A model generated the notes under the pieces. The model did no database searches and was not told where the DNA came from. It was given only the letters and a program-made list of their open reading frames with translations. Below, one piece after another: positions 1 to 43,857 of a stretch of DNA of 43,857 nucleotides. Numbering within the stretch: the first letter of the stretch is position 1; each line of letters starts with the position of its first letter. Source of the stretch: Promethearchaeota archaeon (GTDB lineage: Archaea > Asgardarchaeota > Lokiarchaeia > Sigyniarchaeales > SOKP01); assembly GCA_004524535.1 (NCBI GenBank), contig SDNY01000016.1:1-43857 (forward strand), written 5' to 3'. Both the position numbers and the translations under genes were made by a program.

Positions 1-2183
1 TCTCCCAATGGAATTAACTTCGCTTCTACAATATGACCTCCCACACCATTATATTCTTCAGGTGTTCGGACATCTATCAAAACCGCTGGTTTGTCTTCTG
101 AATTAAGTCTTTCATATAACTCCTCTACTGTTATGTCTGAAATGGGAGGTGCCTCTAGAGGTCTTAATTCTTTTCTTGTTTTTTTCTTGGCTTTAATAGG
201 TGCGCTAATCTCATCAACAGAAAGCTCTCCTTTTTGAAGGATTGCGACCATTTTTCCTTCTTCTTTACCTAAATATAATAATTCGACCGCCTCAGTAAGC
301 TTAGCATAAGCTTCTACACTTGATTTAAAACTAGGATCAGTAGCATAAATCTTTAATTTTTTATTTTCAGGAAGAGTTTCTAAAGATTTTATTAAAGCGT
401 TTAAGGGACCAGGGCAGGATAATCCACATGCATCTATAACTACATAATTATCATCTTCCACAGATTTTTCCTTTACAAATTCCTCCATAATTTCACTTGT
501 ACCACCGCAGGCAGCTACAATTTCTTCTGTAGTAGCAGAGGCAATTTCGTAAGTTTTAAATCCTCCCGTCAATTCATATATTTCTTTATACCCCCGTTGT
601 AGCAATATTCGAGTAGCTAGATAGCTCCTATAACCCACTTCACAAAATGTTATTATAGGCTTTCCTTTTGGAATCTCATTTAATCGGTTTCTTAGGGCTT
701 CTAAGGGGATATTTATAGCTCCTTCAATAGTCCTTGATTTAAATTCTTCAGGAGTTCTAACATCTAGTATGATATTATCTTCTCCTTTAAGCTTATCTAT
801 ATCATGCCAGTGCCAAATAGGCATATCATTTTTCAAGTAATTGGCTGCGATGAAACCTGCCATATTTACCGGATCTTTAGCAGAACCATAGGGAGGAGCA
901 TAAGTTAATTCTAATTCTTCTAAATCAAACACGGTACCTCCCATTTTAATGATTGTTGAAATAACATCAATTCTTTTTTCACTTCCAGAACCGCCTACAA
1001 TCTGAGCTCCTAAAACTTTTCCCGAGGGGTCTTCGAATAATAATTTAAATGCCATTGGAACTGCTCCAGGATAATACCCTGCGTGATTATTAGGATGTAA
1101 ATATATTTTTTCATAATTTAAATCCGTATTTTTTAATTGTTTTTCCGTTAGACCAACTGTAGCTACGGTAATATCAAAAACCTTTACAACTGAAGCCCCT
1201 AAAAATCCTTTATATTGAGATTTTCTTCCTGCTATGTTCTCTGCTGCAATCCTACCCTGTTTATTAGCTGGCCCCGCTAATGCCATTGATATTGGCTTTT
1301 TAGTTTGATAATGTAAGAATTGAATAGCATCACCAACCGCATAAATATTTGGATCTGAGGTTAACATATTCCCATTAACAACGATATGTCCTCGTTCTCC
1401 TAATTCAAGACCCGCCTCTTTTGCCAATGTATTTTCTGGTCGAATTCCTACTGACATTATTATTAAATCTGTATCGATCGTACGTCCATTTTTAGTCTTT
1501 ACATTTATAATTCCATCTGGATCTCGCTCAAAAGAATCCACAGGGTCCTCTAACACTAAACAAACTCCATTCAAGATTAATTCTTGATGGATAAATTGAG
1601 CCATCTCCCTATCTATGGGCGGCATTACTTGATCGAGCATCTCTACAATTTTTACCTTAATGCCTTTTTTAACTAAATTCTCAACCATCTCCAATCCAAT
1701 AAATCCTCCTCCCACAACAACTGCTTTTTTAATTTGAGAATTATCGACAAATTTTCGAATTTTAACGGCATCTGGAATTGTCCATAGTTGATAATATGGT
1801 ACTTCTTCAAGACCCGGAAAAGGAGGAAGTATCGGAGTTGAACCTGTCGCTAATATAAGATAATTATATTCTAAATCATATTCATCTTGATCCTCTAAAT
1901 TTCTCACTTTAACAGTTTTATTCTTTCGATCTATTGAACTTACTTCGTTATTTACTCTCACATCTATATTAAATCTATCAAAAAATATCTGAGGAGGAAC
2001 TAATTCTAAGGAACTTCGATCTTTTATCACATTGCCCACATAATATGGTAATCCACAATTGGCAAAAGATACATACGGACCACGATCAAGCATAATTATT
2101 TCGATATTTTCTTTAAGGCGTCTTAATCGAGCAGCAGCGGATGCTCCACCCGCAACACCACCAATAATCACTACTCTTTCCAT
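1..2183 (-). CDS. CoA-disulfide reductase / NADH oxidase-like flavoprotein fused to rhodanese-TusA-rhodanese (partial, runs off left edge)
   Basis: The reading frame is open from the ATG at 2183 to the window edge, about 727 codons, with no stop. Residues 1-450 form an FAD/NAD(P) pyridine-nucleotide disulfide oxidoreductase: the N-terminal dinucleotide motif is VVIIGGVAGGASAA, and SFANCGLPYY places a cysteine at residue 43, as in coenzyme A-disulfide reductases. A second GGGFIGLE nucleotide motif and a YAVGDAIQ FAD motif follow. Next come a rhodanese domain with active loop CEVGYRS (about residue 513), a TusA/SirA-like domain with CGLSCPGP (about 586), and a second rhodanese starting near LIDVRTPEEY (about 701) that is cut by the window. 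Known CoADR-rhodanese proteins reduce CoA or protein persulfides. The added TusA suggests internal persulfide transfer. It lies 79 bases downstream of iscU, probably in the same operon. The C-terminus is not seen. Confidence 0.9.
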   Translation of the reverse strand, partial: MERVVIIGGVAGGASAAARLRRLKENIEIIMLDRGPYVSFANCGLPYYVGNVIKDRSSLELVPPQIFFDRFNIDVRVNNEVSSIDRKNKTVKVRNLEDQDEYDLEYNYLILATGSTPILPPFPGLEEVPYYQLWTIPDAVKIRKFVDNSQIKKAVVVGGGFIGLEMVENLVKKGIKVKIVEMLDQVMPPIDREMAQFIHQELILNGVCLVLEDPVDSFERDPDGIINVKTKNGRTIDTDLIIMSVGIRPENTLAKEAGLELGERGHIVVNGNMLTSDPNIYAVGDAIQFLHYQTKKPISMALAGPANKQGRIAAENIAGRKSQYKGFLGASVVKVFDITVATVGLTEKQLKNTDLNYEKIYLHPNNHAGYYPGAVPMAFKLLFEDPSGKVLGAQIVGGSGSEKRIDVISTIIKMGGTVFDLEELELTYAPPYGSAKDPVNMAGFIAANYLKNDMPIWHWHDIDKLKGEDNIILDVRTPEEFKSRTIEGAINIPLEALRNRLNEIPKGKPIITFCEVGYRSYLATRILLQRGYKEIYELTGGFKTYEIASATTEEIVAACGGTSEIMEEFVKEKSVEDDNYVVIDACGLSCPGPLNALIKSLETLPENKKLKIYATDPSFKSSVEAYAKLTEAVELLYLGKEEGKMVAILQKGELSVDEISAPIKAKKKTRKELRPLEAPPISDITVEELYERLNSEDKPAVLIDVRTPEEYNGVGGHIVEAKLIPLG

Positions 2184-2262
2184 AATTATTAATCACAAAA
2201 ATAGGAATTTATCAAAATTATTATAATCAAGTAATGAAAAAAAAAAAGTTTTTAATTCAATT

Positions 2263-3054
2263 CTAATCAAGAATTATTACTACGTCTACAAATAACTCAT
2301 ACTGCTCGTCCTCATCAAAGTCATGAATAACCACTTTTTCAACTTCGTCAAGTTCTCCTTTAATTTCAATTACTTCAGATTGATATAAGATCTTAACATC
2401 AGAACGCTCAAGTTTTTTCCGTATTTCTACCCTACCTGGTGTAGATTTAGCAGAAGTAACTAGTATAACTCTACCCGTATATTCAGTCAATTTTAAAGCT
2501 AACTCTAAAGATTCATCTCCTGTATCGGAGACTATAATTCTTTTATCTCTTAATTGTTCTAAATCATCAACTTTTTTATATACACCTTTACCTAGAAATT
2601 CTTCTACTCCAAGTATAACTCTAACTTCTAACTGGCAGGATGTTACTACCTCTATTTCTGGTTTTGAACCCGTGCGGTAATTATCTATAGCAGCCTGTAA
2701 TGCATCTGCCGCTAAGTTCGAGCAATGCATTTTAATAGGGGGCAAGCCATCTAATTCGTCAGCTACATCACCTCTAGATATCTTATATGCCTCGTCAAGT
2801 GTCATACCTTTAGCCATTTCAGTTATCATTGAGGATGTTGAAACGGCTGAGCCACAACCAAACGTTTTAAATTTTATATCAGTAATAATTTCTTCTCCTT
2901 CTTTGTTTTTTCCCACTTTAATGTAGATCCACATTAGATCTCCACATACAGGATTACCAACCTTACCAACTCCGTCAGCATCTTCTATTTCGCCAACATT
3001 TCTTGGGTTCCTAAAGTGATCCATAACTTTTTCAGTATATTTATGCACACTCAT
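2263..3054 (-). CDS. iscU: IscU/NifU-type Fe-S scaffold fused to a thioredoxin-reductase-like half domain
   Basis: Residues 1-128 are a standard IscU scaffold. The three cluster-binding cysteines are present (C37 in GNPVCGD, C67 in FGCGSA, C111 after H110), as is D39 next to the first. IscU proteins are usually 125-150 residues; this one is 263. Residues about 165-263 resemble the NAD(P)-binding half of thioredoxin reductase (a RIIVSDTGDESLELALKL strand-helix, then RVILVTS, a nitrite-reductase-like VKILYQSEVIEIKGE stretch, and a YELFVDVVII ending). They lack the usual GxGxxG and stop where the FAD-contacting end would follow. The ATG is the first codon after the iscS stop (no spacer), so the two are co-translated. 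The role is assembly of Fe-S clusters with the neighbouring desulfurase homologue; the role of the extension is unknown. Confidence 0.9.
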   Translation of the reverse strand: MSVHKYTEKVMDHFRNPRNVGEIEDADGVGKVGNPVCGDLMWIYIKVGKNKEGEEIITDIKFKTFGCGSAVSTSSMITEMAKGMTLDEAYKISRGDVADELDGLPPIKMHCSNLAADALQAAIDNYRTGSKPEIEVVTSCQLEVRVILGVEEFLGKGVYKKVDDLEQLRDKRIIVSDTGDESLELALKLTEYTGRVILVTSAKSTPGRVEIRKKLERSDVKILYQSEVIEIKGELDEVEKVVIHDFDEDEQYELFVDVVIILD

Positions 3055-4245
3055 TTAATTTACCTCCTTTTTAATTTGTTCTAAAAATTTTGGTGGTGTA
3101 AGAGGTGATAAAACTCTTAACTTTCTTACTACCTCTGGTAAAACTTCTATAATTTTATCAACATCTTTTTCCTCAGAAAATCTTCCTAATGTCAGTAATA
3201 AGCTACCATGTGCCTCTTCATGCAATAGACCACATGATATTAACGTATGGGAAGGTTCAAGCGTTTTTGAAGAGCAAGCTGATCCAGTGGCTACTTCTAC
3301 ATTTTCATCTTTTAGAGCGAGTAGTAATGACTCACCCTCAATATAATCAAAGCGGAAATTCGCATTATGAGATGTCCGTTCTTCAGGGTGTCCGTTTAAG
3401 TAGGATTTAGGGATCTTTAAAATTCCCTCAATCAGTTTATCTCTTAATTTTTTCAATCTTGCAGCTTCTGTATTAATTTCAGCTTTCATTATTTCTGCTG
3501 CTTTAGCAAAACCCACAATTCCAGGCATGTTTTCTGAACCTGATCGCATCCCCTTCTCTTGGCCACCACCAATAATTATTGGATTCACCCTTACCCCTTT
3601 TTTTAAATATAAAGCACCAATCCCTCTAGGGCCATAAATTTCATTGGAAGAAAGAGTCAATAAATCGAATGGAACCTTTTGCACGTCTATAGGAACAGAA
3701 GATTGCGTAGCTACCGCATCAGAATGGAACCAAACTTTATTTTTTTGGGCGATTTCCGCGATTTCTTCTATAGGTTGTAAAGTTCCAATTTCATTACTAG
3801 CTGTAGATATTGAAATTAAAATGGTTTTATCATTTATCAAACGCTCAAGTTTATTCAGATTAATTCTCCCATATTGATCAACTGAAAGTCGACTTACTTT
3901 AAATCCCTCTCTTTCTAGATATTTTCCTATATTTAAAATTGAGATATGCTCGATTTCTGAGATAATTATATGATTTCCTTTTCTCTTATTTCGTAATGCT
4001 CCTCCAATTATCGCAAGATTATTTGATTCTGTGGCACCAGAAGTAAAGATTATATTGTCTGGGCTTGGAGCATTGATAAATTCTGCTATTGTTTGTCTAG
4101 ACTCTTCTAATTTATTCGTTGCATTATAACCATAAAGATGTAATGAGGATGGATTACCAAATTCTTCTATAAAATATGGTTTCATCGCATCAAATACACG
4201 CGGATCCACTGGTTTAGCTGCTTGATAATCTAAGTAAGCACTCAT
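3055..4245 (-). CDS. iscS: Cysteine desulfurase homologue (IscS/NifS) lacking the PLP lysine
   Basis: This is a 396-residue aminotransferase class V protein of the IscS/NifS family. Family features are present: FTSGATESNN, EIEHISI with H100, D176 and Q181 in SDAVATQ, the substrate-Cys loop ATGSACSS with C324, and SENMPGI. The PLP Schiff-base motif, normally S-x-H-K-x-x-G-P-K-G, reads SSNEIYGPRG here (residues 199-208). The lysine is Glu202 and the preceding histidine is Asn201, which I checked at the codon level. I recall that Archaeoglobus fulgidus IscS also lacks this lysine (Asp in its place) yet still pairs with IscU. This protein may therefore act as a non-canonical or structural partner, or take sulfur from elsewhere. 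Its stop abuts the iscU start, and the dsrE-like gene lies 41 bases upstream. Confidence 0.9.
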   Translation of the reverse strand: MSAYLDYQAAKPVDPRVFDAMKPYFIEEFGNPSSLHLYGYNATNKLEESRQTIAEFINAPSPDNIIFTSGATESNNLAIIGGALRNKRKGNHIIISEIEHISILNIGKYLEREGFKVSRLSVDQYGRINLNKLERLINDKTILISISTASNEIGTLQPIEEIAEIAQKNKVWFHSDAVATQSSVPIDVQKVPFDLLTLSSNEIYGPRGIGALYLKKGVRVNPIIIGGGQEKGMRSGSENMPGIVGFAKAAEIMKAEINTEAARLKKLRDKLIEGILKIPKSYLNGHPEERTSHNANFRFDYIEGESLLLALKDENVEVATGSACSSKTLEPSHTLISCGLLHEEAHGSLLLTLGRFSEEKDVDKIIEVLPEVVRKLRVLSPLTPPKFLEQIKKEVN

Positions 4246-4286
4246 TATTTATCCCTCCGTTTTATAAAAAAAATTAAAGAAATAAA

Positions 4287-4643
4287 TTAAAACCACATGG
4301 TAGCATCAGCTTCTAATGCTAAATCATTTAAAGTTGCTGCTCCAACAATTTTAACACCTGGAATTAACTCAACTTTCTCCCAACCCAACATTCTTTTTGA
4401 GGCTTCACAAACTAAAATTTCTACACCCGCTTCCAAAGTTTTATCAATCATTTCTTTAACAGATGGAAAATCACCCAATTTTATTTTTTCGGCCTCCCCT
4501 GGTTTTAATATTTTTAAACCTGTCCCTAAATAATAAACTATTGCATTAATATCCATAGCTTTTGCTGTCTGTGCCAACACTAGCGGAGAATATTGACGTT
4601 CAGGATCGTCGCTTGTTTGTACATACAATATGCTTTTTCCCAT
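4287..4643 (-). CDS. DsrE-family sulfur-relay protein
   Basis: This is a 118-residue soluble protein of the DsrE/DsrF-like fold. It opens with a beta strand (KSILYVQTSDDPE), followed by AIVYYLGTGLKILKPGEAEKI and VEILVCEASKRMLG. C79 lies where DsrE-type proteins carry their persulfide-accepting cysteine. The C-terminus (GAATLNDLALEADATMWF) matches the family's final helix. DsrE proteins pass persulfide sulfur between carriers such as TusA and acceptor enzymes. It sits between tusA (17 bases upstream) and iscS (41 bases downstream), which supports a sulfur-transfer role in the same transcript. The exact donor and acceptor cannot be read from the sequence. Confidence 0.85.
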   Translation of the reverse strand: MGKSILYVQTSDDPERQYSPLVLAQTAKAMDINAIVYYLGTGLKILKPGEAEKIKLGDFPSVKEMIDKTLEAGVEILVCEASKRMLGWEKVELIPGVKIVGAATLNDLALEADATMWF

Positions 4644-4660
4644 TTCGCATCACTCTTATT

Positions 4661-4930
4661 TTATTTTTTTTTCTTAAAAATAAATGTTAGAATATCGTCC
4701 TCCTTTCTAAAATCTAAAATTTCTGTCTCAGTTCTTTTAGCCCACCTTTGCAAATCTTCTTCAGCAGCAGGATCGTCAGCAATGACTTTAAAACACTGAC
4801 CAATTTCAAGAGTTTCAGATAGATTTCTTACTTCAAATAAAGGTTCTGGACAAAATAATCCAGTTGTATCCAACTCCTCTTCAATTTCAAATTCATTATT
4901 TTCCTTATCACTCAATTTTTTCAACCTCAC
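4661..4930 (-). CDS. tusA: TusA/SirA-family sulfur carrier
   Basis: This small acidic protein has the TusA signature DTTGLFCPEPLFEVRNL; the CPEP cysteine carries the persulfide in this family. The rest (FKVIADDPAAEEDLQRWAK and a closing basic strand) fits the TusA two-layer sandwich. The start is ambiguous. GTG at 4930 gives 89 residues, but that GTGAGG is itself a good Shine-Dalgarno sequence placed 8 bases before a TTG at 4915, which would give 84 residues starting MSDKENN. I think the TTG is at least as likely. It is the first gene of the sulfur/Fe-S operon, and about 240 bases separate it from korB. Confidence 0.87.
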   Translation of the reverse strand: MRLKKLSDKENNEFEIEEELDTTGLFCPEPLFEVRNLSETLEIGQCFKVIADDPAAEEDLQRWAKRTETEILDFRKEDDILTFIFKKKK

Positions 4931-5172
4931 TTTTTATGATTAATAAGATAATTTTTTGCTTTATATTGATTTCGTAAATTAGAAAGGATCTTTTTTGTTA
5001 TGTTTACTGTTATTATTCAGATCTTTTACTAAAAAGATAAACATTATTCTTATAATTTAGTTAAAATAAAGAATAATTGAAGAATTAGTATAAAGCAATA
5101 TTAATAAGACTTTTATAATTTATAAACTTCGAAAAAAATATTTTGAAAATCCTTGAAATTAAAATAGAGATT

Positions 5173-6018
5173 TTAAGTTATATATGGTTTTAATAATTGT
5201 AATCTTGTTTCTCTTGATGTTCTATTTCTTACAGGATTCCAATTTCCATACAGTTCTTCATGAAAAGTGGGCTTTTTAATTCTATAAAATATCCCAATGG
5301 GCAGTTTATCTTTTTTTTTAACAATTTTCATCGCCTCATCGAAAGATTTCGGTTCTTTTTCAAGTATTTCAGTATTCTCTCGATAGAATTGCCAAGTGTC
5401 TTTATATGCAACAGCTGGTTGTAAAATTTCTAAGAATGAAAAACCTTTATGCTCAATAGCTTTTACCATAAGATCTGTGAGATGTGCTTGTTTTCCTGGA
5501 AATCCTCTAGCAATGAATGTTGCACCTGCTTCTAGCATAATTGCAAGAGCATTTAAGGGTTCTTCAACACTTCCTTTGGGAGTAGAGGGGCCTTTCCATC
5601 CTTTTTCTGAAAGAGGTGTATATTGACCAGTTGTTAAAGCATAAACACCATTATTATGTAAAATAAGAGTCATATTAAAGTTTCTTTTAGCGGCAAATAT
5701 CGTGTGTGCAAGTCCTTCTCCCATCGCGTTTCCATCACCCGAAAATGTTATAACGTTTAATTCGGGATTCGCAATTTTCATTCCTTGGACCGTTGCAATA
5801 TCTCTCCCATGTAGTGAATATAGACCACTCATATTCAAATAATCAAAAATCTTAGCATGACATCCAATTCCAGCGGAAATTACAATGTATTCTCTATTAA
5901 TCCCTTTTTCCTCTAATTTTACTATCGCTTTTTTAAAAGCACTCAAAATACCAAAATTCCCGCAAATTCGGCGACCTCGGCACCAAGTATTTTCAGCATA
6001 TGTGTCTAAATCATCCAT
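5173..6018 (-). CDS. korB: 2-oxoacid:ferredoxin oxidoreductase beta subunit (KorB/PorB-like)
   Basis: This is the thiamine-diphosphate-binding beta subunit of a CoA-dependent 2-oxoacid:ferredoxin oxidoreductase, which decarboxylates a 2-oxoacid and passes electrons to ferredoxin. It is 281 residues long. GDGNAMGEG (94-102) is the ThDP/Mg motif, and NNGVYALTTGQYTP and GYPGKQ-like segments follow the family. Translation starts one base after the korA stop, behind a perfect AAGGAGGT inside the korA end. The cluster ligands are odd: the usual WCPGCG becomes WCRGRRICG (C13 and C19, three extra residues), C53 is present, and the usual late Cys (QPC or SPC) is Ala in LQPAVAY. The whole protein contains only three cysteines. 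Substrate specificity (2-oxoglutarate, pyruvate or another acid) is not decidable by eye. Confidence 0.9.
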   Translation of the reverse strand: MDDLDTYAENTWCRGRRICGNFGILSAFKKAIVKLEEKGINREYIVISAGIGCHAKIFDYLNMSGLYSLHGRDIATVQGMKIANPELNVITFSGDGNAMGEGLAHTIFAAKRNFNMTLILHNNGVYALTTGQYTPLSEKGWKGPSTPKGSVEEPLNALAIMLEAGATFIARGFPGKQAHLTDLMVKAIEHKGFSFLEILQPAVAYKDTWQFYRENTEILEKEPKSFDEAMKIVKKKDKLPIGIFYRIKKPTFHEELYGNWNPVRNRTSRETRLQLLKPYIT

Positions 6019-6019
6019 T

Positions 6020-7688
6020 TTAAATTACCTCCTTAATTTTTTCAGCTAATTCAATTGGATCAAAAGGACGCCCATCGTACTTATTAATTAGATACTTACT
6101 CTGAATATTTGCCTTTTCTTTTAGAAGTGAGGTGAATTGTCCCATTTTGCTCAATTCTATGGTTATTACGGGCTCATCTTTATATCTTTCCAGTTCCCAT
6201 ACTGGTAAGGGACTAAGATATATTGGCTGGATTATAGTCGCTTCAATGTCTCCATAGTGAAGAGCTTCTAATACGCTCATTGTAGTTGAACCATATGTAA
6301 AAATTAAAGGCCCCCCGGTTCCATATACATTTACCGTTTTTAGTTGCTTTAAAAAATCAATAATATGCATATTTTTTTTATACCTTTTATTATGCATTTT
6401 TGTTATTAGTTCGGGATTTTCAGTAGTTATCCCTAACTCATCATGTTCATAACTCGTCCATTTAATTATTTCTTTAGATGGTGGAAATAGTAATGGAGAA
6501 ATTCCGTCTTCTGTATCAAGATATCTTTTGTAGTCACCACTTTTATGGTATTTAGGTTCTGCCCACTTTATATTCTTCATCTCCATTTCAATTGTCATGC
6601 TACTCTCGGATAGATGTTTTTCAGTTAATATAATCCCTGGAGTTTGAAATTTCCAAACAAGATCAAGTAATTCTGCAGTTAGATAAAATGCCTCTTTTAT
6701 TGAACCAGGACATGCTACAATCCTTAAAAATTCACCATGTCCAGCATTTAAAGCAAAATTCAAATCACCTTGCTCTGTATAGGTTGGTACGCCTGTAGCA
6801 GGACCAGGTCTCATTGATAGGACGCATAATATCGGCGCTTCAGCCATTCCTGCCAATGAGAGCCCTTCAACCATAAGAGCAAATCCCCCTCCACTTGATC
6901 CAACCATAGCTTTAGCTCCTGCAAATGCAGATCCTATAGCCATATTAATAACAGCAATTTCATTCTCTGGATGTATAACTGCCAAACCAAATTTTTCTGC
7001 TTGAGCTGCTAATATGTGTAAAATAGAGGATGCAGGAGTCATGGGATACCCATAATAGGTATCTAAACCTCCTGCAATAGCTCCTAGTGCTATAGATTGA
7101 TTGCCCGTTAGGATAGGTCTTTTTTTATCTCCATTTTGAACTTCAAATTTATTATTTATAGTAGGAAATACAATATCGTAAATAGCATTCGCAAATGAGA
7201 TGTTATCTTCTACAAAACTAGGGTATTCTTTTTTAATTATTTCATTCAAATCATTTTTACTAATTCCTATTGAACACGCTAAAATAGCAACTGCTCCCAC
7301 ACCATATAAAAGATTTTTTGCAGGAAATTTTTTAGCTTCGCTATAAAAAGGGACACCAATTCCTTCAGCATTGTCAATTTCATCAGAATTATAAATAATG
7401 AGACCATTTTTATCAAGCTCATTGGCATGTATCTCATAACTTCTTTTATCTGAATTTACAATTAAACCTGCTTTCATATAATGACTATGTATCTCACTTG
7501 TAGCAGTGCTTATAACTGAGAAATTATGTCCTCCTCTTATTAAACTCATATAGTCATCCATCTGAAATACTTGTCTTCCTCTCTCAATAAAAATTTGAGA
7601 AGCAACAGAACCAGCCTTTTTTACACCTTCTCCAGCTTTACCTCCTACGATAAATGTAAAAACATTTTTTTTTATAGGTTTTCACCAT
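6020..7688 (-). CDS. korA: 2-oxoacid:ferredoxin oxidoreductase, fused gamma-alpha subunit; 5' end frameshifted in a T9/A9 run
   Basis: The open frame from ATG 7561 gives 513 residues, but coding sequence clearly continues upstream. The frame reads FTFIVGGKAGEGVKKAGS and then VASQIFIERGRQVFQ, which is the start of the gamma domain that binds the adenylate/CoA side in this family. No standard start codon lies in that frame. ATG 7688 (MVKTYKK) is one base out of phase, separated by an A9 run (T9 at 7665-7673 on the plus strand). Removing one base joins them into a 555-residue protein. YPMTPASS (about residue 212) is the alpha-subunit signature. A TATA-like box lies 36 bases upstream of ATG 7688. 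Most likely this is a homopolymer sequencing error; a real mutation or slippage is possible. It partners korB directly downstream. Confidence 0.85.
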
Positions 7689-7723
7689 AATATTTTATTT
7701 TCTAACTTATTGAATAAGAATAA

Positions 7724-7731
7724 TATATAAA
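7724..7731 (-). promoter_or_regulatory. TATA box for korAB
   Basis: On the minus strand the sequence is TTTATATA, an archaeal TATA-box match, 36 bases before ATG 7688. This distance fits a very short leader. No Shine-Dalgarno precedes that ATG, in contrast to korB. Confidence 0.5.
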
Positions 7732-8148
7732 TCTGAAATAAAGGAATTTAAAATTATACCTTATTGTTTAAAGGATCTTTTAACCAAAAAAGCTAATACT
7801 ATAAAAAGAATAATAAAATCTCTTTTCTTTATATTTTTAGAATTTATAGATTAGATTTAAATAATTGATAATTTAGCAGAGTTAAATTTTAGTAAATTTA
7901 ATAATAATAAGATAATTCATATTTTACTTATATCATTTTAATTAAAACACTAATTTTTCAATATTTTATGAAGGAGAAATTTAAGAATTTGAATTTACTC
8001 GTATAAATTAAGTAAAATTTGGAAAACTTGGGTTTTATCATCATGGAATATGTTAAAGAAAATGAAAATTTAATTTAATCCATGATAGAGAAGAATCAGT
8101 TGACTCAGAAGATTTAATATTTATTTAATTAATTGAGGTGATTTTATT
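7732..8148. other. AT-rich intergenic region, no convincing gene
   Basis: About 400 bases upstream of korA with only very short open frames (10-15 codons). A loosely spaced inverted pair, ATCATGGA near 8040 and TCCATGAT near 8085, could fold but the loop is long. Nothing here supports a gene or a structured RNA strongly. Confidence 0.4.
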
Positions 8149-8316
8149 ATTAAAAAAACAGAACAAACCGTATTAAAGAAAGGGCAGTTTATCGACTCTT
8201 ATTGCTCAAATTTAAAGGAATGCATTGAAAGAAATGAATTTATTAAAAAATTTCGGGAAGAATTAGTAAAAAAGAAGTATGATAACCTTTTTAAAGTAAA
8301 ACAAGATGTTTTATAA
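8149..8316 (+). CDS. Small hypothetical protein, 55 aa, possible ATT start
   Basis: An open frame of 55 codons follows a good Shine-Dalgarno sequence, GAGGTGA at 8135-8141. The only initiation codon at the right distance is ATT at 8149 (or 8146). The frame has no ATG, GTG or TTG, and TGA lies just upstream. The product is a charged, lysine-rich helical peptide (KKTEQTVLKKGQFIDSYC, NLKECIERNEFIKKFREE) with two cysteines nine residues apart in CSNLKEC-type spacing. I do not recognise it. It may be a rare-start gene, a gene whose start was lost, or a chance frame. The opposite strand also shows a 65-codon frame, which I reject as its shadow. Confidence 0.3.
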   Translation: MKKTEQTVLKKGQFIDSYCSNLKECIERNEFIKKFREELVKKKYDNLFKVKQDVL

Positions 8317-8385
8317 TTCCCGAAATAATTTATCTTTGAAAATCGTTGAGATTTGTAAATAAGTCCAATTGGCAATTGACAACAA

Positions 8386-8643
8386 TTAGGGTTCAAGTGA
8401 TTTTCTTAGATCAATTCCAGAAATATCATCTTTTAAAACAGAATATTTTTTTAGAAGTATAGCTATAGCATGTAAATAATCCCATTCTAAATCGATAAAC
8501 TGTTCGCACACAGAACAATAATAATTTACAGTACTATTATATTTAATTAGTTTAGGTTTAAGTCTTCTAAAACAATAAGGACATAGTTTAGGCTTTGAAT
8601 CGTGAGCATTAATAATTTTTTTAACTTTTTCAAATTCTGCCAT
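8386..8643 (-). CDS. Small zinc-ribbon protein
   Basis: An 85-residue protein with two CxxC knuckles: CPYC (21-24, in KPKLCPYCFRRLKPK) and CSVC (43-46, in YYCSVCEQFIDLEWD). These would bind one zinc in a rubredoxin-like ribbon. The flanks are helical (MAEFEKVKKIINAHDS; HAIAILLKKYSVLKDDISG). No specific family is recognised. It is divergently transcribed from the truncated ABC ATPase gene at 8801. Its first roughly eight codons and the intergenic region are duplicated at 38263, where the rest of the gene is absent. It was therefore probably the original left neighbour of the ABC ATPase/permease operon. Confidence 0.65.
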   Translation of the reverse strand: MAEFEKVKKIINAHDSKPKLCPYCFRRLKPKLIKYNSTVNYYCSVCEQFIDLEWDYLHAIAILLKKYSVLKDDISGIDLRKSLEP

Positions 8644-9201
8644 ATTTCAATCACTAATTTTTTAAAAAGATGCAAAACTAATAAATTTTAATCTTTGAGA
8701 CAGTTTATATTTATTAAGTACAAGATTTTTAAGGATATATTATATTTTTTAATAGACGATTTTAGATTTTCAATTAGGATTTATTTTAATGGTGTTTTTT
8801 ATGTCTAAAAGTAAAGAAAAAGCGATTCCTATAGGAAACGCAATTGAAAGTATTAATATTTCAAAAACTTATATCTCTGGAGAAGTAAAAGTTCAAGCAT
8901 TGAAAAAAATAAATTTTGAAGTAAAAAATGGTGAGAGATTAGTAATTTTAGGTCCTTCAGGATCAGGAAAAACAACATTGTTAAATTTATTAGGGGGTAT
9001 AACAAGTCCTGATGGAAAAAAAGGATCGCTGAATATATTTGGAAAAACTATTCATAGTTATAATCAAAAACAACTTAAAGATTATCGTCACGAAAGGATT
9101 GGTTTTATTTTCCAGTTTTTTAATCTGTTTCCTGCATTAAATGCCTTGGATAATGTAATAATTGGAATAGTTCTTCTTAAAAAAAATTAAAAAGTGATTT
9201 A
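8620..9201 (+). repeat. Left copy of 0.58-kb direct repeat flanking the glycan island
   Basis: This stretch matches 38263-38845 in the same orientation with roughly 35 differences over about 560 columns by hand count (approximate). It covers the first codons of the zinc-ribbon gene, the divergent intergenic region and the first 130 codons of the ABC ATPase gene. Similarity stops abruptly after AAAAAGTGATTTA at 9201. Confidence 0.9.
8801..9190 (+). pseudogene. Truncated ABC transporter ATPase (5' remnant)
   Basis: The first 130 codons match the intact ATPase at 38444 almost residue for residue, including the Walker A loop GPSGSGKTT and the Q-loop FQFFNLFPALNALDNV. The frame then ends at LLKKN because an A run is one base shorter than in the intact gene. 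DNA similarity carries on for another dozen bases and stops, so the signature motif, Walker B and H-loop are missing. It cannot be a working ATPase. The start matching the intact copy is ATG 8801; an in-frame ATG at 8789 also exists. It is a remnant inside the left direct repeat. Confidence 0.9.
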
Positions 9202-9297
9202 AATTAAATTGTAAAATTTTAAGAAATTAGTTTTATGTTAATTGTGGAAATAAACCTATTCGTTAGGCATTCAGTCTTTCAACTAATTTAAGAGTTA

Positions 9298-10188
9298 TCA
9301 TTCAAATTTTTTAATTTTTCGTAATGTTGCCTGAACACTGGTACGTATATCGTATTCGATACATCTCAATCGTAAAGGGAATAAAAAATCGCGCCCATTA
9401 AATGTAAACGGAAAAATCTGATTTTTGGCAAGAAAGTCACGAAATTCTTCATAACGTTGTATGTCGATTTTTGAAAGATCATCCCACATCCCGTAATACC
9501 CATCGATATGTTTTGCAAATCCGTTATTAACGAGATCCATTATCACATCATATTCTGATCCTTCAATATTCATTCTTAAAAGGCAAATTCTGTTTTTAAA
9601 AATGAAGTTTTTTTCCCGTAACCAATCGGAAAATCGAATGGCTTCAACCTCTTCATACTCAATGTAATCAGTTCTGTAAATGGAACTCCCTAAGCCATCA
9701 CCTGTTCCTTTGTAGAGCTTAACCTTGCCATTGTTAGGTATTACATAACATAAAGCAGCCTGTATAATAGTTACGTTCTTTTTATTTACAAATTTTTTTT
9801 GGGCTTGTAAAAAATATTCCTGGATAGCTTCAAATCCATAGGCTTCATAGCTTTCGCATATACGAGGTAATATCTTGTTCACCATTAAAGATAATTCTTT
9901 AGCGTCCTTATGAGTACCAAGATCAAAGTATAAGATTGAAATGCCATTGGGTACCGTCTGTGTAAAGAATAGTGTTTTTAATAACCCTACCTTGGATACT
10001 CTTCGATAAAGCACCCGGACAAAGAGAATAATCGTATCGATGAGAATAATCATTCCACAAACAAGTTTGTAAATTAATTTTAAGGTAAAAATTTTTTTTA
10101 TTATTCTAAATAGGTCCCAATTCCAAAACCCTTGATGTGGGTGCCAGAGCAACCATACCAATGGTTTTTTGTATTGAATTCGTTTCAT
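9298..10188 (-). CDS. FkbM-like SAM-dependent methyltransferase
   Basis: A 296-residue protein. The first ~75 residues contain a hydrophobic segment (LIYKLVCGMIILIDTIILFVRVLY) that could anchor it to the membrane. Then a Rossmann-type SAM motif follows (ILYFDLGTHKDAKELS), with VTIIQAALCYV, the GLGSSIY stretch and CLLRMNIEGSEYDVIMDLV. The last closely matches the FkbM-family 'K-x-x-I-E-G-x-E' strand. FkbM enzymes O-methylate sugars and other small molecules, which fits the surface-glycan island. Its sequence is visibly less AT-rich than its neighbours, with more C/G-ending codons, suggesting a more recent arrival. It converges with the ATPase remnant and lies just inside the left edge of the island. 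Confidence 0.7.
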   Translation of the reverse strand: MKRIQYKKPLVWLLWHPHQGFWNWDLFRIIKKIFTLKLIYKLVCGMIILIDTIILFVRVLYRRVSKVGLLKTLFFTQTVPNGISILYFDLGTHKDAKELSLMVNKILPRICESYEAYGFEAIQEYFLQAQKKFVNKKNVTIIQAALCYVIPNNGKVKLYKGTGDGLGSSIYRTDYIEYEEVEAIRFSDWLREKNFIFKNRICLLRMNIEGSEYDVIMDLVNNGFAKHIDGYYGMWDDLSKIDIQRYEEFRDFLAKNQIFPFTFNGRDFLFPLRLRCIEYDIRTSVQATLRKIKKFE

Positions 10189-10348
10189 TCTAATTATTCT
10201 TTCTTTTATGCTTAACGAGCAGCTGATTAATGAAATATTTTGATTTTAAAACATGTTTACTATTTTCCTATTAATAATTAGTAAATCATATTTTTTATTT
10301 TTCTATGTAATTATTTAATTTTTTTAAATATTTGCTTTTATATTTTTT

Positions 10349-10987
10349 TTATTTTTCCTTAATGAGATTCCTTTTTATTGAAATTAGATTAATAATAATA
10401 AAAATTATATTACTTAATATAAATCCAATTAACGACCCATATAACGAAAAACCGCATATGATTAAACTAAAAGATAAAATTGTTCTTAATGTTATACGAA
10501 AAATAATAATGAATCGAATTAATTTCAATCTAAATAATCCTAATAGGATTGAAATTGTCGATGCGAATACTATTCTTGAAAAGATTAATAATGAAGAGAA
10601 TTGAATTAATATTATTAATCTTTTATCATTGATATAAAAGATAGATATTGCTATAAATTGACCATATAATATAAAGATAATTAGAAAAAACATTCAAATT
10701 AAGAGCTTTACAAATAAATTAATTCTAACTACTTTTCTAACGCTTAGATTATTTTTATTTTTCATTCTACTTATGAAATGAATACTAGCAAAATCTAATC
10801 CCAATTCTCTGAGTGATACAATAATGTCTGGTATAATGTAGCTAATTGTTAAAAGCACAAATTCTTCAACAGATAATAGTCTAATAATAATAAATGTGTT
10901 AATTATATTAAGTAATCCAGAAATAATTTTTCCGCTTATAAAAACATAACTATTTTGAATGAGATTTTGGTTTTCTTTTGATCCCAT
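10349..10987 (-). pseudogene. Broken Wzx-like flippase (N-terminal part, internal TGA)
   Basis: Two consecutive pieces in one frame match the first ~210 residues of the intact flippase at 13656. The first piece starts MGSKENQNLIQNSYVFISGK and includes IRLLSVEEFVLLT and ELGLDFASIHFISRM. It ends KLLI at a TGA (10694-10696). The second continues in the same frame with FFLIIFILYGQ, INDKRLIILIQFSSLLIFSR and TISILLGL. In the intact paralogue the position of the TGA is glycine (ILIGFFFF), so one GGA-to-TGA change explains it. The frame then stops after IKRNLIKEK, and the remaining ~320 residues are gone. It is non-functional as a flippase. Confidence 0.85.
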
Positions 10988-11157
10988 TCTCCTCGAATTA
11001 AAGATAGTTAATAATTAGTAATTAAAGTTTAATTATTCATTTAACATGAAATAGAAAAAATGGTTTTAGATCATTTAAAAATGTATATTTTCGTCTAAAT
11101 AACGAAAAACAAGAAATTTAGTAAAAAACTTAAAACCTAAAATAGATTTTGAGGAAT

Positions 11158-12057
11158 ATGGAAAATAAAATAAATCCTGAGCCTGATTTTATTGGAATTG
11201 GTGCTGCAAAAACAGGCACTACTTGGATTTATGAATACCTGAAAGAGCATAAAAATATTTGTCTAAGCTCTAAAAAGGAAACTCATTTTTTTGATATACT
11301 GGGCAATTACAAGAAAGGATTGAGATATTATTATAAATTTTTTAGTCATTGCTCAAAAAATAAAATTAAAGGAGAAATTACTCCCAGTTATATATATTCA
11401 TATTATACTCCATTTTTAATTAAGAAAAATTTTCCTAATGTTAAAATACTTGTTTGTCTAAGAGATCCAATTGAAAGAGCTTATTCACACTATAAATATA
11501 ATATCGAAATGAAAGGAAAATTTAGCATATATAAGAATCTAAAAGAAACGATAAAGTATGACAAAGAAATAATAGATAGGGGGCTTTATTACCAGCAACT
11601 TAAAAATTATTACAATTTATTCCCAAAAGAGCAGATCTTAGTTATGTTTTATAAAGATCTTAAAAAAAATCCTAAGGAATTTATAAAAAAAATATATAAG
11701 TTCTTAGAAGTTGATGATCCAAATTACATTCCTCGTATTATTAATAAAAGAATTAGAAAGACTGGAAATAAGGTAGTTAGATTAAAAGTTCCTTTCTTGT
11801 CCTTAATCATCAATAAAAGTTATTCGGTGTTAAATAAAATAACGTTGTTAAAAACTTTTATAGAGAATAGTAGAATTATGAGTTATTTATTAGAGATTTC
11901 AGACTTAAATCGAGAAATTACATTTACCAAAAATTTAAAAGATCCGTTCTTATTTCCACTTAACAATGAGATTCGAAAACATTTAAATCAATTTTATGAA
12001 GATGATATTCAGAAATTGGAGAAACTTTTAGATAAGGATTTGAGTTTTTGGAAATAA
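11158..12057 (+). CDS. Sulfotransferase
   Basis: A 299-residue cytosolic or membrane-associated sulfotransferase that would transfer sulfate from PAPS to a hydroxyl or amine of a glycan. The 5'-phosphosulfate-binding loop is GIGAAKTGTTWIYEYLKEH near the N-terminus. The 3'-phosphate-binding motif is LVCLRDPIERAYSHYKYN. KETHFFD and the RGLYYQQLKNYYNLFP segment are typical of glycan/heparan-type sulfotransferases. The start is taken as ATG 11158; a TTG at 11149 adds three residues, and GAGG lies between them. It is paralogous to the gene at 26818. It converges on a broken deacetylase just 2 bases downstream. Confidence 0.88.
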   Translation: MENKINPEPDFIGIGAAKTGTTWIYEYLKEHKNICLSSKKETHFFDILGNYKKGLRYYYKFFSHCSKNKIKGEITPSYIYSYYTPFLIKKNFPNVKILVCLRDPIERAYSHYKYNIEMKGKFSIYKNLKETIKYDKEIIDRGLYYQQLKNYYNLFPKEQILVMFYKDLKKNPKEFIKKIYKFLEVDDPNYIPRIINKRIRKTGNKVVRLKVPFLSLIINKSYSVLNKITLLKTFIENSRIMSYLLEISDLNREITFTKNLKDPFLFPLNNEIRKHLNQFYEDDIQKLEKLLDKDLSFWK

Positions 12058-12059
12058 GA

Positions 12060-12392
12060 TTACAGAGAGGAGCAAAAATGATAAGAATTGAGTTTATCAC
12101 TTAAGTATATTTCATTTATGTAATTATTAGGGGAAAACTTATCATTTCGATATTTAGGTCTAATATCTGGTAATTTTTTCATTAAGGTTCTCCAATTTTC
12201 AAAGAATAAAAATCCAACTATAGCCCATGTAGCATGAATTTCATATGTCTTAAATAGTTTTAAAATGGCAGGGATAGCCTTATATACTCCTAATAGATTA
12301 TCTCTACATTTTTTCAAAGGGATTGTATCTCTCAATCCCCAATAAAGTTCGAAATCTAATGAAACGATAAGAATTCCTTTTTTATTTTCCAA
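12060..12392 (-). pseudogene. Truncated polysaccharide deacetylase-like gene
   Basis: The 110-residue frame matches the N-terminal third of the 334-residue deacetylase at 25640: ILIVSLDFELYWGLRD, IPAILKLFKTYEIHATWAIVG and FLFFENWRTLMKKLP. It stops after SYHFCSSL, before the HxxxH metal-binding motif, so it is not catalytically competent. Its 3' end butts against the sulfotransferase stop at 12057, which probably marks the deletion junction. Confidence 0.85.
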
Positions 12393-12525
12393 TAATTCTC
12401 ATTGTTATCTTTAAATTCATTTTATTACATAAATTAATTAAGTATTATAAATTAAATTATTTAAAATATTCAGATTTCAATAATTAAGAGCTTAAATATG
12501 AGTGAATTAGCAAATATTGTAAGAC

Positions 12526-12822
12526 ATGATATATAAAATAGAAAAGTTCCTATTATTTCCATTTTTCTACTTTCCTGAAGGAAAGATCAAGAACTTAATG
12601 CGCAAATTAATACTCAAGTGGGTAAATGAACTACCATGTGGAATGATGGTTAATAATAGAGATACCATAATAGATGTAGGAACACCCTACCCTAAAAAAA
12701 TTAAACCATTTAAAGATTTAGTTGGATCAAGGGGTAGGATTTTTTTAGTAGAACCAGAACCCATAAATGTTAGATATATTATGCAATACATAAAAAAAGA
12801 AAATGAAAGTGAAATCGATTGA
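12526..12822 (+). pseudogene. N-terminal fragment of an FkbM-type methyltransferase
   Basis: A 98-residue frame. MVNNRDTIIDVGTPYPKKIK followed by DLVGSRGRIFLVEPEPINV is the start of an FkbM-like SAM-binding fold (the 'D-T-V-I-D-V-G' strand, then 'G-x-V-x-x-x-E-P' strand). It stops after ESEID, before the catalytic half, so it appears truncated. It overlaps the start of the next methyltransferase by 20 bases. It could still be expressed as a short protein, but I expect it is decayed. Confidence 0.55.
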
Positions 12823-13525
12823 ATTTTTAAATTACAAGAATATTAATAAATATATCCATAGTTTTGGTCGTGAAAGTGCCTATGATACTCCTTTATTTAA
12901 GATTCTTTTTTGGCGTAGATTAAAATATTTTATTAAAGTAATTCTTAAGTTACAAAATCTATGTAAGACTGAGTTTAGAAAAGTTCTCGATATTGGTTTT
13001 AATCTTGGTCACTTTTCCTTAAATTATGGTACTATAAATCCAAAGGCGGAATTATATGGATTAGATATAAAATATAAAGAGAAATATGAAAGAAGATTTA
13101 TTATCCAATTATTTAAAAAATTTTCAATTAATTTCAATATTGTAATCCAAGATATACAAGAAAAATCATTTTTCCAAGATGAATTTTTTGATTTAATTGT
13201 AGCTTTTGATGTATTGGAGCATGTTAAGAGTCCAAAATTAGCTCTTGATGAAATAAAAAGAATCCTAAAAAATGATGGAATTCTTCTTATATCTGTTCCT
13301 ATTGAATCTAAATTGTTAAGATTCTTCAAGATTTTTTATAAGAAAACCGTTAAACAAGACCTAAATTTAGAGAACCATTGGCAAGGTGAAATTCCATCTT
13401 TTAAAGAGTTTGACAAATTAGTAAAAAAAGAATTTAGATTAATATATAATCAATATTATCCATTCAAAAATTTTCCATCAATTTTTTCATATGATATTTT
13501 ATATATTTTATCAAAGAATCAATAA
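12803..13525 (+). CDS. Class I SAM-dependent methyltransferase
   Basis: A 240-residue methyltransferase. Motif I is KVLDIGFNLGHFSLNYG. The acidic residue ending strand 2 is in YGLDIKYK, motif IV is FFDLIVAFDVLEHVKSP, and the following LDEIKRILKNDGILLISVP is typical of the Methyltransf_11 group. Such proteins in glycan clusters methylate sugars or lipid carriers; the substrate is not readable here. It begins inside the end of the FkbM fragment. The intact flippase follows 130 bases later on the same strand. Confidence 0.82.
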   Translation: MKVKSIEFLNYKNINKYIHSFGRESAYDTPLFKILFWRRLKYFIKVILKLQNLCKTEFRKVLDIGFNLGHFSLNYGTINPKAELYGLDIKYKEKYERRFIIQLFKKFSINFNIVIQDIQEKSFFQDEFFDLIVAFDVLEHVKSPKLALDEIKRILKNDGILLISVPIESKLLRFFKIFYKKTVKQDLNLENHWQGEIPSFKEFDKLVKKEFRLIYNQYYPFKNFPSIFSYDILYILSKNQ

Positions 13526-13655
13526 AACAAAATCTTATTATTGATGAGAAATAAATATTTTCATTATTTATTTAATATCGAAAATTAAGTTCATTATTTA
13601 TTATTTGAAAACTTAATTTATTGAAAAATAAATATTTATAAATATTGGGAGATAA

Positions 13656-15260
13656 ATGGAATCAGAAGAAAATTCTAATCTTATTCTCAGCACTTACATC
13701 ATCGGCAGTGGAAAAATTGTCGTAGCAATTATTAATTTATTACATTTTTTATTATTAATAAGATTGTTATCAATTGAAGAATACGCACTATTGACGATTG
13801 GTTTCATTATTCCAGATATGTTATCCCTTTTTGGAGAACTTGGTTTGGATTACGCAAGTACTCATTTTATTAGTAAAATGCAACGAGACCAAGAACCTCA
13901 TAAAATTAAGGAGGTAATCAGAATTAATATCATTATAAAAATTTTGATTGGATTTTTTTTTTTTTTAATTGTTTGGTTGGGTGCTAAATTTATTGCTTTA
14001 GAAATTTATAACATTAATGATGAAAGATTGATCACTTTAATTCGGTTTTCATCATTAGAAATATTTTCAAGAATGTTATTTAATGCAACTATATCAATAT
14101 TGTTGGGTTTAGGTAAAATAAAAATAATTCGACTTGAGATTATTATTCGTATGTTATGGAGAACAATTCTATCTATAAGTTTAGTTTTATATGGTTTAAC
14201 ATTACTTGGTCCAATGATAGGTTTTTTTACAAGTAATATTATTGTAGTTTTATTTAATTTATTTCTAATAATTAAAAAAACTAACAAAGTAAATGTTAAG
14301 AGAAAATCTATAAACAAGAAACTTTTTTCAGAAATGATAAAATATGGTTATTCTTTATTGATTTACTCATTTATTGTGAGCATTCAAATCCCTATATATC
14401 TTTACATTTTAATTTTGACTTCTAATCTTCAAAATTTAAGTTATTTTAAGACCGCGGTAGATAGCGCTAAAACAATTCAAATTTTAATACAATCTATTTC
14501 GATGGTACTTTTTCCAGCCTTCTCTAAACTGGATTGGAATAATGAGAAAGATAGGAAAGTTTTAATTAATAATTTCAAATCTTCCTTAAAATTTTCAAGT
14601 ATCATTATTTTACCTATCACTTGTATCTTAATTATTTTTTCTGGAGATATATTTCCATTCTTGTACGGGGATGATTATTTACCAGCATCAATTTATTATT
14701 CAATGTATTTTATGATATTTTTGTTTGTCACGTTTGGATCAATCTCTATTCCTGAATTTCTTAAAGGTCAAAAACAAACAAATTATGTATTATATATAGA
14801 AACGGTAAACATAGTTTTTAGCGTCGTATTTGGATTAATATTCATTCATTTTTATCCCGGTATTGGACTAATTTTTGGGATTATTTTAGGAAAATTTTTT
14901 AGTGTTCTTTATAGTATATTTTTAATTTACAGAAAATATGGGATAATTTTATTTGAAAATTTTAAAAATGTATTATTTATTTTTATAATAGGAATATTAG
15001 GAGCATTAACAACTTTTTTTATGTATAATACAATTATTAGTTTTATTTCGATACAATTTATATTAATTAAACTTATATTTATTGCTATTTTTTCAATTTT
15101 TTATTTAGGGCTTTTCCTATTCTTAATAGGCTTTTTTTCTCAAATAACTCATAAAGAATTAGATTTTTTAGATAAAACTTTTAAAAATATTATGATACTC
15201 AATAAATTAATAACATATTTAACCATAATTGAGAAAAAACTTATTAAAACAAGAAAATGA
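13656..15260 (+). CDS. Wzx-like polysaccharide/lipid-linked oligosaccharide flippase
   Basis: A 534-residue multi-pass membrane protein of the MATE/MOP (RfbX/Wzx) type, with about 12-14 hydrophobic helices. Conserved features are the N-terminal IRLLSIEEYALLTIGFIIPDM, GELGLDYASTHFISKM and the mid-protein ALF-type segment ISMVLFPAFSKLDW, plus FPFLYGDDYLPAS in the second half. These proteins flip lipid-linked glycans across the membrane, linking cytoplasmic synthesis with external assembly. GGGAGA lies about 5 bases before the ATG. A broken paralogue lies at 10349-10987 on the opposite strand. The next ~295 bases hold only short remnants. Confidence 0.9.
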   Translation: MESEENSNLILSTYIIGSGKIVVAIINLLHFLLLIRLLSIEEYALLTIGFIIPDMLSLFGELGLDYASTHFISKMQRDQEPHKIKEVIRINIIIKILIGFFFFLIVWLGAKFIALEIYNINDERLITLIRFSSLEIFSRMLFNATISILLGLGKIKIIRLEIIIRMLWRTILSISLVLYGLTLLGPMIGFFTSNIIVVLFNLFLIIKKTNKVNVKRKSINKKLFSEMIKYGYSLLIYSFIVSIQIPIYLYILILTSNLQNLSYFKTAVDSAKTIQILIQSISMVLFPAFSKLDWNNEKDRKVLINNFKSSLKFSSIIILPITCILIIFSGDIFPFLYGDDYLPASIYYSMYFMIFLFVTFGSISIPEFLKGQKQTNYVLYIETVNIVFSVVFGLIFIHFYPGIGLIFGIILGKFFSVLYSIFLIYRKYGIILFENFKNVLFIFIIGILGALTTFFMYNTIISFISIQFILIKLIFIAIFSIFYLGLFLFLIGFFSQITHKELDFLDKTFKNIMILNKLITYLTIIEKKLIKTRK

Positions 15261-15555
15261 ATAATTGACTATAAAATAGATAATAACACGAATGAATAAT
15301 ACAAAATCTATTGAAAAAAGCATTCGTAATTTCCAACTCGTTAAGGAAGATATATCAAATAAAAAAAGAATATTAATTTAAATAAGTGTTAATTCATTTT
15401 TTATATTTCATTCATTTATGCATTTTTTTAAGATTTTCTAATTTTAAAACTTCTTCACTAGGATATTCTATTAAATATTTTTTGTTGTTTCTATCATCTT
15501 AGGATATCAAACCAAATAATATTTATGAAATCTAAGTTAAAATTAAATTATTAAT
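15261..15555. other. Intergenic region with possible gene remnants
   Basis: On the plus strand a 29-codon frame (15292-15381, MNNTKSIEKSIRNFQLVKED) ends in KKRILI. On the minus strand, about 15412-15500, a start-less frame reads NNKKYLIEYPSEEVLKLENL. Both look like ends of decayed genes, but neither is long enough to assign. The rest is plain AT-rich sequence. Confidence 0.35.
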
Positions 15556-18500
15556 ATGAAAAATAAAGAATTGAAATCAAGAATTTTTTCTCTTTTACTT
15601 TTAATGACGATATTATTGATGGTTTTATCACAAAATAATACTTTTTTTTACAAAAATAATGATGATAAGATTAAAGAGAAAAGTCATTACAATAATATTA
15701 ACAAGATAAAGTCGAGTACTGTACATAATGCAACTTATATTTATAATAATAATTTTTCTGCGCTTCCTTCTTGTACTGGAAGCGGAACATACAAAGATCC
15801 CTATGTCATAAAGAATTTAGAAATTGATGGTGAAGATAGTCATTCCTGTATTGTTATTGAAGATTCAGACGCATTTTTTCGCATTGAGAATTGTACTCTT
15901 TATAACATAGGGAGTCTATCTTCTGAAAGTGTAGGAATTAAATTGATTAATACTTCTAATGGTATACTAATAAATAATAGTTGTTCAAGTAATTGGGATG
16001 GAAACTATGGAATATATTTACATAATGGTTGTAAAAATAACACGATTACAAATAATACTATAATAAGTACTCAGAATGGAATTTATTTAAATGATATATG
16101 CTATAATAACACTATTACTAGTAATACTATAACTGATGCCCAAAATGGAATATATTTATACAAAGGATGCCATAATAATACCATTACACAAAATATAGTA
16201 TCAAAATCTACTTTTTCTGGCATACATTTAAATGAGGCTTGTAATGATAATCGTTTTTCTGGAAATCTCTTAAACAATAATGATCTAATGGGTATGACCA
16301 TATCAAGTTCCAGTGGCAATAACATTACTAATTCTAATGAATTTAATGATAATAAAATCGGATTATATCTATTAACAAGCACCAATAATATTTTTTCTGA
16401 AGATAATGATTTTTCCTATAATAGCATGTACGGTATCTATTTAAGCGCTTCATCTATGAATACTTTTAAAGGAAATACGATAACTGATAATAATGATATA
16501 GGATTATATGTGTTTCAGGCAGTAGGGGGCAGTAATAACAATTATTTTTATGAAAACTTTTTTAGGAGTAATGCAATACATGCTGTTGACGAGGGAGATG
16601 GGAACAATTGGAATTCTAGTACCATTGGCAATTTTTGGGATAATTACACTGATATGGGGTCAGGAGCTGTAGATTTTGATGATGATGGCATAGGGGACAT
16701 TCCATATAATTTTACGGGAGGTATTGATAATTTTCCAATATGGAACGATGGAATCGAGGAAGGTTTTATTGAAATTAATGAACTCGCCTCGGGTTATAAT
16801 GCTCATAATTGGACCTGGGCCAGCGGTAGGTTTTGGTGTTCTGGTTCCGGCCTTGCTTCAGATCCTTATGTGATTAAACCGAATATGTTATGGAATGGAG
16901 TTATTAATGGAGCTGGTACTTATACTTGTATTTCAATATTAAATTCTACCAAATATTTTAGGATTGAAGATTGTACATTTTATAATTCTAATCAATCAGG
17001 AGCAGGAATTAAATTATATAATACAACTAACGGAGAAATTATCAATAATAATTGCTCTTCCAATCAAGGTCATGGAATATTTCTAAATAATTCTTCCCAA
17101 AATAGGATCATAGGGAATACTATTATTAATAATCTTAATGCAGGAATATACCTAATGTATAACTGTGATTTTAATAATATTTCTTCAAATAATTTAACAG
17201 GGAACGGTGAATATGGGATTCATATAGTAAATATTACCTGTAATAATAACATATTTTATAATAATACTTTTCAAGGAAACGCATTATTTAATTCTCTTGA
17301 TAATGGGACTAATACAAAATGGTTTTTTGGAGAACTAGGAAACAATTGGGATGATTATCCTGGAGCCGATGCAGATGACGATGGAATTGGCGATACTCCC
17401 TATACTAAAGGGGGGGTATTCGATAAATACCCTATATTTAAAGATGGACTTGACGGAATGCCCTTGTATATAGACGCACTAGCTAATGGTGTTGGTGCGC
17501 AAAATTGGACCTGGGCAAGTAAACGACTTTACATAAGTGGTTCTGGAACATTAGAAGATCCGTATGTCATTAAAGATATCATTATTAATGGCAAAAATTC
17601 AACGAGTTGCATTGTCATTAATAATTCTGAGGCGTATTTTAAAATTGAAAATTGTATTCTCTATAATTCCAGTTTTGGGGTTCCTCCGAATTTTGAGGCA
17701 GGAATCAAATTGGTAAATACTAGCAACGGGCTGATAATTAATAACAACTGTTCATTTAATACTCAACGCGGAATATATCTATATTCAAATTGTGAGAATA
17801 ACACTGTTTCTGGAAATGTTTTAAATGACAACACTTATGGTATTTATTTGAGTAATTGCGATAACAACACTCTTGCTGGAAATGATTTATATAATAATAG
17901 CTATGGTTTTTACTTGAATAACTGTAATAATAACACCATTTTAGGAAATTATATAGCCAATAATAGTAATGACGGGATTTACTTTTATACTTCTGAAGAA
18001 AATAATTTCACTGATAATATTTTAAGAGATAACGCTAATAGAGGGATATTTCTTGATGGTAATGATGGAGGAAGTAATAATAACCTCTTCTATAAAAACA
18101 ATTTCACTGGAAATTTAATTCATGCTATTGATGAACTATCAAGTAATTATTGGAATAATTCGGATATAGGGAATTTTTGGAGCAATTACTCAGATTTTGA
18201 TGCAAATGACGATGGGATTGGAGATAATCCTCATATATTCAATGGAGGGAGGGATTGGCTCCCAATTTGGAACGACGGATATAATGGGAGTAAAATTCAT
18301 ATTGATGGCTCAGGTATCAATGCTCCTAATTGGGAATGGGTCGTTTCTAGAATATGGTGTTCAGGTTCAGGAAGTCATTCTGACCCATATATTATTAAAA
18401 ATCTCGAAATTAATGGTGAAAATGATAGTAGTTGTATTTTAATTGAAAAATCAACCGCGTTTTTTAGGATTGAAGACTGCACAATTTATAACTCAGGATC

Positions 18501-19554
18501 AGATGCTCATGATGCGGGAATTGAATTATCCAATGTAACCAATGGCACAATTATTAATAATAATTGTTCTAACAATAACCAAAATGGAATATTACTTTAT
18601 AATAAATGCTCTAACAACACCATATCAGAAAATACATGTAGTGATAATGGAGTTAATGGAATAAAATTAGAAATTTTTTGCGAAAATAATACTCTATTTA
18701 AGAATTCTATTAGTAAAAATGAAATTGGAATTTACTTAAACCAATGTTATTACACAGACATGTCTCAAAATACAATAGAAAATAATGATATAGGGATTGG
18801 AGTTGATTATAATAGCGATTTTAATAATATAACAAATAATATCATAAATTACAATACTGATTATGGAATTGTAATTTTACAATATTTATGCGAACACAAT
18901 TTATTATATAATAATAGTTTCATTGGAAATAAAGTCCATGCCAAAAATGATGGATATAACAATGATTGGGATAATGGAATTATTGGAAATTATTGGGATG
19001 ATTATATAGGAAAAGATCCCGATGATGATGGAATTGGAAATACGCCATATTCAAGTATTACTGGTATAATAGGAGGTCAAGATAATTATCCTATTTGGTG
19101 GGATGATCCAGCTCTTTATATTGTCGATCCGAAAGGGGGCAAGAAATTTGGAGAAAACTCTCCAACTTTTGACATTAGAGTTGACGAAGGAAGAGGCTAT
19201 TATTTTTGGTATGAATTTATAGGTACTGGAATAAACTCATCCGTGACTCAATTATCTGGAGATCTTACTTTAAATATATCAGGAACTATAGACCAAAATC
19301 TTTGGAACAGACTATCCAATGGTCCAATAACTATTAGATTTTATGTAAACGATAGCCAGGGATTTATTGGTCATATAGATGTTGATATTACAAAAAATGT
19401 CCTTGTTGATGTTGATGATGATGATGATTGGAAGACCAAAGAAGGAATACCATTATGGTTACAAGCGATATTTATAGTTATGATTAGTGTATGTATAGGG
19501 TTTATAATAATAATATTCTATAATGAATATAAGAAGAGAAAAAAAACTCTTTAA
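15556..19554 (+). CDS. Giant cell-surface beta-helix protein with four NosD/PbH1-type modules and C-terminal membrane anchor
   Basis: A 1332-residue exported protein. Residues 7-27 form a signal sequence (IFSLLLLMTILLMVLSQ). The body holds four modules of about 220-330 residues. Each opens with a lead such as NWTWASGRFWCSGSG plus DPYVIK, continues with an IEN/IED-C-T-x-YN strand, and then right-handed beta-helix turns rich in NNTI and GIYL. Each closes with an acidic cap, DxDDDGIGDxPY then PIWNDG. The modules start near residues 68, 409, 639 and 915. A beta-sandwich-like domain (about 1188-1290), an acidic DVDDDDDW spacer and a transmembrane helix (WLQAIFIVMISVCIGFIIIIFY) with a KKRKK cytoplasmic tail follow. 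Such proteins often bind or modify carbohydrates; no catalytic residues are identifiable. N-x-S/T sequons are abundant, so it is a plausible acceptor of the glycans made here. Confidence 0.88.
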   Translation: MKNKELKSRIFSLLLLMTILLMVLSQNNTFFYKNNDDKIKEKSHYNNINKIKSSTVHNATYIYNNNFSALPSCTGSGTYKDPYVIKNLEIDGEDSHSCIVIEDSDAFFRIENCTLYNIGSLSSESVGIKLINTSNGILINNSCSSNWDGNYGIYLHNGCKNNTITNNTIISTQNGIYLNDICYNNTITSNTITDAQNGIYLYKGCHNNTITQNIVSKSTFSGIHLNEACNDNRFSGNLLNNNDLMGMTISSSSGNNITNSNEFNDNKIGLYLLTSTNNIFSEDNDFSYNSMYGIYLSASSMNTFKGNTITDNNDIGLYVFQAVGGSNNNYFYENFFRSNAIHAVDEGDGNNWNSSTIGNFWDNYTDMGSGAVDFDDDGIGDIPYNFTGGIDNFPIWNDGIEEGFIEINELASGYNAHNWTWASGRFWCSGSGLASDPYVIKPNMLWNGVINGAGTYTCISILNSTKYFRIEDCTFYNSNQSGAGIKLYNTTNGEIINNNCSSNQGHGIFLNNSSQNRIIGNTIINNLNAGIYLMYNCDFNNISSNNLTGNGEYGIHIVNITCNNNIFYNNTFQGNALFNSLDNGTNTKWFFGELGNNWDDYPGADADDDGIGDTPYTKGGVFDKYPIFKDGLDGMPLYIDALANGVGAQNWTWASKRLYISGSGTLEDPYVIKDIIINGKNSTSCIVINNSEAYFKIENCILYNSSFGVPPNFEAGIKLVNTSNGLIINNNCSFNTQRGIYLYSNCENNTVSGNVLNDNTYGIYLSNCDNNTLAGNDLYNNSYGFYLNNCNNNTILGNYIANNSNDGIYFYTSEENNFTDNILRDNANRGIFLDGNDGGSNNNLFYKNNFTGNLIHAIDELSSNYWNNSDIGNFWSNYSDFDANDDGIGDNPHIFNGGRDWLPIWNDGYNGSKIHIDGSGINAPNWEWVVSRIWCSGSGSHSDPYIIKNLEINGENDSSCILIEKSTAFFRIEDCTIYNSGSDAHDAGIELSNVTNGTIINNNCSNNNQNGILLYNKCSNNTISENTCSDNGVNGIKLEIFCENNTLFKNSISKNEIGIYLNQCYYTDMSQNTIENNDIGIGVDYNSDFNNITNNIINYNTDYGIVILQYLCEHNLLYNNSFIGNKVHAKNDGYNNDWDNGIIGNYWDDYIGKDPDDDGIGNTPYSSITGIIGGQDNYPIWWDDPALYIVDPKGGKKFGENSPTFDIRVDEGRGYYFWYEFIGTGINSSVTQLSGDLTLNISGTIDQNLWNRLSNGPITIRFYVNDSQGFIGHIDVDITKNVLVDVDDDDDWKTKEGIPLWLQAIFIVMISVCIGFIIIIFYNEYKKRKKTL
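15756..19110 (+). repeat. Four tandem protein-level modules in the beta-helix protein
   Basis: Four diverged modules (about 15756-16750, 16780-17450, 17470-18275, 18300-19105) share the lead (N-W-x-W, CSGSG, DPY-V/I-IK), the sequence SCI-x-I and the closing GIGD-x-PY...P-I-W-x-D-G. They are diverged at DNA level, so the duplication is old. Module 2 is the shortest. Confidence 0.8.
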
Positions 19555-19579
19555 AAAGATATTCAATAATTTTTAAATA

Positions 19580-19759
19580 GTGGAAAACATCATAGCTTTT
19601 TTAAAAGAGAAATTAGACAAGAAAAGTTGGACTAAACTTCAAGAACCATTAAAAAAATATCAAAAAGGACAGATTATTTCAAAAGATTTAATAAAAGAAG
19701 TTAGAAGCACCATAGGAAAAAAATTTTTCGATCTTTTTATTAAACTTAAAGAGGAATAA
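19580..19759 (+). CDS. Small hypothetical protein, 59 aa
   Basis: A GTG-started frame of 59 codons lies 25 bases after the stop of the beta-helix protein, with TAA just upstream fixing the start. The product is highly charged and probably all-helical: IIAFLKEKLDKKSWTKLQEP, then YQKGQIISKDLIKEVRSTIG and a FFDLFIKLKEE end. There are no cysteines and no membrane segment. Nothing identifies its function. It may be co-transcribed with the surface protein. The amphipathic pattern and clean ends make it more likely real than chance, but confidence is modest. Confidence 0.4.
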   Translation: MENIIAFLKEKLDKKSWTKLQEPLKKYQKGQIISKDLIKEVRSTIGKKFFDLFIKLKEE

Positions 19760-19861
19760 TAAAACTTAATTTTTTTTTAATTTTAGATTTAATTTGGAAA
19801 AGGAGTTTTTTAACAGAGATTACAGTTGCTATAAGATTTTATTATTTGTTACCAACATTGC

Positions 19862-19945
19862 CTATGATAAAACTCGTTCGCAACATAAATATTCTATATG
19901 ACATATCGCGCAATCGCCTCCGGCAATAATATTATACCTGTTCAC
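19862..19945 (-). other. Locally GC-richer islet with a cysteine-rich 27-codon frame
   Basis: Within very AT-rich spacer, about 19850-19950 is clearly richer in G and C. The minus strand reads GTG to TAG: MNRYNIIAGGDCAICHIEYL followed by CCERVLS, with a CxxC and a CC pair. No Shine-Dalgarno precedes it. It could be a gene remnant, a tiny protein or part of an RNA. I cannot decide. Confidence 0.2.
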
Positions 19946-19967
19946 GTTAAAACTATTTAAAATAACA

Positions 19968-20828
19968 TTAATCACTAAAAATCATTTTAAAATATATCTC
20001 TACATGATTTTTTAATTTCTTTAAGAGTTTGTAGTACTTTTTTGATAATTCATCTTTAAAGTCATGATAAAATTGTTTTTCAAGATATTTGTAAATAATA
20101 ATAAACTCTTGTGACCATTTCTTTAAAAAAGCGATTACAACATAAAAAAACCAAATTATAAACAGAGCAATGAAACTTGTAAAAAATATAATATCTGGAT
20201 CTCCAATACATATAGTTAAGAGATAATCTTCATTATAAAAATAATCTGAAAAAATTTTTTTATCACTTCTTAAAGAATGGTTTGTTATTAATCGAATTTC
20301 AATTTCCTTTCTTAAAGATTGGATTTTAAATTTTATGACACAAGAAATTCTCGATTTATCATTAGTTAATAAGAGATCATTATATACCGTTTTAGAGGGA
20401 TAATAATTATCAGGAATATTACTAAAATTAAAAACAGCATTAAGTTTATCATTAATTAGAATTTCAATTCTCAAGTGTTTTGTAGGATAAAACGTTTTTT
20501 CATTGGAATCAGAAGAATAATTCCAATCCCTATTAGTGTCTGCTTCAATTCGTAAGTTAAACTCTTTATTAACATATTCTTTTGGAACTTTTATTATAGT
20601 TATAACTGAACCTGTAGTTTCGGAGCCATAAATAAGCTCACTATTTTTCTCATTAATAGGTTTTTGAGCATATGTGAAGGAAAAAAAATTAGCCCTTTGT
20701 TGTAAATTTGTAGAAAATGGGTTGAGATTGATGTATATAAATATATCTATGATGGAAATAAAAATTATTGAAAAAATTAAAAAATTAGATCTTCTTAAAT
20801 TCTTTCTTAATGATAAATTGTTTCTAAT
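19968..20828 (-). CDS. Exported membrane protein of unknown function, probable ATT start
   Basis: The frame is conspicuously coding for 286 residues, although its first TTG is only at 20474. The upstream part contains a basic N-terminus (NNLSLRKNLRRS), a hydrophobic signal segment (FLIFSIIFISIIDIFIYI) and a secreted beta-rich domain (SETTGSVITIIKVPKEYV, FNLRIEADTNRDWNY, TKHLRIEILINDKLNAVFNF). The likely start is ATT 20828, placed eight bases after GGAG (GGAGTAAAAAAAATT); no ATG, GTG or TTG exists in this section. A transmembrane helix near the C-terminus (DIIFFTSFIALFIIWFFYVVIAF) precedes a ~50-residue basic cytoplasmic tail. Domain family not recognised. It converges with the small ORF at 19580. 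Confidence 0.6.
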   Translation of the reverse strand: MRNNLSLRKNLRRSNFLIFSIIFISIIDIFIYINLNPFSTNLQQRANFFSFTYAQKPINEKNSELIYGSETTGSVITIIKVPKEYVNKEFNLRIEADTNRDWNYSSDSNEKTFYPTKHLRIEILINDKLNAVFNFSNIPDNYYPSKTVYNDLLLTNDKSRISCVIKFKIQSLRKEIEIRLITNHSLRSDKKIFSDYFYNEDYLLTICIGDPDIIFFTSFIALFIIWFFYVVIAFLKKWSQEFIIIYKYLEKQFYHDFKDELSKKYYKLLKKLKNHVEIYFKMIFSD

Positions 20829-21162
20829 TTTTTTTACTCCGTTATATAATAATTTATATATTATGAAAATTAATCGATAAAATTATTAATAACTGTGTAA
20901 TTTTAAATACTTAAATTTTTTTTTTCAATTTCGAGCAAATAAAATCCCATTAGAAAGACTTATTTTATTTTTTTGTGTTATTTTTACTATAATAACAAAT
21001 AATCTATATTATCGTAGATGCAAACCCTACAGCTGTGGAAAAATATCTTTAATATTTTCGGTTAGAAAAAATTGATATGAATTAATAAATTCTTAAAAAT
21101 TTGTAATAATTGAATAAAAATAGAATTGTTAGATAAAAAATATGAAAGGAGCGAAATAGTTT
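20829..21162. other. Divergent intergenic region, possible small remnant
   Basis: Spacer of about 330 AT-rich bases between divergent genes. Around 21000-21045 a short plus-strand frame reads IIVDANPTAVEKYL and ends in TAA, in locally richer composition; it looks like the tail of a lost gene. AAAGGAG at about 21143 serves the next gene. Confidence 0.3.
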
Positions 21163-24100
21163 TTGATTAAAAATCTTTTCAAAAATAGTCTAATAGCTAC
21201 ATTTATTTTTGTTTTCATACTTATTTATTTGTTATTTTTATATGCACTCTACATTGTTCCAAATAATTTTGCTGATAAAATATCATTTATTATGATATTA
21301 GGATTTACTATTGTCATAGTAGGGGTGTTCTTAGCTGCTTTTCTAAAAACAAATTCTAGAAAAAATAGTGAAGTTTTCCTTAATTTTAATTTTATATCAG
21401 AGGATTTAATTAAAATAATTCTTTTAATTTCTATGATTGCTGCTTTTTTTATTCCTCCTATGAAAAACTCAATGGCTACAGATTGGCGACAGGTTCAAAC
21501 TATAAATTTTATTCGGGCAATTATTTACATTATCGGATCTTTATTCTTACCAGGTGCTTGTTTGTACAATTTCTTGTTCACTAAAAATGAACTTGAAGAT
21601 TTAGTAAAAATAGAGCCTTTTCTCCTAAAATTAACACTTTTTCCAATTTTTTCATTAGTTTTTATAGGAATTAGTGTTATGATATTAGACATAATAGGAT
21701 TAGTTAAAGAAATTTTCCAATTAATTCTACTTTTATTCTTTATCGGGCTTTTTATGATTGATCAAATTATAAAAATCAGAAATAGTGGTATTTATTTATT
21801 TTCTAAAGCTAAAATAAATATTTCAAGAAATTCATTTATTATCCTATTTATCGCAGCCGGTGTTTCAATTATTTCTCTTGGAATTTATATTTCTACAGAA
21901 TATCTTATACAAGGTGATTCTTGGTGGCCATTAGGCCCTTGTAATTATATAGGACGCAAAGATATCGATATAATTGATCTCTACCATGATCAACATTACC
22001 CTCCGTTTGCGGGTTATATCCTTGTTGGTTTAGGATCTTTAACTGGCCTACCATATTTAAATACTAATGCCCTTTTAGCTCCATTTTCTTATGTATCAAT
22101 AACCTCGATGTATATCTTTATGAAATCTATTTTAGATAAATATAATCCAGACTTTTCATATTTATCCACGATTTTAGTTTCGATATATGGAGGTCTGTTT
22201 CTACTTTATCCCATTCAAATTAATAATTGGTTTAATATATCTCATTATAGCTTTCGAAGTATGTTTATTTTTGATTATAAAACAATAACATTCATTCTTT
22301 TTTATATTGCATTGAGTTTTTTCTTTTATTCAATAGGGAGTAATTCAATAGTAGATAAATCCTCCAAAATAAATAAATTATATAAACCTCTTGAATTAAA
22401 ATTAATCATTTTAGCTTCTTTTTTATTGATAATTGGATATCTAATATATATGATTCCATTAATTCCTGCTATTTACATTAGTTTCTTTTATTTTCTTTTC
22501 TCAAAAAAGCAATTAAAAAAAAAAATCTTTTCAACACTCCTCCTTTTTTGGCTAATGATTATTTTATTTTTTATAATTTTTGATTTTGCATTAATGTTTA
22601 TTCTTAGTGATCTTTTTTATAACAAATTTGTAAAATATATTTTCACACCTCCATGGATTTCTCCCACTTTATTCGTTTATACCATCCTATTTAGTCTAGT
22701 ATTCTCTATTTTTCTTTTCTTTTTAATCTACAAAAAATTTTTTTATGAAAAAACTATTAGAATAGAGAAATTAAAGTTAAAACTAACTATTATCTATGCA
22801 ATATTTATCTTGGGATTTACTATCTTTATTTCAATTATTATTTATAATACAATAAAAAATCATGATGATATAAATAAACATTATATCCTTGTAAATCAGT
22901 TATCATTTGAATACATAATTCTGAATATTGGATTAATAGGTATATTGGCTATTTATTTTTTATATTTTTGTTTTAAAAATTATGAAAATAATAAAGAATT
23001 AGTAAATTTTTTAATATCCTGGATTCTTTTTTCATTAATTTTTTCTTCAATATCATTTATTCAAATTCGATTCGATAAGATAAATCCAACTTTTGAAGAT
23101 CTTCTATTTGCTTTTAATTGGTTTGATAAAAATTGGATTTTTGCAATCCCTGCATTTTCTATTTTAACCATTATCGGAGGATTTGAATTTAGAAAGAAAT
23201 TATGGAGTTTAAAAATCTTCAAATTAAATAAATTCAATACTTTATATATAAAGAGTTTAATTTGCACGAATAAATTATTGGCTATTTCATTAATACTAAT
23301 TTTATCTTATTCAAATATTATTATTGGAGGAGTATATAGAGGGAATACGGATGAAAATAGAAGAATGTCAGATGCGGAAGCCCAAGTTGTGGGTTGGGTT
23401 GCTGATAATATTGATCATGATTCTAATATCCTTATTGAAAACCGATTTCAACTATATACTCCTATTAATTACTTGATAAACTCAACAGTTTATTTGATAC
23501 ATAGTGCAAGAAATTTCGATCACATTTTCGATTACCAAATTCCTTATGAATTACAAACTTATAAATTAAAAGAAAATAAAATAGAATATGCGATATTTTA
23601 CGATGATATACACTACGGTTGTAATAAAAAGATGTCAAATTTCATAGATGGGTATTTAATTCCTTTTTTCTTTGACGAAGTCGTATACCATTATAAAGAC
23701 ATTACTATCTATCGAAGAGCACCTAACATTAAAATTAATGGGATATATAAGGCAACTTATAATTTTATTTATGATACTGTTGAGCTTAATGAATGGAATC
23801 TTTATGAAAAGGGAGGTGATGTAAAGGTTATTCTTGAACATAATGGACATAAAAAAGTCGTTCAATTATTTGATAATAATGAAAATAAGTTAGTTAAAAT
23901 GACTAATAGTTTTAATATACAAGAAAGCGGTACTATTGAATTATATTTTGAATCTACTGAAATAGAAGAAGAATTATCAATTAGACTTCAATCTAATTTT
24001 TATATAGGTCCATATATTTGTATTAAATCCTCTGAATTCTTGTATTATAATGGAACTCAATTTGTAACTATTTGTGATGCTCAAAAGGATACATTTTATC

Positions 24101-24351
24101 ATTTAAGGATTGATTTTGAGTGTGGAAATAAAACTTATGAGGGTCTTAATCAAGATGAATTTTTCATATATATCAACGATATAAAATATGGCCCCTTTAA
24201 TTTTTCAGAAGATATTAATACAGTTGACAAATTTGTAATAGCGACAAGTAAGGAATTTAAAAATGGTTCTGTATATTTGGATGCAGTAGGTTATTCCTGG
24301 GATGGAAACTATAATATTGGTGATAATAAACTGGAAATAATGACAGCATGA
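21163..24351 (+). CDS. GT-C-like multi-pass membrane protein with C-terminal LamG/concanavalin-like domain
   Basis: A 1062-residue protein. The first ~720 residues hold more than a dozen hydrophobic helices, with an extracytoplasmic loop carrying QGDSWWPLG then YIGRKDIDIIDLYHDQHYPP, resembling the acidic loop of GT-C glycosyltransferases (PMT/STT3-like). After the last helix comes a soluble domain (MSDAEAQVVGWVADNIDHDS, then ILIENRFQLYTP). A beta-sandwich at about 870-1050 follows (SGTIELYFES, FYHLRIDFECG, FFIYINDIKYGP, YLDAVGYSWDGNY), typical of LamG/concanavalin-type lectins. The role is inferred: sugar transfer from a lipid carrier onto a surface acceptor. TTG 21163 follows AAAGGAG. Its close paralogue lies at 33839-37051 in inverted orientation. 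Confidence 0.7.
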   Translation: MIKNLFKNSLIATFIFVFILIYLLFLYALYIVPNNFADKISFIMILGFTIVIVGVFLAAFLKTNSRKNSEVFLNFNFISEDLIKIILLISMIAAFFIPPMKNSMATDWRQVQTINFIRAIIYIIGSLFLPGACLYNFLFTKNELEDLVKIEPFLLKLTLFPIFSLVFIGISVMILDIIGLVKEIFQLILLLFFIGLFMIDQIIKIRNSGIYLFSKAKINISRNSFIILFIAAGVSIISLGIYISTEYLIQGDSWWPLGPCNYIGRKDIDIIDLYHDQHYPPFAGYILVGLGSLTGLPYLNTNALLAPFSYVSITSMYIFMKSILDKYNPDFSYLSTILVSIYGGLFLLYPIQINNWFNISHYSFRSMFIFDYKTITFILFYIALSFFFYSIGSNSIVDKSSKINKLYKPLELKLIILASFLLIIGYLIYMIPLIPAIYISFFYFLFSKKQLKKKIFSTLLLFWLMIILFFIIFDFALMFILSDLFYNKFVKYIFTPPWISPTLFVYTILFSLVFSIFLFFLIYKKFFYEKTIRIEKLKLKLTIIYAIFILGFTIFISIIIYNTIKNHDDINKHYILVNQLSFEYIILNIGLIGILAIYFLYFCFKNYENNKELVNFLISWILFSLIFSSISFIQIRFDKINPTFEDLLFAFNWFDKNWIFAIPAFSILTIIGGFEFRKKLWSLKIFKLNKFNTLYIKSLICTNKLLAISLILILSYSNIIIGGVYRGNTDENRRMSDAEAQVVGWVADNIDHDSNILIENRFQLYTPINYLINSTVYLIHSARNFDHIFDYQIPYELQTYKLKENKIEYAIFYDDIHYGCNKKMSNFIDGYLIPFFFDEVVYHYKDITIYRRAPNIKINGIYKATYNFIYDTVELNEWNLYEKGGDVKVILEHNGHKKVVQLFDNNENKLVKMTNSFNIQESGTIELYFESTEIEEELSIRLQSNFYIGPYICIKSSEFLYYNGTQFVTICDAQKDTFYHLRIDFECGNKTYEGLNQDEFFIYINDIKYGPFNFSEDINTVDKFVIATSKEFKNGSVYLDAVGYSWDGNYNIGDNKLEIMTA

Positions 24352-24656
24352 AATAGCTTTAATTTTTTATAAATTACTTTTTATTGAAATATTACTAGAT
24401 TAAAACCTTTCTTATGATTAGCACTTTTTTTTAGAATAATTTTCTTTTTCTCCAAGAATATGTAGATATGGATAAACTAATTGATGAGAAAAGTCCATTT
24501 AAAAGTAATAAATATTTGAAATTTTAAATATTATTCAAATCAGAATATCTAAAACGAGATTAATTTAAAATAATTAGAATAGATAAAAAGTAATAAAAAC
24601 TTCGAAGTTATCTTTCTTTTCTAAAGAGTTGTCTAAAATAGAGAATTTTTAAAATT
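24352..24656. other. AT-rich intergenic region between convergent genes
   Basis: Three hundred bases of A/T runs between the stops of two convergent genes. Several T runs (for example near 24427 and 24625 on either strand) could end transcription. The longest frame is about 19 codons. I see no gene. Confidence 0.4.
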
Positions 24657-25361
24657 TTATTTCAAAGCCTTTCTTAATTTCTGATATCCTAATAATTCTG
24701 CATCTTTCTTATATCTTAATTCTATTTTTTCTAACAAAGTATCATCTAATTCACGATAATAATCCATCCAAGAATCATAAAGAGGTTTAAATAATTGATC
24801 TTTACTTTTTTTTTTTTCAGGCAATTTTACTTGAGGAATGTTTAATTTTTGAAAAAATTTTATAAATTCTGCATTTAATTCTTCAAATTTCAAATTGTAA
24901 TTATACCTTGGTCTTTCTTTTTCATCAAATAATATTCTATATTGCGAAATCCAATGTGGATCAGCAAATTTATCTTGACCTTCTTTGCTGCATAGCCAAT
25001 TTACAAAATTTTCGAAACTCATTAAAGGGTATAATCCTTTATATTGGCATATGATACCAATTTTTACTATAATGTTAGCATTAAGTATTTTTTTATTATA
25101 GCAAGAAACAACTCTACTCCAAGGATTTCTAGTTATACAAAATTTTAAATATTTTTCATATTTTTGATTATGATTTAATAGTTCTTTTAAATCATTTTTT
25201 ATAAGGTAGGAATCAAAATCTAATGGAGGATTGTAAATAAATAAATCTAATACTGTTTGTGATGCTGCAAGAGGATTTTCTATATATATGAATTTATACT
25301 TATTTGAAATAATTTTCAAGGCATTTTTTTTTCCAAATTTTGTACTGAATAAATTTTTCAT
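24657..25361 (-). CDS. Sulfotransferase family 2-like protein
   Basis: A 234-residue protein of the carbohydrate-sulfotransferase (Sulfotransfer_2) type. The N-terminal FIYIENPLAASQTVLDLF occupies the place of the 5'-phosphosulfate loop, although its usual K-x-x-x-T-S pattern is degenerate. The FCITRNPWSRVVSCYNKKI segment is a strong match to the 3'-phosphate-binding motif (R-x-P-x-x-R-x-x-S-x-Y). FENFVNWLCSK and the basic C-terminus fit the group. It probably sulfates a surface glycan using PAPS. The weak 5' loop leaves open that activity is lost. About 280 bases without a gene separate it from the deacetylase upstream. Confidence 0.7.
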   Translation of the reverse strand: MKNLFSTKFGKKNALKIISNKYKFIYIENPLAASQTVLDLFIYNPPLDFDSYLIKNDLKELLNHNQKYEKYLKFCITRNPWSRVVSCYNKKILNANIIVKIGIICQYKGLYPLMSFENFVNWLCSKEGQDKFADPHWISQYRILFDEKERPRYNYNLKFEELNAEFIKFFQKLNIPQVKLPEKKKSKDQLFKPLYDSWMDYYRELDDTLLEKIELRYKKDAELLGYQKLRKALK

Positions 25362-25639
25362 TAAGTTAATTCGAGAATATATTATGCTTAAAATTTTATA
25401 TATGATATTAATAATTCTTACATTAGAGATAGGAAAACTAATTTTATAGATTAAATCGTATAAAATTCTCTTAATTATATAATTTAACTCGCTTTTTATT
25501 ATAGTAATTCTCTCCTTACATAAATTTTTTTATGAATATTAGAATTTTATTTTATCCTACTTTTTTATTTCTAATTTATTCTTATTTTAAAAAAACATTA
25601 AAAATTTTAAGTTTACTCTTTTTTATAAACAACTATAAA

Positions 25640-26644
25640 TTATCTTATATAATGCGCTAATTCACTCATATTAAGACTTTTCATGTCATATTTCTCTCTT
25701 AAGTGGACATAATGTTTTATTATTTTTCGAAATAATTTCAGATTCTCACTGATGTTAACACCAAAATTATGAGGATGGGCCCATAAATGATAAATTTCTC
25801 CTCTTTTAGCCGCATAAGTTAAGTCAGAACAAATTCTTTTTACTTTCATAGTTTCTAGGTATTTAATTGGTTTTGTATACCAATATAAAAATCTACTTGC
25901 TGCTATATTTAATAGAATAGAATTACTTATACTTTTTATATTATAAGTATTATGGCCAGTAATATTAATATATGCATCTAGAAATTGAAATATTCTTCTA
26001 AATAAGAAGGAACTCTTTTCCCAGGTTTCTGTATGATATAACCATGATAATGGATTACCTCTATACTGATTAATTCCAAATTCTTTTAAAATATGAAAGT
26101 ATTGTGGATTAATTTGATTTCTAGGAAATGTAATAGATTTTATTAAAATCTTATTTTTTTGCGCTATATTAACTGCTGTTTCTAAATCCAATTTAAAACT
26201 TTCAAGATTCTGACTCTTTTCTAAGCAGTAAAAATGTGAAAATGTGTGAGTTGCTATTTCTTGGTTTGGATACGAATTTATTAATTCAATTAGATTAGGA
26301 GCAAAATGATACAAATCTTTAAACTTATTTGCTTTCATTTTAAAAGCATAATCATAAGGAGAATAATTTTTATTACTATAGTTAGGAAGTTTACTAGGTA
26401 TATTGCTTATTAAGTGTTCCTTAGATTTAAAAAAAAGGAATCCGACAATTGCCCATGTAGAATGAATATCAAATCTTTTAAATAGTTTTAAAATAGAAGG
26501 AATAAATGAATGAACACCAATAAGATTCTTTTTATATTTTTTAAGAGATATTTCATCCCTTACACCCCAATAAAGCTCCATGTCAAACGATATAATAAAA
26601 ATTCCATTTTCCTCATTTTTTAAACGTTTAGAGACCTTTCTCAT
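25640..26644 (-). CDS. Polysaccharide deacetylase-family protein
   Basis: A 334-residue protein of the NodB/CE4-like fold, which removes N- or O-acetyl groups from sugars using a metal. The N-terminal FIISFDMELYWGVRDEISL carries the catalytic and metal acidic residues, and IATHTFSHFYCLE carries the HxxxH metal ligands. FPRNQINPQYFHILKEFGI is the strand seen in glycan-biosynthesis deacetylases, and YHLWAHPHNFG supplies the late histidines. No signal peptide is seen, so it probably acts in the cytoplasm on a lipid-linked or nucleotide sugar. It is divergent from the sulfotransferase at 26818. A truncated paralogue lies at 12060-12392. Confidence 0.85.
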   Translation of the reverse strand: MRKVSKRLKNEENGIFIISFDMELYWGVRDEISLKKYKKNLIGVHSFIPSILKLFKRFDIHSTWAIVGFLFFKSKEHLISNIPSKLPNYSNKNYSPYDYAFKMKANKFKDLYHFAPNLIELINSYPNQEIATHTFSHFYCLEKSQNLESFKLDLETAVNIAQKNKILIKSITFPRNQINPQYFHILKEFGINQYRGNPLSWLYHTETWEKSSFLFRRIFQFLDAYINITGHNTYNIKSISNSILLNIAASRFLYWYTKPIKYLETMKVKRICSDLTYAAKRGEIYHLWAHPHNFGVNISENLKLFRKIIKHYVHLREKYDMKSLNMSELAHYIR

Positions 26645-26817
26645 GAACTCTCCTTATTTAAGTTTTTATTATATTAATAGATTGCAAATCAAATCTTCTA
26701 ATTACGCTAAAACTCTTAAATGTTTATTCTAAGGGAAGTATAAAATAATATAAATTTTTTTTAAATATTTAAATAATATAAAATAGTACTTTATATAAAT
26801 TTTAAAATTACATAATA

Positions 26818-27690
26818 ATGAATTCAGAATTATTTTCTAAAAAGGAAAAAGTTTTACCTAACTTTCTCGGTATAGGCGTTAAAAGAGGTGGCACTACATG
26901 GTTATATGAAGTTCTTAAAAGACATCCTAAAATCTTTTTATGTCCTTATATTAAAGAGACTCGCTTTTTTGATAAAAATTACAATAAAGGAATAAAATGG
27001 TACAAAAAATTTTTTCCGAATCAATATGAAGCTAAGAAATATACTACCATTGGAGAAATTGTACCTACTTATTTATGTTATGAGCATGTTCCAAAGCTAG
27101 TTCAAAAAATTTTACCTAGTGCTCTTTTTATAATAATGTTAAGGAATCCGATAGAAAGAGCAATATCGGAATATAAATATGATAAGCTTAATTTTGGCTT
27201 AAAAGATTCATTTGAAATTTATTTAAGAAAAAATCCTGAAGTAATTGAAATGGGCTATTACGCTAAGCAGATAAAATATTGGTTAAAATATTTTCCATTA
27301 AATAGGTTTTTAATTCTGACTTTCGAAGAAGTAATGAACAATAAAATAGGTTCATTAAAAAAAATCTCTAAATTCCTAAATATTGAATTAAAAGATTTTA
27401 ATTTCCAAAGTTTAAATAAGAAAATAAATATATCAGATTTACCAAAAATGCATAAAATTTATTTAATAGGTTATAAAATAAACGATATTATTATAGCAAA
27501 AGATTTATATCGGTTATCTGATATTCTTTCAAGATTCAAGCCATTTCTTTATATCCTGGGTAATAAAAAAAACAAAAACAATATTGATCCTAACGTTAAG
27601 AGAGCTCTTTATCTTAAATATAAGGAAGATATTGCAGAGCTTGAAATTATCTTAAACATGAACTTTAAACTCTGGGAAAAAAATTCTTAA
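26818..27690 (+). CDS. Sulfotransferase
   Basis: A 290-residue PAPS-dependent sulfotransferase and paralogue of the gene at 11158. The 5'-phosphosulfate loop reads LGIGVKRGGTTWLYEVLKRH, with the KETRFFD motif after it. The 3'-phosphate motif reads FIIMLRNPIERAISEYKYD, and GYYAKQIKYWLKYFP corresponds to the substrate-side helix of heparan-type enzymes. It ends in LNMNFKLWEKNS, the usual C-terminal W motif. It is followed by the tandem asparagine-synthetase genes on the same strand, suggesting a sulfated, aminated or amidated glycan. Confidence 0.88.
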   Translation: MNSELFSKKEKVLPNFLGIGVKRGGTTWLYEVLKRHPKIFLCPYIKETRFFDKNYNKGIKWYKKFFPNQYEAKKYTTIGEIVPTYLCYEHVPKLVQKILPSALFIIMLRNPIERAISEYKYDKLNFGLKDSFEIYLRKNPEVIEMGYYAKQIKYWLKYFPLNRFLILTFEEVMNNKIGSLKKISKFLNIELKDFNFQSLNKKINISDLPKMHKIYLIGYKINDIIIAKDLYRLSDILSRFKPFLYILGNKKNKNNIDPNVKRALYLKYKEDIAELEIILNMNFKLWEKNS

Positions 27691-27828
27691 ATAGATTTTA
27701 AACATAGCAATATGAAATTGCTTGGGTAGCCTCATATCTCTTTTTTTTAAAATCTAATTCAAAATAATGGTTTCAATTTTAAAAAAAAAAAATTTTTAAA
27801 AGTTCAATTGTTTTTATATTAGATTATA

Positions 27829-29607
27829 ATGGGTGGGATTTGTGGATTTAATTGGAACGATAAAGAGTTAATTCATAGAATGGTAAATTCTATCATCCAT
27901 AGAGGGCCTGATGGTACAAATTATTTCATTGGTAATAAAGTATCATTAGGTTATGCTAGGCTCGCTACCATTGATCTATTAAAAAGGAGTGGAGAATTAA
28001 TTCATAATGAAGATAGTACATTATGGATAGCATTGAATGGTGTGATTTATAATTACCATAATATTCGAAAAAACTTGGAACATCTTGGTCATAAATTTTA
28101 TACGAACACTATTGCTGAAACCATATTACACTCATATGAACAGTATGGCTATCGATGCTTAAATACTTTTAATGGACAATTTACATTTTGTATTTATGAT
28201 GTTAATAAAAAAAATCTTTTTTTAGCTCGAGATAAATTTGGAATAAAACCATTATATTATTATTACAAAAATAATCGGTTCATCTTTGGCTCTGAAATAA
28301 AAGCTATTCTCCAATATGATTTAGAAAAGAAAATCAAGAAAGAAGCTTTAAGAGAATACTTTACTTACAGATTCACAATTGCTCCAAATACGATATTTGA
28401 AGATATTTATAAATTAAAACCCTCTCATTATATAATTCTAAATTTGGAAACAAATGAGATAACTTTGAAGAGTTATTTTAGGCTGGATATTGATTTAAAG
28501 ATGTCTATACCTATGAAAGAAATCGCATTTATAACTTTTAAACTATTGAACCAATCTGTAAAGCTAAGAATGACTGCTGATGTACCCATTTGCACTTTTT
28601 TATCTGGAGGTATAGACTCCAGTATAGTAACAGGTCTTGCGTCTCAATATAATAAAAATCTAAATACATTTTCAGTGGGATTTGAAAATTCTAATGAATT
28701 AAATTATGCAAAACTAGTATCTGATTACTTCAATACAACCCACCATGAATATATACTAACTAATGATGACGTAATTAAAGAATTTGATAAAATGATATTT
28801 CATATAGATGAGCCAATAGGAGACGCTGCTTTTTTACCAGTCTTATTTCTTTCTAAACAGATGAGTAAAAAATTTAAAATTGCATTAACCGGAGATGCTG
28901 GAGATGAAGTATTTGGAGGGTATGATAAATATAAGATGTTCTATTATGGACGATTTATCTCAAAATTCATTCCAAAAATCAAAATAAATCAAGAAATAAT
29001 AAGGAGACTATCGAAATTATCTGAATTAAGAGATATTGACGCTTATATAGAGACAATACGAGTATTTTCTGATGAGGATTTGAGTAAATTGCATATAGAA
29101 CCCAGAAAAACCTATAAATATTGGATAGAAAATTTAAGAACAATGCAAAAAATGCAATTTTATGATTTAAATACTTCGGTTACTGAAGATTTCAATATGA
29201 AATCTGATAAAATGAGTATGGCTTTTGGTGTTGAACAGCGATTTCCTTTTGCAGATGAAAGAATAATTAAGTTTGCGTTAAGTTTACCCCTGAAATTGAA
29301 ACTCCGCTTTTGGAATGAAAAATTTTTGTTAAAAAAATCTTTCTCCACATTTTTGCCTAAAACAATAGTTAAGAGAAGAAAAAGAGGATTTAATACTCCT
29401 ATGGATGACTGGTTTAAAACAATTCTAAAAGAGCGTTTTATAAATTTACTGACTAATAAATCTCATAAATTATATAACAAAGAACATGCAATAACACTTT
29501 TTAAGAGATTAATAAAAAGTAGTTCAAATTATAAAAGAAATTTTCTTTTAAGCCAAAAGCTTTGGACAATTTTTGTTTTTGAAGAATGGTATAATCAAGT
29601 GTTCTAA
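27829..29607 (+). CDS. Asparagine synthetase-like protein with inactivated glutaminase site (AsnB paralogue 1)
   Basis: A 592-residue two-domain protein: class II glutaminase (1-210) plus ATP-dependent amidotransferase (230-592). The N-terminus is MGGICGF, while active enzymes have MCGICGF, so the catalytic nucleophile Cys2 is Gly. Other glutamine-pocket positions are also changed relative to the tandem copy: NGEIYN is NGVIYN (E72V), TDTE is TIAE (D95I), and GHTRL is GYARL. The synthetase domain keeps the PP-loop SGGIDSS, GDAGDEVFGGY and the FNMKSDKMSMAFGVEQRFPF region. It might use free ammonia, depend on the neighbour's glutaminase, or amidate/aminate a sugar acid. It is tandem with the intact copy. 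Confidence 0.9.
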   Translation: MGGICGFNWNDKELIHRMVNSIIHRGPDGTNYFIGNKVSLGYARLATIDLLKRSGELIHNEDSTLWIALNGVIYNYHNIRKNLEHLGHKFYTNTIAETILHSYEQYGYRCLNTFNGQFTFCIYDVNKKNLFLARDKFGIKPLYYYYKNNRFIFGSEIKAILQYDLEKKIKKEALREYFTYRFTIAPNTIFEDIYKLKPSHYIILNLETNEITLKSYFRLDIDLKMSIPMKEIAFITFKLLNQSVKLRMTADVPICTFLSGGIDSSIVTGLASQYNKNLNTFSVGFENSNELNYAKLVSDYFNTTHHEYILTNDDVIKEFDKMIFHIDEPIGDAAFLPVLFLSKQMSKKFKIALTGDAGDEVFGGYDKYKMFYYGRFISKFIPKIKINQEIIRRLSKLSELRDIDAYIETIRVFSDEDLSKLHIEPRKTYKYWIENLRTMQKMQFYDLNTSVTEDFNMKSDKMSMAFGVEQRFPFADERIIKFALSLPLKLKLRFWNEKFLLKKSFSTFLPKTIVKRRKRGFNTPMDDWFKTILKERFINLLTNKSHKLYNKEHAITLFKRLIKSSSNYKRNFLLSQKLWTIFVFEEWYNQVF

Positions 29608-29739
29608 TTTCTTCATGTTCAATGTAATTAAACATATATAACTAATATATAAACATAGTTTATTTTTGAGCAAAAATTCAATACAATAATTTAAGGTTTT
29701 TTACTTTAGCTTAAAACTTTTATAGACTTTCATTAAAAT

Positions 29740-31521
29740 ATGTGCGGAATTTGTGGTTTTAACTGGAACGATAAGAACCTTGTTGGTAAAATGATTCATA
29801 CACTTAAACATAGAGGTCCAGATGATTCGGGAAACTACTTGGATAATGAGGTTTCTCTAGGTCACACCAGATTAGCGATAATTGATCTGTCTGCTAAAGG
29901 AAAACAACCAATTCATAATGAAGATAATTCAATTTGGATAATATTTAATGGAGAGATTTATAATTATCAAGAAATTAAAAAAAGATTATTAAAAATGAAT
30001 CATAACTTCTACACGAATACTGATACAGAAGTTATTATACATGCGTATGAGCAATTTGGTACTGAGTGTTTAAACCAATTTAATGGTCAATTTGCATTTT
30101 GTATTTATGATTCAAATAAAAAATCTCTATTTTTAGCTAGGGATCGTTTTGGAATAAAACCCTTATATTATTTTTTTAAAAATAACTCTTTCATCTTTGC
30201 TTCCGAAATAAAATCTATTCTTCAGTACGATTTTAAGAAGAGTATAAATAAAAAGGCTTTACGGGAATACTTAACTTTTAGATTCACTATTGCACCAAAT
30301 TCAATATTTAACAATGTTTATAAACTCTATCCCTCCAGTTATCTTATCTATGATTTGGACAAAAATTCTTTGAAAATTAATAAATATTATACCCAAGAAA
30401 TCCAAAGCTCTTATAAATATGATATAAACACCCTAACCTCAACCATATATAAATTAATTAATGATTCTGTAAGATTAAGAATGATCGCTGATGTTCCTGT
30501 CTGTAGTTTTCTTTCTGGTGGAATAGATTCAAGTATTATTACATATATGGCAACCAAATATAATCCAAATATAAACACCTACTCGGTTGGGTTTGAAAAC
30601 TTTAGTGAACTAAAATTCGCAAAAATAGTTTCTGACTATTTTAAAACAAATCATCATGAATTAATAATAAAGAAGGAAGATGTTTTAGGAAATATTGAGA
30701 AGATGATATATCACATGGATGAACCTATAGGAGATGCAGCATTTTTTCCTACACTTCTTATTTCAGAGTTAGTTAGTAGAGATTACAAAGTAGTATTAGC
30801 AGGAGAAGGTTCAGATGAGATATTTGGAGGATATGATAAATACAAATTATTAAATTATGGGAAGAAAATATCTTGGTTTTTACCAAAAGTAAGATTTCAA
30901 AATGACATTCTCCAAAGGATTGGTAAATTCTCAAAATTAGATGACTATCAAGGATATATTGAAGTTATTCGTGCTTTTACTGATGAAGAATTAAAACTAT
31001 TAAAACTCTCTTTCATCCAAATGAAGCAATTTCAGAAAAGAGGGTTAAATAGATTCCAAAAAATGCAATTTATTGATTTAAACACTTCTTTATGTGAAGA
31101 TTTTTTTATGAAAGCGGATAAGATGAGTTCTGCTTTTGGACTTGAAGAAAGAGTCCCGTTCATGGATCATAGACTTGTTTCATTTGCTTTAAATTTGCCA
31201 ACAAAACTCAAGTTGCGTTTTTGGAATGAAAAATTTATTTTAAAACAGACTTTTTCAAATATCTTACCGAAAGTTATAATTAAGAGGAGAAAAACAGGAT
31301 ATAATACACCAATGGATTTGTGGTTAAAAACTGTTATAAAAGACAGATTTTTGGAAATATTCCATCAAAACCGCCATAATCTTTACAAGAAGGATTATAT
31401 CATTGATTTATATAATAGACTTTTAAAAACAGGATCAAATTATAAACAAAACTTTTATTTGGCACAGAAATTATGGTCTATATATGTTTTCGAAGAATGG
31501 TTTAACCAATATATGAATTAG
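29740..31521 (+). CDS. asnB: Glutamine-hydrolysing asparagine synthetase (AsnB paralogue 2)
   Basis: A 593-residue enzyme with an intact N-terminal nucleophile (MCGICGF), R25-G26-P27 in HRGPDD, GHTRLAI, NGEIYNY and TDTEVI forming the glutaminase pocket. The AMP-binding PP-loop SGGIDSS and GEGSDEIFGGYDKY follow, with KADKMSSAFGLEERVPFMD. It converts aspartate (or a related acid) to an amide using glutamine nitrogen. In glycan clusters such AsnB/WbpS-type homologues often amidate uronic acids; which applies here is inference. It begins 132 bases after the degraded paralogue, with which it shares most of its sequence, so the pair is a tandem duplication. Confidence 0.93.
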   Translation: MCGICGFNWNDKNLVGKMIHTLKHRGPDDSGNYLDNEVSLGHTRLAIIDLSAKGKQPIHNEDNSIWIIFNGEIYNYQEIKKRLLKMNHNFYTNTDTEVIIHAYEQFGTECLNQFNGQFAFCIYDSNKKSLFLARDRFGIKPLYYFFKNNSFIFASEIKSILQYDFKKSINKKALREYLTFRFTIAPNSIFNNVYKLYPSSYLIYDLDKNSLKINKYYTQEIQSSYKYDINTLTSTIYKLINDSVRLRMIADVPVCSFLSGGIDSSIITYMATKYNPNINTYSVGFENFSELKFAKIVSDYFKTNHHELIIKKEDVLGNIEKMIYHMDEPIGDAAFFPTLLISELVSRDYKVVLAGEGSDEIFGGYDKYKLLNYGKKISWFLPKVRFQNDILQRIGKFSKLDDYQGYIEVIRAFTDEELKLLKLSFIQMKQFQKRGLNRFQKMQFIDLNTSLCEDFFMKADKMSSAFGLEERVPFMDHRLVSFALNLPTKLKLRFWNEKFILKQTFSNILPKVIIKRRKTGYNTPMDLWLKTVIKDRFLEIFHQNRHNLYKKDYIIDLYNRLLKTGSNYKQNFYLAQKLWSIYVFEEWFNQYMN

Positions 31522-31540
31522 GCTTATATATTTTTTATTT

Positions 31541-32309
31541 CTAAAAGTTTTTATAGAATTCATACACTCGTTCGGTTATAGCATCCCAAGAATATTGCTT
31601 TTCAATCAAAAGTCTTGCATTTTTACCAAGCCGAGTACAGCGTTCATTATTATTAATCAAATCAAGTACTAAATCTACTGCATTATGATATTTTGATATA
31701 TCATATAATAAACCATTCTCATTATGTGTAATTATATTAGAGATTCCACTAACGTTGGATGAAACTATAGGAGTGACACAAGTAAAACCCTCATAAATTA
31801 CATTTGGCACACCCTCTGTGCGGGAAATAATTAGTAAAACTCTACTTTGATTATAAATTTCTTGTATTTTTTCATATGGATATGAAGCAATGAGTTTTAT
31901 CGGTAGCTTTTTCTGTGCATCTTGAACCATTCGCTTTAAAGGACCTTCTCCGACTATTAAGAATTCCAAACTATTATCTTTATCAAATAATTTTTTAGCA
32001 ATTTCTAAAAATATATCTACACCCTTAATATATGATAATCTTGTTGCTAATAGTGTAATATATCTTCTTTCAATTTTATCATTCCTCTTATATCTGAAAA
32101 TATCCACACCATTAGAAATATGCGCAGTTAATTTACTTTCCAGATTATAGCGTTCTTTAATAATTTTCAAATCTTTATAAAAAACTGAGATTATAGCATC
32201 AACTGTTTTAATTGGCTGTTTACCAATTATTCTATCAAAAAATAACTCCTAAAACATCAGCTGAAAATTCTCGAACATGCTTGACATTTTTGAATCCTAT
32301 TAAATTAAG
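31541..32309 (-). pseudogene. GT4 glycosyltransferase remnant (N-terminus missing, frameshifted)
   Basis: The C-terminal domain of a GT-B family 4 glycosyltransferase is intact: YITLLATRLSYIKGVDIF, FLIVGEGPLKRMV and SRTEGVPNVIYEGFTCVTP with the EX7E motif. A TTG at 32170 gives 209 residues, but homology to the full gene at 32420 continues upstream (IIGKQPIKTVDAIISVFYKD) as far as a TAG near 32252. One extra base in the A6 run at 32237-32242 joins it to a further piece (NLIGFKNVKHVREFSADVLG) that reaches a stop at 32310. The acceptor-binding first ~150 residues are missing, so it is probably inactive. Confidence 0.8.
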
Positions 32310-32419
32310 TTAATTTAAAAGATCTTTTCTTAAAATTTCGGATTATCTGTAAAATGAATGGATTAATAAGATTTTTAGAGATCTAAATTAATTTATAAAG
32401 TTTTCTAAGAATTAAAAAG

Positions 32420-33562
32420 TTACTTATAATATAGTTCTTTATAAATGTTATATATTTTATCAGTAATAACATCCCATGAATAATCTTTTTGCATTAATTC
32501 TCTTCCATTTTTACCAAAAGAAGCTATTTTCTCATCATCATTAACTAAATCTAATATATATTTAACAGATTCTTTATAATTATTTATATCAAATAAATAT
32601 CCATTTTTATTATGAGAAATCACTCCCGAGATACCTCCTACGTTAGTGGAAATAACTGGAGTTTCGCTAGCAAAACTTTCATAAAGAACATTTGGAGTTC
32701 CCTCAAAACGAGAAGTAATTAACAACATCTTGCTTTTATTATAAACATTCTGTATTTTATCATGAGGATAGTCTGGGTAATATTTAATGGGGATTTTGTT
32801 TTGAAGATTTAATATCATATTTTTTAAATTACCATTTCCTATGACCAAAAATTTCAGGTCTTGATTTTTTTTATATAATTCATTGACAATTTTAATAAAT
32901 ATATCAATTCCTTTGATATAAGAGAGTCTTGTAGCAATTAATGTTATATATTTTCTTTCTTTTTTAGGATTTGGCTTAAATTTATCTAAGTCAACTCCGT
33001 TTGGAATGAAATGAGTATCTTTTGAATTAAGATTATATTTTTGACGAATAAAATCAAGGTCTTTTTGATTAACAGAGATTATTTTATCAGCTTTTTTAAA
33101 GGGTAATTTTCCAAGAGTAGGATCGAAAATATTTTTTTTAAAAAATAATTGAAGGTTTTCGTATTTGCTACAATCATGATTTTTATAGGTCTGAATTCCT
33201 CCGTGTACATGTAAGACTAATGGAAATTTATACAATAATTTTAATAATACCGCTTCTAATGTAGTGAAAAAATAATATCCATGTACATGAACAATATCAA
33301 AATCTTTTTTGTGTTTTTTTAAAAAATGTAAAATATTCACAATAGGATTTTTATTCCATAAATAAAAAAAACATCTCTTATAAACAATTTCTACATGGTC
33401 TTGTAAAACTTTATTTTTTATATGTTGTTTCAATAGATCTGAAGTAAGTATCACATTCTCAACCCTCTTTCTATTAGCTAAGTTTAATGATAATTGTTTA
33501 CAGTAAAGTTGAGTCCCACCAATAAAATCTGGTGGAAATGGCACAATTCTTAAGATTTTCAA
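32420..33562 (-). CDS. GT4 family glycosyltransferase
   Basis: A full-length 380-residue GT-B enzyme. The N-terminal acceptor domain opens MKILRIVPFPPDFIGGTQLY (the glycine-rich loop) and contains DIVHVHGYYFFTTLEAV and LVLHVHGG. The nucleotide-sugar domain contains HFIPNGVDLDKF, LIATRLSYIKGIDIF and SRFEGTPNVLYESFASETPVIS with the EX7E motif. It builds glycan chains on a lipid or glycan acceptor from a nucleotide sugar at the cytoplasmic membrane face. A decayed paralogue follows it on the same strand. The donor sugar cannot be told from the sequence. Confidence 0.92.
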   Translation of the reverse strand: MKILRIVPFPPDFIGGTQLYCKQLSLNLANRKRVENVILTSDLLKQHIKNKVLQDHVEIVYKRCFFYLWNKNPIVNILHFLKKHKKDFDIVHVHGYYFFTTLEAVLLKLLYKFPLVLHVHGGIQTYKNHDCSKYENLQLFFKKNIFDPTLGKLPFKKADKIISVNQKDLDFIRQKYNLNSKDTHFIPNGVDLDKFKPNPKKERKYITLIATRLSYIKGIDIFIKIVNELYKKNQDLKFLVIGNGNLKNMILNLQNKIPIKYYPDYPHDKIQNVYNKSKMLLITSRFEGTPNVLYESFASETPVISTNVGGISGVISHNKNGYLFDINNYKESVKYILDLVNDDEKIASFGKNGRELMQKDYSWDVITDKIYNIYKELYYK

Positions 33563-33838
33563 TGAATTTCACTTAAAATTTTGTCTATGATTTAATAAGA
33601 TTTCTATTCTTTTAATTTTATTTATTAAAATTATTATCAATTTTTTGATTATTGACAGTTTAATTATATTCTAATTAAAATTTTTCTAATGGATATTTAC
33701 AAATATATAGTTGATTTTATTTAATAAAAGATTTCTTTTTTGGCTTGAAAAAAGTCTAAGTTGAGAAGAGAATTTTCTTTATAATACACTAATATAATCT
33801 CTATTATCTTGAAATATTTAAAAACTAGTAAATTCTTA

Positions 33839-36800
33839 TCAAGACTTTATTGAACTATAAAATAAATTATCTCCTATATCGTAATTTAAGTCCCACGAAT
33901 ATCCAATTGCATCTAAATATAAATTTTCATATTCCTTCTCAGTAATATCGGTTTCAATGACAAAATTCTCAATGCTTATTGGACTTCCTTTAAAATCTAA
34001 TTCCCCAGAATTAATTCCATTAACAAAAATTCTATATTTTTTTGGGTTCAAGCCTAAATAACCATTATTTCCACTTTCAAAATCGATTCTTACATGATGC
34101 CATTTGTAAGCGGAAGGTTTTTCTACATAGGGAATAGTACGATATGTAACACCATCATGAAAGAACCAGCCATCACTCCGAATTAAAAACAAAGGACCAA
34201 ACAAGCCCTTTCCCGCGAGTCCAAATTTGACATTATTGGAGGGATATGAATGAAAGATCCAAAATTCAATAGTGCCAAATGCCTGTGGAGAATTAAAATT
34301 TTGAGTAGCATAAGCATTTACAGTAACGTCATTGTCAAAAATTTGCATAATTTTTCTATGACTTAGATAACTTCCTAAAATCTTAATATAACATTTATTA
34401 GATGCTAGTGAAACATTCCATCCTAATGGTATTGCTCCAATTTCATCATTATCGAATGAGAATGTTCCGTTATAATCTCTTAATTCATAAACTCCTATAT
34501 CCTCAATTTCAGGAGCATAATATACGGCGAGATTCTTATATCTATATAATTCTTTTGAATATATTTCAGGTAATAAATAATTATCGATAAAATCTATATC
34601 ATTGCTGGAAGCTCCAGGATGGTCATCGTAAAAAATTGCATATTCAACGTTTCTTCGTTTTATTTCATCAAGTTGTTCTAAATATGGGTTATTAATATAA
34701 AATAATCCTGTTTTTCCCCCATAATTAGGCAAAAAATAACAACTGTCTCGTTCAAAGAAACTTGAAATAATACAATGTATTTCATAATCATTCTCAATTA
34801 GAATTCTTGAATCGTAATTTAAATTTTCAGTAACCCAACCTAATACATTAGCTTCTGCTTCTGTCAATTTTTCATCAATATTACCTTGGATAGCTCCACC
34901 TATGAGAACATTTGAATATGAGGTGATAATTAATAAAGAGACAACTGATAATTTGAAGAGATAAATAAAATTTCTATTTCTAAAACCTATATGAAAACGG
35001 GATATTTTCTTTGAGTATTTGAGAAAATTTAATAACTCGATACTCCCAATTGAGGCAAGAGTACTAAAAGCAGGAATAGCGGAAAACCAATTTTTTTCAA
35101 ACCAATTTATAGCTCCTAAATAATAATAACTATTAATTTCATAACTTTGAAAAGTATCAAAAGTAATAATAAAAAATAGATATAAAGAATAAGAAATTGA
35201 TATGATAACCCATGAAGTCAGGAAATAGAATAAATCTCTGTATTTTTTAAAGCAAAAATATGATAAATATATACCGATGATTCCAATAATCCCAATATAT
35301 AAAAAAATATAAATGATTGCGTAATACCAATAATTCTCCAAGAAAAAGATATATTTATAGGTGTAGAATATAAAAATAATATTATAAACATTTATCAATA
35401 CAAAAATTGTGAAAAGTGAAAGCAAAAGAATAAATAGATATTTAGGATTCACATTTAATTTTGAATGCTTCTTATATCTGTCTAATAATGACTTAGTTCT
35501 AATAAACTTAATAAATGAGATGAAAAGAATTAATCCAATAAAACTACCATATGTAAAAGTAAATTTATTGAATATTTTTGGAAAATCGAAATATTTCGAA
35601 TATTTCTTATAATAGAGATGACTTAAAAAAAAGTCTGCTGATATATCAAAAATAAAAAATAAAATAAATAATAGAATTAAATGCAGTTTAAAAGATTGAA
35701 ATCTCCTTTTTATATTAATTCTTTCTGAAAAGAAACAATTTAAAAAAATTATATAAATACCTATAATTAGAGGGATCATATAAATCATAAAAGCTATGAC
35801 TAAAACGTAAGAGGATAGAAATAGAACTTTAAAGTCTTCAGATCTGTAAAACTTTTTCGAAGTCATATCGAAATCCTCATCTGATTTTATAAAAAATAAG
35901 CTAATTGATATATATAACAGAAGATAAGCGAAAGTTTTATAATCAAAATTGAATTGACTACGAAATGTATAATGAGAGATACTGCCCCACTGATTAATAA
36001 TCAATGGGTAAAAGCAAAAAAAACCTCCATAAATTGATATCAAGATTGTTGATAAAACAGCGTAATTTTCATTATAATTCTTTAATATCGATTTTATGAA
36101 AAGATACATACTCGTTATTGATAAATAACAAAATGGTGCTAACAACGCATTAGTATTCATAAATGGAATTCCGGTTAAACTAGCTAATCCAAAAATTATA
36201 TACCCCCAAAATATAGGATAATTACGATCTTTTCCATAATCAATTGGTTTTATTTGATGTTTTCCGATATAATTAGCAGAACCTATCCCAATCCATGCGT
36301 CTCCTTTAATATTATATCCTACGGAAAATAAAATTCCAAGAGCAAATAATGAAACACCTGCAGCTACAATTAGAACAATAAGTGTATTTTTTGAAATTTT
36401 TAAATATTCAAATTTTAGGTTTAGATCATCTTTTCTCTTTTTTTTAATGATCAAATTGAAAAAAAAAAATCCTAAAATTATAAATAACAAAAATGGTGAG
36501 AAGAATTTTTTTAATACTCCAAATCCATCAAGGATAAATACACTTACACCGATAAATGTAAAAGACAAAATTGGATATAAAGTAATTTTTAAAAAAAAAG
36601 ATTCTATATTGAATCTTTCGTGGAGAGTATTTTCTGGAAAAATTAAATCAAAAAGACATGCACCTGGAAGAAATGCAGATCCAATTATAAAAATTATGGC
36701 TCTAATTAAATTAAGTATATTAATTTCTTCCCAATTAAGAACTGTAGTCACAAATTCAATAGGAGGTATTAAAAAAGCGAATAACATTAACAGTATAAGA

Positions 36801-37051
36801 ATAAATTTGAAATTATCCTCAGAGATGCATCTAAATCGAATTAAAGCTTTATTCCTCAAATTAGATTTTAGTGTCACAAATAAAAAAAAACCAGATATTA
36901 CAGTAAAAAAACCTAAAACCATTATAAAAGAGATTTTATCATCTAAATCATTAGGAATTAAGAAGATTTCAGATAAATAGATATAATATAAAATAATAAA
37001 TACAAAAACAAATACAAAAATAAGAGATTTCCGCAGTGTATTTTTTAGCAG
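33839..37051 (-). CDS. GT-C-like multi-pass membrane protein with C-terminal LamG-like domain (paralogue 2, CTG start)
   Basis: The first ATG is at 36922, but the frame is coding further upstream and matches the paralogue's N-terminus: LLKNTLRKSLIFVFVFVF and LIPNDLDDKISFIMVLGF against KNLFKNSLIATFIFVF and VPNNFADKISFIMILGF. The most plausible start is CTG 37051, seven bases after GAGGG, giving 1070 residues. Otherwise the frame continues to an ATT near 37111 (IARKKNLFGKKPKKK). The domains are as in the 21163 protein: about a dozen membrane helices, a GDAWIGIGSANYIGK loop, a TEAEANVLGWVTENLNYDSR soluble region and a beta-sandwich (GTIEFWIFHS, KWHHVRIDFESG, YRIFVNGI). The beta-sandwich is a better LamG match than its paralogue's. 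Confidence 0.7.
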   Translation of the reverse strand: MLKNTLRKSLIFVFVFVFIILYYIYLSEIFLIPNDLDDKISFIMVLGFFTVISGFFLFVTLKSNLRNKALIRFRCISEDNFKFILILLMLFAFLIPPIEFVTTVLNWEEINILNLIRAIIFIIGSAFLPGACLFDLIFPENTLHERFNIESFFLKITLYPILSFTFIGVSVFILDGFGVLKKFFSPFLLFIILGFFFFNLIIKKKRKDDLNLKFEYLKISKNTLIVLIVAAGVSLFALGILFSVGYNIKGDAWIGIGSANYIGKHQIKPIDYGKDRNYPIFWGYIIFGLASLTGIPFMNTNALLAPFCYLSITSMYLFIKSILKNYNENYAVLSTILISIYGGFFCFYPLIINQWGSISHYTFRSQFNFDYKTFAYLLLYISISLFFIKSDEDFDMTSKKFYRSEDFKVLFLSSYVLVIAFMIYMIPLIIGIYIIFLNCFFSERINIKRRFQSFKLHLILLFILFFIFDISADFFLSHLYYKKYSKYFDFPKIFNKFTFTYGSFIGLILFISFIKFIRTKSLLDRYKKHSKLNVNPKYLFILLLSLFTIFVLINVYNIIFIFYTYKYIFFLENYWYYAIIYIFLYIGIIGIIGIYLSYFCFKKYRDLFYFLTSWVIISISYSLYLFFIITFDTFQSYEINSYYYLGAINWFEKNWFSAIPAFSTLASIGSIELLNFLKYSKKISRFHIGFRNRNFIYLFKLSVVSLLIITSYSNVLIGGAIQGNIDEKLTEAEANVLGWVTENLNYDSRILIENDYEIHCIISSFFERDSCYFLPNYGGKTGLFYINNPYLEQLDEIKRRNVEYAIFYDDHPGASSNDIDFIDNYLLPEIYSKELYRYKNLAVYYAPEIEDIGVYELRDYNGTFSFDNDEIGAIPLGWNVSLASNKCYIKILGSYLSHRKIMQIFDNDVTVNAYATQNFNSPQAFGTIEFWIFHSYPSNNVKFGLAGKGLFGPLFLIRSDGWFFHDGVTYRTIPYVEKPSAYKWHHVRIDFESGNNGYLGLNPKKYRIFVNGINSGELDFKGSPISIENFVIETDITEKEYENLYLDAIGYSWDLNYDIGDNLFYSSIKS

Positions 37052-37377
37052 ATTAAATCCCTCTAATTTTTTTTTTGGTTTTTTTCCGAATAAGTTTTTT
37101 TTCCTAGCAATTTATTTAAATCTTATTGATAAATTAGATTCTTATAAGACAATATATATGTGAATCTAGCTTTTTATTTTGATGCCAGGACAATATTTAA
37201 AACTCATAATATTCCTTTGAAAATAAATATTTATTTTATTCAAGTAAATCCATATCATTTAAAATGTTTGTATAAAATAGACCTTTAGAGTGTCTATTAT
37301 TTAATTGATGAATAATTAAAAGAATAATAAGATATTTGAGGTTAATATTCCCTATTAATAATGTTTTTTAAAAAAAT
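37052..37377. other. AT-rich intergenic region
   Basis: Spacer between the GT-C-like gene start and the end of the next gene on the same strand. Apart from the ~20-codon open extension ending at an ATT near 37111, I see only A/T-rich sequence. Promoter elements for the GT-C-like gene may lie around 37110-37200, but no single TATA box stands out. Confidence 0.35.
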
Positions 37378-38172
37378 TCAAATCGATAAGTTTAATCTAG
37401 CTATTACTGTTCTCTTTTTTTTTAGGATAATATAAGTAAAATATATTAATAAGAACGAGAAAATAAAAATACTAATTAAGATAATGAACATATTAATTGA
37501 GATTATTGGTTCATTTTCTATCCTATATTCATAAATAATTTGATTTGTGTCTGTTAATAACTTTTGATTAAACAAAAATCCATTAGAAGCAAATTCATAA
37601 ATCATTTCCAATTTTTTACCAGCATTTTCTTCGTATTCACGGGTAACTATTTTACCTTTAACTTTAAATTCATGATACCAATCAATAGATTCTAAATAAT
37701 CTTCTATAGGTACAGGTATGAAATAAGGAGGAATTAACAATTCTATGTTCATAAATGATAATTCTAAAAATTTAGGATCTTTTAATATAAAAAGTGAATC
37801 GTAGATTTTATACCGGGAATTTTCAGGATTATATCTCCACATGTTATTATTTATCCAACCCCACCTACCAATATCTACAATCCATCCTCCCATGTTTTTA
37901 TTTTCATCATCCGGATATAAATCATCATAGTAGTCAATACTTTTAATTTCATACAAGCAATGAGCTCCAACCTGCGCATACGTTCCAAAGATTTCTTCAA
38001 TATCGTTAGTATCTAAGTATTCCTCAGCTAATTCTTCATTGAAAGATATTATTTTATAGGTAAATTCATCCTCTTTTTTTACGGCAATCCAATTTTCTTT
38101 TCCATGAGCAATTGAACTTGATGCAAGAACATTTAAAAGGAGAAATCCAATTATATAATTTTTTACGTTCAT
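37378..38172 (-). CDS. Exported single-pass membrane protein of unknown function
   Basis: A 264-residue protein with an N-terminal signal peptide (YIIGFLLLNVLASSSIAHG). An extracytoplasmic domain rich in W, Y and D follows (ENWIAVKKEDEFTYKIISFN, YAQVGAHCLYEIKSI, GGWIVDIGRWGWINNN, LLIPPYFIPVPIEDYLESID). Near the C-terminus a transmembrane helix (FIILISIFIFSFLLIYFTYII) and a KKKR tail anchor it with the domain outside. The pattern of a repeated Y-E strand (KVKGKIVTREYEENAGKKLE, MIYEFASNGFLFN) suggests a beta-barrel or lipocalin-like fold, but I do not recognise the family. It is the last gene inside the right edge of the island. Confidence 0.75.
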   Translation of the reverse strand: MNVKNYIIGFLLLNVLASSSIAHGKENWIAVKKEDEFTYKIISFNEELAEEYLDTNDIEEIFGTYAQVGAHCLYEIKSIDYYDDLYPDDENKNMGGWIVDIGRWGWINNNMWRYNPENSRYKIYDSLFILKDPKFLELSFMNIELLIPPYFIPVPIEDYLESIDWYHEFKVKGKIVTREYEENAGKKLEMIYEFASNGFLFNQKLLTDTNQIIYEYRIENEPIISINMFIILISIFIFSFLLIYFTYIILKKKRTVIARLNLSI

Positions 38173-38262
38173 TTGATTATAATAAATTGAATATGATATC
38201 TATTGAAGATTATTAATTATTATTTGAAAAATATTTCCAATTTCCTTGCCAATTATTACAAA

Positions 38263-38845
38263 AATCACTTTTTCTAATTCTGCCATTTTTCAATCATTCC
38301 TTTTTTAAAAAGATGTAAAATTAATAAATTTTAATCTTTGAGACAGTTTATTCCTATTAAGTACAAGATTTTTAGGGCATATTACATTTTTTAATAGATG
38401 ATTTTAGATTTTCAATTAGGATTTAATTTAATGATGTTTTTTTATGTCTAAAAGTAAAGAAAATGCGATTCCTATAGGAAACGCAATTAAAAGTATTAAT
38501 ATTTCAAAAACTTATATCTCTGGAGAAGTAAAAGTTCAAGCATTGAAAAAAATAAATTTTAAAGTAAAAAATGGTGAGAGATTAGTAATTTTAGGTCCTT
38601 CAGGATCAGGAAAAACAACTTTGTTAAATTTATTGGGGGGTATAACCAATCCTGATAAAAAAAAGGGATCACTGAATATATTTGGAAAAACTATTCATAG
38701 TTATAATCAAAAACAACTTACAGATTATCGTCGTGAAAGGATTGGTTTTATTTTCCAGTTTTTTAATCTATTTCCTGCATTAAATGCCTTAGATAATGTG
38801 ATAATTGGAATAGATCTTCTTAAAAAAAAATTAAAAAGCGATTTA
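38263..38845 (+). repeat. Right copy of 0.58-kb direct repeat flanking the glycan island
   Basis: Matches 8620-9201 in direct orientation. It starts inside what would be the zinc-ribbon gene: the minus strand still reads MAELEKV before diverging, against MAEFEKV in the intact gene. It runs through the divergent promoter into the intact ATPase. The rest of the zinc-ribbon gene is absent here. Confidence 0.9.
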
Positions 38846-39181
38846 CATTCTCTTGAAATTGCGACTGATTATTTGGAGAAAGTTGGATTAGCTGATAGAA
38901 TATTTCATTATCCATCTCAGTTAAGTGGAGGTGAACAACAACGAGTAGCGATTGCACGAGCGCTAGCAAAAATACCGTTTGTGGGGAGAAATTTCCTATT
39001 ATTATGTGATGAACCAACTGGAAATTTAGATACCGAAACGAGTGATAAAATATTAGATTTAATAATAAAATTGAATGAAACCGAAGGTATTACCTGTATT
39101 TTGGTTACCCATAATTTGCATATAGCAGAGAAGTTTGCGACATCAATTATTCATTTGAGAGATGGGTTTATCGAAAATTAG
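38444..39181 (+). CDS. ABC transporter ATPase (MacB/LolD-like)
   Basis: A complete 245-residue nucleotide-binding subunit. Walker A is GPSGSGKTT (51-59), the Q-loop is in IFQFFNLFPALNALDNV, the signature is LSGGEQQRVAIARAL (160-174), Walker B is LLLCDEPTGNLD (185-196), and H223 is in VTHNLHIAEKF. The 'NALDNV' and 'EPTGNLD' patterns are those of LolD/MacB/FtsE-type ATPases. Its partner is the FtsX-like permease beginning 15 bases downstream. The exported substrate could be a lipoprotein, peptide or lipid-linked molecule. A 5' remnant of the same gene lies at 8801. Confidence 0.93.
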   Translation: MSKSKENAIPIGNAIKSINISKTYISGEVKVQALKKINFKVKNGERLVILGPSGSGKTTLLNLLGGITNPDKKKGSLNIFGKTIHSYNQKQLTDYRRERIGFIFQFFNLFPALNALDNVIIGIDLLKKKLKSDLHSLEIATDYLEKVGLADRIFHYPSQLSGGEQQRVAIARALAKIPFVGRNFLLLCDEPTGNLDTETSDKILDLIIKLNETEGITCILVTHNLHIAEKFATSIIHLRDGFIEN

Positions 39182-39196
39182 TGGTTTGCTTAAAAA

Positions 39197-41689
39197 ATGA
39201 ATATAATATTTAAAAAAGCAATTAAAGATTTTAGGAACCTTGGGTGGCGTAGTCATCTCATTATTATGACTATAATATTAACGCTGGGAGGGGGTTTGGG
39301 ACTATATTATGGAATTCAAGGAGCCCTTCCTATGATGGATAACTATTTCGATGATGTAGAGCATGCTGATTATATCTATCAATTATCTGATGATGCGTGG
39401 ATTACTCAAGCTCAATTAGATGGTTTAGAATATCTTGACGAGGTTGATGATTATACTGGGCGTCTCTTTTGGACCACCTCAATGACATTGCCGGATCAAG
39501 ACGAAAAAAAATATGTATTACTAGTAGGAGTAGATTCTAATTTGGACGAGCCAGAAGTTTATGAATATAATCTTCAATTAGGGGAAAATTTTGATAAAGA
39601 TGAAAATACTACTGCTGTAATAGATAATCTATTTGCAGAGAAAAATAATATTGATGTTGGAGATGAGATTGAAATTGATGGGCTTAATAACGCAGAAATT
39701 AGCATTCTTGGAACATGTAATTCTCCTGAATTTGTATTGACAACATCGAATCCAGAGTATTTATTCCCCATTGAAGGATCAATGGCGGTTATTTATCTTG
39801 CAAAAAATACTCTTAAAACCTACATTATTGAATATTTTACTGCCGTAAATGCTACATCTCCCGATGATTATACAGGCTTAATAAATTATTACAAGCAGGT
39901 AGATTATAACAACATTGCTGTTACTTTTAAAGACGATGTTTCAGACGGTCATGATGAGATGAAAGAATATCTTCGAGTTAAATGTGGTTTGAATATTGAG
40001 AAATCTGAAAAATTCGAAGATTCATATGCCTACTCGTTGATGAAGGCGGACGTTGAAGATACAGGAGAAATCTTTATGATTTTGTTAGTTTTCATGGCAT
40101 TATTAGGGGGAATTATTGTATTTGTCATATTTAATAGATATGTTAATAGCCAAAAACAGCAAATTGGTGTATTATTAGGTTTAGGATATACGAGAAAAGA
40201 TATCTTAAAATATTTTTTATTTAATATTTTCGTAATTTCTGTTCTATCTATTCCAATTGGAATTATCGTAGGGTTTGGTTTAGGTTATTTAATGCTTGGC
40301 GTAATGCTTGCTGAAATGACAAATTTAACCATATTGGAAATTCCCTTCATTTTTCTACCAGAAGTTGTCTATCTTGGTTTAACTATCGGAGGGCTGCTTA
40401 TTTTTTTTAGTACTTATTTTTCAATTAGGAAAATTAATAAGATGGTTATAGCAGAATTAATTTACGATCAAGCAGAAGTTACAAGGAAAATCAAAAAAAT
40501 CAAAGAACGTAAAAAATCTCGGAACATTACAAATAGATTAGTATTTCGTAATTTGTTTAAGAATCCAAAAAGATTAGCCTTTACAGTAATCGCTATGATG
40601 TTTTCACTACTAATCGTATCCTCAACAGAGAGTCTGCTTAATTCTATGTATTATAATATAGACAGAACTTATGCTAGCGAAGAGAGTAATATTGAGACCA
40701 CTGAAAGATGGGATTTAAATGTCTTATTTCAAACAACCGTCAATCTTTCAAGTCAAAATAATCTAATAGAACAAATTGAAAGGATTAAGAATGTTGATGA
40801 TGTTGAAATTTACACTAAAGGAGTAATTTTAGCGAAAGCGAAAGGTGATAAAGATGATCAAAATCTAATTTTACAGGGTATTGATATTGCAAATAGTGAA
40901 TTTCATCGATTTTCATGGTATGGAGATAAACACGATAATTCCGCACCTGAAGATGATGATGAAATCGTGATATCATCCGTTCACGCTAACAAACTTGATA
41001 AAGAAATTGGTGATAAATTAACAATAAAAAATGCTGCTAACATTGAATTTAAATTTAAAATTGTTGGTATCCATTCGGAATTAGTTGTCACTCCGTATGT
41101 AACATTAGAGGCAGGACAAAGAGTATTACATAATGAATTAAATCTGATTGATGGATTATATATAATCCTTGATGATGCTGCAGACAAAGATGAAATTATA
41201 GAAAAAATCTACGCTCTTGACAATATCGAAGTAATTTTTGACGCTGAAGAAATGAATGAGAAGGCATATGATTTTATTAATAATTACTCTGCCGTTCTGT
41301 ATGTAATCATATTTTATACTCTTTTAGTTTCTTTTTTCATTGTATTTTATAATTCTGTTATGAATATTTATGATAAAAACTACGAGTATGGTATTTTAAG
41401 ATCTTTAGGATATAATAAAAAAAGCGTTTTTAAAATCATTTTATTTGAAAATATGTTGCAAGGAGTTCTCCCAATATTGTTAGCGCTTTTATTTACCTAT
41501 CCATTAACTCTCAGAATGGGCAAAGTATATGCTGAAAATTTTGCTTTAGAAGTAATCGTGGGGTTACCTGCAATTTTATTTATTATCATACCCCCATTAA
41601 TTCTTTATATTTTAGGTTCATTTGTCGGTCTAAAAACGGTCTATAAACAAAATCTCTATGAACAAGTTCAAACAAGATTCGTTGGGTAA
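39197..41689 (+). CDS. FtsX-like ABC transporter permease
   Basis: An 830-residue permease with two FtsX domains. TM1 is at about 20-38, followed by an extracytoplasmic MacB-type domain (to about 290). Three helices in the first FtsX domain follow (ILLVFMALLGGIIVFVIF, ILKYFLFNIFVISVLSIPIG, FIFLPEVVYLGLTIGGLLIFF). A further helix at about 460-480 and a second external domain come next, then three helices from about 697 to 815. The cytoplasmic segments QIGVLLGLGYTRKDILKY and YGILRSLGYNKKSVFK are the coupling motifs that contact the ATPase. Two external domains and eight helices match the long, duplicated FtsX permeases. It works with the ATPase encoded 15 bases upstream. Confidence 0.92.
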   Translation: MNIIFKKAIKDFRNLGWRSHLIIMTIILTLGGGLGLYYGIQGALPMMDNYFDDVEHADYIYQLSDDAWITQAQLDGLEYLDEVDDYTGRLFWTTSMTLPDQDEKKYVLLVGVDSNLDEPEVYEYNLQLGENFDKDENTTAVIDNLFAEKNNIDVGDEIEIDGLNNAEISILGTCNSPEFVLTTSNPEYLFPIEGSMAVIYLAKNTLKTYIIEYFTAVNATSPDDYTGLINYYKQVDYNNIAVTFKDDVSDGHDEMKEYLRVKCGLNIEKSEKFEDSYAYSLMKADVEDTGEIFMILLVFMALLGGIIVFVIFNRYVNSQKQQIGVLLGLGYTRKDILKYFLFNIFVISVLSIPIGIIVGFGLGYLMLGVMLAEMTNLTILEIPFIFLPEVVYLGLTIGGLLIFFSTYFSIRKINKMVIAELIYDQAEVTRKIKKIKERKKSRNITNRLVFRNLFKNPKRLAFTVIAMMFSLLIVSSTESLLNSMYYNIDRTYASEESNIETTERWDLNVLFQTTVNLSSQNNLIEQIERIKNVDDVEIYTKGVILAKAKGDKDDQNLILQGIDIANSEFHRFSWYGDKHDNSAPEDDDEIVISSVHANKLDKEIGDKLTIKNAANIEFKFKIVGIHSELVVTPYVTLEAGQRVLHNELNLIDGLYIILDDAADKDEIIEKIYALDNIEVIFDAEEMNEKAYDFINNYSAVLYVIIFYTLLVSFFIVFYNSVMNIYDKNYEYGILRSLGYNKKSVFKIILFENMLQGVLPILLALLFTYPLTLRMGKVYAENFALEVIVGLPAILFIIIPPLILYILGSFVGLKTVYKQNLYEQVQTRFVG

Positions 41690-41900
41690 ATCGAATATTA
41701 GAATTTATAAAATATTTGAAAAATCTTTAAATATTTATTAATAAATTTAAAATTTTGAAAAAGGTTATTAAAAATTCAAAAATATCCCCATACCTAACCG
41801 CTCTTCTTGAATTTTTTAACCCTTTTTCATCTTTTTTATTTATTTTACAGCACATTTAATTATTGCTTTGATCAATACTCTTGAAATTCGAATGTAAATA

Positions 41901-41919
41901 ACTTTATATATCGATATAT
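41901..41919 (+). promoter_or_regulatory. TATA box overlapping a perfect 14-bp palindrome upstream of the acyl-CoA synthetase gene
   Basis: CTTTATATA is an archaeal TATA-box match about 70 bases before the ATG. Overlapping it, ATATATCGATATAT (41906-41919) is a perfect inverted repeat. A dimeric repressor bound there would block TBP/TFB. Long A/T runs can give palindromes by chance, but the central CG is unusual here. Confidence 0.4.
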
Positions 41920-41978
41920 CTGAATTTTATATAGTAAATTTTGTAAAATTAAAAAAAAAAAATATAAAGTTATTAAAA

Positions 41979-43703
41979 ATGACACAAGAAATAAAAGAAA
42001 GTAGTCCTTATTCGTCAAAAATATGGTTAAAATCTTATGACGATCATGTTAAGCCAGAGATTGAGTTAGAAGTTTATTCATTAGCCGAAATGTTTCAGAG
42101 AACAGCTAATAAGTATCCAGATAATCTTTGCTACGATTTTCAAGGTTTAAAAGCAACCTTTAAAGAAACAGAAAGTTATATTAACAGTTTTGCTAACTGT
42201 CTTGTTGAAAATGGAGTAAAAAAAGGTGATAGAGTAGCAATAAATTTGCCCAATCTTCCGCAATTTATTATTTCACTATTCGGAACCTTCTATGCTGGGT
42301 GTGCTGCATCGGGTATTAATTTCCTTCTTTCTTCCTCCGAAATAACATATCAATTAAAAGATTGTGGAGCAGCTGCCATAGTAACACTTGATTCTTTTTA
42401 CGAAGAAAAGGTTAGAGAAGCTCTTCAGGGGGGAAAAACTAATGTCAAGGTTGTTATCACTACTAGTGCAGCGGACGCTTTAGATGTAGAACCAGCTATG
42501 ATAGAACAATTGATAAAAATAGGTAAAATTCCGTTTGGAAAAGTAGAACCTATTGAAGGAATAAAATACTTTACATATAAGGAAATTATAGAAAAATATC
42601 CAAGTGATAAGCCTCCTGATGTCAAAATAGAGCCTGATGATGTTTTATTACTTCAATATACAGGCGGAACCACTGGCCCTCCTAAAGGCGCAATTTTAAC
42701 TCATAGAAATTTAATATCTATGCTGCAATTAGTTAGACATTGGTTTGAACCTGGTGCCAAGACGGGAGACATTTATATTTCTGGATTTCCTTTCTTTCAT
42801 TTGGCAGGATTACAATTCTGCCTACAGACAATTTTTATGTCATGTGCTCAAATCCTTGTCCCTGACCCTCGAGATACAACCTATATGGTAGGTAAAATGA
42901 AAGAGTATGAAGGTAAGATCTCTCTATTTTATAATGTACCTACGCTCTATCTTATGCTTTTAGATAATCGAAAATTTAAAAAATTAGATTTAAGTAATGT
43001 TCAAGGATATATTTCTGGAGCAGCTCCTTTTGCAACAAAAAGCATAAATGAATTTGAGGATGTAGTGGGTAAAGGAAAAGTAGTAGAAGGATATGGTATG
43101 ACAGAGGCATCTCCTGGTGTAACAATGAATCCCTACTTAGGAGAAAAGAAAATCGGGACCGTTGGTCTTCCATTCCCAAATACTGAAGTTAAATTAGTAG
43201 ATGTTTCAGATAGAGAAAAAGAGGTTCCAATTGGCGAGGCAGGTGAGATTGCAATAAGAGGCCCTCAAATTTTTCAAGGTTATTGGAATAAACCAGAAGA
43301 AACCGAAAATGCGCTTCAGGAGGGATGGTTCTATAGTGGAGATGTTGGCATCATGGATGAGGATGGTTATCTTAAGATAGTTGACCGTACTAAAGACATG
43401 ATAATCGTGAGTGGCTTTAAAGTATTCAGCGTAGAAGTTGACGACAAAATGAATAAACATCCCGCAATTGAGCTTTGTGCATGCATAGGTTTACCCGATC
43501 CAGATCGTCCAGGTTCCGAAATTGTCAAATTATATGTACTTTTGAAAAAAGGATACGAGAATAATGAAGATATGAAAGCAGATATTTTAAAATACGCACA
43601 AGAAAACTTAGCTAAATATAAGATACCTAAAATAATTGAAATTTCCGAAAATTTACCTTTAACTGTGATTGGAAAAATCGATAAAAAAGCTTTAAGGAAA
43701 TAA
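41979..43703 (+). CDS. Long-chain acyl-CoA synthetase / AMP-forming CoA ligase
   Basis: A 574-residue member of the ANL (adenylate-forming) superfamily, activating a carboxylic acid, probably a fatty acid, to its CoA thioester via acyl-AMP. Motifs in order: the phosphate loop YTGGTTGPPKGAILTHRN, the FPFFHLAGLQ stretch, GYGMTEASPG (A5), GWFYSGDVGIMDEDGYLKIV and DRTKDMIIVSGFKVFSVEVD (hinge D and the A8 region), and the catalytic lysine in IGKIDKKALRK near the C-terminus. It is full length for FadD-type enzymes. It stands alone with its own promoter, and 290 bases separate it from the permease. Chain-length specificity cannot be read by eye. Confidence 0.93.
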   Translation: MTQEIKESSPYSSKIWLKSYDDHVKPEIELEVYSLAEMFQRTANKYPDNLCYDFQGLKATFKETESYINSFANCLVENGVKKGDRVAINLPNLPQFIISLFGTFYAGCAASGINFLLSSSEITYQLKDCGAAAIVTLDSFYEEKVREALQGGKTNVKVVITTSAADALDVEPAMIEQLIKIGKIPFGKVEPIEGIKYFTYKEIIEKYPSDKPPDVKIEPDDVLLLQYTGGTTGPPKGAILTHRNLISMLQLVRHWFEPGAKTGDIYISGFPFFHLAGLQFCLQTIFMSCAQILVPDPRDTTYMVGKMKEYEGKISLFYNVPTLYLMLLDNRKFKKLDLSNVQGYISGAAPFATKSINEFEDVVGKGKVVEGYGMTEASPGVTMNPYLGEKKIGTVGLPFPNTEVKLVDVSDREKEVPIGEAGEIAIRGPQIFQGYWNKPEETENALQEGWFYSGDVGIMDEDGYLKIVDRTKDMIIVSGFKVFSVEVDDKMNKHPAIELCACIGLPDPDRPGSEIVKLYVLLKKGYENNEDMKADILKYAQENLAKYKIPKIIEISENLPLTVIGKIDKKALRK

Positions 43704-43711
43704 CCACTCTT

Positions 43712-43720
43712 ATTTTTTTT
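43712..43720 (+). terminator. T-rich terminator after the acyl-CoA synthetase gene
   Basis: A run of eight Ts eight bases past the stop codon (TATTTTTTTT) fits the oligo-T termination signals of archaea. In so AT-rich a genome this is only suggestive. Confidence 0.4.
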
Positions 43721-43857
43721 ATTTAATTTAGAATTTCATTTAGCAAATTTATTTTTCTCTTAAAATTTATTAATTTGCCATATTCTTCCTTGATCCAATC
43801 TTCAATATAGATAAAATGATTAAATTATTAAGAAACTATATATATTTTGGCTTTAAA

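Follow-up and report, generated by a model that had tools for sequence, protein, structure and literature searches.

The gene at 3055..4245 of the window (the whole stretch of 43,857 nucleotides analysed, from Promethearchaeota archaeon contig SDNY01000016.1) encodes an IscS homologue without the PLP-binding lysine, which is conserved in a large clade and encoded together with sulfur carriers and an IscU scaffold. The alignments point to a coordinated loss of the desulfurase chemistry with retention of the persulfide loop, and judged by these residues the protein very probably does not perform ordinary cysteine desulfuration. Given that it is strongly conserved, has lost its catalytic residues and lies beside genes for sulfur carriers and a scaffold, its role is probably in sulfur passing or cluster building rather than in cysteine cutting. 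The following features of the window are concerned:

3..2183, minus strand: CoA-disulfide/persulfide-reductase-like flavoprotein fused to rhodanese and TusA domains and one more domain, truncated where the window ends (Pyr_redox_2, Rhodanese, TusA)
2263..3054, minus strand: IscU scaffold with a C-terminal extension resembling the NADPH domain of thioredoxin reductase (PF01592, E 1e-46; weak Pyr_redox)
3055..4245, minus strand: IscS homologue without the lysine, with Glu202 at the PLP-Lys position and Cys324 kept (open reading frame)
3623..3645, minus strand: degenerate Schiff-base motif N201-E202-I-Y-G-P-R-G (sequence and pattern match)
4287..4643, minus strand: DsrE-family sulfur carrier with the conserved CEASKxML cysteine (PF02635 and PF13686; SulfCarrDsrE2 weak; 3mc3, E 3e-13)
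4661..4930, minus strand: TusA sulfur carrier with CPEP motif (PF01206, E 7e-18; E. coli TusA 1dcj/3lvj, E 2e-7)
5173..6018, minus strand: 2-oxoacid:ferredoxin oxidoreductase, beta subunit (PF02775, PF12367)
6020..7561, minus strand: 2-oxoacid:ferredoxin oxidoreductase, gamma-alpha fusion (PF01855, PF01558)

The IscS reading frame comprises 396 amino acids with no internal stops and reads ...LTLSSNEIYGPRGIG... at the motif. A profile search assigns it to PF00266 (E 3e-78) and the nearest solved structure is A. fulgidus IscS (4eb5, E 4e-144). Where desulfurases have SxHKxxGPKG the window protein has SSNEIYGPRG, with GAA as the codon for Glu202 and AAT for Asn201; iscU starts at 3054, right behind the stop codon. 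An earlier note on this DNA had claimed that the glutamate is real and that the gene is not decaying, and both claims hold. The same NEIYGPRG is found in a 98%-identical gene of a second MAG (Lokiarchaeota, Tekir sediment; contig SDNM01000163.1; L039, G003), and dN/dS is 0.10 against this gene and 0.04-0.07 against three other relatives. These ratios show purifying selection on the gene, and a conserved function is near certain.

Residues were compared by alignment to E. coli IscS as the reference. The equivalents of E. coli T76, E77, H104, N155, D180, S203 and C328 are retained (among them T72, H100, D176, S199 and C324 in window numbering), and four others are replaced: Q183 by A179, H205 by N201, K206 by E202 and R354 by L350. 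The earlier statement that the active site is otherwise retained is thus correct for H100, D176 and C324 and fails for two positions, since the PLP-contact Gln is Ala179 and Arg354 is Leu350; the Q181 that had been named as the kept glutamine lies two positions off the PLP-contact Gln. With Gln and Arg gone besides Lys and His, only part of the active site remains. An arginine of the Arg354 type binds the substrate carboxylate in the IscS family, and the one lost at Leu350 would have been this residue. The PLP Lys of SxHKxxGPKG that marks active IscS/NifS proteins is thus replaced by Glu202 (and is found in 0/80 relatives, the best 80 of 398), and the accompanying PLP-contact Gln, pre-Lys His and Arg are A179, N201 and L350. 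The score of 467 bits stays below the 531 of TIGR03402, as it does below every other NCBIfam NifS/IscS equivalog cutoff shown.

Relatives were retrieved by peptide patterns that exclude the Lys site, and the best 80 of 398 were taken; these loci consequently sample the clade nearest to the window gene and not all IscS. Among the best 80 of 398 the Lys position holds Asp in 74, Glu in five, Ala in one and Lys in none. The losses of Lys, His, Gln and Arg extend to all or nearly all of the clade: in the alignment, which comprises the window protein and is again limited to the best 80 of 398, the residue before the Lys position is Asn in 80/80 and the Gln183 position is Ala, Ser or Pro in 80/80 rows that align, and with the window protein added to the 80, Arg354 is lost in 81/81 and Cys328 kept in 81/81. 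All five residues (K, H, Q, R and C) are retained in 22/22 PF00266 paralogues of Lokiarchaeal genomes, of which 20 are IscS-type and two more distant. The single Ala occurs in L100 (SSNAFYGPRG), whose near relative L090 has Asp. Another IscS-like protein, L194 (G055:C3:1358-2437), reads FDAHRIHGPKG, with Lys changed to Arg and the Gln and substrate-side Arg apparently kept.

A quick maximum-likelihood tree unites the Lys-less proteins with A. fulgidus IscS (4eb5) in a single clade, apart from the Lys forms (SH-aLRT 99); the A. fulgidus branch is long. This bears out the comparison with A. fulgidus IscS, which carries Asp, made in the earlier note. The glutamate itself is not special but a repeated Asp-to-Glu swap. 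It recurs among Asp relatives, with four D/E changes on the tree and Asp as the common state, so that a unique change can be rejected and Glu is best seen as a conservative version of an anomaly that was already known. The branch is common in Asgard archaea: phylum-wide, the acidic motif was found in 117 of 228 genomes and the HK motif in 70, by patterns that miss variants such as HKLHGP. Within the window's family, 32 of the 42 genomes that are at least 90% complete have both motifs, six only the acidic one, two only HK and two neither.

At the readable loci (best 80 of 398) TusA lies directly upstream of the Lys-less IscS in 78/78, always with CPxP, and DsrE is found at 47/78, mostly with the CEASKxML cysteine, being absent from about 40%. 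Directly downstream, IscU with its C-terminal extension follows in 75/76 cases (best 80 of 398). In 26/32 Lokiarchaeal loci from the best 80 of 398, a CoADR/rhodanese-type protein lies on the same strand; in the window the corresponding protein (3..2183) matches TIGR03385 with E 3e-147, below that model's cutoff. The arrangement holds across Lokiarchaeota, Thorarchaeota, Helarchaeota, Deltaproteobacteria, Actinomycetota and WOR-3 (best 80 of 398). The loci of Lys-type paralogues in Lokiarchaeal genomes, by comparison, show TusA in 0/19, DsrE in 0/19, the IscU extension in 0/19 and an adjacent IscU in 4/19. The association with TusA and DsrE that the earlier note had anticipated is therefore found, and most Lokiarchaeal loci have the CoADR-rhodanese-TusA protein downstream as well. 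Linkage of the two 2-oxoacid:ferredoxin oxidoreductase genes to the cassette is occasional, seen at few related loci.

The IscU protein has the residues expected of an IscU/NifU-N scaffold (the three ligand cysteines C37, C67 and C111, besides D39 and LPPIK) and scores above the cutoff of TIGR03419. Residues 147-261 match TRX_reduct, in the stretch that forms the NADPH domain in that family. An AlphaFold model gives IscU plus a second domain with a mean pLDDT of 86 and a pTM of 0.50, the latter leaving the arrangement of the domains unsure. Foldseek matches the extension to the thioredoxin reductase 3f8d over 121 columns, with 28% identity and an rmsd of about 1.9 A. Reading the extension by eye, we found none of the thioredoxin reductase motifs CxxC, GxGxxG and HRR. 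Lacking CxxC and the usual NADPH motifs, it looks like a retired enzyme domain too. It is present at nearly all Lys-less loci (best 80 of 398).

The window gene is not the only IscS of its cell, a possibility that is ruled out by a complete, canonical Lys-type IscS (SAHKLYGPKG) on contig C173 of the same genome. The genome further encodes four more NifU_N proteins, of which one lies on C173, as well as a SufBD-like protein whose gene adjoins that of an ABC ATPase. Because of this canonical IscS, the other IscUs and the SufBC-like genes, cell-wide Fe-S assembly need not avoid cysteine, and the earlier proposal that it would proceed without PLP-Lys desulfuration does not hold for the cell as a whole. 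Most Lokiarchaeal genomes have a Lys-type IscS beside the Lys-less one, and a Lys-type IscS or SufS is also present in most bacterial and Thorarchaeal genomes sampled, the Thorarchaeal ones having an intact SufS (SVHKMCGPTG). We re-examined the acidic-only genomes, namely the six of the window's family and the more distant G053 of the same class. Here G140 has a Lys form (HKLHGP), and G150 and G164 a related HK protein; in G016, G141, G146 and G053 no Lys-type IscS or SufS was detected, with incompleteness as a caveat for these MAGs (94-97% complete). In G058 (L173, C79) a SufS-type gene adjoins the Lys-less IscS on one contig, and in G168 (L188, L199) these two types are on separate contigs.

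Proteins of this kind are already known from A. fulgidus and M. acetivorans. A. fulgidus IscS 2 (4eb5, 4eb7, 4hvk; 4r5f is a Lys-containing variant sequence) shares clade and fold with the window protein, has an acidic residue for Lys, Asn for His and Ala for Gln, keeps the loop cysteine and works with an IscU. It differs in having Asp (Asp199) where the window protein has Glu, and its IscU partner is a chain of 135-138 amino acids in the PDB, in which no extension is seen. It is reported to be without desulfurase activity (PMC7585200). A loop cysteine ligating a [2Fe-2S] cluster on IscU has been reported for A. fulgidus only (PMC9769115). The IscS1 of M. acetivorans, likened here by description, is also reported to be without the catalytic Lys and paired with an IscU, and its discussion there mentions no TusA or DsrE partner (PMC7585200). 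The minimal ISC system MIS (MisS-MisU) is likewise a pair of IscS-like and IscU-like proteins without other isc genes; however, a cysteine desulfurase is part of its description (PMC12192291), whereas in the Lys-less branch the catalytic residues are missing and the protein is accompanied by TusA/DsrE and an extended IscU. The same three families also meet in the E. coli complexes IscS-TusA and IscS-IscU (3LVJ, 3LVL), with the loop cysteine and TusA Cys19 and Asp51 kept in the Lys-less system, but the E. coli IscS works as a PLP-Lys enzyme and is the sulfur donor, and its W45 and TusA F58 are replaced in the Lys-less system. Our literature search, mostly without subscription papers, yielded no description of Glu at the Lys position, of Gln and Arg missing throughout the clade, of the link with TusA/DsrE or of the extended IscU, and no biochemistry of the Lys-less clade with TusA or DsrE; judged by titles and abstracts it also yielded no TusA-IscU-DsrE cluster with an inactive IscS. 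As most subscription papers lay outside this search, absence from the literature is no proof of novelty.

Our preferred reading, to which we give about an even chance, is that the retired desulfurase serves as a docking platform that passes sulfur from the carriers to IscU through Cys324. The protein retains the IscS fold, several residues of the PLP pocket and the mobile-loop Cys324, but has lost the Lys, His, Gln and Arg on which aldimine formation and the holding and activation of cysteine depend. Sulfane sulfur from DsrE and TusA would be handed to Cys324, in Lokiarchaea perhaps after being made by the neighbouring CoADR-rhodanese-TusA protein. The loop would then swing the sulfur to the place on the extended IscU where the cluster forms, with Cys324 possibly acting as a transient cluster ligand too, as in A. 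fulgidus. Cutting sulfur from cysteine would fall to the cell's other, Lys-type IscS. Sulfide or persulfide is a reasonable candidate for the donor to the TusA-linked operon. Since sulfur runs from IscS to TusA in E. coli, the flow from TusA to the Lys-less IscS would be a reversal and is hence putative. More tentatively, and with clearly less confidence, the cassette may represent a cysteine-independent, TusA-fed Fe-S assembly line that Asgard archaea have in common with several bacterial phyla; here the inactivated desulfurase would receive sulfane sulfur and the IscS-TusA reaction would run backwards; it is perhaps the main ISC-type route in G016, G141, G146 and G053.

Binding of TusA to the window protein is suggested by the contact known from E. 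coli, where TusA Cys19 and IscS Cys328 come within about 4 A of each other, W45, E49 and D52 of IscS are required for binding and W45 stacks on TusA F58 (PMC2854127). The Cys19 and Asp51 equivalents are kept in 79/79 linked TusA proteins (best 80 of 398). The W45 position is Asp in 71/81 Lys-less IscS and the F58 position Arg in 77/79 TusA (best 80 of 398), a pair that would fit a salt bridge in a re-tuned contact; the window pair is Tyr (IscS) and Arg (TusA) rather than Asp and Arg. Covariation within the set is absent because the TusA Arg is nearly invariant. Basic residues at this position also occur in TusA relatives that are unlinked to a Lys-less IscS, which weakens the argument from this contact.

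A tentative alternative is that the protein acts as in A. fulgidus, as a scaffold only, stabilising IscU and offering Cys324 to ligate a [2Fe-2S] cluster that is made with free sulfide, while TusA and DsrE serve another acceptor or compete for the same surface. This agrees with its placement beside the A. fulgidus protein, which is reported to be inactive and to have Cys321 as a ligand to the cluster on IscU (PMC7585200; PMC9769115). Use of sulfide for Fe-S assembly by M. maripaludis (PMC7585200) makes a sulfide donor plausible in anoxic sediment. Nonetheless, a scaffold alone leaves unexplained why TusA lies immediately upstream in every readable locus of several phyla (78/78, best 80 of 398). 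It is improbable that the acceptor is on the TusA side, i.e. that the complex takes sulfur from the Lys-type IscS paralogue and hands it to TusA, which would supply the thiolation of tRNA or cofactors, IscU being a minor partner. The direction would be that of E. coli (PMC2854127), and the Lys-type donor is at hand in most Lokiarchaeal genomes; however, the tightest downstream coupling is to an IscU with intact ligand cysteines, and the cassette occurs in some genomes with no Lys-type desulfurase detected. Slightly less probable still is a remaining cysteine desulfurase that holds PLP non-covalently and uses another base. T72, H100, D176 and S199 are indeed kept in the PLP pocket and 4EB5 contains PLP despite Asp199 (PMC9769115), but the Gln183, His205 and Arg354 equivalents are gone besides Lys, and the A. 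fulgidus protein is reported inactive (PMC7585200). A pseudogene, an assembly error or a misread codon can be dismissed as having a negligible chance, given the Glu shared with the second MAG (98% identity), the clade-wide acidic residue and the dN/dS of 0.04-0.10.

Minimal ISC systems have been described as a desulfurase plus a scaffold, and here a whole branch has lost the desulfurase residues yet is conserved and tied to sulfur carriers. The source of sulfur in archaeal Fe-S clusters thereby becomes directly testable, and caution is advised against annotating Lys-less IscS genes as cysteine desulfurases.

Two further observations concern other parts of the window. Asparagine synthetase genes stand in tandem at 27829-29607 and 29740-31521 (both plus strand); the second protein starts with MCGICGF and the first with MGGICGF, without the N-terminal glutaminase cysteine. 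In addition, an ABC-transporter ATPase gene at 38444-39181 (plus strand) has a near-copy, in truncated form, at 8789-9190 (plus strand).
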